NCBI GenBank assembly: GCA_025150425.1
Contig: CP102281.1
Location: forward strand, 2,480,001-2,544,000
DNA: 64,000 nucleotides
Reading direction: 5' to 3'
Source of the DNA: [Eubacterium] siraeum
GTDB taxonomy: Bacteria > Bacillota > Clostridia > Oscillospirales > Ruminococcaceae
The notes under the pieces are model-generated. The model was not told the origin of the DNA. It was given only the letters and a program-made list of their open reading frames with translations, and searched no databases. A program made the translations under genes and the position numbers. This document shows positions 1 through 64,000 of this stretch, one piece after another. Positions within the stretch are counted from its first letter, which is position 1. Every line of letters starts with the position of its first letter.

Positions 1-498
1 GATCTTGTCGGCATTGCTTGTGCCGGTTCTTGCAAGCATTCGCTCGTTTATCGTCCTTTTTTCGCTCAGCCGCTCCTCATATCTCAGCATAGGAGCATAA
101 TAATCGTACATATCCGACATCATTTCATAGTCGTTTATAACCGTATCGGCAAATCTTCCCGGCATTGAATACTGCCGATTCCGCCATATATTCTCTGCTT
201 CACTGAAAGAATAATCACCCGCAAGCAGAGCCATCAGCTTATCCTCCGACAGATCATCTGTATCTATCCCCTCAAGGTTATCTATAGAAAAAAACTTATT
301 GCGCGCGCTTTCATAATCGGCAGGATATTGTGTCAAAAATTCATCGGCGGTCATTTTGCTTACATATTTCTGTTCATATACATTCCACTTAAACGCCTCA
401 GCCGACGATGTGTACAGATATATAAACGCTATACTTACAACCATTATAAAGGCGAATGCGGCTGACGGCAGTCGTTCACGGAGCATCGTTTTAAGCAT
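1..498 (-). CDS. ABC exporter membrane subunit, N-terminal part (runs off left edge)
   Basis: An open frame of 166 codons starts at ATG 496-498 and continues past position 1, so only the N-terminus is present. It begins MLKTMLRERLPSAAFAF and has one strong hydrophobic segment at about residues 11-30, followed by a charged, acidic and tyrosine-rich region without membrane segments, as in the extracytoplasmic loop of ABC-2 type permeases. The start overlaps the last codons of the upstream ATPase gene by 8 bp, which implies translational coupling and a shared complex. The family is inferred from the neighbour and from this topology, not from a motif. The substrate is unknown. Confidence 0.7.
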   Translation of the reverse strand, partial: MLKTMLRERLPSAAFAFIMVVSIAFIYLYTSSAEAFKWNVYEQKYVSKMTADEFLTQYPADYESARNKFFSIDNLEGIDTDDLSEDKLMALLAGDYSFSEAENIWRNRQYSMPGRFADTVINDYEMMSDMYDYYAPMLRYEERLSEKRTINERMLARTGTSNADKI

Positions 499-1204
499 AA
501 GCTCCGCCCTTTCCGATAACCTCCAGATAATAACGTGACATATCCTCAATGCCCTCGTTTTTCCGACTTACTATCACCTTTCCGTTATCGATTATGTGCA
601 CCGTATCCGAAATATCCTCGATATCGGAAACTATATGCGTAGACACTATCACTATGGCGTTTTCTCCGAGCGACTTTATTGTCTTTTTCAGCTCCTCACG
701 CTCCGCAATATCAAGTCCCGCGCTCGGCTCGTCAAGAATTATCACCTGCGGCTCGTTCATTATTGTCTGTGCTATAAAAACACGCTGTCTGAGTCCGCCA
801 GATAATTCCTTCAGCTTTTTAGCTTTACAGTCAAGCACATTCAGCCTTTTGAGAGAATTATCGATAACCGCCTGTCTGTCCTTGCCGCTCATTCCTTTCA
901 GTGCCGCATTATAAAGCATATAGTCATTCACCGTCACAGACGGGAAATAGGGCTGATGCTGAAACAGCACAGACATCACCTTGCGATACTCCGTCCCGAG
1001 CGAACAAATCTCCCTGCCGTCATAATACACCGCGCCGCCTGTCGGCGACAGAGCGGTACTTATTATATTCATCATAGTGGATTTTCCGCTTCCGTTAGCG
1101 CCGAGCAATGCGTTTACCCCGACCGTAAAATCAAGCGTGACCGCGTCCAATGCTTTCTTGCCTTTATAGCTTTTAGTCAGATTTTCTATATGTAACAGTG
1201 GCAT
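491..1204 (-). CDS. ABC transporter ATP-binding protein
   Basis: A 237-residue cytoplasmic ATPase that should power the permease encoded just downstream. Visible motifs are Walker A (GANGSGKST, about residues 35-43), Q-loop (LFQHQPY), ABC signature (LSGGLRQR), Walker B (VIILDEPSAGLD) and H-loop (VSTHIVSDIED). This layout fits ABC-2 type exporters of peptides or lipids. I chose the ATG at 1204 because AAAGGAAAG lies a few bases before it; in-frame ATGs further upstream overlap the end of the preceding gene and lack a ribosome site. It is the third gene of a sigma factor, anti-sigma, ABC operon, so it is probably a target or sensor of that sigma system. Confidence 0.95.
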   Translation of the reverse strand: MPLLHIENLTKSYKGKKALDAVTLDFTVGVNALLGANGSGKSTMMNIISTALSPTGGAVYYDGREICSLGTEYRKVMSVLFQHQPYFPSVTVNDYMLYNAALKGMSGKDRQAVIDNSLKRLNVLDCKAKKLKELSGGLRQRVFIAQTIMNEPQVIILDEPSAGLDIAEREELKKTIKSLGENAIVIVSTHIVSDIEDISDTVHIIDNGKVIVSRKNEGIEDMSRYYLEVIGKGGAYA

Positions 1205-1218
1205 TTTCTTTCCTTTCA

Positions 1219-1905
1219 TCAAACGTCCGTAAAGCGGGTATGCTCTACAAGACCGATAACAGTCTGTTTATCCTTACTGCACGAATAAATCATAATGCAA
1301 TCGTCATATACGATACAACAGCAATGCCGACCGTCACCTGTCGCATAGTAAAACCCGCTGTGTCCGTTTATCGTTATGTCAGTCGGCAGAACCGATGCGC
1401 TTTCCGTGTTTATGCATATGTCACCCTTGAATACACTCGCGACCCACTGCGATATTATAACATCGCCGCCGTTTTTATCGGTATAATAAACGCTGTAATT
1501 GGTATCGGTATCGCACAAAATCTGCTCGCTGTATCCGAAAAGTGCATCTTCTATTGTGTAACGGCTCGTCAGTGTTTCGGGATACCCGCTTATATCGCCG
1601 AAATAATATACCTGCGACTGCTCTTTATGCGGTGTTAAATTGAACCCGCCCGCGCTTATATAATCGGTAAAGCCGACAATATACGAAATAGCGATCACGG
1701 TCATAATAAAAGCGTACTTCATTGCCCTGCGCTGATACACTGTATGTATATCAGCCGATCTGCGCACCCGTGCGTATTTTCTGATTATTCTTTTTCTGCG
1801 TCTGATGTAACGCTTTGAAAAGCTGTGCTCCGCCTCTTTACCCGGAACAGCCTCAGCAAACTCACTGAGGATATAATCTCTTATCCTGCTATCCGTACAG
1901 TTCAT
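1219..1905 (-). CDS. Membrane anti-sigma-like protein (DUF4367-type C-terminus)
   Basis: 228 residues. The first ~60 are basic and cytoplasmic (RRRKRIIRKYARVRR), one membrane helix lies at about residues 64-80 (FIMTVIAISYIVGF), and the rest is extracytoplasmic. The outer part ends in a domain with an ING-x-SGFYY segment and a hydrophobic strand-rich tail, which resembles DUF4367 domains found in clostridial ECF anti-sigma partners. Its Shine-Dalgarno site (AAAGGGGTGA) overlaps the stop codon of the ECF sigma gene, so the two are coupled. I infer that it holds the sigma factor at the membrane; the ligand is unknown. A paralogous pair occurs at 25.3-26.5 kb. Confidence 0.7.
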   Translation of the reverse strand: MNCTDSRIRDYILSEFAEAVPGKEAEHSFSKRYIRRRKRIIRKYARVRRSADIHTVYQRRAMKYAFIMTVIAISYIVGFTDYISAGGFNLTPHKEQSQVYYFGDISGYPETLTSRYTIEDALFGYSEQILCDTDTNYSVYYTDKNGGDVIISQWVASVFKGDICINTESASVLPTDITINGHSGFYYATGDGRHCCCIVYDDCIMIYSCSKDKQTVIGLVEHTRFTDV

Positions 1906-1909
1906 ATCT

Positions 1910-2443
1910 TCACCCCTTTATAAGCTCTTCGATCGCGATTATAGCCTTATCCTGCCTGTAGCGTACCGTACCGAAAGTAACACCGAGCAGCTGTGCGGTT
2001 TCCTTAAGCGTATATCCCGCGACATATCTCAGCAGTATGACCTCCTTGAGCTCATAGGGCAGACTGTCGAGTATCGCCTTAAGCTCGCTGTTGCTGAGCT
2101 CCGAGGTATCGGGCAGCTGAGAACCTATGGTGTTTTCATTCAGTTCGACATTCCCGCTTTCGTACTTTTTCTTATGTCTGTAGCGGTCAATAGCAATATT
2201 GCGTGTTATCACGCCGAGAAGTGTCTTTGTCTTAGCATCGGCGGAAAAATCATACTCGCCGAGATTTTTTATGATGCGCAGAAACGCCTCATGTACCGTA
2301 TCCTCTGCGTCCTGTTCGTTATGAAGCACCGAAAACGCAACGGCATACATATACCGCTCATAGCCGTTATATAGCCTTTCTATGAGCGATTTATCCTCCG
2401 CCGTTTCGGCAAGCGATATGTAAAAACTAAGCGTTGTAATCAT
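1910..2443 (-). CDS. ECF-type RNA polymerase sigma factor
   Basis: About 177 residues from the chosen start. Region 2 is recognisable (AFSVLHNEQDAEDTVHEAFLR) and so is region 4 (LPYELKEVILLRYVAGYTLKETAQLLG, then VRYRQDKA), both typical of the ECF/SigW-like class. The longer frame to 2494 is unlikely, because a candidate promoter (TTGACA, 18 bp, TACAAT) lies at 2465-2494, so transcription would begin downstream of that ATG. The ATG at 2443 has AAAGG almost touching it, which is tight spacing, so the exact start remains uncertain. It probably directs transcription of its own operon together with unlinked cell-envelope genes. Confidence 0.9.
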   Translation of the reverse strand: MITTLSFYISLAETAEDKSLIERLYNGYERYMYAVAFSVLHNEQDAEDTVHEAFLRIIKNLGEYDFSADAKTKTLLGVITRNIAIDRYRHKKKYESGNVELNENTIGSQLPDTSELSNSELKAILDSLPYELKEVILLRYVAGYTLKETAQLLGVTFGTVRYRQDKAIIAIEELIKG

Positions 2444-2464
2444 TCCTTTAAGCTTGATAAAACC

Positions 2465-2494
2465 ATTGTAATATAAAAGGTGAGCAGCTGTCAA
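2465..2494 (-). promoter_or_regulatory. Candidate sigma-A promoter of the ECF sigma operon
   Basis: On the minus strand TTGACA (2489-2494) and TACAAT (2465-2470) are separated by 18 bp. The predicted transcript would start near 2458, just ahead of the ATG at 2443. Confidence 0.55.
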
Positions 2495-2613
2495 TCAAAT
2501 AAATTTCTCTCTTGTCTTATGTAACGAAGCTGAAAGCCGATTTTGCGGTTCGGTTTTTATTTTCCGCCTTTTGCACAAAAACAGCAGTCGGAAATTGTCA
2601 GTTATAACGAAAA

Positions 2614-2640
2614 AACGCACAGGTGATAATGCTGTGCGTT
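2614..2640 (-). terminator. Hairpin with minus-strand T-tract
   Basis: A perfect 9-bp stem, AACGCACAG with CTGTGCGTT, around a 9-nt loop. On the minus strand it is followed by GTTTTTTCG, as in an intrinsic terminator. No intact minus-strand gene lies just upstream, so it may be a relic. Confidence 0.5.
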
Positions 2641-2648
2641 TTGAACCG

Positions 2649-2677
2649 ACCGCCTGCACGTTTCCCGTGCAGGCGGT
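2649..2677. terminator. GC-rich 12-bp hairpin
   Basis: ACCGCCTGCACG pairs perfectly with CGTGCAGGCGGT across a 5-nt loop. On the plus strand it is followed by GCTTTTA. It sits in a decayed stretch with no intact gene. Confidence 0.45.
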
Positions 2678-2867
2678 GCTTTTATGTTTATTTCAGGAAC
2701 TCGGCAAATATGCGACCGAGTATGTGGTACTGCCGCTGTAATTGTTCTCTGGCTGTGCAAAATTGCTTCTATTATATGCCGGAGCGTTTATTCGGAGCTG
2801 CGGATTATTTCTACAGGTCGTTTTTTACTCATCATTCTTATTGGAATTACAGATGAAACAAGCGTAA

Positions 2868-3200
2868 GAGCTACGGTTATCAGCGGTAAAATCCGTTCAG
2901 CCATTCGGCAAGTCTACCGCTGCAAGTCCAACCACTCCGCCACTCGTCACCGAAAAGTTCGGCATAAAATCACCCGTTCCCAAAGCCGCTTTACCCGTTC
3001 CCGACAGAAAACACACCAACACCCCCGATTTTGACGAATCGTCAATAACAGTAGGTATGACCGTAATACATAAAAAATTCGGCGAAGGAAAAGTGCAGTC
3101 AATCGCTGATAAACATATATATGTAAAATTTGCTGACGGTCAGAAAAATTTCGCCTTCCCCAACGCCTTCACCGACGGCTTCCTGCACCTGCCGAAATAA
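2868..3200 (+). pseudogene. 5'-truncated remnant encoding a small beta-barrel-like C-terminal domain
   Basis: After a stop at 2865-2867 one frame stays open to TAA 3198-3200 but has no ATG until 3057. Its last ~50 residues read like a real domain: VGMTVIHKKFGEGKV, then YVKFADGQKNFAFPNAF, ending GFLHLPK. The pattern GDxVxHKxFGxGxV...vxFxxgxKxFxxPxaF occurs at the C-terminus of several Firmicute proteins, including some helicases and nucleases. Upstream the same frame gives low-complexity proline/lysine sequence and then stops. I therefore read it as the tail of a lost gene. A 47-residue peptide from ATG 3057 cannot be excluded. The surrounding 2.5-3.25 kb holds only hairpins otherwise. Confidence 0.5.
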
Positions 3201-3205
3201 CCAAA

Positions 3206-3240
3206 AGCAACAGCCCGACTGAATCAGTCGGGCTGTTGCT
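3206..3240. terminator. Long hairpin after the gene remnant
   Basis: AGCAACAGCCCGACTGA pairs with TCAGTCGGGCTGTTGCT, a 17-bp stem with almost no loop. It follows the remnant's stop codon by 5 bp. On the minus strand it is followed by TTTTGG, so it may act in either direction. Confidence 0.6.
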
Positions 3241-3249
3241 GTATACAAC

Positions 3250-3277
3250 AAAAAAATCCCGTGCAAAATACACGGGA
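3250..3277 (-). terminator. Intrinsic terminator of the rRNA-tRNA operon
   Basis: On the minus strand TCCCGTG, a 7-nt loop and CACGGGA are followed by seven T residues. It lies 8 bp beyond the CCA end of the last tRNA-Lys, which marks the end of the rrn transcript. Confidence 0.85.
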
Positions 3278-3284
3278 CTAAACT

Positions 3285-3360
3285 TGGTACACCTTCAGGG
3301 ACTCGAACCCAGGACCCACTGATTAAGAGTCAGTTGCTCTACCAACTGAGCTAAAGGTGC
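3285..3360 (-). tRNA. tRNA-Lys (CTT), second copy
   Basis: A 76-nt cloverleaf. The anticodon arm ACTGA-CTCTTAA-TCAGT gives anticodon CTT, the T-arm is GGGTTCGAGTCC, and CCA is encoded at 3285-3287. The sequence is identical to the tRNA at 3707-3782. It is the last gene of the rrn transcript. Confidence 0.96.
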
Positions 3361-3375
3361 ATATTTGATAAAGTG

Positions 3376-3401
3376 AAAAAGCACGCTACAGCGTGCTTTT
3401 T
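3376..3401 (-). terminator. Terminator-like hairpin between tRNA-Trp and tRNA-Lys
   Basis: AAAAAGCACGC pairs with GCGTGCTTTTT across a 4-nt loop, and a T-tract follows on the minus strand. It lies inside the tRNA cluster, so it could be an attenuator or a processing signal rather than an absolute stop. Confidence 0.65.
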
Positions 3402-3404
3402 ATT

Positions 3405-3478
3405 TGGCAGGGGTGGTAGGAATCGAACCCACGTCAAAGGTTTTGGAGACCCCTATTCTGCCATTGAACCACACCCCT
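3405..3478 (-). tRNA. tRNA-Trp (CCA)
   Basis: A 74-nt cloverleaf. The anticodon loop is CTCCAAA, giving anticodon CCA. The acceptor AGGGGTG pairs with CACCCCT, followed by discriminator G and an encoded CCA. Confidence 0.96.
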
Positions 3479-3507
3479 ATAGGTAAAAAGCTCGGCACCA
3501 ATAAAAT

Positions 3508-3584
3508 TGGTGCACCATCAGGGACTCGAACCCCGGACCGACCGGTTATGAGCCGGTTGCTCTAACCAACTGAGCTAATGGTGC
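3508..3584 (-). tRNA. tRNA-Met (CAT)
   Basis: A 77-nt cloverleaf with anticodon arm ACCGG-CTCATAA-CCGGT and acceptor GCACCAT with ATGGTGC, ending in an encoded CCA. The standard first acceptor base pair argues against initiator tRNA, and it is most like elongator tRNA-Met. A lysidine-modified tRNA-Ile2 with a CAT anticodon cannot be ruled out by eye. Confidence 0.9.
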
Positions 3585-3586
3585 AT

Positions 3587-3661
3587 TGGTGACCTGTGGG
3601 GGAATCGAACCCCCGTCGCCGGCGTGAGAGGCCGGAGTCTTAACCGCTTGACCAACAGGCC
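3587..3661 (-). tRNA. tRNA-Glu (CTC)
   Basis: A 75-nt cloverleaf. The anticodon arm CCGGC-CTCTCAC-GCCGG gives anticodon CTC. The acceptor GGCCTGT pairs with ACAGGTC, and CCA is encoded. Only 2 bp separate it from tRNA-Met. Confidence 0.95.
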
Positions 3662-3669
3662 ATATAGAT

Positions 3670-3701
3670 AAAAAGAATAGGCTGATGGGCCTATTCTTTT
3701 T
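3670..3701 (-). terminator. Terminator-like hairpin between tRNA-Lys and tRNA-Glu
   Basis: AAAAAGAATAGG pairs with CCTATTCTTTTT around an 8-nt loop, and T residues follow on the minus strand. It is the second such hairpin inside the tRNA cluster. Confidence 0.6.
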
Positions 3702-3706
3702 AAGTT

Positions 3707-3782
3707 TGGTACACCTTCAGGGACTCGAACCCAGGACCCACTGATTAAGAGTCAGTTGCTCTACCAACTGAGCTAAAGGTGC
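3707..3782 (-). tRNA. tRNA-Lys (CTT), first copy
   Basis: A 76-nt cloverleaf with anticodon CTT and encoded CCA, identical to the copy at 3285-3360. It begins 6 bp after the 5S rRNA end. Confidence 0.96.
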
Positions 3783-3788
3783 ATATAT

Positions 3789-3904
3789 GTCGGCATCTAT
3801 CTATCTTCCCGGGCAGTCACCCGCCAAGTATTTTCGACGTAAATGAGCTTAACTACTGTGTTCGGAATGGGAACAGGTGGAACCTCATCACAATCAACAC
3901 CGAC
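3789..3904 (-). rRNA. rrf: 5S ribosomal RNA
   Basis: A 116-nt 5S gene. It contains the conserved segment around CCATTCCGAACACAG and GTAGTTAAG, and its ends GTCGG...CCGAC pair as helix I. It lies about 60 bp after the 23S gene in the usual 16S-23S-5S order. Confidence 0.96.
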
Positions 3905-3918
3905 TTTTAAGGGATATT

Positions 3919-3941
3919 CCCTCAAAATTGAATAACGAACC
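3919..3941 (-). other. 23S rRNA processing stem, 3' trailer half
   Basis: The minus-strand trailer CGTTATTCAATTTTGAGGG is complementary to the 23S leader at 6901-6921 (CTTTGAAAATTGAATAACG). The paired strands would form the long stalk that RNase III-type enzymes cleave to release pre-23S. Confidence 0.8.
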
Positions 3942-3964
3942 AAAAACAAAACATATATTCTCAT

Positions 3965-6797
<2,833 letters not shown>

Positions 6798-6900
6798 TAT
6801 TCAAGAATTATGTCTTGTTTTTCAACAGAAGAATTGTTTGAAATTGTATTTTACCCATTAAATTTCTTTAATTGGATATCTTTAATTTCCTCTTTGTTGT

Positions 6901-6921
6901 TTCGTTATTCAATTTTCAAAG
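6901..6921 (-). other. 23S rRNA processing stem, 5' leader half
   Basis: The leader CTTTGAAAATTGAATAACG pairs with the trailer at 3919-3941 and lies about 100 nt before the mature 23S 5' end. Confidence 0.8.
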
Positions 6922-6964
6922 AACATCTCTCACTCTCCGACATTTGAAGTCCTTGAGTGTTATT

Positions 6965-7040
6965 TGGTGGAGATGAGGAGAATCGAACTCCTGACCCCCT
7001 GCTTGCAAGGCAGGTGCTCTCCCAGCTGAGCTACACCCCC
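6965..7040 (-). tRNA. tRNA-Ala (TGC) in the 16S-23S spacer
   Basis: A 76-nt cloverleaf. The anticodon loop CTTGCAA gives TGC, the T-arm is GAGTTCGATTCTC, and CCA is encoded at 6965-6967. A tRNA-Ala in the 16S-23S spacer is a common arrangement. Confidence 0.96.
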
Positions 7041-7127
7041 AAATTGGGTTTGAAGGTTGTGTTGTCTGACTTCTTTTCGTTGTCAGCCTTTGCTCCGGCT
7101 TTTCCTTCGTTTTCTTTTGAAAACGAA

Positions 7128-7148
7128 TCCCAGCTGAGCTACACCCCC
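7128..7148 (-). repeat. Duplicated 5' fragment of tRNA-Ala
   Basis: These 21 bases exactly repeat the first 21 nt of the tRNA-Ala gene at 7020-7040, about 90 bp upstream of it in transcript order. The rest of a tRNA is absent. It looks like a tRNA relic from recombination within the spacer. Confidence 0.8.
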
Positions 7149-7187
7149 ATATTTAATTGTTGGTGTCTTGCTCGCTCTGAGGGCAAG

Positions 7188-7212
7188 TTCCTTCAAAATT
7201 GAACAATACAGA
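7188..7212 (-). other. 16S rRNA processing stem, 3' trailer half
   Basis: The minus-strand trailer TGTTCAATTTTGAAGGAAC is complementary to the 16S leader at 8929-8953 (GTTCCTTGAAAATTGAACA), so the two bracket the 16S gene as its processing stalk. Confidence 0.8.
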
Positions 7213-7270
7213 TTCAAGAACTTGTGAGCAAGTTCTTCTTACGAACGATGTTCGCATCGCTCTTTTTCTT

Positions 7271-8786
<1,516 letters not shown>

Positions 8787-8928
8787 TGGTATATTCAAGC
8801 TCTCGCTTTAAATATCAAAGTTTGATTGCTCTGCTGAACGCTAACTTGCTATCTATTAGCACGTTATTTTGTGTTCATCCAGAATTTCTTGTTATTCTCT
8901 TAAGAATCTCAAGGTAATGTTTTTAATT

Positions 8929-8953
8929 CTGTACTGTTCAATTTTCAAGGAAC
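8929..8953 (-). other. 16S rRNA processing stem, 5' leader half
   Basis: The leader GTTCCTTGAAAATTGAACAG pairs with the trailer at 7188-7212. It lies about 140 nt before the mature 16S 5' end. Confidence 0.8.
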
Positions 8954-8981
8954 TTTGTGCCGCTCTTGCGACAGCTTATTT

Positions 8982-9010
8982 ATTATATCACATTCATTCG
9001 AGTTTGTCAA
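8982..9010 (-). promoter_or_regulatory. rRNA operon promoter, gene-proximal
   Basis: A perfect sigma-A consensus: TTGACA (9005-9010), 17 bp, TATAAT (8982-8987). It lies about 200 bp upstream of 16S. Confidence 0.92.
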
Positions 9011-9213
9011 GCACTTTTTTGAAATTTTTTAAATTTCTTTTTTCACAGTTTTGAACTTTTTACCGGTCGGTCACCGTGCTTCCGCCGTTTCTTCCTTCCG
9101 GTTTTTTCGGTCCATCTCCGTACCCTCGACTGCCCTCTTTCTCACTGTTCAAGCGGTTTCAGGCTTTCTCAAGTACCCTCTGTTTTTGTGCCCTCTCGTT
9201 TGAGTGCTTGTCT

Positions 9214-9242
9214 ATTATATCACGCTTTTCGAGCTTTGTCAA
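9214..9242 (-). promoter_or_regulatory. rRNA operon promoter, gene-distal
   Basis: A second perfect consensus: TTGACA (9237-9242), 17 bp, TATAAT (9214-9219), 232 bp upstream of the first. The two share flanking words such as CTCGAA in the spacer. The 8787-9440 gap otherwise holds only the leader and AT-rich DNA. Confidence 0.92.
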
Positions 9243-9408
9243 CATCTTTTTCATTTTAATTTTGCACAAATGGTTTTAAACCGTTATATTCTCCGATTGT
9301 GCAAAATGTAAACAACCACAATATACAGTTTCTCGCTATCAATATTTAGTTATCAACAGCCGAGTTCCTGTATGTTGAAAACTCGTGCATTCTTTCCGTA
9401 AAGCTAAA

Positions 9409-9432
9409 ACAATGCCGCCCTTTAAGGACGGC
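9409..9432 (-). terminator. Intrinsic terminator of nrdR
   Basis: GCCGTCC, a short loop and GGGCGGC (one mismatch) are followed on the minus strand by ATTGTTTTAG, 14 bp after the nrdR stop. Confidence 0.75.
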
Positions 9433-9445
9433 ACCGATAAAAATC

Positions 9446-9895
9446 CTATTTTTCCTCGTTCAGTTCGGAAATTATTCTGACAAAGCTGTCAATATCATTA
9501 AAGTCACGATATACCGAAGCAAATCTGATATACGCCACCTTATCTATATCCTTCAGCCTGCGCAGTACCAGTTCGCCGATCTCGTCCGACGATACCTCCC
9601 GCCTGAACTGGTTCTTCAGTTCCTGTACAATATCCTCAACCATTTTTTCAAGGTCCTCGATCTGTACCGGACGTTTCACCGTAGCTCTCGCAAGCCTGTT
9701 TATCAGCTTGTCACGATCAAAAGGTTCAATGGTATTATCCTTTTTCACAACCATAAGCGGTATTGTTTCCACCATTTCATAGGTCGTAAAACGGCACTTG
9801 CACGACAGACATTCACGTCTTCTGCGAATTTTATTTTCCGCAGGGCGACTGTCTATTACCTTGCTGTCCTCATATCCGCATTCCGGGCATTTCAT
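9446..9895 (-). CDS. nrdR: Transcriptional repressor NrdR
   Basis: 149 residues, the family's normal length. The N-terminal zinc ribbon uses Cys3/Cys6 and the CLSC pair near residues 29-32, with the RRRRECL and RFTTYE segments typical of NrdR. It is followed by an ATP-cone domain from about residue 46 (VVKKDNTIEPFDRDKL) to 136. NrdR senses ATP/dATP and represses ribonucleotide reductase genes by binding NrdR boxes. No reductase gene is in this window. It is transcribed alone from a promoter at 9958-9986. Confidence 0.97.
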   Translation of the reverse strand: MKCPECGYEDSKVIDSRPAENKIRRRRECLSCKCRFTTYEMVETIPLMVVKKDNTIEPFDRDKLINRLARATVKRPVQIEDLEKMVEDIVQELKNQFRREVSSDEIGELVLRRLKDIDKVAYIRFASVYRDFNDIDSFVRIISELNEEK

Positions 9896-9957
9896 CTGTT
9901 TTCCTCGCTTTCGCTCTGATCCTCACGGTTTCCTTTTCCATATTCCTGTATTTATGT

Positions 9958-9986
9958 ATTTTAACACACTTTCGCAGCTTTTTCAA
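9958..9986 (-). promoter_or_regulatory. Candidate nrdR promoter
   Basis: TTGAAA (9981-9986), 17 bp, TAAAAT (9958-9963) on the minus strand, 63 bp from the nrdR start. Confidence 0.7.
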
Positions 9987-9999
9987 GCATTTTCTGTAA

Positions 10000-10803
10000 T
10001 CAAAGACCCATCTTATACTTATCGTATATCTTTTTCATATTATTCGCGCATACAGCAAGTTCGTCATAGCTGCTGTAGTTCTCACGGTAAAGCTCTACTA
10101 TCATTGCTTTATCGTACTTTATTTTTTCAAGTTCGCCGAAAAGACGGTTGAAGTTAAAGCTGCCCTTTCCTATCGGCAGGCAATCGCAACCTGCGTTTCC
10201 GTCGCTTACATGAAGATGTACGACCTTGTCACCTATTATATCCATAAGCCTGAACGGATCTACATTGCTCCTTCTCGCCTGTTTGAGATCTACAACAAAT
10301 CTGACCTCGTCGCCGAGTTGTCCGATCATATCCTCGATAAATCTTACACTGCTGCTCTTGCAGTAGCAGATGTTTTCCTGTGCCACCGTAACACCGAATT
10401 CTTTTGCAAGGCGGAACAGACGCAGATAACGTTCCATGTACCTTTCATCAGGTACCTTTGAGCTTAGGATAGCTCCGTGCAGAACAAACACATCCGCACC
10501 GATCTCCGCCATAACCTCAAAATACCTCTTGTAAATATCAATCAGATATTCGGTTCTGCGTGGATAATCGCCGAAAAGAAACAGCGTTTCCATAGGCGAA
10601 GAAAACGGATGCATGGATATTACGTTCATCCCGTATTCACCGATGATCCTTCTTAGTTCAACAAGCACCTGCCCTTCAAGCTCGTCTATCGAATTTACGA
10701 ATATCTCAACATTTTTTACACCCCGCTCGGCAAGCTCATAAAGAGCCTTTTCTGTTTCAAGAGGGTACAGACAAGCCGTTGATACGCCAATATCCATTTT
10801 CAT
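10000..10803 (-). CDS. Sugar phosphate isomerase/epimerase-like TIM barrel
   Basis: 267 residues in the AP-endonuclease-2 / xylose-isomerase-like TIM-barrel fold. Supporting segments are the N-terminal strand MDIGVSTACLY, VISMHPFSS, VFVLHGA, VTVAQENICYC, VRFVVDLKQA, VVHLHVSDG and the late MIVELYREN. The His/Glu/Asp residues in these strands sit where this family binds a divalent metal. The substrate cannot be told from sequence. The ATG at 10803 follows GAAAGGAAG with good spacing; the longer frame reaches into the neighbouring gene. It starts 17 bp after the yfhO-like gene and is probably cotranscribed with it. Confidence 0.85.
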   Translation of the reverse strand: MKMDIGVSTACLYPLETEKALYELAERGVKNVEIFVNSIDELEGQVLVELRRIIGEYGMNVISMHPFSSPMETLFLFGDYPRRTEYLIDIYKRYFEVMAEIGADVFVLHGAILSSKVPDERYMERYLRLFRLAKEFGVTVAQENICYCKSSSVRFIEDMIGQLGDEVRFVVDLKQARRSNVDPFRLMDIIGDKVVHLHVSDGNAGCDCLPIGKGSFNFNRLFGELEKIKYDKAMIVELYRENYSSYDELAVCANNMKKIYDKYKMGL

Positions 10804-10820
10804 TACTTCCTTTCTGAAAA

Positions 10821-13556
10821 TCAGCCCGCCAGAGAACAAACGTTCCCTATTATTGATATGATTAGCGGTAATACATACACCGCCGCCAGCACCGCAACAA
10901 GCAATGCGTAAATGCCAATCCTGCACAGACCTTCCGCCTTATCGGCAATTGCCGTTATCTTTTTGCGGAATATAATGTACAGCGCCAGTGCCGCAAAGCC
11001 TGCAACGCTCAGCATAATACCCGGTTTAAGCCCCTTCGGGCAGAAACTGATGGTTATATTGTTTTTGCCTTCCTCCAGCTTTACCGCCATAAAGCCCGAC
11101 ATTGAACGGTATATCTCAGCAGGCTTTCCGTTTATCGTTGCAGAAAATCCGTCGTCATACGGCACCGACAAAAACAGCCACTGACCGCTTTTTGCGTTGT
11201 CTGCCGTTCCGCTTATATTTCCACCGTCAACCTTAAGATCGGCGGTCTTTGTTTTATTGATAGCTTTTTCCAGCTTGCCGAGCGACAGTCCGTAAATGCC
11301 ATAGCTTGAGCAATAAGTGCTTTCGTTTACGTCAACATCTATACTTACCTTCTCATTTTCGAAAGTACCGAGATATAAAAGTCCGTTGCTGTCTTTATTC
11401 GGGAACGACAGATCCTGCTTGATGCCGTTTACATATATTGCAAACGAACCGTTGATATGCTCGTTGATATTTCTTGCAACAAGATCAAAGCAATCGAAAT
11501 ACAACGCCTGCTTTTCACCTATATCCAGCTTGTAGCTGAGCGTTGCGATGCGTGTATTGCTCTTGGGTGTGAAATAATATATCCCGTCACGATGTGCATA
11601 CCGTATATTCTTTTCTCCGGTATGCTCATACTCGGTAAACAGCAGTTCGTTGCCCGTATCAAGCAGATTCTTTGCAAAATATTCCTGTATAACTATACGT
11701 TCAGCCTTAGGCAGCTCCGTACATTGTGACAGATCGCTGTCGGTCACTATTCCGAGCGGAAGATAATATTCGCTCTCATAAATTGAATAGTTCTTGTCAC
11801 GATAAATCACAGGCTCTCTTGCGCTGAATTTCTCTATATAATATTTTATATTCATAACGGCATCGGTAAGAGCCGTGCCTCCGTTGCCGGTTACCTCCAT
11901 CCAGTAGGACGAATAGCCGAGCCGTTTCATCGCATACATATAATCCTCCGATGTAAGCGAGGTGTAATGTGCGATGGTGGGATAGCCCAGTCCGCCTATA
12001 AGATTTGCGTCAAAATATTTCTTAGGCCACTGCATCAGCTTAACCCTGTAAAAATCATCGTCCTCGGGGATTTTTCCTTCAAGTTCTATCGCATTGTTGT
12101 ACTTGACAGGAGTATATGCCGATGCGCCAATATACACGTTTGCGTTGAAAACGCTTTCGGCTACAACAATTACAGCCAGTACAGAACAAACCGATTTGAA
12201 AGTGAGCTTCTTGAAAACGCCGAAAGCCATAGTCAGAACATACAGTGCCGTAAATCCGCAGAAGATAATTAAAAGCAGGATGAATGACTCCGAGCTTCCC
12301 CACAGTGTCGAAACATATGAATCCAGTTCGTATCTGTAGCTACAGTAGTACCATATCGTAAAACCGAAATAGATAACGCCGGCGGCAGTTATTCCGATAA
12401 GATAGGGCTTTTTATTCTTTTGCGCATAATCATCAGGCTTTGTATGCGACAGCTTCACCGCCGCAAAGGTCAGCATCATAAGCGTAGTCATATAGCCGTA
12501 CCGCATAGGGAATGCCATATAGTCGCCCGTGTGCCACATCTTGTTTATCGGCTCAAACACTACCGGCAGAAGCGTAAGGAACGAAAGCAGCGCATAGAAT
12601 CTGCTGTTCTTGCTCTTTCTTCGCAGAAAATACACGATGAAAGCCGCAACGGAAAATCCCGTACAGAAAATAAGCGGCAGATTTGTATATATCCCTGCAA
12701 ATACCGCAGAATCAAACAGACCCTTGAGTATGTTTGCGCCTCTTGCGGATGAAAGATACTGTGCAAAGCTCGGAAGCCATACAACAGCGGAGATCAGCGC
12801 CGCTATACCGCAGCCTATGATAAACCTCGGCGCAATGCCCCTTGTACTGCCCTTTTTTCTGTTAAGAAAAATGTAAACGCCGAAATACAGTATCGTGAAC
12901 AATACCACCATATAGCTGAGATAATAATTCAGCACCAGCATTCCGACAAGGCAGAATATAAGACCGCCTATGCGTTTACGCTTTACGAGCGAATTGAACG
13001 CTATCAGCAGCAGCGGGAAGAAGTACATTACATCGAGCCATACCGTGTTCTGATAGAACAGCATAGAGTAACCGCTGAACGCATACATAACGCTGAAAAG
13101 CGCCGAATATGTCACATCCAGCTTTTTATGGCAGGTGCGGAAGTACGCATTTGCGGTTATCGCACAGACAGCCATTTTCATAAGCGTCATAATGTTCATG
13201 AACAGCATCATGTCCGCTTTGTCGACAAATGCAACAAGAAGCGAAAACGGGCTTGATATAAAGAACAGGAACACGCCGAGGAAATTCATTCCGCCGGCAT
13301 TCTGCCAGTTGAAGAAGAAATCTCCCTTGCCCTCAAGTATGTCCTTGAAGTCGAGCAATAAAGGAAGCACCTGCTGGTGCATATCGCACCATGCGAGCGT
13401 TTTATCTCCGAACGGATAAAGCCCGCTGCCCGCAAATACCGCAAGCCCTATGACAATTACCGCTATCGGCGGAATTATCAGCGTCAGCAACAGCTTCGGA
13501 CTGCGTATAAGTTTACCGATATGTGTTGTGATTTTTTTAGTAATATCTCTTTTCAA
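10821..13556 (-). CDS. YfhO family polytopic membrane protein
   Basis: 911 residues. The first ~470 contain about a dozen membrane helices, then a large extracytoplasmic region of about 400 residues, then one or two C-terminal helices. The segment GDKTLAWCDMHQQVLPLL and the NWQNAGGMNFLG loop after the first helix are characteristic of YfhO, a GT-C fold family implicated in decorating lipid-linked or wall polymers in Firmicutes. The start is TTG at 13556 with GGAGG six bases upstream. The exact substrate is unknown. An intrinsic terminator separates it from secF, so it should have its own promoter in 13557-13620, but I could not pick one out. Confidence 0.88.
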   Translation of the reverse strand: MKRDITKKITTHIGKLIRSPKLLLTLIIPPIAVIVIGLAVFAGSGLYPFGDKTLAWCDMHQQVLPLLLDFKDILEGKGDFFFNWQNAGGMNFLGVFLFFISSPFSLLVAFVDKADMMLFMNIMTLMKMAVCAITANAYFRTCHKKLDVTYSALFSVMYAFSGYSMLFYQNTVWLDVMYFFPLLLIAFNSLVKRKRIGGLIFCLVGMLVLNYYLSYMVVLFTILYFGVYIFLNRKKGSTRGIAPRFIIGCGIAALISAVVWLPSFAQYLSSARGANILKGLFDSAVFAGIYTNLPLIFCTGFSVAAFIVYFLRRKSKNSRFYALLSFLTLLPVVFEPINKMWHTGDYMAFPMRYGYMTTLMMLTFAAVKLSHTKPDDYAQKNKKPYLIGITAAGVIYFGFTIWYYCSYRYELDSYVSTLWGSSESFILLLIIFCGFTALYVLTMAFGVFKKLTFKSVCSVLAVIVVAESVFNANVYIGASAYTPVKYNNAIELEGKIPEDDDFYRVKLMQWPKKYFDANLIGGLGYPTIAHYTSLTSEDYMYAMKRLGYSSYWMEVTGNGGTALTDAVMNIKYYIEKFSAREPVIYRDKNYSIYESEYYLPLGIVTDSDLSQCTELPKAERIVIQEYFAKNLLDTGNELLFTEYEHTGEKNIRYAHRDGIYYFTPKSNTRIATLSYKLDIGEKQALYFDCFDLVARNINEHINGSFAIYVNGIKQDLSFPNKDSNGLLYLGTFENEKVSIDVDVNESTYCSSYGIYGLSLGKLEKAINKTKTADLKVDGGNISGTADNAKSGQWLFLSVPYDDGFSATINGKPAEIYRSMSGFMAVKLEEGKNNITISFCPKGLKPGIMLSVAGFAALALYIIFRKKITAIADKAEGLCRIGIYALLVAVLAAVYVLPLIISIIGNVCSLAG

Positions 13557-13619
13557 AATATCCTCCGGGATTTTTAAAAATCTCTCCCATTTGGTTTTTA
13601 TGAATATCTGTCTAAATTC

Positions 13620-13655
13620 AAAAGCCGCAAAGACTTTATGTGCTATGCGGCTTTT
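13620..13655 (-). terminator. Intrinsic terminator of secDF
   Basis: AAAAGCCGCA pairs with TGCGGCTTTT around a 16-nt loop, 30 bp after the secF stop. Flanking A/T tracts allow it to work on the minus strand. Confidence 0.75.
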
Positions 13656-13685
13656 ATTTTTGATTGAATTATCAGCCGCAGGTGA

Positions 13686-14699
13686 TTATACCATGAGCTT
13701 CTTTGTGTCTACCGTACCCTTTGAAGCAAGATTCTTTGTATCCTTCTTGCTTTCGCCGTTTCCTGCATTTGTATAATTCTTGCCGTGCTTCTCCTGCCAG
13801 AGTACCCACAGGGGACCCGAGATGCACAGTGAAGAATAGGTACCGCAGATAAGACCTGCCATCATAGGAATAGCAAATGTCATTATCGAGGTTACGCCGC
13901 AGATTGCGCATACAACGCAGATTGCGAGTACGGCAAAGGCTGTGGTAACAGTTGTGTTTACAGAACGTGTTATCGACTGAGTGATACTCATATTAACAAG
14001 TTCCTTGAGTGAAAGCGAGTTGCCGTAAAGGTTACGGTTCTCTCTGATACGGTCATATACAACGATTGTATTATTGATAGAGTTACCGAGTACGGTAAGA
14101 ACAACCGCCATAAAGTTTGCGTCGATCGGGAAACGGCAGAACACGAACACCGCATAAACCATGAAACAGTCGTGAACGAGGGCTACCAGTGCAAACACAC
14201 CTGCCGAAAGGCCGCCGATCTTCTTGAATCTGAACGCAATATAGATAACGAGCAGTACAAACGAGAATAATACTGCAACAAGGCACTTAAGGAAGAACTC
14301 CGTACCTGATGTGGGGTTGACATCCTGGCTGTTTACAAGCGTAAGGCTGTTATCCTTGAAGGTCTGCTGGAGCTTATCCGATAAAGCTGTCTGCTTATCT
14401 GCAGTAAGTCCCTCTGAAGACGAGAATGAGATTTCAACGACTTCAAGCGAGCTGTTCATCGAAGAACCTGTAGTTACCGTAACAGCACCGTAATTTTCGC
14501 CCTCAACCGTCTTCTTTACCGCATTTGTGTCAATTTCGCCGGTATAGCTGTAGGTCAGCATCGTACCGCCCTTGAATTCAATAGCCATTTCAACGCCGAA
14601 TATACAGTTGAAAATAACCGTAATTACAGCAATGACAATCGGTATCAGAAAGAGTATCTTTCTGTATCCTATAAAATCAAATACTTTTTTGTTATTCAT
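13686..14699 (-). CDS. secF: Protein translocase subunit SecF
   Basis: 337 residues. After a first membrane helix (residues ~12-30) comes the FKGGTMLTYSY segment of the SecD/SecF periplasmic domain, and from residue ~135 five further helices with the conserved ALVHDCFMVY, NFMAVVLTVLGNSINNTIVVYDRIREN and ITRSVNTTVTT motifs. With SecD it uses the proton motive force to finish protein export at the SecYEG channel. Its ATG overlaps the end of secD by 4 bp (ATGA type), so translation is coupled. The C-terminal tail is lysine-rich. Confidence 0.97.
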   Translation of the reverse strand: MNNKKVFDFIGYRKILFLIPIVIAVITVIFNCIFGVEMAIEFKGGTMLTYSYTGEIDTNAVKKTVEGENYGAVTVTTGSSMNSSLEVVEISFSSSEGLTADKQTALSDKLQQTFKDNSLTLVNSQDVNPTSGTEFFLKCLVAVLFSFVLLVIYIAFRFKKIGGLSAGVFALVALVHDCFMVYAVFVFCRFPIDANFMAVVLTVLGNSINNTIVVYDRIRENRNLYGNSLSLKELVNMSITQSITRSVNTTVTTAFAVLAICVVCAICGVTSIMTFAIPMMAGLICGTYSSLCISGPLWVLWQEKHGKNYTNAGNGESKKDTKNLASKGTVDTKKLMV

Positions 14700-16156
14700 T
14701 TTGAAGCACCGCCTTCCGTTGCGGCAGCCTTTTCAGCGGCACACTTCTTTGCAGATTTTCCGCCGTAGAGAGCGGGATTTCTGAATATCTTGAATCTGGA
14801 AAGCGACATTGTCATAAGTCTTGTCGCAAATATGCCGAACAGGAAGTTCAGTATAACGCCGACCATCAGAGTATAGCCGAATGAGTAGATAGTACCCTCT
14901 GTCGAAGCACCGAACATGAAGAATACCGGCTTCAGTATAGTAGACGCAAGGCTGTCGGGAGTACCGAAAGCACCCATAAGTATGATAGCAACGATAATCA
15001 TTGTGATATTACCGTCAAATACCGCACTGAACGCTCTCTTATAGCCTGTGGCTATCGCTGTGTCTATCGTCTTGCCGCTGTTTATTTCTTCCTTTATACG
15101 CTCACCCGTGATAACGTTAGCGTCAACGCCCATACCTACCGCAAGAATGATACCTGCGATACCGGGTATTGTCAGCGTAAAGCTGTTTGAGAACGGGAAG
15201 AAGCCTGTTATAGCACAGAACGTACCTGCAACCTGTCCTATAAGACCGATAACGGCAACTACACCGGGCAGTCTGTACAGTGCAATCATGAATATCATTA
15301 TAAGTGCAAATGCGATAACGCCGGCGATTGCCATAGCGTCACGGGCACCTGTACCGAGCGTGGGTGAGATAGTGCTGAAGCTCGATGTTTCCAGCTTGAA
15401 CGGTAACGCACCGCCGTTTATCTGGTCTGCAAGTGCCTTAGCCTCATCAGCCGTAAAGCCACCGCTGATTGTAGCCTCACCGCCGCTGATTTCCTCTTTT
15501 ACGGTAGCTGTTGAAATGCACTTGTCATCCATATATGTCGAGATGTATCCCTTTGATGAAGCAAGCTTCTTTGTAGCCTCTGCAAACTTCTCCTTGCCGC
15601 TGTCCTTCAGCTTTAAGGATACCATATACTCATATTCCTTGCTGTTTCCGCTCTTGAGCTGATATACGGCAGAAGCCTTTTCAACATCCGAACCGGAAAT
15701 GATAAGGGGCAGATCCTCGTATGTCTGACCGTCGGAAAGCGATTTTTCCGAGCCTTCTCTGAAGGTGAGCAGTGCGGTAGCACCAAGCTCCTTTACAGCC
15801 GCTTCCGGATCAAAGCTGTCATCCTCAGCCTGCCACGGGAAACGCACGATTATCTTATCGCTGTTATAATCAACATAAACCTCATAGTCTGTTATGTTGT
15901 TTGCAACAAGTCTTGTTTCAACAATCGACTTTGCCGCATCGACCTCTTCATTGGTCGCATCGTAATCTGCCGGTGACGTAAATGTAACGTCAACACCGCC
16001 TCTGATATCAATACCCCAACGAATATCGCTTACACCTCTTATAATAGTGTTCGTGAAATCGCCGTACTGGGTATGAACACCGAAAAATACTATGCCTGTA
16101 AATGCCAGTATAACCGCCAGCACTATAAAGAACACAGGCTTTGCCACTCTTTTCAA
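14696..16156 (-). CDS. secD: Protein translocase subunit SecD
   Basis: About 486 residues. It has an N-terminal helix, the family signature GIDIRGGVDVTF, a periplasmic domain (~residues 50-270), and a C-terminal block of helices with IAGIILAVGMGVDANVI and ERIKEE. It partners SecF. Three starts are possible: GTG 16186, GTG 16165 and TTG 16156. I prefer TTG 16156 because GGAG lies 7 nt upstream and the product then begins MKRVAKPVFF. The promoter at 16212-16240 is compatible with all three. Confidence 0.95.
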   Translation of the reverse strand: MKRVAKPVFFIVLAVILAFTGIVFFGVHTQYGDFTNTIIRGVSDIRWGIDIRGGVDVTFTSPADYDATNEEVDAAKSIVETRLVANNITDYEVYVDYNSDKIIVRFPWQAEDDSFDPEAAVKELGATALLTFREGSEKSLSDGQTYEDLPLIISGSDVEKASAVYQLKSGNSKEYEYMVSLKLKDSGKEKFAEATKKLASSKGYISTYMDDKCISTATVKEEISGGEATISGGFTADEAKALADQINGGALPFKLETSSFSTISPTLGTGARDAMAIAGVIAFALIMIFMIALYRLPGVVAVIGLIGQVAGTFCAITGFFPFSNSFTLTIPGIAGIILAVGMGVDANVITGERIKEEINSGKTIDTAIATGYKRAFSAVFDGNITMIIVAIILMGAFGTPDSLASTILKPVFFMFGASTEGTIYSFGYTLMVGVILNFLFGIFATRLMTMSLSRFKIFRNPALYGGKSAKKCAAEKAAATEGGASK

Positions 16157-16211
16157 ATGTTTCACTCCGTTTCTGTGCCTCAGCACATCCTGTTAATTTA
16201 TACATTACAGT

Positions 16212-16240
16212 ATTATACTATAATGATTTCGATTAGTCAA
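16212..16240 (-). promoter_or_regulatory. Candidate secDF promoter
   Basis: TTGACT (16235-16240), 17 bp, TATAAT (16212-16217) on the minus strand, between purB and secD. Confidence 0.8.
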
Positions 16241-16280
16241 GAAATAGTAAAGAATTTCTGCAATTTTCACAATCCGTTCA

Positions 16281-17720
16281 TTATACGGAAAGCTCAGCCT
16301 TTTCTCCGAGAACGTCCTTATTCTTTTCAAGGACAGGCTTTATGCACCTGTCAAGGAATGCGCTCACCTGGCTTGCGCTTCTGCCCGTGTAATTTTCGGG
16401 AATGAGCTTTGCCTCGATTTCTTCCTTTGTTGTCATGAAGTCGGGGTCTGCGGCGATTCTGTCAACGAGGTCGTTTTCTCCGCCCTCTTCTTTGATGACC
16501 TTACCTGCGGCAATGCTGTGCTGTCTTATCTTCTCGTGAAGCTCCTGTCTGTTTCCGCCCTTCATAACTGCGTCCATCATAATGTTTTCCGTTGCCATGA
16601 AAGGAAGCTCCTTCATTACTCTTGCACGGATAACCTTAGGATATACGACCAGTCCGTTTGTGATATTCAGCATAATGTTCAGTATAGCGTCTGTTGCAAG
16701 GAATGCCTCCGCTACTGCGATACGCTTGTTCGCACTGTCGTCGAGCGTTCTCTCAAACCACTGTGTGCCTGCCGTAAACGCAGGATTAAGAGTATCTATC
16801 ATAACATATCTTGAAAGCGAGGTTATTCTCTCCGCTCTCATCGGGTTTCTCTTATAAGGCATAGCCGAAGAACCGATCTGATTCTTTTCAAAAGGCTCCT
16901 CGATTTCCTTGAAGTTTGCAAGGATACGCAGATCGTTCGAGAACTTCGAACAGCTCTGTGCAATACCGCCCAGTACGTTTACTATTCTGCTGTCAACCTT
17001 TCTTGAATAGGTCTGACCGCTTACGGGTACGCACTGCTTGAATCCCATTTCCTCAGCTATCATCTGCTCCAGCTTTTCTATCTTTTCCTCATCGCCGTGG
17101 AACAGTTCCATAAAGCTCGCCTGTGTGCCTGTAGTACCCTTCTGACCGAGCAGTTTCAGATTACCCATCTGATACTCAAGATCCTCAAGATCCATCAGAA
17201 GTTCGTTCATCCACAGCGTAGCACGCTTGCCTACGGTAGTCAGCTGTGCAGGCTGTAAATGTGTATATGCAAGACAGGGCATATCCTTATATTTATCCGC
17301 AAAAGAAGCGAAGTTCGAAAGAACGTTCACAAGCTTTCTGTGTACTATCTTCATAGCGTCACGCATTACGATAACATCGGTGTTGTCGCCTACATAACAG
17401 CTTGTAGCACCTAAATGGATTATGCCCTCAGCTTTAGGACAGCACTTTCCGTATGTATGGACGTGCGCCATAACATCGTGGCGGAGCTTCTTCTCCTCCT
17501 CAGCCGCATAAGCAAAATCAATATCATCAATATGCGCCTCAAGCTCGTCGACCTTTTCCTGCGTTACCTGCTCAAGTCCGAGCTTCATTTCCGCTCTTGC
17601 AAGCGCTACCCACAATCTGCGGAATGTCGAAAACTTCTTCTGTGCGGAGAATGTAAACTGCATTTCCTCGCTTGCATATCTCGTACAGAAAGGGCTTTCG
17701 TAAGTTTCATAATTTGTCAT
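16281..17720 (-). CDS. purB: Adenylosuccinate lyase
   Basis: 479 residues, within the family's usual length. It catalyses two purine steps: SAICAR to AICAR, and adenylosuccinate to AMP, each releasing fumarate. The fumarase/aspartase signature SSAMPYKRNPMRAE is present near residue 287, along with TSCYVGDNTD and the THLQPAQ segment that carries the catalytic histidine region. It acts in the cytoplasm as a homotetramer. No other purine gene is nearby. No clear hairpin was seen between it and the secD promoter. Confidence 0.97.
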   Translation of the reverse strand: MTNYETYESPFCTRYASEEMQFTFSAQKKFSTFRRLWVALARAEMKLGLEQVTQEKVDELEAHIDDIDFAYAAEEEKKLRHDVMAHVHTYGKCCPKAEGIIHLGATSCYVGDNTDVIVMRDAMKIVHRKLVNVLSNFASFADKYKDMPCLAYTHLQPAQLTTVGKRATLWMNELLMDLEDLEYQMGNLKLLGQKGTTGTQASFMELFHGDEEKIEKLEQMIAEEMGFKQCVPVSGQTYSRKVDSRIVNVLGGIAQSCSKFSNDLRILANFKEIEEPFEKNQIGSSAMPYKRNPMRAERITSLSRYVMIDTLNPAFTAGTQWFERTLDDSANKRIAVAEAFLATDAILNIMLNITNGLVVYPKVIRARVMKELPFMATENIMMDAVMKGGNRQELHEKIRQHSIAAGKVIKEEGGENDLVDRIAADPDFMTTKEEIEAKLIPENYTGRSASQVSAFLDRCIKPVLEKNKDVLGEKAELSV

Positions 17721-17919
17721 TATAAATAACCGTCCTTTTCATCGGATTTTTTACTTTCCTGTGTCATCTGTATCTGCCGCCTGTATCTTTGGTGCATACA
17801 ACGCTTCATCTGCACATACCGACACATTTTATATTGTATCACAAATTGTCCGTGTTCGCAATAGCAAACGTCATTTTTTCTCAAAACTTACCTTTCCGTA
17901 TATCATTCAACCGCCCCGC

Positions 17920-18309
17920 TTCACCCTACGGCAACATCGACCACAGCCGCTCCGCTTCACCCTACGGCAACATCGACCACAGCCACTCCGCTTCACCCTA
18001 CGGCAACATCGACCACAGCCGCTCCGCCTCACCCTACGGCAACATCGACCACAGACGCTCCGCCTCACCCTACGGCAACATCGACCACAGACGCTCCGCT
18101 TCACCCTACGGCAACATCGACCACAGACGCTCCGCCTCACCCTACGGCAACATCGACCACAGACGCTCCGCTTCACCCTACGGCAACATCGACCACAGCC
18201 GCCTCGCTTTCACCCTACGGCAACATCGACCACAACCGCTCCGCTTCACCCTACGGCAACATCGACCACAACCGCTCCGCTTCACCCCACGGCAACATTG
18301 ACCACAGCC
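17920..18309. repeat. Minisatellite: 11 tandem copies of a 36-bp unit
   Basis: The unit starts TTCACCCTACGGCAACATCG and continues ACCACAGCCGCTCCGC. Units 1-7, 9 and 10 are exactly 36 bp, unit 8 is 37 bp, and unit 11 is partial (18281-18309). Substitutions are clustered at the first base (T/C) and at bases 28-30 (CCG, CCA, ACG, AACCG types). The period is a multiple of three, so all frames stay open, but no start or ribosome site precedes it. It fills the gap between the divergent purB and tRNA-Pro genes; the rest of 17730-18379 shows nothing else recognisable. Confidence 0.93.
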
Positions 18310-18379
18310 TGTCATTTCGCACAACAAAGCCGTTTTAACAGCTCTGCCGAAAATTTTTCGTATTTTTTTAAAAAAGCCC

Positions 18380-18408
18380 TTGACAAATACCCGAAAACCG
18401 TGTATAAT
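18380..18408 (+). promoter_or_regulatory. Promoter of tRNA-Pro
   Basis: A perfect consensus: TTGACA (18380-18385), 17 bp, TATAAT (18403-18408), 12 bp before the tRNA. Confidence 0.93.
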
Positions 18409-18420
18409 GTTTACTGTTAT

Positions 18421-18497
18421 CTGGGTGTGGCGCAGATTGGTAGCGCGCTACCTTGGGGTGGTAGAGGCCGCAGGTTCAAATCCTGTCACTCAGACCA
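18421..18497 (+). tRNA. tRNA-Pro (GGG)
   Basis: A 77-nt cloverleaf. The anticodon arm CTACC-TTGGGGT-GGTAG gives anticodon GGG. The acceptor CTGGGTG pairs with CACTCAG (one G-U), and CCA is encoded. It is a single-gene transcript with its own promoter and terminator. Confidence 0.96.
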
Positions 18498-18500
18498 ATT

Positions 18501-18537
18501 AAAAACCGCTTGATTGTCAAAATCAAGCGGTTTTTTG
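18501..18537 (+). terminator. Terminator of tRNA-Pro
   Basis: AACCGCTTGAT pairs with ATCAAGCGGTT, followed by TTTTTTG. It begins 4 bp after the tRNA. Confidence 0.92.
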
Positions 18538-18631
18538 TTTACCGTTTTATCTCCTATATAAGCAAGCTCTACGAATATATTCTATTAAATATAGCACCCC
18601 ACAACCCGACATCTCCTGCCTATGCACTTAT

Positions 18632-19552
18632 TCAAACAGTTTCGCTTTCTTTTTCCTTTTCTCCGTCTGTATACCGCCGGTCGCCGTTCTCCCTGTCATA
18701 CGCCTTCACCGAATATTCGCTGACATTCTTTACCGTTTCGCCGTCTATCTGCAATGCGGCAGGTGAATCAAACCGCACTGTGATTTCCTTTCCGGTCAGC
18801 ACCTCTACCATCTCGGTATGGCTGATATGCTCCCCCTTGAAGATTGAAGGGAACACCATAAGCGTTTTCAGCTTCCCACTGCCGTGCATCACAACAACCG
18901 ACAGCTTCCCCTCGGGGTTGTTTCTGTCCTGTTTCGGAGCGGTCATCATACCGCCGCCGTAAAACCTGCCGTTCATTGTCGGCGCAAGCCATACCTTCTT
19001 ATAGCTGTACTCCCTGCCGTCAACGTTTATAACCGCATTCGCCGGTCTGAAATGAAACAACAGACCTTTAACCGCAATAGATGTATAATTTATGGGCTTG
19101 TCGGATTTTTCTCTCAGCTCATCGCCCGTTTCACAGCAATATCCGTCAATACCGTAGCCTATAGCATTGATAAACCGTGAGCTTTTGCCGTTTACCGTTA
19201 CAATAGGCAGATTTCTGACATATTCGTTTATCCTTACAGGCTCACAGCCCTGCTCCTTGCCGAGATCACGCAAAAAATCATTTCCGCTTCCCGTACCGTA
19301 ATAATACAGCGGATTCTCATAAGGATACCCGTCGCTGTCATTTATAAAACGGTTAAGCGTACCGTCACCGCCGCACAGCACAATATCGCTTTCGGGCGAA
19401 ATACTGTCAAAAAATGTGCCGTACCCGCTTATCTGCGTCATATTGCAATATTTCAGTTCATCGTCCTTGTATATATCCGTCAGCTTTTGTGCAAGCTCTG
19501 TTCCCTTCCCGTTGCACGATAAAGGATTATACAGTATGTATTTCACGCTCAT
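18632..19552 (-). CDS. Diacylglycerol/lipid kinase family protein (DagK-like)
   Basis: 306 residues. The nucleotide-binding signature VLCGGDGTLNRF lies near residue 60 and the downstream GTGSGNDFLRDLG motif is typical of the DAGK catalytic domain. Later segments (FINAIGYGIDG, MMTAPKQDRNNPEGKL, the terminal LQIDGE) match the YegS/DgkB group, which phosphorylates lipid substrates such as diacylglycerol with ATP at the membrane. No transmembrane helix is seen. Whether it recycles diacylglycerol from lipoteichoic acid synthesis or acts on another lipid is not determinable here. It is monocistronic, with a promoter at 19646-19674. Confidence 0.92.
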   Translation of the reverse strand: MSVKYILYNPLSCNGKGTELAQKLTDIYKDDELKYCNMTQISGYGTFFDSISPESDIVLCGGDGTLNRFINDSDGYPYENPLYYYGTGSGNDFLRDLGKEQGCEPVRINEYVRNLPIVTVNGKSSRFINAIGYGIDGYCCETGDELREKSDKPINYTSIAVKGLLFHFRPANAVINVDGREYSYKKVWLAPTMNGRFYGGGMMTAPKQDRNNPEGKLSVVVMHGSGKLKTLMVFPSIFKGEHISHTEMVEVLTGKEITVRFDSPAALQIDGETVKNVSEYSVKAYDRENGDRRYTDGEKEKESETV

Positions 19553-19645
19553 ATATGCCCTCCCCTTAAACCGACAGCCGATTACTTATTATGTTATCGG
19601 TCCTTCGGCTCTTTCGGTCTTTTAGTCTTTTGGTCCTTTTGGTAT

Positions 19646-19674
19646 AGTATAACAAATTTAAACGGATTTTGCAA
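19646..19674 (-). promoter_or_regulatory. Candidate promoter of the lipid kinase
   Basis: TTGCAA (19669-19674), 17 bp, TATACT (19646-19651) on the minus strand. Confidence 0.6.
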
Positions 19675-19737
19675 TATATTGTTGTAATTTGTCAACACTT
19701 TGCATTGAAAATTGTATAAGTTGTTGCTTGTAAGCCC

Positions 19738-20240
19738 CCATGCTTAAACCCTCTGGGCGTTCATTTTATAAGGCATCCGTGCCTTACCCGCACCGTGCGA
19801 GTTCGCCCCCAGCACCAAAAAAAGCAGGGCTATGCCTGTTTGTGTTAGCGAAAGTGTAGCGGGGTTTGTCAAAATGCGGTCGTTTGGGTCGGCGCGTCCT
19901 TGCGCCGACTCTGTGCGACCGCTATCGTGCATCCTTGCACGTCGTGCTTGCTCTGTTGGTTTCGCATCGTGCGAAACTTTGGGCAAGCACTATCACGCAT
20001 CCTTGCGTTTGCGGTCGTTTGGGTCGGTGCGTCCTTGCGCCGACTCTGTGCGACCGCTATCGTGCATCCTTTGCACGTTTATGAACGCTCTGTTGGTTTC
20101 GCATCGTGCCTCGTCAGCCGTTTGGGTTGCCACATCGTGTGGCAACTAAGTGCGGCTGCCTTTAAGCATCCATGCTTAAAACTTTGGGCGTTCATTTTAT
20201 AAGGCATCCGTGCCTTACCCGCAAGTTGCGGGTTCTCCCA
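19738..20240. repeat. Nested-hairpin repeat element, copy A
   Basis: About 500 bp made of consecutive hairpins. Simple ones have a TCCN loop, such as AAGGCA-TCCG-TGCCTT, GTGCA-TCCT-TGCAC and AAGCA-TCCA-TGCTT. Compound ones enclose an inner hairpin within an outer stem: outer GCGGTCG/CGACCGC (19876-19882 with 19916-19922), GTGCTTGC/GCAAGCAC (19944-19951 with 19983-19990), CAGCCG/CGGCTG (20115-20120 with 20153-20158). Inner stems such as GTTTCGCA/TGCGAAAC and TTGCCACA/TGTGGCAA close on a TCG loop. The ends share a ~53-bp direct repeat. Open frames across it are by-products of the repeats. Confidence 0.85.
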
Positions 20241-20253
20241 CCCACCAACACAT

Positions 20254-20293
20254 AAAAAGTGTAACCCCACTCATTGAGTGGGGTTACACTTTT
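20254..20293 (-). terminator. Terminator of tRNA-Leu
   Basis: A nearly perfect 20-bp inverted repeat, AAAAAGTGTAACCCCACTCA with its complement, directly follows the CCA end of the tRNA on the minus strand and ends in T residues. Confidence 0.9.
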
Positions 20294-20380
20294 TGGTGCC
20301 GATGGCGGGGGTCGAACCCGCACGGTATTGCTACCAACGGATTTTGAGTCCGTCACGTCTGCCAATTCCATCACATCGGC
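20294..20380 (-). tRNA. tRNA-Leu (CAA)
   Basis: An 87-nt class II tRNA with a long variable arm. The anticodon arm ACGGA-CTCAAAA-TCCGT gives CAA. The acceptor GCCGATG pairs with CATCGGC, and CCA is encoded. Confidence 0.96.
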
Positions 20381-20441
20381 TTATTAAAATGTGTTGTAAA
20401 ACCGCATTGCATAACGGTAATAGCGATTTCACAGTTTGATT

Positions 20442-20470
20442 ATTATATCATAGTGGTAAAATGTTGTCAA
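20442..20470 (-). promoter_or_regulatory. Promoter of tRNA-Leu
   Basis: A perfect consensus: TTGACA (20465-20470), 17 bp, TATAAT (20442-20447) on the minus strand. Confidence 0.9.
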
Positions 20471-20521
20471 TAGATTTTCACTATTTTCCAAAATAATTTA
20501 GTGTTTTTTTATAAAAAGCCC

Positions 20522-20550
20522 TTGACAATTTGTTGAAAATGCCGTAAAAT
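20522..20550 (+). promoter_or_regulatory. Promoter of rny
   Basis: TTGACA (20522-20527), 17 bp, TAAAAT (20545-20550). It leaves an untranslated leader of about 190 nt before rny, in which I see small hairpins but no known riboswitch. Confidence 0.85.
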
Positions 20551-20744
20551 TAATATCGAGTAAATATCTATTATAACTCAGGAAAGTCAGCTGTCTTGTA
20601 ATTTTTCACCAACAAAAGACAGGACGATCCGCTTATTTTACATATATACAATTAAATGTTGAAATGTAAAATCAGCCGTGCAGGCGCTTATGCTGTTTTG
20701 CGGCGGCGTGACACGGCAATTCAGAAAAGGAGGAACGCTAACCC

Positions 20745-22343
20745 ATGGAAGTGTGGCTTGCAGTTACACTCTGTGCGGCGGCATTCGTAGTCGGAGCGGC
20801 GATATTCGGTTTTGTTATGTACAAAATGGGTATCGAGCATAGAAAAAAGACGGCAGAAGCGCAGATAGAATCTGCCGAGAAGGAAGCAAGCAGGATAGTA
20901 TCCGAGGCTAACGAAAAAGCTCAGGCAACAAAGAAAACCGCACTGGTTGAGGCTAAAGACGAGATCTTTAAACTCAAAGAAAACAACGAAAAAGAAATTC
21001 AGAAACTCAAAAGCGAAACCGAAAGAGAACTCAAGGAACGCAGAGCAGAGGTAACACGCTCTGAAAGAAGACTTCAGCAGAAAGAGGAGAACCTCGACAA
21101 GAAGAACGATAAGATCGAACGTCTTGAAGAACAGCTCCAGAACAAGAACAAGAAGGCTGAAGAAAAGCTGGCTGAAGCCGAATCCATCAAGAAAAGCCAG
21201 ATGGATATTCTCGAAAAAATATCCGGCTTTACTTTAGATCAGGCGAAGGAACACCTGCTGAGTATGCTTGACAGCGAGCTTTCGCACGAAAAGGCAGTCA
21301 AGATTACAGCTTACGAACAGCGTCTTAAGGACGAATGCGACGAAAAGGCAAGACAGTATATCTCCCTTGCTATTTCAAGACTTGCCGCCGATACCGTATC
21401 AGAGGTGGCAGTATCCGTAGTGCCTCTGCCCAATGACGAAATGAAGGGCAGAATAATCGGCCGTGAGGGCAGAAACATCCGTGCGCTTGAACAGCTCACA
21501 GGTGTTGACCTTATCATTGACGATACCCCCGAGGCTATAACGCTTTCCTGCCATGACCATGTAAGACGTGAGATAGCAAGAATAGCGCTTGAAAAGCTCA
21601 TTCAGGACGGACGTATCCATCCCACGAGAATTGAAGAAACAGTAGAAAAGGCAAGACGTGAGGTCGAGCTTAAAATCAAGCAGGAGGGCGAGCGTGCCGT
21701 TATGGAAACCAACGTCAACGGCCTGCACCACGAGCTTGTAAGGCTTATCGGCCGCCTTTACTACCGTACCTCTTACCGTCAGAACGTACTTAACCACTCA
21801 ATAGAGGTCGCTCACCTTGCAGGCATAATGGCAAGCGAGCTTGGCGTTGACGCAACTCTTGCAAGAAGAGCAGGTCTTCTGCACGATATAGGCAAGGCTC
21901 TTAACCACGAGATTGAAGGCTCACACGTTCAGATAGGTGTCGATGTCTGCCGTAAGTATAAGGAAAGCCCAGAAGTCATCCACGCTATCGAGGCTCACCA
22001 CGGCGATGTTGAGATACACTCTGTTATTGCCGCTCTTGTACAGGCAGCCGACGCAATAAGCGCCGCACGTCCCGCCGCAAGAAGCGAAAACTACGAAAAC
22101 TACATCAAGCGTCTGCAGAAGCTCGAAGAGATATGCAGTTCTTACAACGGCGTTGAAAAGTCATTCGCTATTCAGGCAGGCCGTGAAGTAAGAATCATGA
22201 TAAAGCCCGAACAGGTTGACGATGATAAGATGATAGTTCTTGCAAGAGAAATTTCTCAGCGTATCGAGAACGAGATGGAATATCCCGGTCAGATAAAGGT
22301 ACATCTGATAAGAGAAAGCAGAGCTATAGATTACGCGAAATAA
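20745..22343 (+). CDS. rny: Ribonuclease Y
   Basis: 532 residues. Domain order is a membrane helix (residues ~4-24), a long charged coiled coil (~30-180), a KH domain with [15 protein letters not shown], and an HD phosphohydrolase domain with the LLHDIGKAL motif and a later EAHHGDVE. This membrane-anchored endonuclease starts mRNA decay in Firmicutes. AAAAGGAGG lies 11 nt before the ATG. An intrinsic terminator follows, and the GH5 gene begins just beyond it on the same strand. Confidence 0.98.
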
Positions 22344-22359
22344 ACCATAAACACTCAGG

Positions 22360-22396
22360 AGCCGTTGCATAGATTTATGTAACGGCTCTTTTTGCT
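22360..22396 (+). terminator. Terminator of rny
   Basis: GAGCCGTTGCATA pairs with TATGTAACGGCTC, followed by TTTTTGC. Confidence 0.88.
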
Positions 22397-22410
22397 AAAG
22401 AGGTATTCTT

Positions 22411-23682
22411 ATGAAGAAGAGATTAACGGCAATACTTACGGTAACGGCACTTTTGCTGACAGGCTGTGCCGGAAATGTCACATCGGGAACGGAAAGTCAG
22501 CCGGTGTCGGACGCTCAGAGCGGTATTTCGGATAACGAAAGCAGTGATACTTCGCCTGCACCCGAAAATAATGCTTCACGCTATGAGATAATCACAGCAA
22601 CTGAAATGGCTGAAAAAATGGGGCTTGGCATAAGTCTCGGCAACACGATGGAAGCATACGAAGCGACCGATTGCGAAAAGATAACGTATGAATGGATTCC
22701 CGTTGTCGGCGGAAACGAACCGCAGGATTATGAAACCTGCTGGGGAGCGGATGTTACCACGCAGGAAATAATAGACGGTATGAAGGCGGAAGGCTTCAAC
22801 ACAGTTCGTATTCCTGTGTTCTGGGGCAATATGATGGAAAATGACAATACATATACGATAAACAAGGAATACCTTAAAAGAGTTAAGGAGATTGTTGATT
22901 ACTGCGAAAAGGCAGGCGTATATTCCGTTATAAATATCCACCACTTCGACGAATTTATCATAAGAAGAAACGACCTTGACAAGTGCAAGGAGATATTCAC
23001 TCATCTGTGGACGCAGATAGCCGAGTATTTTGCGGATTATCCCTACACACTCGTTTTCGAGGGCTATAACGAATATCTCGGCGGCAATCAGTTTGATTCA
23101 AGCGGTAATCTCAAGGAACAGTCCGAAACCAATGCTTACAAGATGACCAACACGCTCAATCAGGCATTTGTCGATGCGGTAAGAGGCACAGGCGGATATA
23201 ACGCACAGCGTGTGCTTATCGTTTCGGGCTACTGGACAAACATAGATAAAACGACTTCTTCGAGATTTCAAATGCCTGAGGATATGGTAAACGACAGGCT
23301 TATGGTGTCTGTCCACTATGTCGACAACTCTATGTACTGGTCGAATAAAATAGGCGGCGAGGAATGGCTTAAATATATCGACAGCCAGTGTGCCGAGCTG
23401 AAAAAGGCTTTTCTGGATAATGACATTCCCGTATTTATGGGAGAAACGACATCGACCTATCCCGCAAGCAATATGGCAAAGGACGCAACTCACACCGATT
23501 CCTCCGAGTGCCTGTCGATTGTACTCGGAAAGCTGACCGAGCTTGGCATCGTTCCTGTTATATGGGATACCGACAGCCATTTCTATTCAAGGACGACTTA
23601 TAAGATTGTAAACGAGTCGGACCGCAAGGTCATCCGTGAATATTCCGACAAGCTGAAAGCAAACCTTGAAGCACAGCAGTAA
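22411..23682 (+). CDS. Glycoside hydrolase family 5 lipoprotein (endoglucanase-like)
   Basis: 423 residues. An N-terminal signal with lipobox LLTGC (Cys19) predicts a surface lipoprotein, followed by a Ser/Glu-rich linker to about residue 55 and a (beta/alpha)8 catalytic domain. Family 5 landmarks are GISLGNTMEAY, FNTVRIPVFWG, NIHHFDE, the acid/base Glu221 in FEGYNEY and the nucleophile Glu345 in VFMGETTS. It probably cleaves beta-1,4-glucan, xyloglucan or mannan outside the cell. No carbohydrate-binding module or dockerin is present. The gene begins only 15 bp after the rny terminator with no promoter visible, so it may depend on readthrough. AAAGAGG is the likely ribosome site. Confidence 0.93.
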   Translation: MKKRLTAILTVTALLLTGCAGNVTSGTESQPVSDAQSGISDNESSDTSPAPENNASRYEIITATEMAEKMGLGISLGNTMEAYEATDCEKITYEWIPVVGGNEPQDYETCWGADVTTQEIIDGMKAEGFNTVRIPVFWGNMMENDNTYTINKEYLKRVKEIVDYCEKAGVYSVINIHHFDEFIIRRNDLDKCKEIFTHLWTQIAEYFADYPYTLVFEGYNEYLGGNQFDSSGNLKEQSETNAYKMTNTLNQAFVDAVRGTGGYNAQRVLIVSGYWTNIDKTTSSRFQMPEDMVNDRLMVSVHYVDNSMYWSNKIGGEEWLKYIDSQCAELKKAFLDNDIPVFMGETTSTYPASNMAKDATHTDSSECLSIVLGKLTELGIVPVIWDTDSHFYSRTTYKIVNESDRKVIREYSDKLKANLEAQQ

Positions 23683-23687
23683 TAACA

Positions 23688-23733
23688 AACAGCAGCAACG
23701 CTACTAATCACCGTACCGTTGCTGCTGTTTTTA
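23688..23733. terminator. Bidirectional terminator between GH5 and the flavoprotein gene
   Basis: AACAGCAGCAACG pairs with CGTTGCTGCTGTT across a 16-nt loop, with TTTTTATTATT on the plus side. It serves the two convergent genes. Confidence 0.85.
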
Positions 23734-24615
23734 TTATTCTTTTTTACCCTTGTTTTCCGCCAGATACGTCACCGCACTGTGAAGTGCAACATTCCCCTCT
23801 CCGACAGCCTTAGCTATCTGATACGGTCTGCCTGTGCAATCTCCGCAGGCAAAGCACCCTTTTACGCTTGTTGACATATCACGATTTACCGCAACACTGC
23901 CGTTATTCATCTCAAGCCCGTCAAGCAGTACATCCGCCGAAACCGTCTGCTTCAGAAAGAACACTCCGTCAACGGCAATTATACTGCCGTCCGAAAGCGT
24001 TATCCCGTCTGCGTGACGCTCTCCGTTTACGCTTTTGACAAAGCCGGGTAATCTGATAACATTTTCTCTCGAATAATCCGTCTTATATGACGGACAGAAA
24101 TAAACCTTCTCTGCAAGCTCCGCCAGAAAATCCACTTCTTCTTCGCTCTCCTTGTTATCGCTGATAACGGCTATCGTTTTCCCTTTATAGAAATTTCCGT
24201 CACAGGTGGCGCAATAGCTTACGCCCTTGCCGAGAAGCTCACGCTCGCCCTTTATTTCGTTTACGGTCTGTGCGCCCGTTGCCAGAATGACAGCGTCCGC
24301 CTTGTATTCCTTCTGCCCTGCAAGGAGCATAAAATACTTGCCGATATTATACACTCCGGTAATACGCTCGCTGGTTATCTCTATATCCATCTGCTCAAGG
24401 TGAGCGGCGAATCTCCTGTTCAGCTCACTGCCGCTTATTTCTGGCAGAGCAGGATAATTCGATATTATATGTGAGCGTTCGACCTTTGCGCTGAGGTCGG
24501 CATTTCCGAAAAGTATAAAGCTCTTGTTGCGTATTCTTGCGTTGATAGCCGCCGAAATGCCCGCAGGCCCCGTTCCGATTATCGCTATATCATATTCCGC
24601 CTGATTTCCGCCCAT
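23734..24615 (-). CDS. Thioredoxin reductase-like flavoprotein, possibly ferredoxin-dependent
   Basis: 293 residues. The FAD site is clear (AIIGTGPAGISAA near the start, ILATGAQ, and the C-terminal GCFACGDCTGRPYQIAKAVGEG), and so is the redox-active pair CATC in SYCATCDG. The second nucleotide domain, however, lacks the GGGxSA motif and the HRRxxFRA segment that bind NADPH in ordinary TrxB: the equivalent positions read AVISDNKESEEEVDF and YKTDYSRE. Clostridial ferredoxin-dependent flavin thioredoxin reductases lack the same motifs, so ferredoxin is a plausible electron donor. I chose ATG 24615, with AAGGAG upstream; GTG 24627 would overlap that site. Confidence 0.85.
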   Translation of the reverse strand: MGGNQAEYDIAIIGTGPAGISAAINARIRNKSFILFGNADLSAKVERSHIISNYPALPEISGSELNRRFAAHLEQMDIEITSERITGVYNIGKYFMLLAGQKEYKADAVILATGAQTVNEIKGERELLGKGVSYCATCDGNFYKGKTIAVISDNKESEEEVDFLAELAEKVYFCPSYKTDYSRENVIRLPGFVKSVNGERHADGITLSDGSIIAVDGVFFLKQTVSADVLLDGLEMNNGSVAVNRDMSTSVKGCFACGDCTGRPYQIAKAVGEGNVALHSAVTYLAENKGKKE

Positions 24616-24706
24616 TTTTAGCAACACTCCTTCGCCTTATTATCTGCATTTACAGTGATAATATATCACAATTTCCCCGCAAGGTCAAGAAAAACGGCAC
24701 AGAAAA

Positions 24707-24738
24707 ACCCTCTTTACCGCTTGACCGGTAAAGAGGGT
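24707..24738 (-). terminator. Terminator of the small secreted protein gene
   Basis: ACCCTCTTTACC pairs with GGTAAAGAGGGT, followed on the minus strand by TTTTTC. It begins 5 bp after the stop codon. Confidence 0.85.
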
Positions 24739-24742
24739 GCTT

Positions 24743-25147
24743 TTATGCAACTTTTACTTCATTGCTGTACATAGTAATCGTTTCGGACTTGCCATCCTTG
24801 GTAGTAACGGTGAATACAGATTTCACACGATATGTACCGCTCGATACGACCTTGTAATTGTCGAATTGCGCTACGCCCGAGTTTACCGTTCTTGTCCAAG
24901 GTCCGCCCTCTGTGTTCCAGAACCACAGGAAAGCAAACTTTTCAAGCGATTGTTCTACTTTCACACTTTTGATAGTACCGCTTGAATCGGTAAGCGAACT
25001 GTGACAATGCGCAGTAGTGCCTTTGACCGTAAGCGTACAGTTTTTGGTGCCGGACAGGTCGCACTGTACCCCCTCCGCCGATACGCTCATAACAAGCGTA
25101 AGAACAAACACCGTTGCCAGTAAAAATGCGAGTACTCTTTTCTTCAT
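24743..25147 (-). CDS. Small secreted protein of unknown function
   Basis: 134 residues. A clean signal peptide (MKKRVLAFLLATVFVLTLV, cleavage after SVSA) precedes a ~110-residue mature part predicted to be all-beta, with strands such as NCTLTVKGTTAHC, IKSVKVEQSLEKF, GTYRVKSVFTVTT and a terminal ITMYSNEVKV. Three cysteines occur in the first third. I do not recognise the family. It lies downstream of the ECF sigma/anti-sigma pair on the same strand but 150 bp away, so a shared transcript is uncertain. Confidence 0.8.
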   Translation of the reverse strand: MKKRVLAFLLATVFVLTLVMSVSAEGVQCDLSGTKNCTLTVKGTTAHCHSSLTDSSGTIKSVKVEQSLEKFAFLWFWNTEGGPWTRTVNSGVAQFDNYKVVSSGTYRVKSVFTVTTKDGKSETITMYSNEVKVA

Positions 25148-25300
25148 AGTATAAATACCTCCGTTGTTTTATCAGGGCTTAATTTCAGTCCCTATTAATA
25201 AAACGTAAGAAAGAGGTACTGCGTACTGCTTTTTTTATCACTTCGGCTTATTTTGTACAAATGCACAAATTCCAAGCGCTGTTTTGTGCATTCTGACGTA

Positions 25301-25963
25301 TCATTGCTTTGGCTTTACGCTCTCCGATAACGCTATTAGTTCATCTTTGCCGAGTTTATTAGCCTGAAAAGAAAAAACATACTCGTCATTATTCCATACC
25401 AGCGTATTTTCCTTGCCGTTTTCAAAATACAATGCCGTTATCCCGTTGACATCAACAGCCGTAATAGTGCCTTCGGCTGTTTCCGTGTTGATTCGTGTGC
25501 CGTTGAAATGGCTGAATGTCATCTGAGAAAATATGATTTGGCTGTCGCCGTCTTTATATTCTTCTACTATACATCCGTCATTGTTATAAAACGTATTTCT
25601 CATATATTCGTCAAGGCCGGCCGTGATTACATATTCCCGTTCTATATTTTCCGGTGCTTTTTCAGTGTCCTCAATATGTAACAGTGAAAATGTATCATGC
25701 TTTTCAAGAGCGATATTATTATAGCAGACCACCGCCGCCGCTGTGATTGTAAGAACAAGGGTCACGGCAATGATTATGATATATCGCCATCGCTTTTTCG
25801 ACTTATGAACACTTTTATCAAGTGTATTGTCGGCTAAATAACTGCGTATCATCTTCTTCATTCTCCGGTCAAACGAATGATGAATCTTATAATTTGTTTT
25901 TGGAATATCGGAGAAAATCATTTCATACATGGTTTCCTCCAGTGCGATTTCAATGTTGTTCAT
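25301..25963 (-). CDS. Membrane anti-sigma-like protein, second copy
   Basis: 220 residues. The N-terminal ~65 are cytoplasmic and basic, a single helix (YIIIIAVTLVLTITAAAVVCY) follows, then an extracytoplasmic domain with strand-rich segments (EGTITAVDVNGITALYFENG, NTLVWNNDEYVFSFQA) ending in LIALSESVKP. This is the same plan as the 1219-1905 protein and suggests a DUF4367-type sensor that restrains the adjacent ECF sigma factor. Its start overlaps the sigma gene's end by 14 bp. Confidence 0.75.
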   Translation of the reverse strand: MNNIEIALEETMYEMIFSDIPKTNYKIHHSFDRRMKKMIRSYLADNTLDKSVHKSKKRWRYIIIIAVTLVLTITAAAVVCYNNIALEKHDTFSLLHIEDTEKAPENIEREYVITAGLDEYMRNTFYNNDGCIVEEYKDGDSQIIFSQMTFSHFNGTRINTETAEGTITAVDVNGITALYFENGKENTLVWNNDEYVFSFQANKLGKDELIALSESVKPKQ

Positions 25964-26498
25964 TTTTAACCTCCGTTTCTTTCAGCAATATACTTCTCGC
26001 TTTTCTCAGCTTATATCTTACCGCCTGATAGCTTATACCCAGAATGCCCGACATTTCGGAAAGGGAGCATCCGGATTTCACATTCAGCATAAGTACATCA
26101 TAGTATTCTTTCGGCAACCGTCTTAAAGCCTGCTTCAGCCGCTCTACACCTATATTTGAAAGAGCAACTTCCTCATTTTTTGCGTCTGATTCGTAAAAAT
26201 CAAGCTCCTCTTCCGTAACAAAAACGCTTTTCTTGCTTTTTCTGAGTATATCCACCGCCACATTTCTTGCTATCACTATGCAGAACGCTTTAGTCTGAGG
26301 AGAATCAACATCTTTGATTTTACACAGATTGTCTATAATGCGTATAAAAGTATCGTGAACCGCATCTTCGGCATCCGTCCGGTTGCGGACTATCGCAAAG
26401 CAAATATTGTAAAGAGTGTTTTTATAGGTGTTGTACAGCTTTTCGACAAGGTCTTTTTCTTCGTCGGAATCAACCATTGCCAGATATATCAAAAGCAA
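25950..26498 (-). CDS. ECF-type RNA polymerase sigma factor, second copy
   Basis: 182 residues from TTG 26498. Region 2 (ICFAIVRNRTDAEDAVHDTFIRI) and region 4 (LPKEYYDVLMLNVKSGCSLSEMSGILG, then VRYKLRKARSILL) are clear. TTG 26498 follows GGAGGT by 6 nt, a far better ribosome site than any ATG in the frame; the ATG at 26525 lies before this site. A promoter is at 26549-26577. It is paralogous to the sigma factor at 1910-2443. Confidence 0.9.
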   Translation of the reverse strand: MLLIYLAMVDSDEEKDLVEKLYNTYKNTLYNICFAIVRNRTDAEDAVHDTFIRIIDNLCKIKDVDSPQTKAFCIVIARNVAVDILRKSKKSVFVTEEELDFYESDAKNEEVALSNIGVERLKQALRRLPKEYYDVLMLNVKSGCSLSEMSGILGISYQAVRYKLRKARSILLKETEVKNEQH

Positions 26499-26548
26499 GC
26501 AAACACCTCCGTGCTGATAATGCAATTGAGAGATTTATTTCACATTTT

Positions 26549-26577
26549 ATTCTATCACTTCATTATAATATTGTCAA
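26549..26577 (-). promoter_or_regulatory. Promoter of the second ECF sigma operon
   Basis: TTGACA (26572-26577), 17 bp, TAGAAT (26549-26554). The -35 box abuts the T-tract of the upstream tcdA terminator. Confidence 0.8.
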
Positions 26578-26619
26578 GAAAAAATGAAGTATCTTTATAT
26601 GTTCCGAAAGATACTTCAT
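26578..26619 (-). terminator. Terminator of tcdA
   Basis: ATGAAGTATCTTT pairs with AAAGATACTTCAT around a 10-nt loop and is followed on the minus strand by TTTTTTC. Confidence 0.9.
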
Positions 26620-26626
26620 CCGCATA

Positions 26627-27394
26627 TTATCTGATTTCGTCCGCCGCTTTATACCCGATTATATCCTTTATAACTTCCCCTGCGATAATAAGCCCTGCCA
26701 CAGCCGGTACAAAGGCGGTACTTCCCGGCACCTGTCTTTTTCCCGGCACCTTATCCGCCTTAGAAAGACAACCGTTTTCACCGTTCGGTTCTTCGTCGGC
26801 AATGGGCGGTATCGGCTTTTCCTTTGAGTATACCACCTTGAGCTTCTTTATTCCCCTGCGTTTAAGCTCATAGCGCATTACCCTTGCCAGAGGACACACA
26901 GAGGTCTTATATATATCCGCAACCTCAAATGCCGTAGGATCGACCTTGTTTCCCGCTCCCATAGAGCTTATAATCGGCGTTCCTGCCTTCTTTGCATTTT
27001 CAATAAGCGCTATTTTTCCCGTAACCGTATCTATTGCGTCAACTACATAGTCGTACTGAGTGAAGTCAAACTGATTCTCCGTTTCGGGCATATAGAAGGT
27101 TCTGAAGGCTGTCACCTTGCAGTCGGGGTTTATTTCCTCGATTCGCTCCTTTGCGACATCGACCTTGTACTTACCGACCGTCTTTGTTGTAGCTATTATC
27201 TGACGGTTTATATTGGTAAGACACACCTTATCATCGTCTATAATATCAATCGCTCCCACTCCCGAGCGTGCAAGCGCCTCAACGGTATAACCGCCTACTC
27301 CGCCTACGCCGAATACCGCAACACGAGAGCCTTCCAGCCTGTCCATTGACTCTTTACCGAAAACGAGCTGTGTTCTTGAAAACCGGTCAAGCAT
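26627..27394 (-). CDS. tcdA: tRNA threonylcarbamoyladenosine dehydratase (ThiF/E1-like)
   Basis: 255 residues, the size of TcdA/CsdL. The Rossmann motif VFGVGGVGGYTVEALARSG lies at ~30-48, then DDDKVCLTNINRQ, and an E1-type adenylation pattern with YVVDAID and ISSMGAGNKVDPT, the latter characteristic of this branch of the ThiF superfamily. It converts t6A37 in tRNA to the cyclic ct6A form using ATP. It overlaps the upstream 74-residue gene by 8 bp. The t6A-forming tsaD gene lies 3 kb away in the same window. Confidence 0.92.
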   Translation of the reverse strand: MLDRFSRTQLVFGKESMDRLEGSRVAVFGVGGVGGYTVEALARSGVGAIDIIDDDKVCLTNINRQIIATTKTVGKYKVDVAKERIEEINPDCKVTAFRTFYMPETENQFDFTQYDYVVDAIDTVTGKIALIENAKKAGTPIISSMGAGNKVDPTAFEVADIYKTSVCPLARVMRYELKRRGIKKLKVVYSKEKPIPPIADEEPNGENGCLSKADKVPGKRQVPGSTAFVPAVAGLIIAGEVIKDIIGYKAADEIR

Positions 27395-27611
27395 TGTTAC
27401 CTCCTACAGAGAACTGTGTTCCCCTTGCTATAAATGTAACGGTCATTCCCTTTTTATCGAAGTAGCTCTCAATAAACCGCTTTATCTCATCGTTTCTCTC
27501 GTCCAGCGTGAAATACTGTCCTCCGCAGCCATCGTGAAAATGCAGTGTTACGCCGAAATTGTCAAGTATCGTCCTTTTAAGCTCCGATGCTTCGGTTATG
27601 CTTATTGCCAT
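27387..27611 (-). CDS. RDAC-family-like small protein
   Basis: 74 residues from ATG 27611, which has AAAGGAG at good spacing; the longer frame upstream of it looks random. The core HFHDGCGGQYFTL followed by a C-terminal GMTVTFIARGTQFSV fits a small Firmicute family named after a (R)DACGGQ motif, whose role is unknown to me. It overlaps tcdA by 8 bp, so the two are translationally coupled. Confidence 0.75.
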   Translation of the reverse strand: MAISITEASELKRTILDNFGVTLHFHDGCGGQYFTLDERNDEIKRFIESYFDKKGMTVTFIARGTQFSVGGNNA

Positions 27612-27688
27612 AAGTCGCTCCTTTAAGTCTACCGTTTCTATCTGTTTAATGTACAATATAGCTATTATACATCGTAATACAGCGGCTG

Positions 27689-28009
27689 TCAATGTTCTGC
27701 AGCGGATTTTTTCACTGCGTTTTTCTTTTTCAGCAAAGCCGCCGCAGACTGCAAAAAGCGTATATCCTCCTCGCAAAGTCCGCTTATATCAAGTGTACGG
27801 CTTCTCTTATCCTCAAGCCCTAACAGATAGTCTGTCGTAACACCGAATACTCCGGCTATTTTGATTATCGTTTCGGGAGAAGGGTTACGCTCCGACAATT
27901 CGTAATTGCTTATTGCCGCTTTTGTCACCCATATCCTTTCAGCCAGCTGTTCCTGCGTCATGCCTGCACTTAGTCTTAACTGCTTTACTCTTTCTCCGAA
28001 TTTAACCAT
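27689..28009 (-). CDS. XRE-family helix-turn-helix regulator
   Basis: 106 residues. An N-terminal Cro/C1-type HTH spans residues ~5-60 (RVKQLRLSAGMTQEQLAERIWVTKAAISNYE, then PETIIKIAGVFGVTTDYLLG), followed by a short lysine-rich tail. ATG 28009 is preceded by GGAGG at 6 nt. Its target is unknown; it starts a minus-strand run towards tcdA and diverges from the transglutaminase-like gene. Confidence 0.92.
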   Translation of the reverse strand: MVKFGERVKQLRLSAGMTQEQLAERIWVTKAAISNYELSERNPSPETIIKIAGVFGVTTDYLLGLEDKRSRTLDISGLCEEDIRFLQSAAALLKKKNAVKKSAAEH

Positions 28010-28121
28010 CCGAGCCTCCGTAATTAATATAAACAATCTGAAAACATAAAATAAACAGTTCATTTATCTAAAGTGTAGCATATATCGGATTTCAAACCGT
28101 TGATTTTTGTAACACATACCG

Positions 28122-28150
28122 TTGACTAATCGAAGCCCTTGTGTTAAAAT
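28122..28150 (+). promoter_or_regulatory. Promoter of the transglutaminase-like gene
   Basis: TTGACT (28122-28127), 17 bp, TAAAAT (28145-28150). Confidence 0.75.
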
Positions 28151-28195
28151 ACAAGTACAATATCTCATAATACGCAGATAAAACAAGAGGGTAAA

Positions 28196-29266
28196 ATGAA
28201 AAGATCAACAAATGAAAAAACGGCGATAATTCTTGCCGTGTCGGTCATTCTTGCCGTCACAGCCTGTTCAGCCGAGGGAGTAGCTTATATTGACGGCAAC
28301 CAAAGCGAAACCGGCTTTTCCTCCTCAGCCGCCGCAACAAGCGGTACAATATGTGAAGAAAGCACGCTTCCTGCCACCGTCAGCGTTACAACCGCCGTCA
28401 CAACAACAAAAGCAAAGGAAACAACCGCTGTTTTGACAACCGTTGCTTCAACTCCTGCCACAACGGCAGAGCCGAAATGGAAGGAAACAAAAAAATCCGC
28501 AGAAATGTACCTCAACACATCGGTATACAGCAGGACAAAGGCATATCTCGGTGCGCCGACCGCCGATTTATATATGATAAACGATAAGGTAAAGGTAGTA
28601 GCGGTAACCGACACAGATTATTATAAGCTGGAAAACGGCAGATTTATTCACTGTGATTATCTCAGCAGCGAAAAAACCGTTATCCGGACAACGACTGCCA
28701 CAACACTGCCGCCCGAAACAACCGTCCCTGCGGCAGTTACAACGGCAAATAAGCAGACCCCGATAAAGAAAGGCAAATATATCTCATCGGGATATGAACC
28801 GCTTGACGAAATAATCTTCCCGTTGCTTGATAACCTCGTAAGCGACAATATGAGCGATGACGATAAAAGGCTTGCCATATATGATTATCTTGTACAGTTT
28901 CAGTATCAGGAAAGAACGCTCCTTATACCCAAGAATAAAAAGCAGTATGAGGAACAGCTTGAAGCTATAAGCCTGTTTGAAAAAGGATACGGTTTATGTT
29001 ACGATTTTTCATCTGCGTTTAAATATATGACAAAAGCCATCGGAATGAATACCGTTATGTATTACGGAAGTCACAAGGGCAGAAATTCTGCATATACGCC
29101 ACACAGCTGGACTATGCTTGAAATAGACGGAATGCTGTATTTCTTCGATCCGTCAATGGAACGTGTCATGATAAATGACGGAATGGGTGAAGGACAGCAT
29201 TACAGATATAAAAAGCCTTATTACTGGTTCTATGACTATTATATCACCGATTACACCTCACCATAA
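28196..29266 (+). CDS. Lipoprotein with SH3-like and transglutaminase-like domains
   Basis: 356 residues. A lipobox around VTACS (Cys24) anchors it outside the membrane, followed by a Thr-rich linker, an SH3b-like segment (~100-157), a second Thr/Pro linker, and a transglutaminase-like cysteine protease fold (~200-350). The catalytic triad is visible as Cys268 in GYGLCYDFSSAF, His303 in TPHSWTM and Asp318 in YFFDPSME. Such proteins act on wall or surface polypeptides, but no target can be named. The IseA-like lipoprotein gene follows after 29 bp, so the two are probably one operon. Confidence 0.88.
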   Translation: MKRSTNEKTAIILAVSVILAVTACSAEGVAYIDGNQSETGFSSSAAATSGTICEESTLPATVSVTTAVTTTKAKETTAVLTTVASTPATTAEPKWKETKKSAEMYLNTSVYSRTKAYLGAPTADLYMINDKVKVVAVTDTDYYKLENGRFIHCDYLSSEKTVIRTTTATTLPPETTVPAAVTTANKQTPIKKGKYISSGYEPLDEIIFPLLDNLVSDNMSDDDKRLAIYDYLVQFQYQERTLLIPKNKKQYEEQLEAISLFEKGYGLCYDFSSAFKYMTKAIGMNTVMYYGSHKGRNSAYTPHSWTMLEIDGMLYFFDPSMERVMINDGMGEGQHYRYKKPYYWFYDYYITDYTSP

Positions 29267-29295
29267 AATAAATCGAGAAATACACGGAGGAAAAT

Positions 29296-29919
29296 ATGAA
29301 AAAGAAGATAGCACTCATCGCCTTAGCCGTTACAGCCGTCCTGTTTACCGCCTGTGCGGCTGAGAATACACCGTCTGCCGTCTCACAGCGGGAGAGCAGT
29401 TCTGCGGTATCGTCTGAGGATAAAACGACCGCACTGACCGAAGAAGCCGCCAAAGAAACCGTAAAGCTGAATATGCCCATAGCGGACAAGTTTTACGCTA
29501 TCTATAACCGTTGCAGCCTGCCTGTAGATAATTCCGCTTCGGTAACCGATGATAACGGCTTTTGCTACTCTCCCGTAGAAAGCGTTTATGATACTCTCGC
29601 CTCGCTTAAAGCCGATACCGAGAAGTATTTCACAAAAGAATATCTTGACAGCACATTCTATAAGAACCTTGCGGACGAAACCGCATTCTACAAGGATATA
29701 AACGGCAAGCTGTACAAAAATACCGACGCTGTTTCCGACGGAAAGAATATATGGGATACTACAGCCTGCGTCATTTCCGATATTACCGATACAGGCTTTA
29801 CCGCAACAGTGCCTTATCTCGACTTGTACGAGGCTCACCGCAGTGCGAAGATAGAATATCTGCTCGATAACGGAACATATAAGATAAACAGCTGGACATT
29901 GAATCTTGACGCTGTATGA
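29296..29919 (+). CDS. Lipoprotein resembling IseA (DL-endopeptidase inhibitor family)
   Basis: 207 residues with lipobox FTACA (Cys20) and a Ser/Thr/Glu-rich linker to residue ~55. The folded part contains FCYSPVESVYDTLASLKADTEKYFTKEYL and KDINGKLYKN, the pattern of IseA-type domains that inhibit NlpC/P60 peptidoglycan endopeptidases. The assignment is by motif impression and is moderate. GGAGG precedes the ATG. The downstream terminator has been duplicated around repeat element B. Confidence 0.75.
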   Translation: MKKKIALIALAVTAVLFTACAAENTPSAVSQRESSSAVSSEDKTTALTEEAAKETVKLNMPIADKFYAIYNRCSLPVDNSASVTDDNGFCYSPVESVYDTLASLKADTEKYFTKEYLDSTFYKNLADETAFYKDINGKLYKNTDAVSDGKNIWDTTACVISDITDTGFTATVPYLDLYEAHRSAKIEYLLDNGTYKINSWTLNLDAV

Positions 29920-29944
29920 TTGGAAAATCCGTTTTAATATCAAA

Positions 29945-29993
29945 TTATCCGCCGTCACGGAATTAACCGTTGACGGCGGATTGCTTTTTTGTT
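29945..29993 (+). terminator. Intrinsic terminator of the IseA-like gene (duplicate 1)
   Basis: ATCCGCCGTCA pairs with TGACGGCGGAT, followed by TTGCTTTTTT. The same ~48-bp stretch recurs at 30288-30335 with two differences, on the far side of element B. Confidence 0.9.
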
Positions 29994-30287
29994 GAAAAAA
30001 CTCTATCGTTATTAAAAATGGGGTTTGGGGCGTAGCCCCAAGCAGGGTGAGGGCGGCAGCCCCACACTCAGCCCCGGCACGGACGCCGGGCGTGTATGCC
30101 CAAAGGCTCTGCACGATGCAGAGCCAACCAAGCATACACAGCCTTTCACATGGAAATGGGTTTTCGGCAAGGATGCCGAAATAAGGACACACCAAGCTTT
30201 GCACGAAGCAAAGCCATCAGAGTGTCCTAAAGGGGATAGGGATTGCGGACAAGCACCTTTTTGAAAAAACACTTTTTCTACAAGCTG
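29994..30287 (-). repeat. Nested-hairpin repeat element, copy B
   Basis: A ~294-bp element, inverted relative to copy C and alignable with it over most of its length. Hairpins include TTGGGGC/GCCCCAA (30025-30041), GGCTCTGCA/TGCAGAGCC (30105-30125) inside outer stem GTGTATGC/GCATACAC, TTTCGGCA/TGCCGAAA (30162-30181), and GCTTTGC/GCAAAGC inside outer stem AGGACAC/GTGTCCT (30184-30190 with 30222-30228). It lies exactly between two copies of the same terminator. Confidence 0.88.
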
Positions 30288-30335
30288 TTATCCGCCGTCA
30301 CGGAATTAACCGTTAACGGCGGATTGCTTTTTGTT
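30288..30335 (+). terminator. Duplicate 2 of the IseA-like gene terminator
   Basis: It repeats 29945-29993. One base change converts TTGACGG to TTAACGG, and the T-tract is one base shorter. It faces the same way as duplicate 1 although no plus-strand gene lies between them. Confidence 0.88.
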
Positions 30336-30351
30336 TATATAAATCTATATT

Positions 30352-31359
30352 TTACAGCATATGCAGCTTCTTCGTAGCATACGCATTCAGCGACATATCA
30401 GTCGTATTTCCTGCCAGATACTCATAATATCCCTGACAGCCTATCATAGCCGCATTATCGCCGCATAGCGAAATATCAGGCATATAGAACTGCTTGCCGC
30501 AGGCTCTCGCCATTTCCGACAGCTTGTCACGGAGCATAGAGTTTGCCGCTACGCCGCCTGCAAGTGCAAGCTTTGTGTAACCAAGCTCATCTGCCGCCGC
30601 CATGAATTTTTCCGCAAGTATAGACGTGATAGTGTCCTGAAAGCAGGCGGCAAGCGAATTTACATCAGTTTCAATGCCCTTTTGTTCGTTGTTGTGTATA
30701 AGGTTGATAACAGCGGTTTTAAGTCCGGAAAAGCTGAAATCATACGGATTTTTGGTCGCAGGTCTTGGCAGCTTATACTTCTTTGCGTCGCCCTGCTTTG
30801 CCGCTCTGTCGATATGCACTCCGCCCGGATACTGAAAGCCCATTGCTCTTGCGGCTTTGTCGAATGCCTCACCTGCCGCATCATCGGTCGTCTTGCCTAC
30901 CGTTTCAAGTTCCGTATAGCTGTTTACCTTTACTATATGGCTGTGTCCGCCCGAAACCACAAGACACAGATACGGCGGCTCAAGTTCAGGGTGCGTTATG
31001 TAGTTTGCCGCTATATGCCCCTTGATATGATGCACAGCGATAAGCGGCTTGTTTTTTGCAAGCGCAAGCCCCTTTGCAAAGTTCACCCCGACAAGCAGTG
31101 CGCCTATAAGACCGGGTGCGTTCGTCACCGCTATTGCGTCGATCTCGTCAAGCGTCATATCCGCCTTTTCAAGAGCCTCGGCACATACTCCGGTTATATT
31201 CTCGCAATGTCTGCGTGAAGCTATTTCGGGTACTACTCCGCCGTACAGCTTGTGTTCGTCTATCTGAGTGGCTATAACCGACGAAATAACTTTTCTTCCG
31301 TCCTCGGTTATTGCCGCCGCAGTTTCGTCGCACGAGCTTTCTATGGATAATATCTTCAT
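30352..31359 (-). CDS. tsaD: tRNA N6-adenosine threonylcarbamoyltransferase
   Basis: About 335 residues of the TsaD/Kae1/Gcp family. Visible are the start MKILSIESSCDETAAAI, the metal-binding HHIKGHIAAN, SGGHSHIV, the family signature around YPGGVHIDR, and a late ALAGGVAANSMLR and CGDNAAMIG. With TsaB/E it transfers threonylcarbamoyl to A37 of ANN-decoding tRNAs. ATG 31359 has AAGGA 8 nt upstream; ATG 31368 would overlap it. It follows the DD-carboxypeptidase gene by 15 bp. Confidence 0.96.
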   Translation of the reverse strand: MKILSIESSCDETAAAITEDGRKVISSVIATQIDEHKLYGGVVPEIASRRHCENITGVCAEALEKADMTLDEIDAIAVTNAPGLIGALLVGVNFAKGLALAKNKPLIAVHHIKGHIAANYITHPELEPPYLCLVVSGGHSHIVKVNSYTELETVGKTTDDAAGEAFDKAARAMGFQYPGGVHIDRAAKQGDAKKYKLPRPATKNPYDFSFSGLKTAVINLIHNNEQKGIETDVNSLAACFQDTITSILAEKFMAAADELGYTKLALAGGVAANSMLRDKLSEMARACGKQFYMPDISLCGDNAAMIGCQGYYEYLAGNTTDMSLNAYATKKLHML

Positions 31360-31374
31360 CTTCGTCATCCTTGT

Positions 31375-32424
31375 TTATTCTTCTACCGTATAGTAGTCGT
31401 GATTTTCATCATAAATATCAAAGCCCAGATCCATCAGCTTCTTTGTGTCGGCATAGCGGTTTTCCACCTCTCCGCCATACACCAGTGTAAGTATCTTCTT
31501 GCCGTTCATACCAGCATATCCTATAAAGCAGAAGCCTGCCTCATCGGTAAATCCCGTTTTCATTCCGTATACCTCATAAGGAATTGTGGTATCGGTAAGG
31601 AGCTTGTTTCCGTTATCCCAGCTGTGAACATTCCCCTGCTCGTCATATACTATAGCAAGCGGCTGGCAGGTTATATCGCATATCGTCCGGCTCTGCGTTG
31701 CCGCAATTGCAAATTGCAGCATATCCTCCGCCGTGGTATAATGTTCATCATCGTGATACCCGTCCGGCACAGTAAAGTGCGTATTTTTTGCGCCCAGCTT
31801 CTTTGCGTAATCGTTCATCAGCACCGCAAAATACGCTACAGCGTCATTATCGCTTATGTCATCGCCATACAGCTTCCTTGCCACGTTTACCGCTATGGTA
31901 TATGCCGCATCGTTCCCTGAAGGAGCGAGCATAGCCGTCAGTATCTCGTTTCTGCAAAGGCTTGAGCCTTCTGCAATCCACGACATACTTGAATCCTGTG
32001 CGACAAGCCCCAGCTCACTGCCCACATAATACTCATATTCGGGCGCAGTGTACTCAATGGCAGTGAGTGCGGTAAGTATCTTTGTGGTGCTTGCCGGGAA
32101 CACCTTTTTACCTGCATTCTTGCTGTATATCACCTTACCGTCCGTAAGGTCGTAACATATAGCCGCATTGCATCTGACAAAATCGTCACCGTATGATTTT
32201 ACAGGCAGCGGCGCTTCTGTTGTAACCGCTGTGGTGGTCACGGTCGTAGTTGTCTGTGCAGGCATTATCACCTCAACAACAGAGTTGTCACTGCTGTTCT
32301 TGTTGTTCTTGCCCATAGTCAGATCTACAGTACCGCATCCTGCGCTTGCCGCAATGATTACCGCCGCAGTAACGCCCGACAGTATCACTTTGAAAATGTT
32401 ATTCTTTTTGCGTGTCGTTGACAT
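31375..32424 (-). CDS. D-alanyl-D-alanine carboxypeptidase (peptidase S11), lipoprotein-like
   Basis: 349 residues. An N-terminal hydrophobic segment with a lipobox-like ASAGC (Cys30) is followed by a Thr-rich linker and a penicillin-binding S11 domain. Active-site motifs are STTK in FPASTTKILTA, SGN in APSGNDAAY, and KTG in YGMKTGFTDEAG. It should trim the terminal D-Ala of peptidoglycan stem peptides outside the membrane. The lipobox in place of a C-terminal amphipathic anchor is slightly unusual for DacF-like enzymes. GGGAGGG precedes the ATG. Confidence 0.93.
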   Translation of the reverse strand: MSTTRKKNNIFKVILSGVTAAVIIAASAGCGTVDLTMGKNNKNSSDNSVVEVIMPAQTTTTVTTTAVTTEAPLPVKSYGDDFVRCNAAICYDLTDGKVIYSKNAGKKVFPASTTKILTALTAIEYTAPEYEYYVGSELGLVAQDSSMSWIAEGSSLCRNEILTAMLAPSGNDAAYTIAVNVARKLYGDDISDNDAVAYFAVLMNDYAKKLGAKNTHFTVPDGYHDDEHYTTAEDMLQFAIAATQSRTICDITCQPLAIVYDEQGNVHSWDNGNKLLTDTTIPYEVYGMKTGFTDEAGFCFIGYAGMNGKKILTLVYGGEVENRYADTKKLMDLGFDIYDENHDYYTVEE

Positions 32425-32450
32425 TGACCCTCCCGATAGACAGTGTTCGC

Positions 32451-32996
32451 TTATTCCTTTTCGCTATCGGCTTTTATTGCGTTGATACGCTGTGTTGCTT
32501 CCTGCTTTACCTTATAGGGTAATGTTGTGAGTATCATCTCGACCATTCTTGCATCGGGCGAAAATATCAGCATTGTTCTGCCGTGCGTCTTATGCTTTGC
32601 AATGAGATAGTAAGCGTTTATGTTCGTTCCGTCTGAAGCTATTACGGTAGCGTCCGCATTAGTTCCGTTCGTGCCGTCATAAATGCCGAATTCCTCAACT
32701 GTATTCATTTTCAGCGTAATAAGACGTTTTCTCTTTCTCTTGCCCGTAATCTTGTCTATATCAAGATCGTCATTCGTAAGTATATATTCATACTCATAGC
32801 TCATGCCCGTAAGCAGCCACACAAGACCGAAGAGTACGCCGACAGCAAGCATTGTCAGAATCATAAATCCGGTAAAGAACGAAAGCCACATAAGCACAGT
32901 AGCTAACACCAGTCCCAGTACTGCAATGCCTATTCTCTTTGCCCAGTCTGCACCTGTTGTTGCCTTTTTTACAAGCTGTTCACCAAATGTATCCAA
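32451..32996 (-). CDS. DUF6106-like membrane protein
   Basis: 181 residues. Two adjacent membrane helices lie at ~22-65, then a soluble domain (EYEYILTNDDLDIDKITGKRKRKRLI, FGIYDG, TMLIFSPDARMVEMILTTLP). I recognise the layout as the uncharacterised DUF6106 family of Clostridia. Function is unknown; the YILTNDDLDIDKI strand is reminiscent of PH-like domains. Promoter at 33049-33077; probably the first gene of a transcript into the DD-carboxypeptidase and tsaD. Confidence 0.8.
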   Translation of the reverse strand: MDTFGEQLVKKATTGADWAKRIGIAVLGLVLATVLMWLSFFTGFMILTMLAVGVLFGLVWLLTGMSYEYEYILTNDDLDIDKITGKRKRKRLITLKMNTVEEFGIYDGTNGTNADATVIASDGTNINAYYLIAKHKTHGRTMLIFSPDARMVEMILTTLPYKVKQEATQRINAIKADSEKE

Positions 32997-33048
32997 ATTG
33001 TACCTCTTTCCCGCTGTCCTTTGCGACAGCCTATAACATACTTATTTT

Positions 33049-33077
33049 ATTTTAACATAAAACAAGCTCTTTTTCAA
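33049..33077 (-). promoter_or_regulatory. Candidate promoter of the DUF6106 gene
   Basis: TTGAAA (33072-33077), 17 bp, TAAAAT (33049-33054) on the minus strand. Confidence 0.65.
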
Positions 33078-33129
33078 GCGGATTTTGTCTGTAAGCACAA
33101 TTTCACCGTTTTTTCACCGATAAAACAAC

Positions 33130-33152
33130 AACGCCCACCATAAAGGTGGGCG
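33130..33152 (-). terminator. Terminator of the ribosomal protein supercluster
   Basis: ACGCCCACC pairs with GGTGGGCGT around a 5-nt loop, followed on the minus strand by TGTTGTTTTATC. It lies 22 bp after the rplQ stop. Confidence 0.85.
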
Positions 33153-33174
33153 TAAGCTATTTAATTATATCAAA

Positions 33175-33516
33175 TTAAACTAATTCGATAACAGCCATCT
33201 CTGCTGCGTCGCCTCTTCTGGGGCCGATCTTGATGATGCGTGTGTAACCGCCGTTCTTGTCAGCGTACTTGGGTGCTATATCATCAAACAGTTTCTTAGC
33301 TACGTCTTCCTTAGTGATGTAGCCGTAAACCTGACGCTTTGTATGCAGTGTGCCGGCCTTGCCGAGAGTGATCATCTTTTCAGCTGCACTGCGAACTTCC
33401 TTAGCTCTTGCAACTGTAGTAACAATCTTGCCCTTTTCAAGAAGCAGTGTTACCATACCTCTGAGCATAGCCTTTCTGTGATCACTGGTTCTTCCCAGTT
33501 TTCTTGAACCTGCCAT
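33175..33516 (-). CDS. rplQ: Ribosomal protein bL17
   Basis: 113 residues of the large subunit protein at the tunnel exit. The N-terminal [22 protein letters not shown] and the C-terminal [22 protein letters not shown] are the family's hallmark segments. It is the last gene of the alpha operon, after rpoA, and is followed by the terminator at 33130-33152. Confidence 0.98.
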
Positions 33517-33553
33517 GGATATTTCTCCTTTCAGACAAATTGAAAGTCACTTG

Positions 33554-34513
33554 TCAATTGTTGTCATCGTCGCTTGCAAGGTCAAAGCCTAAAGACTGGA
33601 GCTTTGCTCTGACTTCCTCAAACGACTTCTTGCCTAAGTTTCTAACCTTCATCATATCACCCTGCGACTTGTTGATAAGATCGTCAACGGTGTTGATGTT
33701 TGCACGCTTTAAGCAGTTGAATGAACGTACGGAAAGGTCAAGGTCATCGATAGTCATTTCGAGGAGCTTATCCTTGCCCGACTCACTCTTGTCTGCCATA
33801 AGCTCAGGCTGTATAGCTTCATCAGACAGCTCTACGAACGGCTGAAGATGATCTACCAGAAGCTTAGCGGCGTATGAGACTGCCTCTTTTGCAGAAATTG
33901 TACCGTCTGTCCATACCTCAAGTATGAGCTTGTCATAGTCGGTACGCTGTCCTACACGGGTGTTCTCAACTGTATAATTCACCTTTAAAACAGGTGTATA
34001 AATGCTGTCGACAGCAATTATGCCGATTACCGGCTGAAGCTGCTGCTTGTTCTTTTCAGCAGACACATATCCTCTGCCCTTGTCAAGAGTAATCTCCATA
34101 TAGAGCTTTGCTCCGGGGCCGAGGGTAGCTATATGCATACCGGGGTCGAGGATTTCAATCTCACTGTCGGTCTTTATGTCACCGGCAGTAACATCGCACT
34201 CGCCCTCAGCTTCAATATAAACTGTTTGCGGGCATTCGCCATACATTTTTGCAATGAGACCCTTGATGTTGAGGATAATTTCCGTTACATCCTCTTTAAC
34301 ACCGGGGATAGTCGAAAACTCGTGCTGAACGCCGTCAATCTTGACTGACGTTACCGCAACGCCGGGAAGTGACGAAAGCAGAACACGACGAAGGCTGTTG
34401 CCAAGTGTGTTGCCGTAACCACATTCCAGAGGCTCAAGTGTAAACATACCATAGGTTCCATCGGGTTTTAACTTAACGGTCTCGATCACAGGCTTTTCGA
34501 TTTTTTCAAGCAT
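33554..34513 (-). CDS. rpoA: RNA polymerase subunit alpha
   Basis: 319 residues. The N-terminal dimerisation domain ([25 protein letters not shown]) assembles the core enzyme, and the C-terminal domain (~250-310, [37 protein letters not shown]) contacts UP elements and activators. The length is normal. It is separated from rpsD by an unusually long, structured 225-bp spacer. Confidence 0.98.
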
Positions 34514-34608
34514 TTGGTTTACCCTCCCACAAGTTTGTCAGATGTTTCATCGGGTTAACGATGTACGAACGGGCTGTATTCCCGCAAAAAGCGGAAAACC
34601 GCCCGGTT

Positions 34609-34678
34609 AATTTTAAATTACGATTTGGCGGGCAATGCCCTCCGCACATATCTCAGTGCGGAATTGTAAATTAAAAAT
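34609..34678. repeat. Palindromic three-way-junction insert between rpsD and rpoA
   Basis: Outer arms TTTTAAATTACGATTT and AATTGTAAATTAAAAAT pair to close a structure holding two inner hairpins, GGGC-AAT-GCCC (34630-34640) and CCGCAC/GTGCGG (34642-34661). It lies in a transcribed intercistronic gap where a few tens of bases are usual, and looks like a small mobile palindrome rather than a ribosomal protein binding site. Confidence 0.6.
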
Positions 34679-34738
34679 AACCGATACATACCGTGATGTC
34701 CACAGTATGAAGAGTTTTCGCAATACTGCTCGACGAGA

Positions 34739-35335
34739 TTATTTTGAATATAACTCGATGATCAGGTGCTCAGCTATTTCATAGTCAAGCTCATCTCTGT
34801 TGAATTCACGAGTAACCTTGGCTGTCATAGCCTCTTTATTTACGTCCAGCCATAACGGTACGATTCTGCCGTTTGTCTGTTCGATGATCTGAGCGAACTT
34901 AGGGCTCTTCTTGCTTGTTTCGCTGACTGCAACAACATCGCCGGGCTTGATTCTGTAAGAAGGAACATCAACCTTCTTGCCGTTTACTGTGAAGTGACCG
35001 TGTGTTACTAACTGTCTTGCTTCTCTTCTTGTGATAGCCATACCCATTCTGAATACAACGTTGTCAAGTCTTGATTCAAGAATCTTGATGAGGTTTTCAC
35101 CTGCAACGCCGTCCATCTTAACTGCCATCTCGTAGTAGTGATAGAACTGCTTTTCAAGAACGCCGTAGATGAACTTCAGCTTCTGCTTTTCCTTAAGCTG
35201 CATTCCATACTCAGAAACTTTCTTTCTGTTGTTAGCGTTTGCGTGACGATTTGTTTCCTTGCTGTATCCCAGTACCATAGGGGATATGCCTAATGCCTTA
35301 CATCTCTTTAAGACCGGCTGTCTGTCTACTGCCAT
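34739..35335 (-). CDS. rpsD: Ribosomal protein uS4
   Basis: 198 residues. It lacks the zinc-binding N-terminal cysteines seen in some uS4 paralogues. The S4 RNA-binding domain is clear (ESRLDNVVFRMGMAITRREARQLVTHGHFTVNGKKVD). It binds 16S rRNA early in 30S assembly and in many bacteria represses the alpha operon. It lies between rpsK and rpoA. Confidence 0.98.
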   Translation of the reverse strand: MAVDRQPVLKRCKALGISPMVLGYSKETNRHANANNRKKVSEYGMQLKEKQKLKFIYGVLEKQFYHYYEMAVKMDGVAGENLIKILESRLDNVVFRMGMAITRREARQLVTHGHFTVNGKKVDVPSYRIKPGDVVAVSETSKKSPKFAQIIEQTNGRIVPLWLDVNKEAMTAKVTREFNRDELDYEIAEHLIIELYSK

Positions 35336-35422
35336 TTGTCAGTACCTCCGTTTTTTAAATAAATATCGTTTCTGAAGGATTATACCTTCCGCGACACCGA
35401 GTAAACTACACTCAGTTTATGA

Positions 35423-35827
35423 TTATACACGTCTTCTCTTGGGAGGACGGCATCCGTTGTGAGGAATAGGAGTTACATCCTTGATAAGTCTAACCTCAAG
35501 ACCTGCTGCCTGTAATGCACGGATAGCTGCTTCACGTCCGGATCCGGGACCCTTAACGTAAACTTCTACAGTCTTCAGACCGTGTTCCATAGCTGCCTTA
35601 GCTGCTGTTTCAGCGGCTGTCTGAGCTGCGAAGGGAGTTGACTTTCTTGAGCCTCTGAAACCCATTTCACCGGCAGATGCCCATGATAATGTGTTGCCCT
35701 GAAGGTCTGTGATAGTAACTATCGTATTATTGAACGTAGACTGGATATGAGCTGAACCGTTTTCAATGTTCTTACGCTCACGACGTCTGCGTACTACAGG
35801 CTTCTTAGTAGCGGTTGCCTTTGCCAT
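35423..35827 (-). CDS. rpsK: Ribosomal protein uS11
   Basis: 134 residues. Conserved segments are [56 protein letters not shown] and the end [18 protein letters not shown]. It sits on the 30S platform near the mRNA exit. Confidence 0.98.
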
Positions 35828-35851
35828 TGTTTTACCACCTTTCCGTAAAGA

Positions 35852-36223
35852 TTACTTCTTCTTATTAGCGATGGTCTTCTTAGGACCTTTTCTTGTTCTT
35901 GCGTTGGTCTTTGTTCTCTGACCACGAACGGGAAGACCCTTACGGTGACGTGTGCCTCTGAAGCAGTTGATTTCAACCAGACGCTTGATGTTGAGGGCTA
36001 CTTCTCTTCTGAGGTCACCTTCTACAGCTACGCCGAGCTGCTCTATAGCATCACGGATCTTAGCTTCGTCATCATCGGTAAGATCCTTGACTCTGGTGTC
36101 GGGGTTTACACCGGCCTTTGCCAGAATGTCGTTAGCTGTCTTTCTGCCGATTCCGTAAACGTATGTGAGACCGATCTCAACACGCTTTTCTTTCGGCAGG
36201 TCGATACCAGCAATTCTTGCCAT
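35852..36223 (-). CDS. rpsM: Ribosomal protein uS13
   Basis: 123 residues. It starts [21 protein letters not shown] and contains [20 protein letters not shown], the conserved tRNA- and 16S-contacting tail. It forms the bridge between the 30S head and the 50S. Confidence 0.98.
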
Positions 36224-36250
36224 ATCTTTTTCCTCCTGTTAAATTCGGGC

Positions 36251-36364
36251 TTAACCCTGTCTCTGCTTGTGCTTAGGTTCCTGGCAGATTACCATAACCT
36301 TGCCCTTGCGCTTGATTACCTTGCACTTATCGCACATAGGCTTTACTGAAGGTCTAACTTTCAT
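36251..36364 (-). CDS. rpmJ: Ribosomal protein bL36
   Basis: 37 residues, too short for most gene scans. The translation [20 protein letters not shown] continues to EPKHKQRQG and matches bL36, with the zinc ligands Cys11, Cys14, Cys27 and His32 kept (C+ form). It sits in its usual place between infA and rpsM. Confidence 0.97.
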
Positions 36365-36427
36365 CTTAATATCATCCTTCCTGTAATTGTTACAGACGAG
36401 CATACGCTCGTATTCGTTTATACAGAA

Positions 36428-36646
36428 TTACTTGGCTCTCCAGGTGATTCTGCCTTTAGTCAGGTCATACGGTGACATTTCGACTGTTACCTTATCACCG
36501 GGTAAGATACGAATAAAGTTCATTCGCAGCTTGCCGCTTACATGAGCCAGTATCTTATGTCCGTTTTCAAGTTCGACCTGAAACGTTGCGTTAGGAAGCG
36601 CCTCAATTATCTTGCCGCTTACCTCGATTACATCTTCTTTAGACAA
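36428..36646 (-). CDS. infA: Translation initiation factor IF-1
   Basis: 72 residues from TTG 36646: an S1/OB fold with [45 protein letters not shown] and [10 protein letters not shown]. The in-frame ATG at 36679 would add residues unlike any IF-1, whereas TTG has AGGAG 10 nt upstream and gives the standard length. The start overlaps the KOW gene by 8 bp. IF-1 binds the 30S A site during initiation. Confidence 0.96.
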
Positions 36647-36923
36647 GCTTGTCACTCTCCTCGGCGATGTTGTCTGCACTTCGGTTCAGAACCGATAACG
36701 CAGATCTTAGTTTTTTGTTTGTGATTTCCGCAAGCTCTACAGTAGTCAGTGTCTTCTGTAAATGAAGCGGATTCTTCTTTTTGGGTCTTTCGACCTTGCG
36801 CAGCTTGCCGTCGGCAATATACGCAAAACCGTTTTCAACCCTCATGACCGCATAATAGCTTCCGCTGTCATGCCCTGCCATGCTTTTTACAACCATACCG
36901 GCTGCAATAACCGTATTGTTCAT
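36639..36923 (-). CDS. KOW-domain RNA-binding protein (L14e/L27e-like)
   Basis: 94 residues. A KOW-type strand pattern occupies the first half ([40 protein letters not shown]), followed by a helical tail. Clostridia typically carry this gene between map and infA; its role is thought to be ribosome- or RNA-related but is not established. ATG 36923 has GGAGGGCGT upstream; the longer frame extends into map. Confidence 0.85.
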
Positions 36924-36933
36924 ACGCCCTCCG

Positions 36934-37704
36934 TTAATTCTTCGGGTGGTGAAGTGAGCTTTCCGTGAGAATAAGAGGCTCACCGTTAGTTATTGCGATA
37001 GTATGCTCAAAATGAGCGCTGTAGTTGCCGTTAGCCTCGACCACCGTCCATTTGTCCGGCAGTATGCGGATTTCGGCTGTAGTTTCATTTATCATAGGCT
37101 CAATGCAGATTGTCATTCCCGGTACAAGTCTCGGACCTCTGCCGGGCTTTCCGAAGTTCGGAACTTCGGGATCCTCGTGCATCTCGTGTCCTATTCCGTG
37201 ACCGATGAACTTCCTTACCACATAGTAGCCTCGTGACTCACAGTAAGTCTGCACGGCATTTGAAATGTCGCCGATTCTGTTACCGGGAAGTGCCATCTTT
37301 ATACCTTCATATAAAGCAGCCTCAGTTACCTCGAGGAGCTTTTCGGCATTTTCGGGAACCTTGCCGACCTTGAAGGTGTAAGCATTATCGCCGTTATAGC
37401 CGTCGATCTCAGCGGTCACGTCAACTGAAACGATGTCGCCCTCTCTGATGATCTTCTTCTTTGAAGGAATGCCGTGTATCAGCTCAGCGTTCACAGATAT
37501 GCAGGCACTGCCTGTAAATCCGCCGTATCCGAGCGATGACGGGACAGCGCCTTTTGAAACGATAAAATCATGAATGATCTTATCAAGCTCCCATGTGCTC
37601 ATTCCGGGCTTTATTGCATTTCCCGCAACGATAAGAGCCTCAGCCGCTATCTGATTGGCTTTCTTCATTATTTCAATTTCTTTTGCCGATTTAACCTGAA
37701 TCAT
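36934..37704 (-). CDS. map: Methionine aminopeptidase, type I
   Basis: 256 residues. It removes initiator methionine from new proteins. Metal ligands fit the MAP-I pattern: Asp in VSVDVTAEIDGYNGDNAYTF (two aspartates), His in RKFIGHGIGHEMHEDP, and Glu in MTICIEPMI and ANGNYSAHFEHT. The ATG overlaps the adk stop (TAATG). No N-terminal zinc finger extension. Confidence 0.97.
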   Translation of the reverse strand: MIQVKSAKEIEIMKKANQIAAEALIVAGNAIKPGMSTWELDKIIHDFIVSKGAVPSSLGYGGFTGSACISVNAELIHGIPSKKKIIREGDIVSVDVTAEIDGYNGDNAYTFKVGKVPENAEKLLEVTEAALYEGIKMALPGNRIGDISNAVQTYCESRGYYVVRKFIGHGIGHEMHEDPEVPNFGKPGRGPRLVPGMTICIEPMINETTAEIRILPDKWTVVEANGNYSAHFEHTIAITNGEPLILTESSLHHPKN

Positions 37705-38339
37705 TACTTTGCCTCAACTGCCGCAAGAGTGAGCTTTGAAGTCTCAGCGATTTCTTCCTGACCCTGTACGGTTATCAGTTTGCCCTTTCTCATGTAATAA
37801 TCCTTGAGAGGAGCAGTCTTTTCATAGTATGTTTTCAGTCTTGCGATTACTGTTTCGGGCTTGTCGTCGATACGCTGAACAACGTTAGCGCCGCAAAGAT
37901 TGCACTTGCCTTCTACCTTTGTAGGCTTGAAGTCTACATGATAGGAAGCGCCGCAGCCCTCGCATACTCTTCTGCCCGAAAGTCTTGAGATTATCTTCTC
38001 ATCGGGAACAGCGATCTCGATTACCTTGTCGATCTGAACGCCCATAGCGTCAAGTGCCTCGGCCTGAGCAACTGTTCTCGGGAAACCGTCAAGAATGAAA
38101 CCGTTCTTTGCATCATCCTGTGCGATTCTGTCCTTTAAGATGCCGATTACAACTTCATCGGGAACAAGATCGCCTCTGTCCATACACTCCTTCGCTGCAA
38201 GACCGGCGGGTGTGCCGTTCTTTACAGCTTCTCTGAGCATATTACCTGTCGATATAGCGGGTATACCGAGCTTTTCGCAGACTACCTCTGCCTGTGTTCC
38301 TTTACCTGCGCCGGGTGCGCCTAAGAAAATAAGATTCAT
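37704..38339 (-). CDS. adk: Adenylate kinase
   Basis: 211 residues. The P-loop is GAPGAGKGTQAE, the AMP-binding segment includes STGNMLR, and the signature FILDGFPRTVAQAE is present. The LID domain has the Cys4 zinc set of Gram-positive enzymes (CEGCGASYH...CNLCG). It interconverts 2 ADP with ATP and AMP. Its usual place is between secY and map. Confidence 0.98.
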   Translation of the reverse strand: MNLIFLGAPGAGKGTQAEVVCEKLGIPAISTGNMLREAVKNGTPAGLAAKECMDRGDLVPDEVVIGILKDRIAQDDAKNGFILDGFPRTVAQAEALDAMGVQIDKVIEIAVPDEKIISRLSGRRVCEGCGASYHVDFKPTKVEGKCNLCGANVVQRIDDKPETVIARLKTYYEKTAPLKDYYMRKGKLITVQGQEEIAETSKLTLAAVEAK

Positions 38340-38354
38340 ATTAATTCCTTTCTC

Positions 38355-39668
38355 TTATTCAAGGAAGCCCTTATGATGACGCATCATCATCTGGCTTTCG
38401 AGAGCACGGACTGTTTCAAGGGCAACACCTACTACGATGAGTATTGTCGTACCACCGAGTGAAAGACCTGTGATGCCTGTGAGGTTCTGGAATATAATAG
38501 GGAATATTGCGATGATACCAAGGAATATTGCACCTACCAGAGTAACCTTTGAAAGTGAGTTGTGGATGAAATCCGATGTGGGCTTGCCCGGACGATAACC
38601 GGGGATAGCACCGTTGTTCTTCTTAAGATCATTGGCTATCTGTACAGGATTATACTGCATTGCAATATAGAAGTAGTTGAAGCCGATGATAAGGAAGAAA
38701 TAAAGTATTGCATAAACCACGTTGTTTGTGCTGAACAGAGCGATAAAGTCGCTCCAGAATGCGTGGCCCGATGTTGCAGTTACACCGAAGAAGTATCCGA
38801 TCGTTGCGGGAAGCGACATAATTGACATCGCAAAGATGATAGGCATAACGCCTGCCATTGCAACCTTTATCGGAATGTGGTTTGTCTGACCGCCGTACAT
38901 CTTTCTGCCGACTACTCTTTTTGCATACTGAACGGGAATACGTCTTTCTGCGTTTGTCATCAGTATTACGAATGCAATCATCAATACATAGATAACGAGT
39001 ATCAGCGGTACGAAGAACCAGTTCTGCGGAGCTACCGAGATCTGCTTGATCAGATTGATAACCATATCGGGAACTCTTGATATGATACCTGCAAACAGTA
39101 TCATTGAAATACCGTTGCCGATACCCTTCTGGGAGATCTGATCACCCAGCCATATAATAAGCGAAGCACCGGCTACAAAGCAAGCCACGATAGTAATCGC
39201 AGCGATGACTCCGTCAAAGCCTTCCGTATAGAGAACAGCACTCTTGTGTGTTGTTTCGTTTACAGTGTTGCGAAGTCCGATGTAGAATGCTATCGCCTGG
39301 AATAACCCAATGCCCAAAGCTACATACTTCGTGATCTTGTTTATCTTCTTACGTCCTTCTTCGCCTTCCTTGCTCAGACGCTCCAGTGCAGGAATTGCAA
39401 CTGTGAGCAGCTGAACTATGATGGAGGCATTGATGTACGGTGTGATCGACATAGCAAACAGCGTACCGTTGCTGAGCGATCCACCCGTCATAACGTCGAG
39501 ATAATTAAGTATCGTTCCTTCACCCATCATCTGTTTGATAGTCGAGGGTTCAAGGAATGGAACGAAGATTGCTGCGCCGAAGCGGAATATAACTATTATG
39601 AGCAATGTAAATAAAATCTTTTTGCGAAGTGCGGGATCTTTCCACGCGTTTCTAAAGACTTGAAACAT
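38355..39668 (-). CDS. secY: Protein translocase subunit SecY
   Basis: 437 residues with ten membrane helices forming the export channel. Landmarks are ALRKKILFTLLIIVIFRFGA, the plug-region MTGGSLSNGTLFAMSITPYINASIIVQLL, YAKRVVGRKMYGGQ and the C-terminal GTTILIVVGVALETV. It ends 1 bp into the rplO start region, so the two are coupled. Its partners SecD/SecF are at 13.7-16.2 kb. Confidence 0.98.
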   Translation of the reverse strand: MFQVFRNAWKDPALRKKILFTLLIIVIFRFGAAIFVPFLEPSTIKQMMGEGTILNYLDVMTGGSLSNGTLFAMSITPYINASIIVQLLTVAIPALERLSKEGEEGRKKINKITKYVALGIGLFQAIAFYIGLRNTVNETTHKSAVLYTEGFDGVIAAITIVACFVAGASLIIWLGDQISQKGIGNGISMILFAGIISRVPDMVINLIKQISVAPQNWFFVPLILVIYVLMIAFVILMTNAERRIPVQYAKRVVGRKMYGGQTNHIPIKVAMAGVMPIIFAMSIMSLPATIGYFFGVTATSGHAFWSDFIALFSTNNVVYAILYFFLIIGFNYFYIAMQYNPVQIANDLKKNNGAIPGYRPGKPTSDFIHNSLSKVTLVGAIFLGIIAIFPIIFQNLTGITGLSLGGTTILIVVGVALETVRALESQMMMRHHKGFLE

Positions 39669-40111
39669 TACTCTACCTCAGCCTTTCCGCCGGCACTTTC
39701 GATCTTAGCCTTAGCTGATTCAGAGAACTTAGCAGCCTTAACTGTAAAGCTCTTTGTAACCTCGCCGTTGCCAAGTACCTTAACGCCGTCAAGAACCTTA
39801 GTTACAAGACCTGCATCGATCAGAGCGTCTGTATCGATAACAGCGCCGTTCTCAAAGCGAGCTTCGAGGTCGGCTACGTTTACAACAGTGTATTCTGTAG
39901 CAAAGATATTGTTAAAGCCTCTCTTAGGCATACGTCTTGCGAGTGATGTCTGACCACCTTCAAATCCGGGTCTTACGCCGCCGCCTGAACGTGCCCACTG
40001 ACCCTTGTGACCTTTACCGGCTGTCTTACCGTGACCGGAACCGTGTCCGCGTCCGATACGCTTAACTTCCTTTGTTGCACCTGCTGCAGGGTATAATTCG
40101 TGTAGCTTCAA
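39668..40111 (-). CDS. rplO: Ribosomal protein uL15
   Basis: 147 residues. The N-terminus is [20 protein letters not shown], followed by the glycine-rich [19 protein letters not shown] typical of uL15 and [18 protein letters not shown]. It binds 23S rRNA late in 50S assembly. Confidence 0.98.
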
Positions 40112-40167
40112 TTGTTACACCTCCTATTTGTTAATGTGCTTATTTAACTTCTATAAGGTGTAAGGAA

Positions 40168-40344
40168 TTATTCCTCAGTAACCTCAACTAAATAAGAAAT
40201 TTCTTTTATCTTGCCTCTTGTTGCTGCATTGTCGGGCTGAACTGTTTCTGCACCGATCTTGCGAAGTCCGAGAGAGGCTGCTGTTGCGATGTGGCTGTCC
40301 TTACGTCCAACCAGTGATTTAACCAGCTTGATTTTTAAAGCCAT
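40168..40344 (-). CDS. rpmD: Ribosomal protein uL30
   Basis: 58 residues: MALKIKLVKSLVGRKDSHIA, then LGLRKIGAETVQPDNAATRG and the end VEVTEE. This is the short bacterial uL30, in its usual place between rpsE and rplO. Confidence 0.96.
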   Translation of the reverse strand: MALKIKLVKSLVGRKDSHIATAASLGLRKIGAETVQPDNAATRGKIKEISYLVEVTEE

Positions 40345-40376
40345 TTCGGTTTCCGTCCTTTCTGCAAAGTAAAAGC

Positions 40377-40877
40377 TTAACCTAAGATCTCTTTTACAGA
40401 CTTGCCTCTGAGCTCAGCTACCTGCTGTGCATCTCTGAGAGCTGTAAGACCTGCCATTGTAGCTCTTACTACGTTGCAGGGGTTGTTAGAACGAAGTGAC
40501 TTAGTACGGATGTTCTTGATACCTGCCATCTCTACAACGGCACGAACGGGGCCGCCTGCGATAACGCCGGTACCTTCGGGAGCGGGCTTCATCAGAACTG
40601 CGCCTGCACCGAATTTTCCTACTATTTCATGAGGGATCGTTGTACCCTTTAATGAGATCTTTACGAGGTTCTTCTTAGCGTCCTCAAGGCCCTTGCGGAT
40701 AGCGTCGGGAACTTCGTTCGACTTACCCATGCCAAAGCCTACGACACCGTTGCCGTCACCAACAACAACCAGTGCGGAAAACTTCATGATACGTCCGCCC
40801 TTAACAGTCTTGGATACACGGTTCAGAGCAACAACCCTTTCGGAAAGCTCATAATTGCTTGCATCTAAAAGTGCCAA
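40377..40877 (-). CDS. rpsE: Ribosomal protein uS5
   Basis: 166 residues. The N-terminal dsRNA-binding domain has [19 protein letters not shown] and [18 protein letters not shown], and the C-terminal domain has [23 protein letters not shown]. It acts at the mRNA entry site and in decoding fidelity. Confidence 0.98.
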
Positions 40878-40930
40878 ATTCTTGTCCTCCTGTTTTTATT
40901 GCGGGTTTCAGTAAACCCTTGCCTTACTGA

Positions 40931-41290
40931 TTAGAAGTTGAGTCCGCCTTCACGAGCGCCATCTGCGAGTGCGGCAACTCTGCCGTGATATACATAACCT
41001 GAACGGTCAAATACTACATCGCTGATGCCTGCTGCCTTTGCCTTTTCTGCAAGTGCAAGACCAACCTTCTTTGCTGCCTCTGCATTGCCGCCGAAGCCTT
41101 CAAAGCTCTTCTCCATTGTAGATGCACTGCAAAGGGTTTTGCCTGCTTCATCATCAATGATCTGAGCGTAAATGTGCTTAGCAGAACGGAAAACGCTGAG
41201 ACGGGGGCAAGCTGCAGTACCGCTGATCTTAGCACGGATACGCTTGCGACGCTTGATTCTGCTCTTCTTGCTGTCTATTACTTTAACCAT
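40931..41290 (-). CDS. rplR: Ribosomal protein uL18
   Basis: 119 residues. It has [32 protein letters not shown] and the terminal [19 protein letters not shown] that contacts 5S rRNA. Confidence 0.98.
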
Positions 41291-41310
41291 TATTTTTCAC
41301 CCCTTGCGGT

Positions 41311-41856
41311 TTATTTCTTACCCTTACCTGCTTTACCTTCCTTGCGGCGGATCGTTTCGTCGGTATACTTGATACCCTTGCCCTTATAAGGCTCGGGAGG
41401 ACGCTTGCTTCTTACTTCAGCTGCAAACTGACCAACCTTCTGCTTATCAATACCTGTGATAATGATCTTGTTCGGTGCGGGTGACTCTATCTTGATGTCT
41501 TCTGTATCGGATACGATTACCTGATGTGAGTAACCGAGGTTCATTATAAGATCCTTACCCTGCTTCTGTACACGGTAACCGACACCGTTTACATCAAGCT
41601 CCTTCTTGAAGCCGTTTGTAACGCCTTCAATCATGTTGTGGATAAGTGTTCTTGTAAGACCGTGAAGTGCACGGTTTTCCTTTTCGTCGTCAGGACGTGT
41701 AACGGTAACAAAACCGCCGTCAACCACGATTGACATAGAGGGCTTGAACTCCTTTGTGAGTGTGCCCTTAGGACCCTTTACTGTAACTGTAGAACCGTCT
41801 ACTTTAACTTCGACGCCGGCAGGAACAGCTATAGGATGTTTACCTATTCTTGACAT
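41311..41856 (-). CDS. rplF: Ribosomal protein uL6
   Basis: 181 residues. It starts MSRIGKHPIAVPAGVEVKVDG, contains two repeated domains, and ends with RPPEPYKGKGIKYTDETIRRKEGK. It lies near the factor-binding site of the 50S. Confidence 0.98.
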   Translation of the reverse strand: MSRIGKHPIAVPAGVEVKVDGSTVTVKGPKGTLTKEFKPSMSIVVDGGFVTVTRPDDEKENRALHGLTRTLIHNMIEGVTNGFKKELDVNGVGYRVQKQGKDLIMNLGYSHQVIVSDTEDIKIESPAPNKIIITGIDKQKVGQFAAEVRSKRPPEPYKGKGIKYTDETIRRKEGKAGKGKK

Positions 41857-41872
41857 ATCTGCTCCTCCTTAA

Positions 41873-42271
41873 TTACCAAACGAAAGCGAGTACTTCGCCG
41901 CCAACGTTGTTCTTGCGTGCTTCTCTGTCTGTCATGATACCCTTAGAGGTTGACACGATTGCAATTCCTAAGCCCTTCATAACCTTGGGCATATCCTTGC
42001 TGTTTGAGTAGATTCTAAGTCCGGGCTTGCTTACACGGCGTAAACCTGTAATGACCTGCGACTTGTTCTCAGTATACTTTAAGGTGATTCTGATAACGCC
42101 CTGCTTGTCGTCATCTATCACTCTGAAACTCTTAATGTAACCCTCATCTACAAGTATCTGTGCGATCTGCTTCTTCATGTTTGAAGCGGGCACGTCTACT
42201 GTAGGATGCTTTGCAGAGTTAGCATTACGAATTCTTGTCAGCATATCTGCGATAGTATCGGTGATCTGCAT
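41873..42271 (-). CDS. rpsH: Ribosomal protein uS8
   Basis: 132 residues. It has [19 protein letters not shown] and the conserved C-terminal [31 protein letters not shown]. It binds helix 21 of 16S rRNA and in some bacteria represses the spc operon. Confidence 0.98.
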
Positions 42272-42304
42272 TACTTACTTCCTCCTTGAAAATTTGTTCT
42301 TGAA

Positions 42305-42490
42305 TTACCAGCTGGATTTCTTTACGCCGGGGATCTGTCCTTTATAAGCAAGCTCTCTGAAGCAGATTCTGCAGATGCCGAACTTACGCATATAAGCGTG
42401 AGGTCTGCCGCAGATCTTGCATCTGTTGTAAGAACGTGTAGAAAACTTTGCAGGACGCTGCTGTTTAGCAATCATTGACTTCTTTGCCAT
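42305..42490 (-). CDS. rpsN: Ribosomal protein uS14, zinc-binding short type
   Basis: 61 residues. The CKICG...CRICF cysteine pairs make this the short zinc (type Z) form found in most Firmicutes. No zinc-free paralogue is seen in the window. Confidence 0.97.
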
Positions 42491-42514
42491 AGTTGATAGT
42501 TTCCTTTCTCTGTC

Positions 42515-43054
42515 TTACTTAGCGAACGGAGCGCCCATAAGTGAGAGCAGCTCTCTTGCTTCTTCGTCAGTCTTGGCTGTGGTTACGAAGTTGATATCCA
42601 TACCACGAACCTTATCGATCTTATCATACTCGATTTCAGGGAATATCAGCTGTTCCTTGATACCTGTGGAATAGTTGCCTCTGCCGTCGAACGAATTGGG
42701 GTTGATACCTCTGAAGTCACGTACACGGGGGAGAGCTACGTTGAAGAATCTGTCGAGGAACTCGTACATTCTATCATCTCTCAGTGTTACCTTGACACCG
42801 ATTACCATTCCTTCTCTGAGCTTGAAGTTAGCTACTGACTTCTTAGCACGGCATACAATGGGCTTCTGACCTGTGATCTGCATAAGGTCGCTCATGATAG
42901 CGTCTACTACCTTAGCGTTTTCCTTTGCTTCACCGCAGCCGACATTGATTATGATCTTGTCGAGCTTGGGAACCTGCATTGTGCTTTTGTAACCGAACTT
43001 CTTGAAAAGAGCAGGAGCAACTGTTTCCTTATAATATGCTTTCATTCTTGTCAT
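42515..43054 (-). CDS. rplE: Ribosomal protein uL5
   Basis: 179 residues. It has the segments [37 protein letters not shown] and [21 protein letters not shown]. It binds 5S rRNA in the central protuberance. Confidence 0.98.
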
Positions 43055-43131
43055 ATCGTTTATTTCTCCTTTAGCGACAGCAGCCGGAAGTTACTTTATC
43101 CGACCTCTCTGTCGTAATTCGGGGCGTCTGA

Positions 43132-43446
43132 TTAAAGCTCAGCGCCGCAGTGCTTGCAAACTCTTACCTTCTTGTCGCCCTCAACCTTGTGACCTACTCT
43201 TGTAGGCTTGTTGCACTTGGGGCATACAGGCATTACCTTGCACGCATAGATAGGAGCTTCTGCCTTTACAAGACCGCCCTGTTCGCCCTGTCTTCTGGGC
43301 TTAACGTGCTTTGTTACGAGGTTTCTGCCTTCAACGATAACCTTCTTTTCCTTGGGAGATACTTCAAGTACCTTGCCCTGCTTGCCCTTGTCTTTGCCGG
43401 ACATGATCTGAACGTTATCGCCTGTCTTGATGTGTAATGTGTTCAT
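43132..43446 (-). CDS. rplX: Ribosomal protein uL24
   Basis: 104 residues. A KOW domain begins it ([21 protein letters not shown]), and the C-terminus carries [13 protein letters not shown] and VRVCKHCG, a zinc-ribbon-like Cys4 set. It starts 50S assembly at the tunnel exit. Confidence 0.97.
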
Positions 43447-43460
43447 TTACGACCTCCGGA

Positions 43461-43829
43461 TTATAATACTTCGGGAGCAAGTGAAAGGATCTTCATGTAG
43501 TCCTTGTCACGCAGCTCTCTGGCTACGGGCCCAAAAATACGTGTACCTCTGGGGTTCTTATCTTCCTTTATTATAACGGCTGCGTTTTCATCAAAACGGA
43601 TGTATGTTCCGTCATCACGTCTGATGCCTGTTGCTGAACGAACGATTACTGCCTTGACAACATCGCCCTTCTTAACAGTTCCGCCGGGGCTTGCTTTCTT
43701 TACGGAAGCAACTACTACGTCACCGATGTTAGCGTACTTTCTGCGTGTACCGCCGAGTACTCTGATGCACATAAGCTCTTTAGCGCCCGTGTTATCCGCA
43801 ACCTTCATGCGTGTCTGCATCTGAATCAT
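43461..43829 (-). CDS. rplN: Ribosomal protein uL14
   Basis: 122 residues. It has [20 protein letters not shown] and the conserved [16 protein letters not shown] near the C-terminus. It forms intersubunit bridge contacts. Confidence 0.98.
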
Positions 43830-43866
43830 GGATTAATTCTCCTTCCGATAAATTTAAAGTAATAAA

Positions 43867-44124
43867 TTACTTAGCCTTTTCGATGATGTTTACTAAACGC
43901 CATCTCTTATCCTTGGAAAGGGGTCTGGTCTCCATAATCTCAACCTTGTCGCCGATTCCGCAGGAGTTGTTCTCGTCATGCGCCTTAAGCTTGATTGTAC
44001 GCTTAATGATCTTCTTGTAGAGGGGGTGGCGGACATTGTCCTTGATTGCTACTACGATAGTCTTGTCCATCTTATCGCTTACAACCATACCTACTCTGGT
44101 CTTTCTTAAATTTCTTTCGCTCAA
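43867..44124 (-). CDS. rpsQ: Ribosomal protein uS17
   Basis: 85 residues from TTG 44124: an OB fold with [36 protein letters not shown] and [19 protein letters not shown]. The TTG has GAGGAGG 8 nt upstream and gives the normal family length; the in-frame ATG at 44193 lies inside rpmC and would add foreign sequence. Confidence 0.96.
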
Positions 44125-44143
44125 AGTAAAGTCCTCCTCTCTC

Positions 44144-44347
44144 TTACTTGTTGTCAGCTGCCAGCTCACGCTCACGCTGAACTGTCTTGACAATTGCTAT
44201 TTCCTTCTTAACAGCGCCGATTCTCGTAGGATTGTCGAGCTTGTTAACGGCGAGCTGGAAACGGAGGTTGAATAATTCCTGCTTAAGCTCTACGAGCTTC
44301 TTGTCGAGCTCCATTTCAGATAACTCTCTGATTTCTTTAACCTTCAT
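44144..44347 (-). CDS. rpmC: Ribosomal protein uL29
   Basis: 67 residues forming two antiparallel helices: [20 protein letters not shown] and the motif [14 protein letters not shown]. Its ATG shares a base with the rplP stop. It sits at the exit tunnel near trigger factor. Confidence 0.97.
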
Positions 44348-44769
44348 TACTGCTCACCTCCTGTTTCCTTAGTTACGAACTTGCACTTGATGGGGAGCTT
44401 GTGCATAGCAAGACGCATAGCTTCTCTTGCAGTTTCTTCGGGAACGCCTGCGATCTCGAACATTACACGGCCGGGCTTAACAACGGCTACCCAGTACTCA
44501 GGTGAACCCTTACCTGAACCCATTCGGGTCTCGGCAGGCTTCTCTGTGATGGGCTTGTCGGGGAATATCTTTATCCATACCTGACCGCCACGCTTGATGT
44601 AACGTGTCATAGCAATACGGGCAGCTTCGATCTGGTTTGATGTGATCCAAGCGGGCTCAAGTGCCTGTAAACCGTATTCGCCGTGGCTGACTACATTACC
44701 ACGTGTTGCTTTACCGGTCATACGACCTCTCTGTACTCTTCTGTACTTTACTCTCTTCGGAAGCAGCAT
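44347..44769 (-). CDS. rplP: Ribosomal protein uL16
   Basis: 140 residues. It has the [17 protein letters not shown] start, [22 protein letters not shown] and the [20 protein letters not shown] loop reaching towards the A-site tRNA. Confidence 0.98.
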
Positions 44770-45551
44770 TAGTCGTTACCTCCCTCTTTTTTCTCAACTC
44801 TGGGTCTGCGTGATCTGTTGTCGTTGTTTCTGCGACGGGGCTTTTCTGTTGTTCTCTGTGCAGGAATCTCACCCTTGAGAACTTCGCCCTTGTAGATCCA
44901 GACCTTAACACCGATAACGCCGTAAGTTGTGTTAGCTCTTGCAACGCCGTAATCAATGTCTGCTCTTAATGTCTGTAAGGGGATCGTGCCTTCGTGGTAA
45001 TTCTCGCTTCTTGCGATTTCAGCACCGCCAAGACGGCCGCTTACCATTGTCTTGATACCCTTTGCACCTGACTTCATTGTTCTGCCGATGCAGCTCTTCA
45101 TAGCTCTTCTGAAAGATACACGCTGCTCTAACTGCATTGCGATGTTCTCTGCTACGAGCTTAGCATTCATATCGGGGTTCTTAACCTCAACGATATTTAA
45201 GTTAACGTCCTTGCCGCCTGCGATCTTTGAGATCTCTGCACGGAGCTTTTCGATCTCTGCGCCCTTAGCACCGATAAGCATACCGGGCTTTGCGGTAAGA
45301 ATGTGAATCTTGATCTTGTTGTCTGATGAACGCTCGATCTCAACCTGAGCAATACCTGCTGCTCTTGAAAGCTGCTGGTCGGACTTTTCGCCGTTTGCTC
45401 TTGTGAGCATTCTCTTGTTCATGATATAGTCACGGATTTTGTAGTCTTCAACGAGTGTATCGCCAAAAGTTGCCTTGCCGGCAAACCAACGGGAATCCCA
45501 ATCTTTGATAACTCCGACTCTGAGACCGTGCGGATTAACTTTCTGTCCCAT
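44769..45551 (-). CDS. rpsC: Ribosomal protein uS3
   Basis: 260 residues, somewhat long because of a basic, Arg/Asn-rich C-terminal extension ([20 protein letters not shown]). The KH domain ([19 protein letters not shown]) and the S3 C-terminal domain with [26 protein letters not shown] are intact. It lines the mRNA entry channel. Confidence 0.98.
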
Positions 45552-45562
45552 TGTACTCCTCC

Positions 45563-45898
45563 TTATTCAGCTTCTTTTACAACCAGAACGATGTTGGAAG
45601 TTCTCTTGAGAATACGATGTGCTCTTCCGTGATCCTTATGTCTGATTCTCTTTAAAGTAACGCCGGCGCCAACGTGGCAGCTTGAAACATAGCACTTGGA
45701 AAGATCCATTGAGTGATTGTTCTCTGCGTTTGCCATTGCTGACTTGAGGAGCTTCTGTAAAGGCTCGCTCGCTGACTTGGGTGTGTGCTTGAGGATCGCC
45801 ATAGCCATGTCGCAGGGCTTGTTTCTGATAAGATCAAGAACAACGCCAACCTTGCGGGGAGATATGCGAACCTGTCTGAGTTCTGCTCTTGCCTCCAT
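45563..45898 (-). CDS. rplV: Ribosomal protein uL22
   Basis: 111 residues from ATG 45898, which has AAGGAGGAG upstream; the longer frame overlaps rpsS. It contains [18 protein letters not shown] and the beta-hairpin end [19 protein letters not shown] that lines the exit tunnel. Confidence 0.97.
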
Positions 45899-45911
45899 TG
45901 ATGTCTCCTCC

Positions 45912-46184
45912 TTACTTACTTGTTTTGCTTCCTGCATGACCCTTGTAGGTTCTTGTAGGAGCGAATTCGCCCAGCTTGTGACCTACCATGTCTTCAGTCA
46001 CATATACGGGAACGTGCTTTCTGCCGTCGTGTACAGCAAATGTATGTCCGACGAAATCAGGGAATATTGTGCTTGAACGGCTCCAGGTCTTGAGAACTTT
46101 CTTCTCGCCTGCTTCGTTCATAGCGAGCACTCTCTTCATGAGCGCTTCCTGCACATAAGGTCCCTTCTTGATACTTCTGCTCAT
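45912..46184 (-). CDS. rpsS: Ribosomal protein uS19
   Basis: 90 residues from ATG 46184 (AAAGGAAA upstream): [38 protein letters not shown] and [17 protein letters not shown]. It is part of the 30S head. Confidence 0.97.
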
Positions 46185-46285
46185 TGTATAATTTCCTTTC
46201 AAGTGGATTGCAAGTTAATATGCGGCGGATTCTTTACTGCTATGCCGCAAACGCCGCACTTATTAACAACGACTTGTAGTAGTTA

Positions 46286-47119
46286 TTACTTGCTGTTTCT
46301 TCTCTTAACGATGAACTTGTCTGTGCTCTTGCCGATCTTTCTGGTCTTATAACCGAGAGCGGGCTTGCCCCAGGGAGTTACAGGACCGGGACGACCAACA
46401 GGTGACTTACCTTCACCACCGCCGTGGGGGTGGTCGTTCGGGTTCATTACAGAACCTCTTACTGTAGGTCTTACGCCCATGTGACGAACACGTCCTGCCT
46501 TACCGTAGTTAACGTTCTCGTGGTCGAGGTTTGATACAACACCGATAGTAGCCATGCAATTATCGGATACGTTTCTTAACTCACCGCTGGGAAGTCTTAA
46601 CAGAGCGTAGCCGTTTTCCTTAGCCATGAGCTGCGCCATGTTACCTGCGGAACGAACGAGCTGACCGCCCTTACCGGGATAAAGCTCTATATTGTGAATA
46701 ACCGTACCTACGGGGATGTCAGCAAGTGCAAGTGCGTTACCGGGCTTGATGTCAGCGTCGGAACCGCTTCTTACCTTGTCGCCTACGTTCAGACCGTCGG
46801 GAGCGATGATGTATCTCTTCTCGCCGTCCTCGTACTGAATCAGTGCGATGAATGCTGAACGGTTGGGGTCGTACTCAAGAGTCATAACCTCAGCGTCCAT
46901 ACCGAGCTTGTTTCTCTTAAAGTCGATTACACGATATTTTCTTCTCTGTGCGCCGCCCTTGTGTCTTACAGTGATTCTACCGTAGCTGTTACGGCCGGAG
47001 TTCTTCTTGAGTGACTCAAGCAGGCTTCTCTCGGGCTCAACCTTTGACAGAACGCTGTAGTCGGTAACAGTCATACCTCTGCGACCGGGGGTGACAGGTT
47101 TATAAGTCTTAATAGCCAT
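46286..47119 (-). CDS. rplB: Ribosomal protein uL2
   Basis: 277 residues. It has [20 protein letters not shown] and [10 protein letters not shown], and the conserved C-terminal [25 protein letters not shown], whose histidine lies near the peptidyl transferase centre. Confidence 0.98.
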
Positions 47120-47132
47120 TTATATCACTCCT

Positions 47133-47432
47133 TTATATCATTCCGTCGAAGAACTCGATTGTCTTAGAGCCTTCAGCGAGAGTTACAACAGCTTTCTTCC
47201 AAGCAGGTGTGTAACCTTCGTTTCTGCCCATTCTCTTCATTACGCCACGGCAGTTTACTGTGTTTACCTTAGCAACCTTAACACCGGGGAAGAGAGCCTC
47301 GACAGCCTTAGCTATCTCGATCTTGTTGGAGTCCTTGGCAACCTTGAAAGTGTACTTGCCCTGAGTAAGCATTTCCATGCTCTTCTCTGTAATAACGGGC
47401 TTTAAAATGATGTCATAAGCGAGCTTTGCCAT
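47133..47432 (-). CDS. rplW: Ribosomal protein uL23
   Basis: 99 residues. It has the segment ILKPVITEKSMEMLTQGKYTF and VNTVNCRGVMKRMGRNEGY. It docks trigger factor and SRP at the exit tunnel. Confidence 0.97.
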   Translation of the reverse strand: MAKLAYDIILKPVITEKSMEMLTQGKYTFKVAKDSNKIEIAKAVEALFPGVKVAKVNTVNCRGVMKRMGRNEGYTPAWKKAVVTLAEGSKTIEFFDGMI

Positions 47433-48052
47433 TATGCGTACACCTCCTCGATAGTAGCAACGGCATCCTTAACAACGATGAACTTGTTGTACTTTAAGAT
47501 GTCGTATACGTTAAGAGTGTTGGCCTGAGTTGTCTTTACGCCGGGAATATTAGCGGCGCTCTTGATAACCTTTTCGTCAACGCTGTTGAGAACGATGAGT
47601 GCCTTGTCAGCGCTGAGAGCCTTTAACATGTTAACGATTGTCTTTGTCTTGAATTCGTCAGCTGTGATAGAATCAACAACTATCATGCTGCCGTCCTGCA
47701 CCTTAGCTGAAAGTGCAGACTTTAATGCAAGTCTCTTTACCTTTTTATTTAAAGAGTATGTGTAGCTTCTGGGCTTGGGGCCTAAAGCAACACCGCCGTG
47801 TGTCCACTGGGGAGCTCTGGTAGAACCCTGTCTTGCGTGACCTGTGCCCTTCTGACGCCAAGGCTTTTTACCGCCGCCGCTTACTTCTGTTCTTGTAAGC
47901 GTTGACTGTGTACCCTGACGCTGATTTGCCAGGTAATTTACCACTGCTGCGTGCATAACAACTGTGTTCGGCTCAATACCGAAAATGTTGTCATTAAGCT
48001 CAAGGTCGGACACAACAGCTCCTGTCATATCATATACTGATACTTTTGCCAT
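47432..48052 (-). CDS. rplD: Ribosomal protein uL4
   Basis: 206 residues. The tunnel-lining loop [21 protein letters not shown] is intact, followed by [17 protein letters not shown]. Besides its structural role, L4 represses the S10 operon in some bacteria, and the long rpsJ leader here could be a target. Confidence 0.98.
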
Positions 48053-48066
48053 GATGATCCTCCTCC

Positions 48067-48702
48067 TTACGCTTTCTTAACCGCATCGGTAATGCACACA
48101 ACTCCGCCCTTAGGACCGGGAATAGCACCCTTGATTGCGATAAGATTGTTTTCTGCATCGATCTTAACGATAACGAGATTCTGAACTGTTACGTTCTCAG
48201 CACCCATGTGACCTGCCATGCCCTTGCCCTTGAATATTCTCGAGGGAGATGAGCAAGCACCCATAGAACCTGCCTGTCTTACAACAGGACCTGTACCGTG
48301 AGTTTCCTTCAGTCTGTGCTGGTTGTGACGCTTGATAGCGCCCTGGAAGCCCTTACCCTTGCTAACGCCGCTTACGTCGATAACGTCGCCTGCTGCGAAT
48401 ACGTCAGCCTTCAGAACGTCGCCAACGTTTACGTTGCTGATGTCGTCTAATCTGAACTCCTTGAGAGTTCTCTTGAAGGGGAGGTCATTCTTCTTGAAGT
48501 GACCTGTCATGGGCTTGTTTGTGTGCTTCGGTGATACATCGCCGAAACCAAGCTGAACTGCTTCATAGCCGTCATTCTCAGCTGTCTTGAGCTGTGTTAC
48601 AACGCAAGGACCTGCTTCGATAACGGTAACAGGAACTACTTTTCCTGCTTCGTCGAAAATCTGGGTCATTCCGATTTTCTTTCCGATTAAACCCTTAGTC
48701 AT
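48067..48702 (-). CDS. rplC: Ribosomal protein uL3
   Basis: 211 residues. It has the start [18 protein letters not shown], the segment [19 protein letters not shown] and [21 protein letters not shown]. It assembles early at the 23S 3' domain. Confidence 0.98.
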
Positions 48703-48827
48703 GGTTTAAATCCTCCTGTTTAGGTTATTGGTCGGTTTCCCGACTTGACCACCGACACCGATATTGTTTCGGGTTTCCGGTGCCGAAGGTTATTGGTTGG
48801 CTTTACGCCAACATAACTCGCTATGGC

Positions 48828-49139
48828 TTACGCTTCCATAGTCATTTCCACACCTGCGGGAAGTTCGAGGCTCTGCAGAGCTTCAACTGTCTTGTTGGTG
48901 GGACGGATTACGTCGATAAGACGCTTGTGAGTTCTCATTTCGAACTGCTCACGGCTGTCCTTGTACTTGTGTACGGCTCTCAGGATCGTTATTACTTCCT
49001 TGTTTGTGGGAAGCGGAATAGGACCTGCAACTCTTGAACCTGTACGCTTGGCTGTTTCAACGATCTTTGCAGCAGCTGCATCAACTGTTGCATGCTCGTA
49101 GCCCTTGAGCTTGATTCTCACTTTTTCCTTAACTGCCAT
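48828..49139 (-). CDS. rpsJ: Ribosomal protein uS10
   Basis: 103 residues. It has [42 protein letters not shown] and the loop [13 protein letters not shown]. It is also NusE in antitermination. It is the first gene of the S10-spc-alpha supercluster and is preceded by a ~300-nt leader. Confidence 0.98.
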
Positions 49140-49443
49140 TCTTGTTTCTCCCTTTCATAAGATTTTCGGGGGAAAGATACGGTTTGCGGTATCTATAAAA
49201 CATACCGTGCCGGGTGTTTCGTATGCTCTCATATAAAACAGGATCTTTTCCCACGGGGGTATCAACCTTATTGCTAACCCTTCCCGTCTTGACGGGAGAA
49301 CGATCCCAAACTTATATAAAGCACCGAAAACCGCTTCGCAAAGCCGTTTTCGCCCATTCACTGGACATACTCCGTCTGAATTACCGGCATAGCCGCAACC
49401 TCAGACATCACAGCATATCATTGCAGTACGCTTTCACGCGCAA
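49140..49443 (-). promoter_or_regulatory. Long 5' leader of the S10 supercluster
   Basis: About 300 nt lie between the candidate promoter and rpsJ. The minus strand contains hairpins such as CCCGTC-AA-GACGGG near 49284-49298. A leader of this length fits autogenous control by a ribosomal protein (L4 in other bacteria), but I could not match a known binding motif. Confidence 0.45.
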
Positions 49444-49448
49444 GAATT

Positions 49449-49477
49449 ATTATACAGCATTACGATGCGGAATACAA
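49449..49477 (-). promoter_or_regulatory. Candidate promoter of the S10 supercluster
   Basis: A perfect -10 TATAAT (49449-49454) and a weak -35 TTGTAT (49472-49477), 17 bp apart, on the minus strand. Confidence 0.55.
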
Positions 49478-49669
49478 GCCTTTTTCAAAAATTTAAAGAT
49501 AGAAATTACAATAAAAAATCTCCGCATTTTTGTGCATATTGACTAATCGGTTTTATGCTATTATTTCCGTTCCGCCTGCCTGTATTCGTTAATTTTTCTG
49601 CCGCTTATTTATAATGCTTTGGTGTGTAGCGCCGCAGAGCTTCCATCGGGTATATAAAACTGCAAAAAA

Positions 49670-49700
49670 TCTGAGGGCAGGTAACACTACCTGCCCTCAG
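49670..49700 (-). terminator. Terminator hairpin, distal duplicate beside element C
   Basis: CTGAGGGCAGG pairs with CCTGCCCTCAG. On the minus strand it is followed by ATTTTTTG, so this copy looks like the working terminator for the fn3 gene at 50119. Twenty-nine bases are repeated exactly at 50075-50103. Confidence 0.88.
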
Positions 49701-50074
49701 TTTGTAGAAAAAGTATGTTTTTGAAATTAACTTCTGATTTATTATCCCTATCCCCTTTAGGACACTCTGATGGCTTTGCCTCGTGCAAAGCTTGGTGTGT
49801 CCTTATTTCGGCATCCATGCCGAACTGCCCCCTTTCCCCCGTGAAAGGCTGTGTATGCTTGGTTGGCTTTGCATCGCGCAAAGCCCTTGTGCATACACGC
49901 CCGGCATCCGTGCCGGGGGTGAATACGGGGACTGGCGTCCCTGCGACCCGCCTTGGGGCTACGCCCAAAGCAAGGATGCTTTGGCTGCTTGCCAAAAGTT
50001 TTGCACGACGCAAAACCAGCAGAGCAAGCGACGCTAAACCCCCATTTTTGATAACGATAGAAGTTTATCGACAG
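49701..50074 (+). repeat. Nested-hairpin repeat element, copy C
   Basis: A ~374-bp element between two copies of one terminator hairpin. Modules are GCTTTGC/GCAAAGC inside outer stem AGGACAC/GTGTCCT (49759-49765 with 49797-49803), TTCGGCA-TCCA-TGCCGAA (49807-49824), GGCTTTGC/GCAAAGCC inside outer stem GTGTATGC/GCATACAC (49851-49858 with 49891-49898), CCCGGCA-TCCG-TGCCGGG (49900-49917), and more in a segment absent from copy B (49930-50035). The end CCCATTTTTGATAACGATAG matches copy B's end in inverted orientation. Confidence 0.88.
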
Positions 50075-50103
50075 TCTGAGGGCAGGTAACACTACCTGCC
50101 CTC
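50075..50103 (-). terminator. Terminator hairpin, gene-proximal duplicate beside element C
   Basis: It is an exact 29-bp repeat of 49670-49698. This copy is nearest the gene at 50119 but lacks a T-tract on its minus-strand side, so it is probably not a complete terminator. Confidence 0.8.
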
Positions 50104-50118
50104 GCTGTCACTTTGATT

Positions 50119-53100
50119 TTATTTCGCCGTTGTTGCCTTTGCGGAAATGTACTCGCTGAATCTGTTGCTTCCGTCAACCGTTTTGAATGACTTCATACGG
50201 AAGGAATACGTTGTTCCCTTTGCGAGCGGGGCGACAACCATTGTCGTTACGTTCTTATCTTTGATAACATTTATCTGCGTCCACTTTCCGCCCTTGTACT
50301 GTTCGATGACATATCCCGAGGCGATGGTGTTGCGGCTCCAGCTGAGCTTTACCGCCGTCTGCGACAACGCCGTTGCGCTGAACTTAGCCACGTTCGCAAT
50401 TCTGGTCGTTCCGGCCATCGAAACATAGCCGCCGTAGGTTGTCTTTGTGCCGTTTGTCTTATACGCTCTTATCCTGAACGAATATTTCGTATCCGGGTTA
50501 AGACCCTTGACAATGAACTTCAGCGTCGTGTTATTCTTTGTTACCGCTATCTGCGTCCACTTTCCGCCCTTGTACTGCTCTATCGCATATCCCGTAACGT
50601 TAGCGTTACGTTCCCATTCAAGAGTTATCCATGTAGCCGTGGTCGAGGTAACTCTTGCATTCTTCACTGCCGCAGGAGGAGTTTCCGCCTTAACTGTGGT
50701 ATAGCCGCTGTAGTTTGTCTTGCCGTCGGCATTCTTGTATGTCTTTATGCGGAATGAATAAGGTGTTGCGTCCGCCAGCCCCTTTACAGTAAAGGTAAGC
50801 GTTGTGTTGTTCTTTGTTACCGCTATCTGCGTCCACTTTCCGCCCTTGTACTGTTCGATTATGTAGCCTGTAACCTTATCGTTCCTGTTCCAGTCCAGCT
50901 TTACAGCTGTAGGAGATATTGCGGTGCCGACAAATTTGTCGGTATTTGTAAGCTGCGTTTTCGCCGCAAGCCTTACATAGTCGCTGTATGCCGTACCCGA
51001 CGATAAAGTCTTATATCCCCTCATCCTGAACGTGTACGTTGTATCGGCGGCAAGTCTGCTTACATTGTACGAAACCGTGGAGCTGTTATTTATCTTTGCA
51101 ATCTGCGTCCACTTTCCGCCCTTGTACTGCTCTATCTCATAACCGCTCGCATTTGCGTTCTTATCCCACTTCAACGAAACACTCGATGAAGTCGCAGATT
51201 CCGCCGCAAAGCCTGTAGGAGTTGCAACATCATTTTCGATCTTGATTTCTGTATAACCGAGAATATAGTAGTATTTGTATTTTGAATTGTAACTGTAATC
51301 CTGTCTGACCTGAGTTCCGTTCAGATAGAATTTTGCTTTTTTGAGATTATACTCATAGCAGTCGGCATTGATGTATATATAGCACCAGTACGTCTTGCCC
51401 TTCTCAAATACAGTCGGTGTTTTCCACTCTTCATCGTCATACCAGTCAATACTTATAAGGCTCATATGCTCAGGAAGATTATGTGAGATGAAACTCTTTG
51501 CCGGAGTTCCTCCTGCCTTCGGAGGTGTTATCTGTACATATATATCCTTATCATACTCTTCAAACGGCACCCTCAGACTGTTAATCACTACCTTTCCGTC
51601 ATTGGAAACCGTGAACAGTTCCTTGTCTTCGGATGTCAGCCAGAATCCTTCTCTGTAAGTATCAAGCCTGCATCGGAATATATAACCGGGGGAAAGCGCA
51701 TATCCCGACTTAGGCGTTACCTTGAATTCGACCACATAACAGTTATCTACTATAAGCTCGTCATCGTCGTAAACCTCTTCGTTATATTCCCATGTGTTTA
51801 AAAGCGGCGTGACAAGAGTTACCGAATATTTATCAGGTTCCGACGAAGTAAGCTGCAGATCGTTTACCTGTCTGTAAGGCAGGAAGTTGCTGATTTCGAC
51901 CCCGACCGTCCTGATTCCTTCGTCGCAAACAAGAACGCTCTTAAATGCAATCTCGTTAAGACCGATGTAAATATGGTCTGCCGCTTGCCATTCATTTGCG
52001 GGATCCTCAAACCTGCGCATCTTTACTGTGCCTGTTGTATACGCTGCAACGTATCCGCTTTTCAGCTTTACTTTTACAAATATGTTGTATTTGAAGCCTT
52101 TGCACAGCTGAATATCGTTTACTATATTGTTTCCGTAAACATCACGGATATTGTTTATCGTCAGACTGTATTTTTCGGGTTCACCCGACGCAACGCTGAC
52201 GTCGCTTAACTTCGAGCCACCGTGAAAACCTGACACGACCGCCTTGATTTCCGTTACGGCTTCAAAGTCATAATCAATTATTATTATCTCGTTGATTCTC
52301 AGCACATTGCCGTAATTTATAACAGCCTTATACAGCATTGTGCATTTTTCCGTAACTTTTGGCGGCGTATACGACAGATCGTTTATAGCTTCGGGAATTC
52401 CTGTGAACGAGCCGAAATTCTTGGATACATACCAATCTACCGTTTTTATCGGATCGCCCGTGCCGTACGGATTAGGAGCCTTACTCAGCAGGTCGATCTT
52501 ACCTACGCTGTTGCTGTTGACGGTAAAACGGGTGCGTTTGGTATGGCTCAACACATAATTATTTCTGTCGGTTTTCAGCCTGCATATCTCGTCTGCACCC
52601 CTTGCAGCCATAGCCTTCTTTTCGTCAATGCCGGCCTGCGGTGCGGTAAGCAGAGTCGTGTACTCTACCTTTTCTGCAGAATTTGTGATTGTACCTGCTT
52701 TAGAAGTAAGTACCGCCTTATCAGCAGGATAATATACATTTATATCATTCGGGCTAAGCGGCATGGTTCCGCCCAGGAGCGTTATGTTGTAATACTTTTT
52801 CTGTAACGCCTCGTCACTTGTAACACGGACAAAATACGGATCGGAAATTATCGTTCCCGTTTTATCGGTCACTCTGCCCTTGCTCTTGTTTGTGATGGTT
52901 CCGCCCGTCATAACCAGCGATGCGTAATAATCACAGCCGTCTATCGAGGAGAGCGCTATACTTGAGGTAGTTACTATAGTACCTCCGTTTATCAGAGCAG
53001 TAGAATTAAGCGTTCTTTGTTTGCCGGCAAAACCGTTATCCAGCTTTATCGGAGTACCGATCTGTGCATCAAAATAACCGTCGTTGATTACAAGATCCGA

Positions 53101-53643
53101 TGCACTCAGCTTGATCATTTCACAATACATCGCATTGGTACCCGTGTAGCAGAATGTACCTCCGTTTATAACGATCGTACTTCTGTTCTCAGCCAAAAAC
53201 AGATTCTGGGCTACATCCTTGGCATAGAAATACATCTTACCCGTTCCCACCGAATCCTCAATGGTCAGCTTACTGTATTGGACGCTCAACAGATGATCCT
53301 GCGAGTCAATACTGTTACCTGTCTTTTTAAGCGTATATCCGGCAAGGTCCAGCGTCTTGTCACTTTCTATAGGCGGACACAATCTCGTCAGATAGTTAGG
53401 TTTATATTCCTCAGGGTCGCAGTCAATATCTGCGCCAAGCCTTATCTTAGACTCCTCACTGCCGTTGTATGCCAATCTCAGCTGCCGGTAATTGCGGACG
53501 ATAAGGTATCCGTCACTTGAATACTCTGTGCTTTCACCGTCGGTGCCTGCGGCACTGATAGGTATGATTGTCAGCGGCAGTGCGGTTATCATAATAGCAA
53601 GTGCCGCAAACAAAGCCGTAATGCGTTTAAATTTTATTTTCAT
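50119..53643 (-). CDS. Large secreted protein with four C-terminal fibronectin type III domains
   Basis: 1,174 residues. A signal peptide (cleavage near ISAAG, residue ~32) is followed by a region to about residue 330 with parallel beta-helix-like repeats (RSTIVINGGTFCY, ALINGGTIVTTSS, SLVMTGGTITNKS), then about 450 residues of beta-rich modules of unclear family, and four fn3 domains from ~815 to the end, each with the pattern SGYxIEQYKGGKWTQIA...TYSFRMRxYK. No sortase motif or membrane anchor is seen. It is probably a surface or matrix adhesin; ligand unknown. Its fn3 sequences resemble those of the next gene. Confidence 0.85.
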   Translation of the reverse strand: MKIKFKRITALFAALAIMITALPLTIIPISAAGTDGESTEYSSDGYLIVRNYRQLRLAYNGSEESKIRLGADIDCDPEEYKPNYLTRLCPPIESDKTLDLAGYTLKKTGNSIDSQDHLLSVQYSKLTIEDSVGTGKMYFYAKDVAQNLFLAENRSTIVINGGTFCYTGTNAMYCEMIKLSASDLVINDGYFDAQIGTPIKLDNGFAGKQRTLNSTALINGGTIVTTSSIALSSIDGCDYYASLVMTGGTITNKSKGRVTDKTGTIISDPYFVRVTSDEALQKKYYNITLLGGTMPLSPNDINVYYPADKAVLTSKAGTITNSAEKVEYTTLLTAPQAGIDEKKAMAARGADEICRLKTDRNNYVLSHTKRTRFTVNSNSVGKIDLLSKAPNPYGTGDPIKTVDWYVSKNFGSFTGIPEAINDLSYTPPKVTEKCTMLYKAVINYGNVLRINEIIIIDYDFEAVTEIKAVVSGFHGGSKLSDVSVASGEPEKYSLTINNIRDVYGNNIVNDIQLCKGFKYNIFVKVKLKSGYVAAYTTGTVKMRRFEDPANEWQAADHIYIGLNEIAFKSVLVCDEGIRTVGVEISNFLPYRQVNDLQLTSSEPDKYSVTLVTPLLNTWEYNEEVYDDDELIVDNCYVVEFKVTPKSGYALSPGYIFRCRLDTYREGFWLTSEDKELFTVSNDGKVVINSLRVPFEEYDKDIYVQITPPKAGGTPAKSFISHNLPEHMSLISIDWYDDEEWKTPTVFEKGKTYWCYIYINADCYEYNLKKAKFYLNGTQVRQDYSYNSKYKYYYILGYTEIKIENDVATPTGFAAESATSSSVSLKWDKNANASGYEIEQYKGGKWTQIAKINNSSTVSYNVSRLAADTTYTFRMRGYKTLSSGTAYSDYVRLAAKTQLTNTDKFVGTAISPTAVKLDWNRNDKVTGYIIEQYKGGKWTQIAVTKNNTTLTFTVKGLADATPYSFRIKTYKNADGKTNYSGYTTVKAETPPAAVKNARVTSTTATWITLEWERNANVTGYAIEQYKGGKWTQIAVTKNNTTLKFIVKGLNPDTKYSFRIRAYKTNGTKTTYGGYVSMAGTTRIANVAKFSATALSQTAVKLSWSRNTIASGYVIEQYKGGKWTQINVIKDKNVTTMVVAPLAKGTTYSFRMKSFKTVDGSNRFSEYISAKATTAK

Positions 53644-53917
53644 AATCCTTTACCTCCTCATTATAATTTTCAAAGTTCATATAAGCCCACTGCTCTTTAT
53701 TATATTTTACACCGTATTCAGCAAAATGACATTACCCAGATGGGTAAATTATGCAATTCATCTTGAACCCTCATTGCATTTTTTACTATTGCGAAGCTCA
53801 TCGTCGGTAATTGTGCGGTTTTCCGCCCGAAAACATCGCCACAGATTTTTGCATATCTCTTGCAGACAGAATACCGGCTAAGGTGGTTTGACCTAAGATT
53901 CGACAGGCAATAAACAG

Positions 53918-53953
53918 AAAAACGGACATCGGTAAATGCCGATGCCCGTTTTT
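53918..53953 (-). terminator. Terminator of the BspA-like gene
   Basis: AAAAACGGACATCGG pairs with CCGATGCCCGTTTTT (one mismatch), followed by T residues on the minus strand. The rest of the 53644-53970 gap shows nothing else clear. Confidence 0.8.
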
Positions 53954-53970
53954 ATATTCAGTTTAACCGC

Positions 53971-56415
53971 TTACCTCTTCGTCTTAACCGTCAGCGTACT
54001 GCTCCACGAACCATACTGCTTAGTATTTCCGTAAGTCTTATACGCTCTTATTCTGAACTTATAGCTTGTATTTGTCTTTAAACTCTTGACCGTACAGCTT
54101 GTAGAAGTAGCCTTAGTACCCGTGTAAACAGTCACCCATTTACCGCCCTTGTACTGCTGTAACTGGTAACCGCTTGCGGTCGTACCCTTGTTCCAGCCGA
54201 GCGTTATTGACTTCTTGGCTGTGGATTTAGCCTTGAATCCGCCAACGCCGTAAGGGTTGGTGTTAACTTTAACTTCACTGCTCCACGAGCCGTACTGCTT
54301 AGTATTTCCGTAGGTCTTGTACGCTCTTATTCTGAATCTGTAGCCTGCCGTACCTGCCTTTAAGCCCTTTACAGTATAGCTTGTGTTGGTAGCCTTAGTA
54401 CCGGTGTAGATAGTTACCCACTTGCCGTCCTTGTACTGCTGTAACTGGTAACCGCTTGCCGTTGTGCCCTTGTTCCATTTCAATGTAACAGATGTACTTG
54501 TCTTTGACGAGCATTTGAAACCGCCAACACCGTAAGGATTGGTATTAACCTTAACTTCACTGCTCCACGAACCATACTGCTTAGTATTTCCGTAAGTCTT
54601 GTAAGCTCTGATTCTGAATCTGTAGCCGGCAGTGCCTGCCTTGAGATTCTTTACAGTGTAGCTTGTATCGGTAGCCTTTGTTCCGGTGTAGATAGTTACC
54701 CACTTGCCATCCTTATACTGCTGTAACTGATAACCGCTTGCCGTTGTGCCCTTGTTCCACTTCAATGTCACTGAGGTACTCGACTTTGACGAACACTTGA
54801 ATCCGCCTACGCCGTAAGGGTTGGTGTTGACCTTGACTTCACTGCTCCACGAACCATACTGCTTAGTATTTCCGTAAGTCTTGTAAGCTCTGATTCTGAA
54901 TCTGTAGCCAGCTGTACCTGCCTTTAAGCCCTTTACAGTGTAGCTTGTGTTAGTAGCCTTAGTACCTGTATAAATAGTTACCCACTTGCCATCCTTATAC
55001 TGCTGTAACTGGTAACCGCTTGCCGTTGTACCCTTGTTCCATTTCAATGTAACAGATGTACTTGTCTTTGACGAACACTTGAATCCGCCTACGCCATAGG
55101 GGTTAGTATTTACGGAGAGTGCCGATGTATAATCGCTGTAAGCACCATCCATGACCGCTCTCATACGGAACTTGTATCCTGCTGTTCCTGCCGCTAATCC
55201 CTTGACGGTATATGAAGTCGTTGCATTGCTTGTTATCTTGGCAACATTTACCCACTTGCCGCCCTTGTACTGCTCTATCTCGTAACCGCTTGCATTTGCA
55301 TTCTTGTTCCACTGTAATGTTACGTTCGTGCTGAATATTGACTTAACCTTGAAGCCGGTAACATTGGCAATAGTAGGCTTGTCAAGCAGTTCATACGCTA
55401 AGCCGTTTTCTTTTGCGTACCGTTCGCCAGCTGTGCCAATGTTGCAGTAGATTTTAAAATCATCGTATTTCATGCTACGGTGCTTGCTTTCGTCATAATA
55501 ATAACCAAGTGCATTTTCGCCTATACTTGTCACACTGTTCGGTATCGTTATACTTATAAGATTCCAACAATCGTAGAAAGCACTATCGCCTATCTCCGTC
55601 ACACTGTTAGGTATCGCTATACTTTTAAGGTTTGAACAACCACAAAAGGTATGATCATCTATATACACCACATTGTCTGGTATCGTTATACTTGTAAGGC
55701 TTGTGCAATAGCCAAAAGCGTAAACACCTATACTCGTCACACCGTCCGGTATCATTATACTTGTAAGGCTTGTGCAAGCGTAGAAACCAAACTCGCCTAT
55801 CTTCTTCACACCGTCAGACATAGTTACACTAGTAAGACTTTTACAATTGCTGAAAGCACTATCGCTTATCTCCGTCACGCTATCAGGTATCGTTATACTT
55901 GTAAGGCTTTCGCAACCATCGAAAGCACCCCAACCTATACTTGTCACACCATCCGGTATCGTTATACTTGTAAGGCTTGTGCAACCGCTGAAAGCATGAA
56001 CACCTATACTCGTCACACCGTCCGGTAGTGTTATACTTGTAAGTCTTGCACAGTCTTGAAAAGCACACGAGCCTATCCACGTTACGCTGTCAGGTATCGT
56101 TATACTTATAAGCCTTTTGCAACCGCTGAAAGCATTCCAGCCTATCTCCGTCACGCTGTCAGGTATCGTTATACTTTTAAAATTTGTGCAATCTTCGAAA
56201 GCAGAAACACCTATCTTCGTCACAGTCTTCCCGTCAATCGTTTTCGGAATATCAACCTTTTCCGCACTACCATTATAATCAGTAATCTCCACAGTACCAT
56301 CATTAAGCACGCTATACTCATAATCCCCAAAAGTCTCCGCCCCTGCGCACACCGCACAGATTACAACCATTGCCGCAAAGGTTGCAAAACCGAGCAGCCA
56401 TTTTTTAAGCTTCAT
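53971..56415 (-). CDS. Secreted BspA-type leucine-rich-repeat protein with fn3 domains
   Basis: 814 residues. After a signal peptide (cleavage after VCAGA, residue ~26) come about eleven 23-residue LRR_5 repeats (~50-310) of the form AFxxCxxLTSITIPDGVTSIG. These resemble Treponema/Bacteroides BspA surface proteins. Five fn3 domains follow (~345-814); the middle three are nearly identical 94-residue units containing TTASGYQLQQYKDGKWVTIY. No anchor motif is visible. The likely role is adhesion or polysaccharide contact at the cell surface. Confidence 0.9.
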   Translation of the reverse strand: MKLKKWLLGFATFAAMVVICAVCAGAETFGDYEYSVLNDGTVEITDYNGSAEKVDIPKTIDGKTVTKIGVSAFEDCTNFKSITIPDSVTEIGWNAFSGCKRLISITIPDSVTWIGSCAFQDCARLTSITLPDGVTSIGVHAFSGCTSLTSITIPDGVTSIGWGAFDGCESLTSITIPDSVTEISDSAFSNCKSLTSVTMSDGVKKIGEFGFYACTSLTSIMIPDGVTSIGVYAFGYCTSLTSITIPDNVVYIDDHTFCGCSNLKSIAIPNSVTEIGDSAFYDCWNLISITIPNSVTSIGENALGYYYDESKHRSMKYDDFKIYCNIGTAGERYAKENGLAYELLDKPTIANVTGFKVKSIFSTNVTLQWNKNANASGYEIEQYKGGKWVNVAKITSNATTSYTVKGLAAGTAGYKFRMRAVMDGAYSDYTSALSVNTNPYGVGGFKCSSKTSTSVTLKWNKGTTASGYQLQQYKDGKWVTIYTGTKATNTSYTVKGLKAGTAGYRFRIRAYKTYGNTKQYGSWSSEVKVNTNPYGVGGFKCSSKSSTSVTLKWNKGTTASGYQLQQYKDGKWVTIYTGTKATDTSYTVKNLKAGTAGYRFRIRAYKTYGNTKQYGSWSSEVKVNTNPYGVGGFKCSSKTSTSVTLKWNKGTTASGYQLQQYKDGKWVTIYTGTKATNTSYTVKGLKAGTAGYRFRIRAYKTYGNTKQYGSWSSEVKVNTNPYGVGGFKAKSTAKKSITLGWNKGTTASGYQLQQYKGGKWVTVYTGTKATSTSCTVKSLKTNTSYKFRIRAYKTYGNTKQYGSWSSTLTVKTKR
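54240..55090 (-). repeat. Three near-identical 282-bp coding repeats (fn3 units)
   Basis: Landmarks such as CTCCACGAACCATACTGC recur at 54282, 54563 and 54845, a 282-bp period, with only scattered, mostly synonymous changes. They encode fn3 domains 2-4 of the BspA-like protein, which suggests recent duplication or ongoing homogenisation. Confidence 0.88.
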
Positions 56416-56708
56416 AAATATTTACCTCTTTCTTAAAATATTATAAAAAGGTAAAACCTGCCCTAAGCAGACTATCCCTTCATTACAATATTGAATTTTA
56501 CCGAGAGCTTTTGTGTATTACTTACAGAGGCGCTTTCAGAACGTCCCATATTTACATAAATTGCAGTTTATCATCTTGCACATATCTCTCACCATTTCAT
56601 AATAACATCCGATTATTTATTCGCAGTTAAATTTCCTTTAGTATATCACTATTGTTAATTGCTGTCAAGTATCAATCCGGTAATTGCCACAGTACGCATA
56701 AATATTCA

Positions 56709-56869
56709 AGCGGTCACAGCATATCACCGTGACCGCTTTATATTGTTTATCGCTTTGTGTAACCCCGCCGTTTCGCTATTCTCAGCTACACTGCAACAGC
56801 ATTAAAGGCGGAACTTGGAGCGGCTCACAGCCGCAGACGGAATCTGAGGCGGCACATTGCCGCAGCCGC
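56709..56869. repeat. GTGACCG-type 3'-end repeat, copy 1
   Basis: It begins with hairpin GCGGTCAC/GTGACCGC, then contains TTTGTGTAACCCCGCCGTT, GGAGCGGCTCACAGCCGCA and a GCGGC-rich end. The same words in the same order recur at 60468-60598 and 60599-60750. It directly follows the stop of the 3D-domain gene. The rest of the 56416-56869 gap is AT-rich, probably promoter DNA for the BspA-like gene. Confidence 0.75.
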
Positions 56870-58123
56870 TTAGCCGTTGCCGACTTCTACAACGTAAATA
56901 TCAACGTATTGCAGACCCCATGCGCAAGCATCGTCATAATGCTCCTCTGTACTGCCCATATATACGTCCACAGGAATCGTACCTGCCATCATTCCATCAC
57001 CTGTATCGGCGGCAATAGCATAGCCGTAGCAGATATTGTCATACTGACCGACTATATAGAGCTTCGAGCCGTAGGGGATAACATTGGGATTTACCGCAAC
57101 TGTGCCTATCTCAGCCATTCTGCCGCTTGCGGTATACGCACCTTCGGGCGCTGTATAGGCTGTAGCCTTGCCGGATACCACATACTCATAGTCAACCGGT
57201 CTGCCGTTCCTTAGTACGATAGATGTATCATCTATCTTGCAATAAGGAGTTACGATTGCCGCACCCTCGGCTATAACCTCGTCAACCTTCTTGGTCACTA
57301 CCTTAGTGGTCTTCTTTACGTCCGTCTTAACACCGTCAATGTAGGTAGTGGTCGTTGTAGTTCTTATCTTGCCGTTGACACCCTTTGTACGAACCTCGCT
57401 CTGACCTATAGCCAGAATGTTGCTCGTTACGGTAGATGTCTGATAAGGGATAATCTTATCCTGTTTTTCAGTCTTTATCTCGACTCTTGAAACCTTTATC
57501 TCGGCAGGTCCGGTTATCTTGGATTCAAGTTCCTCGCTTACCATATCGTTCTTACCGAGTGTTATTTTCGCTCTTTTCAAAAGCTCTGAAACCGTGTTGT
57601 CAAGGCACTTTACGGTTGTTGTCTTTCCGTCTGCCGTAATCTTCACGTCATAGGCTCTTGTAACAGCAATCTTCTGTCCTTCTTTAAGAACAGCCGTCTT
57701 TGCAGGTGATACCTTGTCATATTCGCCAAGCTCAACGCCTGCCTGCTCAAGCAGCTGTGCCACTGTTGCGTCTACACTGTGTGCAGTGGCGGTCTTCTTG
57801 CCGCCTTCCAGAATATCAACGTCAAAGGCTCTTTCGATAGTAAGAGTGGCTGTTGCCACGTTCTCCTCAAAGCCGGTGAAGTCTATCCTGTCGTATGTGC
57901 CGAGCGTTATGTGGTTCTCTCTGAGTATCTCATAAGGGTCGGCACTTACCGTATAAACAATACGCTTTTCGTTCTCGTCGATTATCTCAACGTCATTTCT
58001 GAAGTAGAGCAGACCTGTCATAAGGAATACTCCGAAGATACTGCCGAATATAAGCAGTATTTTAAGTGCTGCGTTCTTTGATATGCGTATTGTCAGTCCG
58101 GTGTTTCTGAATCTGGGAAACAT
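56870..58123 (-). CDS. Cell-wall protein with DUF348, G5 and 3D domains (YabE/Rpf-like)
   Basis: 417 residues from ATG 58123 (AAAGGCGG upstream). One membrane helix (~15-38) anchors it, followed by three DUF348 repeats (e.g. AFDVDILEGGKKTATAHSVDATVAQLLEQAGV, shown in pattern only), a G5 domain (~235-310, QDKIIPYQTSTVTSN and TKGVNGKIRTTT), and a C-terminal 3D domain with GTVAVNPNVIPYGSKLYI, AADTGDGM and PVDVYM, the aspartates that name it. 3D domains are thought to be lytic transglycosylase-like; the YabE/Rpf group remodels peptidoglycan during growth or revival. It has its own promoter and a structured leader. Confidence 0.93.
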   Translation of the reverse strand: MFPRFRNTGLTIRISKNAALKILLIFGSIFGVFLMTGLLYFRNDVEIIDENEKRIVYTVSADPYEILRENHITLGTYDRIDFTGFEENVATATLTIERAFDVDILEGGKKTATAHSVDATVAQLLEQAGVELGEYDKVSPAKTAVLKEGQKIAVTRAYDVKITADGKTTTVKCLDNTVSELLKRAKITLGKNDMVSEELESKITGPAEIKVSRVEIKTEKQDKIIPYQTSTVTSNILAIGQSEVRTKGVNGKIRTTTTTTYIDGVKTDVKKTTKVVTKKVDEVIAEGAAIVTPYCKIDDTSIVLRNGRPVDYEYVVSGKATAYTAPEGAYTASGRMAEIGTVAVNPNVIPYGSKLYIVGQYDNICYGYAIAADTGDGMMAGTIPVDVYMGSTEEHYDDACAWGLQYVDIYVVEVGNG

Positions 58124-58287
58124 ATATCCGCCTTTCGTCATCATATCGGTAGGTTTAAGCAGTACCCATACGGGCATCACGGCATTAAAATTACGGCTAA
58201 ATCCGTCTGTCACCACTGACCGTGTACGATAACTCCCCTTGCGGAGAGAACCGCTGCTACGTTTATTATCGGGCTTTTTTCAAGCTC
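58124..58287 (-). promoter_or_regulatory. Structured 5' leader of the 3D-domain gene, candidate riboswitch
   Basis: About 164 nt. On the minus strand an outer stem AGCAG/CTGCT encloses hairpin CTCTCC-GCAA-GGGGAG (GNRA loop), a branched stem CACGG/CCGTG that itself holds GTCA-GTGG-TGAC and ACGG/CCGT hairpins, and CCC-GTAT-GGG. Genes of this class are often under c-di-AMP (ydaO/yuaA) riboswitches, but I could not match that consensus. Confidence 0.5.
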
Positions 58288-58293
58288 TAGACA

Positions 58294-58322
58294 ATTATAA
58301 TTTCCGTTTTGCAAAATGTCAA
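58294..58322 (-). promoter_or_regulatory. Promoter of the 3D-domain gene
   Basis: A perfect consensus: TTGACA (58317-58322), 17 bp, TATAAT (58294-58299). From here to 58975 I see no gene, only AT-rich DNA and a short hairpin at 58853-58872. Confidence 0.9.
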
Positions 58323-58975
58323 ATAGCTTGGGGCAGTCATTTTTGGTGAAAATGCACAAGAAAAAGCTGTAACCGTTTTGTAACCTTTTTGTTACCGTTT
58401 TGTAATCAGTTAAAATCTGGCTATTATTGACTTATTTTGTAATTTAATTTGTTAATCTGCCCAAAATTGAAGTTTGGATTTTTGTTGTGTTTTTAGACAA
58501 AAATAATTATACCGATTTGGAGGTTTTGGTGCAGGTATGTTATGAAATGGTAATAAAATTACACGTAAAGGGCGGACGGGCAAGTGGAAATACAGCCGGT
58601 AATATAGCAGGAAAGCCGATTTATGAGCATTTTTAAGGTGACTGAGGGGTGAATGTAAACGTATACTTGCGTGAAATATCGGGGGCTGTCTGAAGGCGAA
58701 AATATGGCTGTGACGTGTCCTTTATATATTATAATAGTATAGCCCGGATTTTTTACCTTTATGAAAGACACACGGTGATGAATTATGATGAAGATAGCGG
58801 CAACGGCAGAAGCGACAATTGATGATTTATGATGATTTTAAGGGCAGAAAAAAGCCGCCCGATGTGAGCGGCTGAATTTTGTGATACTATTATAATATAA
58901 AGGCGGTCGTACGAGCGGAAAAATCTCACGCATAAGTTAATACACCGAATATATTTTGCTTATATATTACTAATT

Positions 58976-59908
58976 TTAATTGTTTGATTTCCAATCAAGG
59001 ATTTCTTCGGTAAGTTTTTTATCAAGATCAATGCGCATTGCTTTACATTCATCCGGGAATTTCTTAGCCGCTGAAAAGCACATATTTACAAGCATATCAG
59101 CACCGACGGGCAGAGCTTTTTTCAGTACGCTTTCGGGGAATACAAAATGTGTGCCGTGTTCATAGAGATACACCGAGTATTTGCAGGAATGCGGACGGGA
59201 TTTCAGGCGACTGTCCATTCTGCGTATGTATTTTGCGGTATCCCAGAGAGAATCGTCTTCCGCACCGACAAGAACGAGCTTGCCGCCGATATTCTCTACA
59301 GGTATAAAATGCTCCTCTTTAAGCAGTCCTGCGGCTTCGGAATCATCGAACACATCCTTTGAATATGTGGAATCGCCGTGTTCCTTAGAAGCTTTGGCTA
59401 TCTTCTGCCAATACTCAGGGTGCTTATAGACAAAGGGCATAAAGGGTACGGGTTTACCGCCTATCGACACGATAGATTCGTTTTCGACTGGCCATTCCTT
59501 ACAGCCGTCACGATTGCCCTGTGCGAAGCCTTGCCATACAAAGTCGCTCGGAGTCAGGGCAACAGTGAGCGTGAGGTCATGATAATATGAGGCGGCGACA
59601 AGAGCGACTGTGGCTGTTGTAGAGGCACCGACAATGCCGATTTTCTTGTTGCCGTGGGATTTGAGCCATTCTATAGCCGAGCCGATACGCTCAATGGGAT
59701 AGTTGTGGTGGCTGTAGTTCTTCTTTCCGGGCGACATTGACATTACGTTAATTCCGTAGGTATGAAGCCATTTCACGCAGGTTTTGCCCATATAGTCTTC
59801 GGGGTCGTCACCGAGCATTGCTATCATTGCGGTATCGGACGGGGTTTTACTTTCCCAATATGCGCCGTAAAAGCCGTCGGCTTCGGGTTCAAAATGCAGA
59901 TGTTTCAT
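58976..59908 (-). CDS. Alpha/beta hydrolase of the BAAT/acyl-CoA thioesterase C-terminal type
   Basis: 310 residues with no signal peptide. The nucleophile elbow GIVGASTTATVAL puts Ser96 at the active site. The acid is probably one of the aspartates in LVGAEDDSLWDTA and the base is His in YEHGTHFVFP. The order and the GAS elbow fit the BAAT_C dienelactone-hydrolase-like group, often acyl-CoA or ester hydrolases. The substrate is unknown. It is transcribed alone from a near-consensus promoter. Confidence 0.8.
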   Translation of the reverse strand: MKHLHFEPEADGFYGAYWESKTPSDTAMIAMLGDDPEDYMGKTCVKWLHTYGINVMSMSPGKKNYSHHNYPIERIGSAIEWLKSHGNKKIGIVGASTTATVALVAASYYHDLTLTVALTPSDFVWQGFAQGNRDGCKEWPVENESIVSIGGKPVPFMPFVYKHPEYWQKIAKASKEHGDSTYSKDVFDDSEAAGLLKEEHFIPVENIGGKLVLVGAEDDSLWDTAKYIRRMDSRLKSRPHSCKYSVYLYEHGTHFVFPESVLKKALPVGADMLVNMCFSAAKKFPDECKAMRIDLDKKLTEEILDWKSNN

Positions 59909-59959
59909 AGGTTGCTCCTAATCAATTATATTTAGTTAGTTTTCGCTAACGCTAATAAA

Positions 59960-59988
59960 AGTATAGCACGGGTAGAAGGAGATGTCAA
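59960..59988 (-). promoter_or_regulatory. Promoter of the BAAT-type hydrolase
   Basis: TTGACA (59983-59988), 17 bp, TATACT (59960-59965) on the minus strand. Confidence 0.85.
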
Positions 59989-60096
59989 GAATGTGCAGAA
60001 AAGGTTGGAGCGATTAAACAAGCGGGAGATTGCTCCTTTTGAAATGATGTAAAATTCATGTAGGGTTAGTGCTTTCTGAAAAATAGAACTATCACT

Positions 60097-60388
60097 CTTG
60101 GCTCCCTTGTGTAAAGGGAGCTGGCACAGTGCGGTACAATATTTTCGATGTTACTTTTAATATCAGGTCGAAGATTTTTTATAAATTAATAAGATTTCCG
60201 TCACTGTGACTGAGGGATTGTTAACGAAGGTGACGGCAGGGCTGAAACAGTTTGTAGCAAGCAATCCCTCCGTCTTGACGGCAAAAAGTTTGACAAATCA
60301 AAAAGGTGGACGTATCGCAAGCAAAACGCAACAATATCAAGGCTTGTGCCTTGCCGTCAATCCACCTCCCTTTAACAAGGGAGGCAAG
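60097..60388. mobile_element. MITE-like element with hairpin-forming inverted ends
   Basis: A 292-bp non-coding element. The left end CTTGGCTCCCTTGTGTAAAG and the reverse complement of the right end, CTTGCCTCCCTTGTTAAAGG, are imperfect terminal inverted repeats of ~27 bp, and each also folds on itself. Inside, GAGGGATTG (60213-60221) pairs with CAATCCCTC (60262-60270). Similar sequences are, from memory, common between genes in gut Firmicutes. No transposase gene is present. Confidence 0.7.
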
Positions 60389-60467
60389 TGTGATGGTGCA
60401 AAGCAAGGGATGGTGCGGTTTTGGGAGGGTTGGGACGGGGCGAGGGGGTGTGTGATAATAATATAAA

Positions 60468-60598
60468 GCGGTCACAGCTTGCCGCTGTGACCGTTTATCT
60501 GCTTTATTGGTTTGTGTAACTCCGCCGGTAACGGTGGTTGAGCCATGATTAATCCGTCGGAACGGCGAATTTGAAGCGGCTCACAGCCGTAAAAAGCA
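60468..60598. repeat. GTGACCG-type 3'-end repeat, copy 2
   Basis: It starts with a perfect 10-bp hairpin CGGTCACAGC/GCTGTGACCG (60469-60493), then TTTGTGTAACTCCGCCGGT and GAAGCGGCTCACAGCCGTA. It parallels copy 1 at 56709. Confidence 0.72.
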
Positions 60599-60750
60599 CC
60601 CACAGCATACCACCGTGACCGCCGCATATTCAAATTATTGCTTTGCGTAACCCCGCCGTTCAACTAACTTTAGCTGACCGCCGACAATTCCAAAGGCAGA
60701 ATTTGAGGCAGCTCACAGCCGCAGGCGGAATTGTCAGCGGCGACTCGCCA
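60599..60750. repeat. GTGACCG-type 3'-end repeat, copy 3
   Basis: It has the same order of words: CCACCGTGACCGC, CTTTGCGTAACCCCGCCGTT, GAGGCAGCTCACAGCCGCAG. It abuts the ACP stop codon, as copy 1 abuts the 3D-domain gene. Together with copy 2 it forms a tandem pair. Confidence 0.72.
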
Positions 60751-60990
60751 TTAGGCTCTGGATTTTATTATGTCGACCATTTCGCCGACGTTCTTCATCG
60801 AAGAAACCTCGCCCATCTTGAAACGGATACCGAATTCGTCTTCTACAGCGGAGATGAGGTTGATATGCTCAAGGCTGTCCCAGTCCTCTATATCATCTGC
60901 TGTTGTGCCTGCTTCGACCTCGATATCGTCATCGTCGAATACGTTTCTGAAAACCTCGTTTAATCTTTCGTAAATTTCCTGCTCGCTCAT
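60751..60990 (-). CDS. Acyl carrier protein
   Basis: 79 residues, acidic. Ser39 in DWDSLEHINL is the predicted 4'-phosphopantetheine site. It differs from the fatty-acid AcpP signature (GADSLD) and starts 1 bp after the FkbH-like gene's stop. So it is probably a dedicated carrier that accepts the group loaded by FkbH, not the house-keeping ACP. Confidence 0.93.
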   Translation of the reverse strand: MSEQEIYERLNEVFRNVFDDDDIEVEAGTTADDIEDWDSLEHINLISAVEDEFGIRFKMGEVSSMKNVGEMVDIIKSRA

Positions 60991-60991
60991 T

Positions 60992-62776
60992 TTACTTGTT
61001 CCTTTCTACAGTAATATACTTGTTTTTAGGCTCGTAGCCCGAAAGCGAAAGCTCCCATACGGTGTTGCCGTCTGCGTCCTCGCTGACCTTCGTAAAGCCG
61101 AAGTCGCCGTACAGCTCTTTCACCATTTTATTCTTTGCGGTGGGGTAATAATATCCCTTTACCGTCTTAAGTCCACGCTGTTTTGCTCTGTCGCAAAGAT
61201 TGTCGAGCATTGCGTATTCCATATCGCGCTTAAGCACACGGCAACTCATCAGCCATAAATCTATGTCGAGCGTATCGCCGTTCACCTTTCCGATAACTAC
61301 CGATACTATGCCGTTGTCGCCGAACTTGTCGGCAAGCCTGCCGTACAGCCTGATATAGCTGTCATCTGCGAATACCTGCTCCATTTCTGCGGTCGTAAAA
61401 CGCTTTGTGGTGAGGTTGAACTGGTTGCTCTTGTTTGTAAGCTGTGTTATGCGGGGAAGATAGACAGGCAGGAAGTCATCTATCACAGCCACCATCTCAA
61501 GACTGTGAAGATACTCGCCGTAGTCGGTGAACTGTGCCTGCTGTGCGGCTCTTACCGCATTCTCCTTGTACATTTCGTTACGCTTTAAATCATCGCTTGA
61601 AAAAGCGGTTATCTCAAAGAAGCGTGAGCGGTCTACCACTCTTATATAATCCTCCGGACGCTCCATTTCGGGAACGGCTACTGTAGGCAACTGTGCGGAA
61701 ACTATCGCACGCTCGGCTGGGTTATCATCAAGGAATACAAGCGCATCCTGTCCGATGTTGAGCCCTGTCGCTATTGCCTCGATATTTCTGTCCTTGTTAT
61801 CCCAGTTTGCCTTTATCATTATGAAATCATCGGGTTTTAAACTGCCCTCGGGGTGATTAAGGCCTGCAAGGGCATTTTCTTCATCATTCTTAGAGCAGAC
61901 GGTCAGCATTACGCCTGTATCCTTCACAAGTCCGAGATACTTCTGAAATTCGGCATAGACCTGTCCCATATGGGTTTCCTGTCCGATTTCGATACCGTCA
62001 ACACCGTCATCTCCGACAACTCCGCCCCATAATGTATTATCAAGGTCGAGTACAAGCGCTTTCTTGTTCTTGCCGAATACCGACTTTATTATTGCCGCTA
62101 AATTGAATGCAAAGTCGGGTATCGCAGGAACGCACATTGCGTACTTGTACAGGTGCCAGTAGGACGGCTCGCTCCACTTGTCAAGACCGTAGCAGGCGCT
62201 GACATAGTTTATATCATTGATATAAAAACTCTCGTGCGATGCGGCATAATCGGCAAACGCTGTGTTCAGCCTGTTTATGAAATTCACTCTGCCTCGGCAG
62301 TCAAACGCATCACGGTTGCCCATAAGCCTGAAATACGGCTGTTCAAAGTTATTCTGTATAACGGGGCAGTGGTAGCGCTCAGCTATCTTTTCCCACATCG
62401 TTTCAAAATATTTCATCTGCTCGGAAAAAAGAGCGTCTGTCTGCTCCTTGCTGTCGGTTATCGCAGGATATTTCAGAATATTGCGGTTGGACGTGTGCAC
62501 GAAAATAAGGTCGGGTGAGAAGCTGTCAAGCTCCTCATTTCCGAATACTGCGTCCTGCCAGTAACGGTTGTACTCCGACTCGTAGAAGGTCGGCTCGATG
62601 CCGTAGTTCAGCAGGAATAATTCGAGCATATTTATTATATCGTTCGTGGTTGAGCCGCCGAGAACGGCGATTTTTTTCTTTATACGCACACTGCCGTCTG
62701 ACAGGAGCAGTCTTTTTATAGAGCGTTTCTTTTTCAGCAGATAACCGCTGTCGAAGGGGTATTCAAGTTCTTTCAT
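60992..62776 (-). CDS. FkbH-like HAD-IIIC protein (glyceryl/acyl-ACP loading)
   Basis: 594 residues. The N-terminal ~220 have an SGNH-like start (KIAVLGGSTTNDIINML). The HAD-IIIC domain has the motif LVLDLDNTLWGG with Asp244/Asp246, then LTVCSKNDEENA and FLDDNPAERAIV, and a GNAT-like C-terminal part lies at ~400-580 (RFTTAEMEQVF, LWLMSCRVLKRDMEYAMLD). FkbH proteins take 1,3-bisphosphoglycerate, dephosphorylate it and load a glyceryl unit onto an ACP. The adjacent ACP and DHHW genes suggest that the unit is then passed to a surface polymer. Confidence 0.9.
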   Translation of the reverse strand: MKELEYPFDSGYLLKKKRSIKRLLLSDGSVRIKKKIAVLGGSTTNDIINMLELFLLNYGIEPTFYESEYNRYWQDAVFGNEELDSFSPDLIFVHTSNRNILKYPAITDSKEQTDALFSEQMKYFETMWEKIAERYHCPVIQNNFEQPYFRLMGNRDAFDCRGRVNFINRLNTAFADYAASHESFYINDINYVSACYGLDKWSEPSYWHLYKYAMCVPAIPDFAFNLAAIIKSVFGKNKKALVLDLDNTLWGGVVGDDGVDGIEIGQETHMGQVYAEFQKYLGLVKDTGVMLTVCSKNDEENALAGLNHPEGSLKPDDFIMIKANWDNKDRNIEAIATGLNIGQDALVFLDDNPAERAIVSAQLPTVAVPEMERPEDYIRVVDRSRFFEITAFSSDDLKRNEMYKENAVRAAQQAQFTDYGEYLHSLEMVAVIDDFLPVYLPRITQLTNKSNQFNLTTKRFTTAEMEQVFADDSYIRLYGRLADKFGDNGIVSVVIGKVNGDTLDIDLWLMSCRVLKRDMEYAMLDNLCDRAKQRGLKTVKGYYYPTAKNKMVKELYGDFGFTKVSEDADGNTVWELSLSGYEPKNKYITVERNK

Positions 62777-62848
62777 AGGTGTGTCCTTAAAATAAATTTA
62801 GCTTAATAAGACATTCGATGTAAAAAGCAATTGTAGTGCTTGTTTTGC

Positions 62849-62868
62849 GGGAGGGGCAAGCCCCTCCC
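62849..62868. repeat. GC-rich hairpin downstream of the DHHW gene
   Basis: GGGAGGGG-CAAG-CCCCTCCC, an 8-bp perfect stem in the 166-bp gap between the DHHW and FkbH-like genes. It has no T-tract, so it looks more like a dispersed palindrome than a terminator. Confidence 0.55.
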
Positions 62869-62942
62869 CTACGAATAATTCTTGTTGTTATTTTTGCTAT
62901 CCATACCACTGCTGATATACAACGTTATTCTAACGACAATTT

Positions 62943-64000
62943 TCAGATATTTCGTATATATGAGAAGTAGTCGCAGTTGCCGCCTGCAACGGTATAGGCG
63001 CAGTTTGCAAACAGCAGATCGGTCGCATCGACCTGCTTGCAGAATTTTATTGCGTTTACCTCGCAGTAGCGCAGGTCAAGCACATAGATATTATCAAAGC
63101 TCTCGGTGAAGAACGGGATAAGCCCGTTGCCGTAGCTTTCCTTTATCACAACTAAGTTTCTGCCTGTCTTTGCGTTGGTCTTTATATGGGCGATGAGATC
63201 GTCACTGCCTAAAAACGACAGGTAGTAATAGCTTGCGTTGTCGCAAAGGAAAAGGTTGCTGTCATAGCCGTTGCTGTAATAACGGTCGTAATATGTAGTT
63301 TTCAGCTTATCCTCATTCGGAGAATAGTAGACAGCATAGGTTTCGGGGTCATTGTTAAGGTGTTCGTCGGAAGAGTAATAATACATCGAGCCGACATAAC
63401 CGCCGCAGGTTTCCTTGCGGTAATTCTTTATATCCGGCACCTTTACACCTGCCGTTTTGCAGAACACCTGTGCGGCATAATATGCGCCGAGTGGCATCCA
63501 GTGGTGATCCGTCCTTGAGTATATCTCCTCTGAGGTGTGCTTTGACAGAGTATCATACACGCTGACATTTGTAACGCCTGTGCTTTTAAGTCCGCTTTCG
63601 ATATAATCTATCTTATCCTTCTGAAGCTCGGTGTAGCCCTTGTATTCGGTCGGATTGTAGAAATCGACAGATGTCGGTATTACCATAGAATATACCGTTA
63701 CTTCGGGAAGTGCCGACTGGAACGCCTTTACATCGGTCATATATTGGTCGCAGTAGCCGTATGTACCGCCATAGAACATAATTCCACGGTAATGATTATC
63801 CATACCTGCGACTAATATGCCGTTGTCGCCTATCGCCCTGTAGCTGTTTATATCGCTGTTGCTTGCGGGGGCGGAGCTTTCTTCGGCAGAAGTGCCGTCT
63901 GTTTCGGGAGCGGAGGTTTCTTCGGCAGAAGTATCCGGCGGTGACGTTTCGGGAGCGGAGGTATCGGGCGGTTCGGTTTCTTCGCTTTCGGTGTCCGAAG
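62943..64000 (-). CDS. DHHW-type (AlgX/SGNH-like) surface acylation protein, N-terminus missing
   Basis: The frame is open from the stop at 62943 to the right edge, so the gene is partial at its 5' end; the apparent ATG at 63803 is internal. Upstream of it the frame encodes a low-complexity Ser/Thr/Pro/Glu linker (repeats of PPDTSAPETS type) and SDINSYRAIGDNG. The domain then shows GGTYGYCDQY, SMVIPTSVDFY, the diagnostic SRTDHHWMPLGAYYAAQ motif and VIKESYGNGLIPFF, typical of DHHW/AlgJ-AlgX-like proteins that move acyl groups onto extracellular polysaccharide together with an MBOAT protein. An MBOAT gene may lie just beyond the edge. Confidence 0.88.
   Translation of the reverse strand, partial: SDTESEETEPPDTSAPETSPPDTSAEETSAPETDGTSAEESSAPASNSDINSYRAIGDNGILVAGMDNHYRGIMFYGGTYGYCDQYMTDVKAFQSALPEVTVYSMVIPTSVDFYNPTEYKGYTELQKDKIDYIESGLKSTGVTNVSVYDTLSKHTSEEIYSRTDHHWMPLGAYYAAQVFCKTAGVKVPDIKNYRKETCGGYVGSMYYYSSDEHLNNDPETYAVYYSPNEDKLKTTYYDRYYSNGYDSNLFLCDNASYYYLSFLGSDDLIAHIKTNAKTGRNLVVIKESYGNGLIPFFTESFDNIYVLDLRYCEVNAIKFCKQVDATDLLFANCAYTVAGGNCDYFSYIRNI

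Follow-up and report, generated by a model that had tools for sequence, protein, structure and literature searches.

Background

In textbook DDE transposition, the transposase joins the 3′ ends of the transposon to two points of the target and gap repair then produces a target duplication, the length of which is nearly fixed and set by the enzyme. Hairpins are used in single-stranded form by IS200/IS605-type transposases and integron integrases, while group IIC introns (a ribozyme plus a reverse transcriptase) insert at terminator hairpins and have neither a target duplication nor terminal inverted repeats. In the IS1182 family, IS1272 and TnSha1 of staphylococci target terminator hairpins, and the hairpin is lost with no duplication (PMC5678879, PMC4923244). 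The pathway proposed for IS1272 is an attack at the 3′ feet that deletes the hairpin; a "pathway b", attack at the 5′ feet with duplication of the whole stem-loop, was drawn as possible, without examples (PMC5678879). Ordinary 4-bp direct repeats flank the IS1182-type elements MITEPye1 and ISPye18 of Paracoccus yeei (PMC11578231), and are known for other IS1182 members as well. The IS1202 long-duplication group makes target duplications of 16-28 bp, and its authors did not find the target (PMC10132070).

Element C and its divided terminator

The window (64,000 nucleotides of the Eubacterium siraeum genome) contains a short element, C, immediately downstream of a gene on the minus strand:

49698..50078, minus strand: element C, a 381-bp non-coding MITE with its left end at 50078 and its right end at 49698 (ends and family mapping)
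50060..50078, minus strand: left terminal repeat of C, CAGACTGTCGATAAACTTC (pattern match, genome 2530060-2530078)
49698..49714, minus strand: right terminal repeat of C, ACTTTTTCTACAAACTG (pattern match with 0 mismatches, genome 2529698-2529714)
50079..50102, minus strand: gene-proximal hairpin copy, severed from the T-tract (sequence identity, flank alignment)
49674..49697, minus strand: distal hairpin copy (sequence identity, flank alignment)
49664..49669, minus strand: T-tract of the original terminator, adjoining the distal hairpin only (sequence)
50119..53643, minus strand: gene with the split terminator, encoding a 1174-aa protein (ORF list)

The first-pass annotation had described 29 identical bases forming a perfect hairpin on both flanks of C, with a T-tract on the distal copy only, and had proposed that the element parted a gene from its terminator while leaving a hairpin copy beside the gene. 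The identity and the fold are real: TCTGAGGGCAGGTAACACTACCTGCCCTC (29 bp) is present in identical copies at 49670-49698 and 50075-50103, each folding into a 4-nt loop on a perfect stem of 11 bp (-12.9 kcal/mol as DNA, z -7.6), and six T on the minus strand (plus strand 49664-49669) adjoin the 49670 copy alone. As a measure of the target-site duplication, however, 29 bp had to be refined: the certain part is the 24-bp stem-loop (49674-49697 and 50079-50102), with ends that are ambiguous by 2-3 bp, and the extra matching bases belong to the element, because its CAG/CTG ends chance to agree with the target. The parting of gene and terminator is borne out by the layout. The stop codon of the gene lies 16 bp from the nearer hairpin copy, which has no T-tract, and the complete terminator is now about 400 bp downstream, so that transcription is predicted to read through the T-less hairpin into element C. 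The encoded protein contains a series of modules resembling fibronectin type III.

The left and right terminal repeats of C are imperfect inverted repeats of each other and differ from the family consensus by one mismatch in all. The program-made ORF list of the window contains no convincing ORF in C. No empty site for C was found in the closest relatives, because they do not have the neighboring gene; the alignment of the closest, the same-genus genome G031, reaches only to 49567.

Element B and other repeats of the window

A second element of the same MITE family as C is inserted in the window in the opposite orientation:

29945..29981, plus strand: first hairpin copy of element B, with T-tract (sequence comparison)
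about 29990..30287, plus strand: element B, left boundary eroded (right end 30271-30287)
30288..30324, plus strand: second hairpin copy of element B, with T-tract (sequence comparison)

The duplicated hairpin flanking B has, unlike that of C, kept a T-tract on both copies. An empty site is present in G031, where the two genes are the same, the element is absent and there is a single related hairpin with a T-tract. At the left end of B, T-rich sequence has taken the place of the first bases, in a manner resembling conversion from the other copy. One simple insertion does not explain the two T-tracts together with the eroded left end.

Three other repeats were observed in the window: an array of short hairpin modules at 19725-20250, with GCATCCTTGC-like cores and varying arms, which resembles the interior of B and C and in which the family ends were not noticed; a tandem repeat array with a period of about 72 bp at 17908-18309; and near-identical 84-bp repeats at 3284-3367 and 3706-3789 in an apparent tRNA cluster.

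A family of elements flanked by duplicated hairpins

The ends of the family to which C belongs are CAGnCTGTCGAAAAACC...CTTTTTCTACAAnCTG. A DNA search of the 2.69-Mb genome found 64 places similar to the element, and the end patterns were matched with up to two mismatches by 83 right and 58 left ends (reversed control patterns, 6 and 0). When ends within 900 bp of each other with at most five end mismatches were paired and their flanks aligned, 67 pairs resulted, of which 43 are immediately flanked by a direct repeat, 19-36 bp long, that starts 0-4 bp from the element ends. The other 24 have no clear abutting repeat; most of them look weak or decayed, and some look like chance pairings of weak ends. 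No copy stood out as having an ordinary short duplication in this screen, which covered repeats above the 4-10 bp range.

Family members are about 150-835 bp long, and the long copies contain no conserved ORF. They are short, non-coding, bounded by terminal inverted repeats, flanked by duplications and present in many copies, as expected of MITEs. At 1336733 and 1336938, a single terminator carries two stacked elements and is left with three copies of the hairpin. A longer subgroup (about 510-835 bp; for example 190530-191130, 1398583-1399090, 2156624-2157132) has a non-coding core that includes a nearly invariant block, AACGCCACTAACCTGAGATATATGTACTAACC...GCGGACGTGTAGCGTTAAGCGTCCCTGCAT, about 90 bp in length. 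The core contains no long ORF, and no meaningful Rfam match was found in the five loci with longer members that were scanned; the block is possibly a structured RNA or a regulatory site.

Mapping of all copies and their flanks supports the proposal of the first-pass annotation that the terminator structure itself is the shared target, inasmuch as the duplicated hairpins, both at 43 of the 67 genome pairs and around the 40 autonomous relatives described below, are nearly all unrelated in sequence. In 42 of the 43 genome copies the direct repeat is the whole stem-loop (the hairpin covers at least 80% of the repeat); the exception, at 2317408, has a 19-bp repeat without a clear hairpin. Compared with length-matched segments drawn from the same DNA, 39 of the 43 repeats score above the 99th percentile as hairpins. 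Because 43 copies share the arrangement with mostly different hairpins, and these proportions are so high, the C-type arrangement is far beyond chance. The center of the repeat coincides with that of the hairpin (mean offset -0.02 nt, SD 0.6, 43 copies), the repeat length tracks the stem span (Spearman rho 0.67, p 1e-6), and the repeat typically ends about 2 bp beyond the outermost G-C pair. Gene ends are close by: 39 of the 43 hairpins have one no more than 150 bp away, on one side or on both (left-side median 18.5 bp). In 31 of 43 cases the right-hand copy is followed by a T-rich stretch in which at least 4 of 8 bases are T. The elements show no clear preference for one orientation with respect to genes, which lie on the left only in 11 cases, on the right only in 7 and on both sides in 21.

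An autonomous IS1182 partner in relatives

The family ends also occur in many genomes of the same genus and in other families of the order. In one genome of the same genus (G014; locus L255, 1461-1516), a 56-bp element consists of just the two ends back to back, a near-perfect palindrome beside a terminator-like hairpin. In a genome of the same order (G060), the ends enclose an insertion sequence of 1522 bp that lies between the two copies of a 35-bp hairpin repeat and carries a gene for a 484-aa IS1182-family transposase (NF033551, 385.9 bits against a cut-off of 270; Pfam DDE_Tnp_1, DDE_Tnp_1_6 and DUF772). Pseudoflavonifractor sp. An44 has an identical transposase (over 484 aa), and the ends of the An44-type element are CAGACTGTCGAAAAAC and GTTCTTCGACAGTCTG. 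By virtue of the ends shared with this autonomous partner, the C family can be classified as a MITE of the IS1182 family. IS1202, a candidate mobilizer on account of its long duplications, was discarded once the gene enclosed by these ends proved to be of IS1182 type.

A scan of bacterial genomes identified 80 relatives of the 484-aa transposase. The flanks were readable for 61 autonomous copies, of which 43 passed a first direct-repeat screen and 18 were left out. Among the 43, the 40 copies with clean CAG...CTG ends have hairpin repeats of 19-64 bp, the length of which again follows the stem span (Pearson 0.85) and the center of which is offset from that of the hairpin by 0.04 nt (SD 0.26; 39 of 40 within 1 nt). 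The longest repeat, of 64 bp (locus L289), is a single 64-bp hairpin. Eight of the 40 copies are in the complete genome of Chakrabartyella piscis, at eight hairpins. Farther afield, an IS1182 copy on a Rhizobium plasmid (36.6% identity) has a 25-bp hairpin as its flanking duplication, ACCTCCGGTGGCTCCCACCGGAGGT, beside CAGAC ends, and therefore the behavior may reach beyond Clostridia; two distant plasmid members of IS1182, ISCfr1 and a Sinorhizobium copy, have no hairpin flanking duplication.

No intact IS1182-type mobilizer was found in the E. siraeum genome, only a degenerate IS1182-like gene (C1:242979-243902) with no recognizable ends, perhaps the remnant of a former mobilizer. The mobilizer of C has therefore probably been lost or has decayed, which weakens the claim of present mobility and leaves the claim of origin. 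Another same-genus genome (G035) has a partial IS1182 copy with one matching end at a contig edge. The two rve (retroviral-integrase) transposase genes of the E. siraeum genome (one IS3-like, one a remnant) were also considered, and no matching ends were noticed.

Target choice and its alternatives

Element C is best explained, with a rough probability of 0.87, as a non-autonomous MITE moved by a subgroup of IS1182-family DDE transposases that picks intrinsic-terminator hairpins by their structure. The palindrome at the terminator would most likely, on geometric grounds, be extruded as a cruciform; the two 3′-OH ends of the transposon would attack the 5′ feet of the two opposed hairpins, one on either strand; and gap repair would then copy the entire hairpin on each side. 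Since the 5′ feet would lie side by side at the junction for any arm length, the whole hairpin would be duplicated, and the target hairpin, not a fixed spacing of the enzyme, would set the duplication length. The duplications observed do follow the hairpin in length and are centered on it.

The hairpin might instead fold in single-stranded DNA, either the lagging-strand template or a transcription bubble, and the second strand might be cut in the course of repair or replication. This route has the precedent of the IS200/IS605-type transposases and integron integrases, and terminators do lie in transcribed and replicated regions, but it is unlikely: a clean duplication requires attack on both strands, DDE enzymes normally work on duplex DNA, and the insertions have no clear orientation bias with respect to genes.

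Repeats that vary from 19 to 64 bp and yet remain centered on the dyad are hard to obtain on linear DNA. It is accordingly rather improbable that a transposase dimer binds a symmetric linear site and cuts B-form DNA with a wide stagger, terminators being hit simply as the commonest long palindromes. Such a dimer would equally give exact dyad centering; its fixed geometry, however, predicts a near-constant repeat length rather than one that follows the stem, and no sequence common to the targets is evident.

That the hairpin was replaced as by IS1272 and then restored, or that the terminator was copied later by recombination or gene conversion, is strongly disfavored. IS1272 and TnSha1, which belong to the same family, do target terminator hairpins and delete them (PMC5678879, PMC4923244), and the T-tracts on both hairpin copies of B give it a partly converted look. 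Against this, the stem-loop is found on both sides in 42 of the 43 genome copies and in the 40 autonomous cases. The repeats in the 43 and the 40 cases alike adjoin the element ends with nearly single-base precision, often as identical hairpins and including those of near-identical multi-copy insertion sequences; deletion followed by exact regain on both sides is not credible so often. A retroelement or group IIC intron homing to terminators, although such introns are known to insert beside terminator hairpins, is hardly conceivable given the terminal inverted repeats, the flanking duplications, the DDE transposase of the autonomous partner and the lack of a significant Rfam match in five loci with longer members.

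As for how widely cruciform-directed insertion applies, it seems somewhat probable that a broad IS1182 subgroup (in Clostridia, with one example from Alphaproteobacteria) reads DNA shape and attacks both cruciform feet, the target setting the duplication length. If so, this subgroup would account for the long, variable direct repeats in the IS1182 family.

Duplications of 19-64 bp that are centered on a hairpin within about a base make structure-directed target choice directly testable. They also represent a recurrent route to the loss of terminator T-tracts from bacterial genes and to the multiplication of terminators, and a warning that duplicated terminators around small repeats can be scars left by transposition. 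For laboratory strains, a transposase that inserts directly behind genes could serve as an insertion tool.

Comparison with known systems

Regular whole-hairpin duplication was not found reported in the openly searchable literature, which does not extend to ISfinder or subscription papers; ISfinder, presumably, may list long repeats for the IS1182 family. Of the described systems, group IIC introns share with the C family the position at terminator hairpins and differ from it in having no duplication and no terminal inverted repeats. The IS1202 group has similarly long target duplications, but its transposase is TnsB-like and its termini are 5′-TGT...ACA-3′, whereas the partner of the C family is IS1182-type with termini CAG...CTG. 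MITEPye1 is, like C, a short, non-coding, intergenic MITE of IS1182 type; the hairpin duplication of the C family is not reported for it or for ISPye18. IS1272 and TnSha1 have the same transposase family and the same kind of target, a hairpin that is often a terminator and has no fixed sequence, but IS1272 removes the stem-loop without a duplication and the C family duplicates the whole of it. Thus, the targeting of hairpins and terminators by the IS1182 family was known, and the regular duplication of the whole hairpin appears to be new, supplying examples of a pathway so far sketched for IS1272 only as possible.
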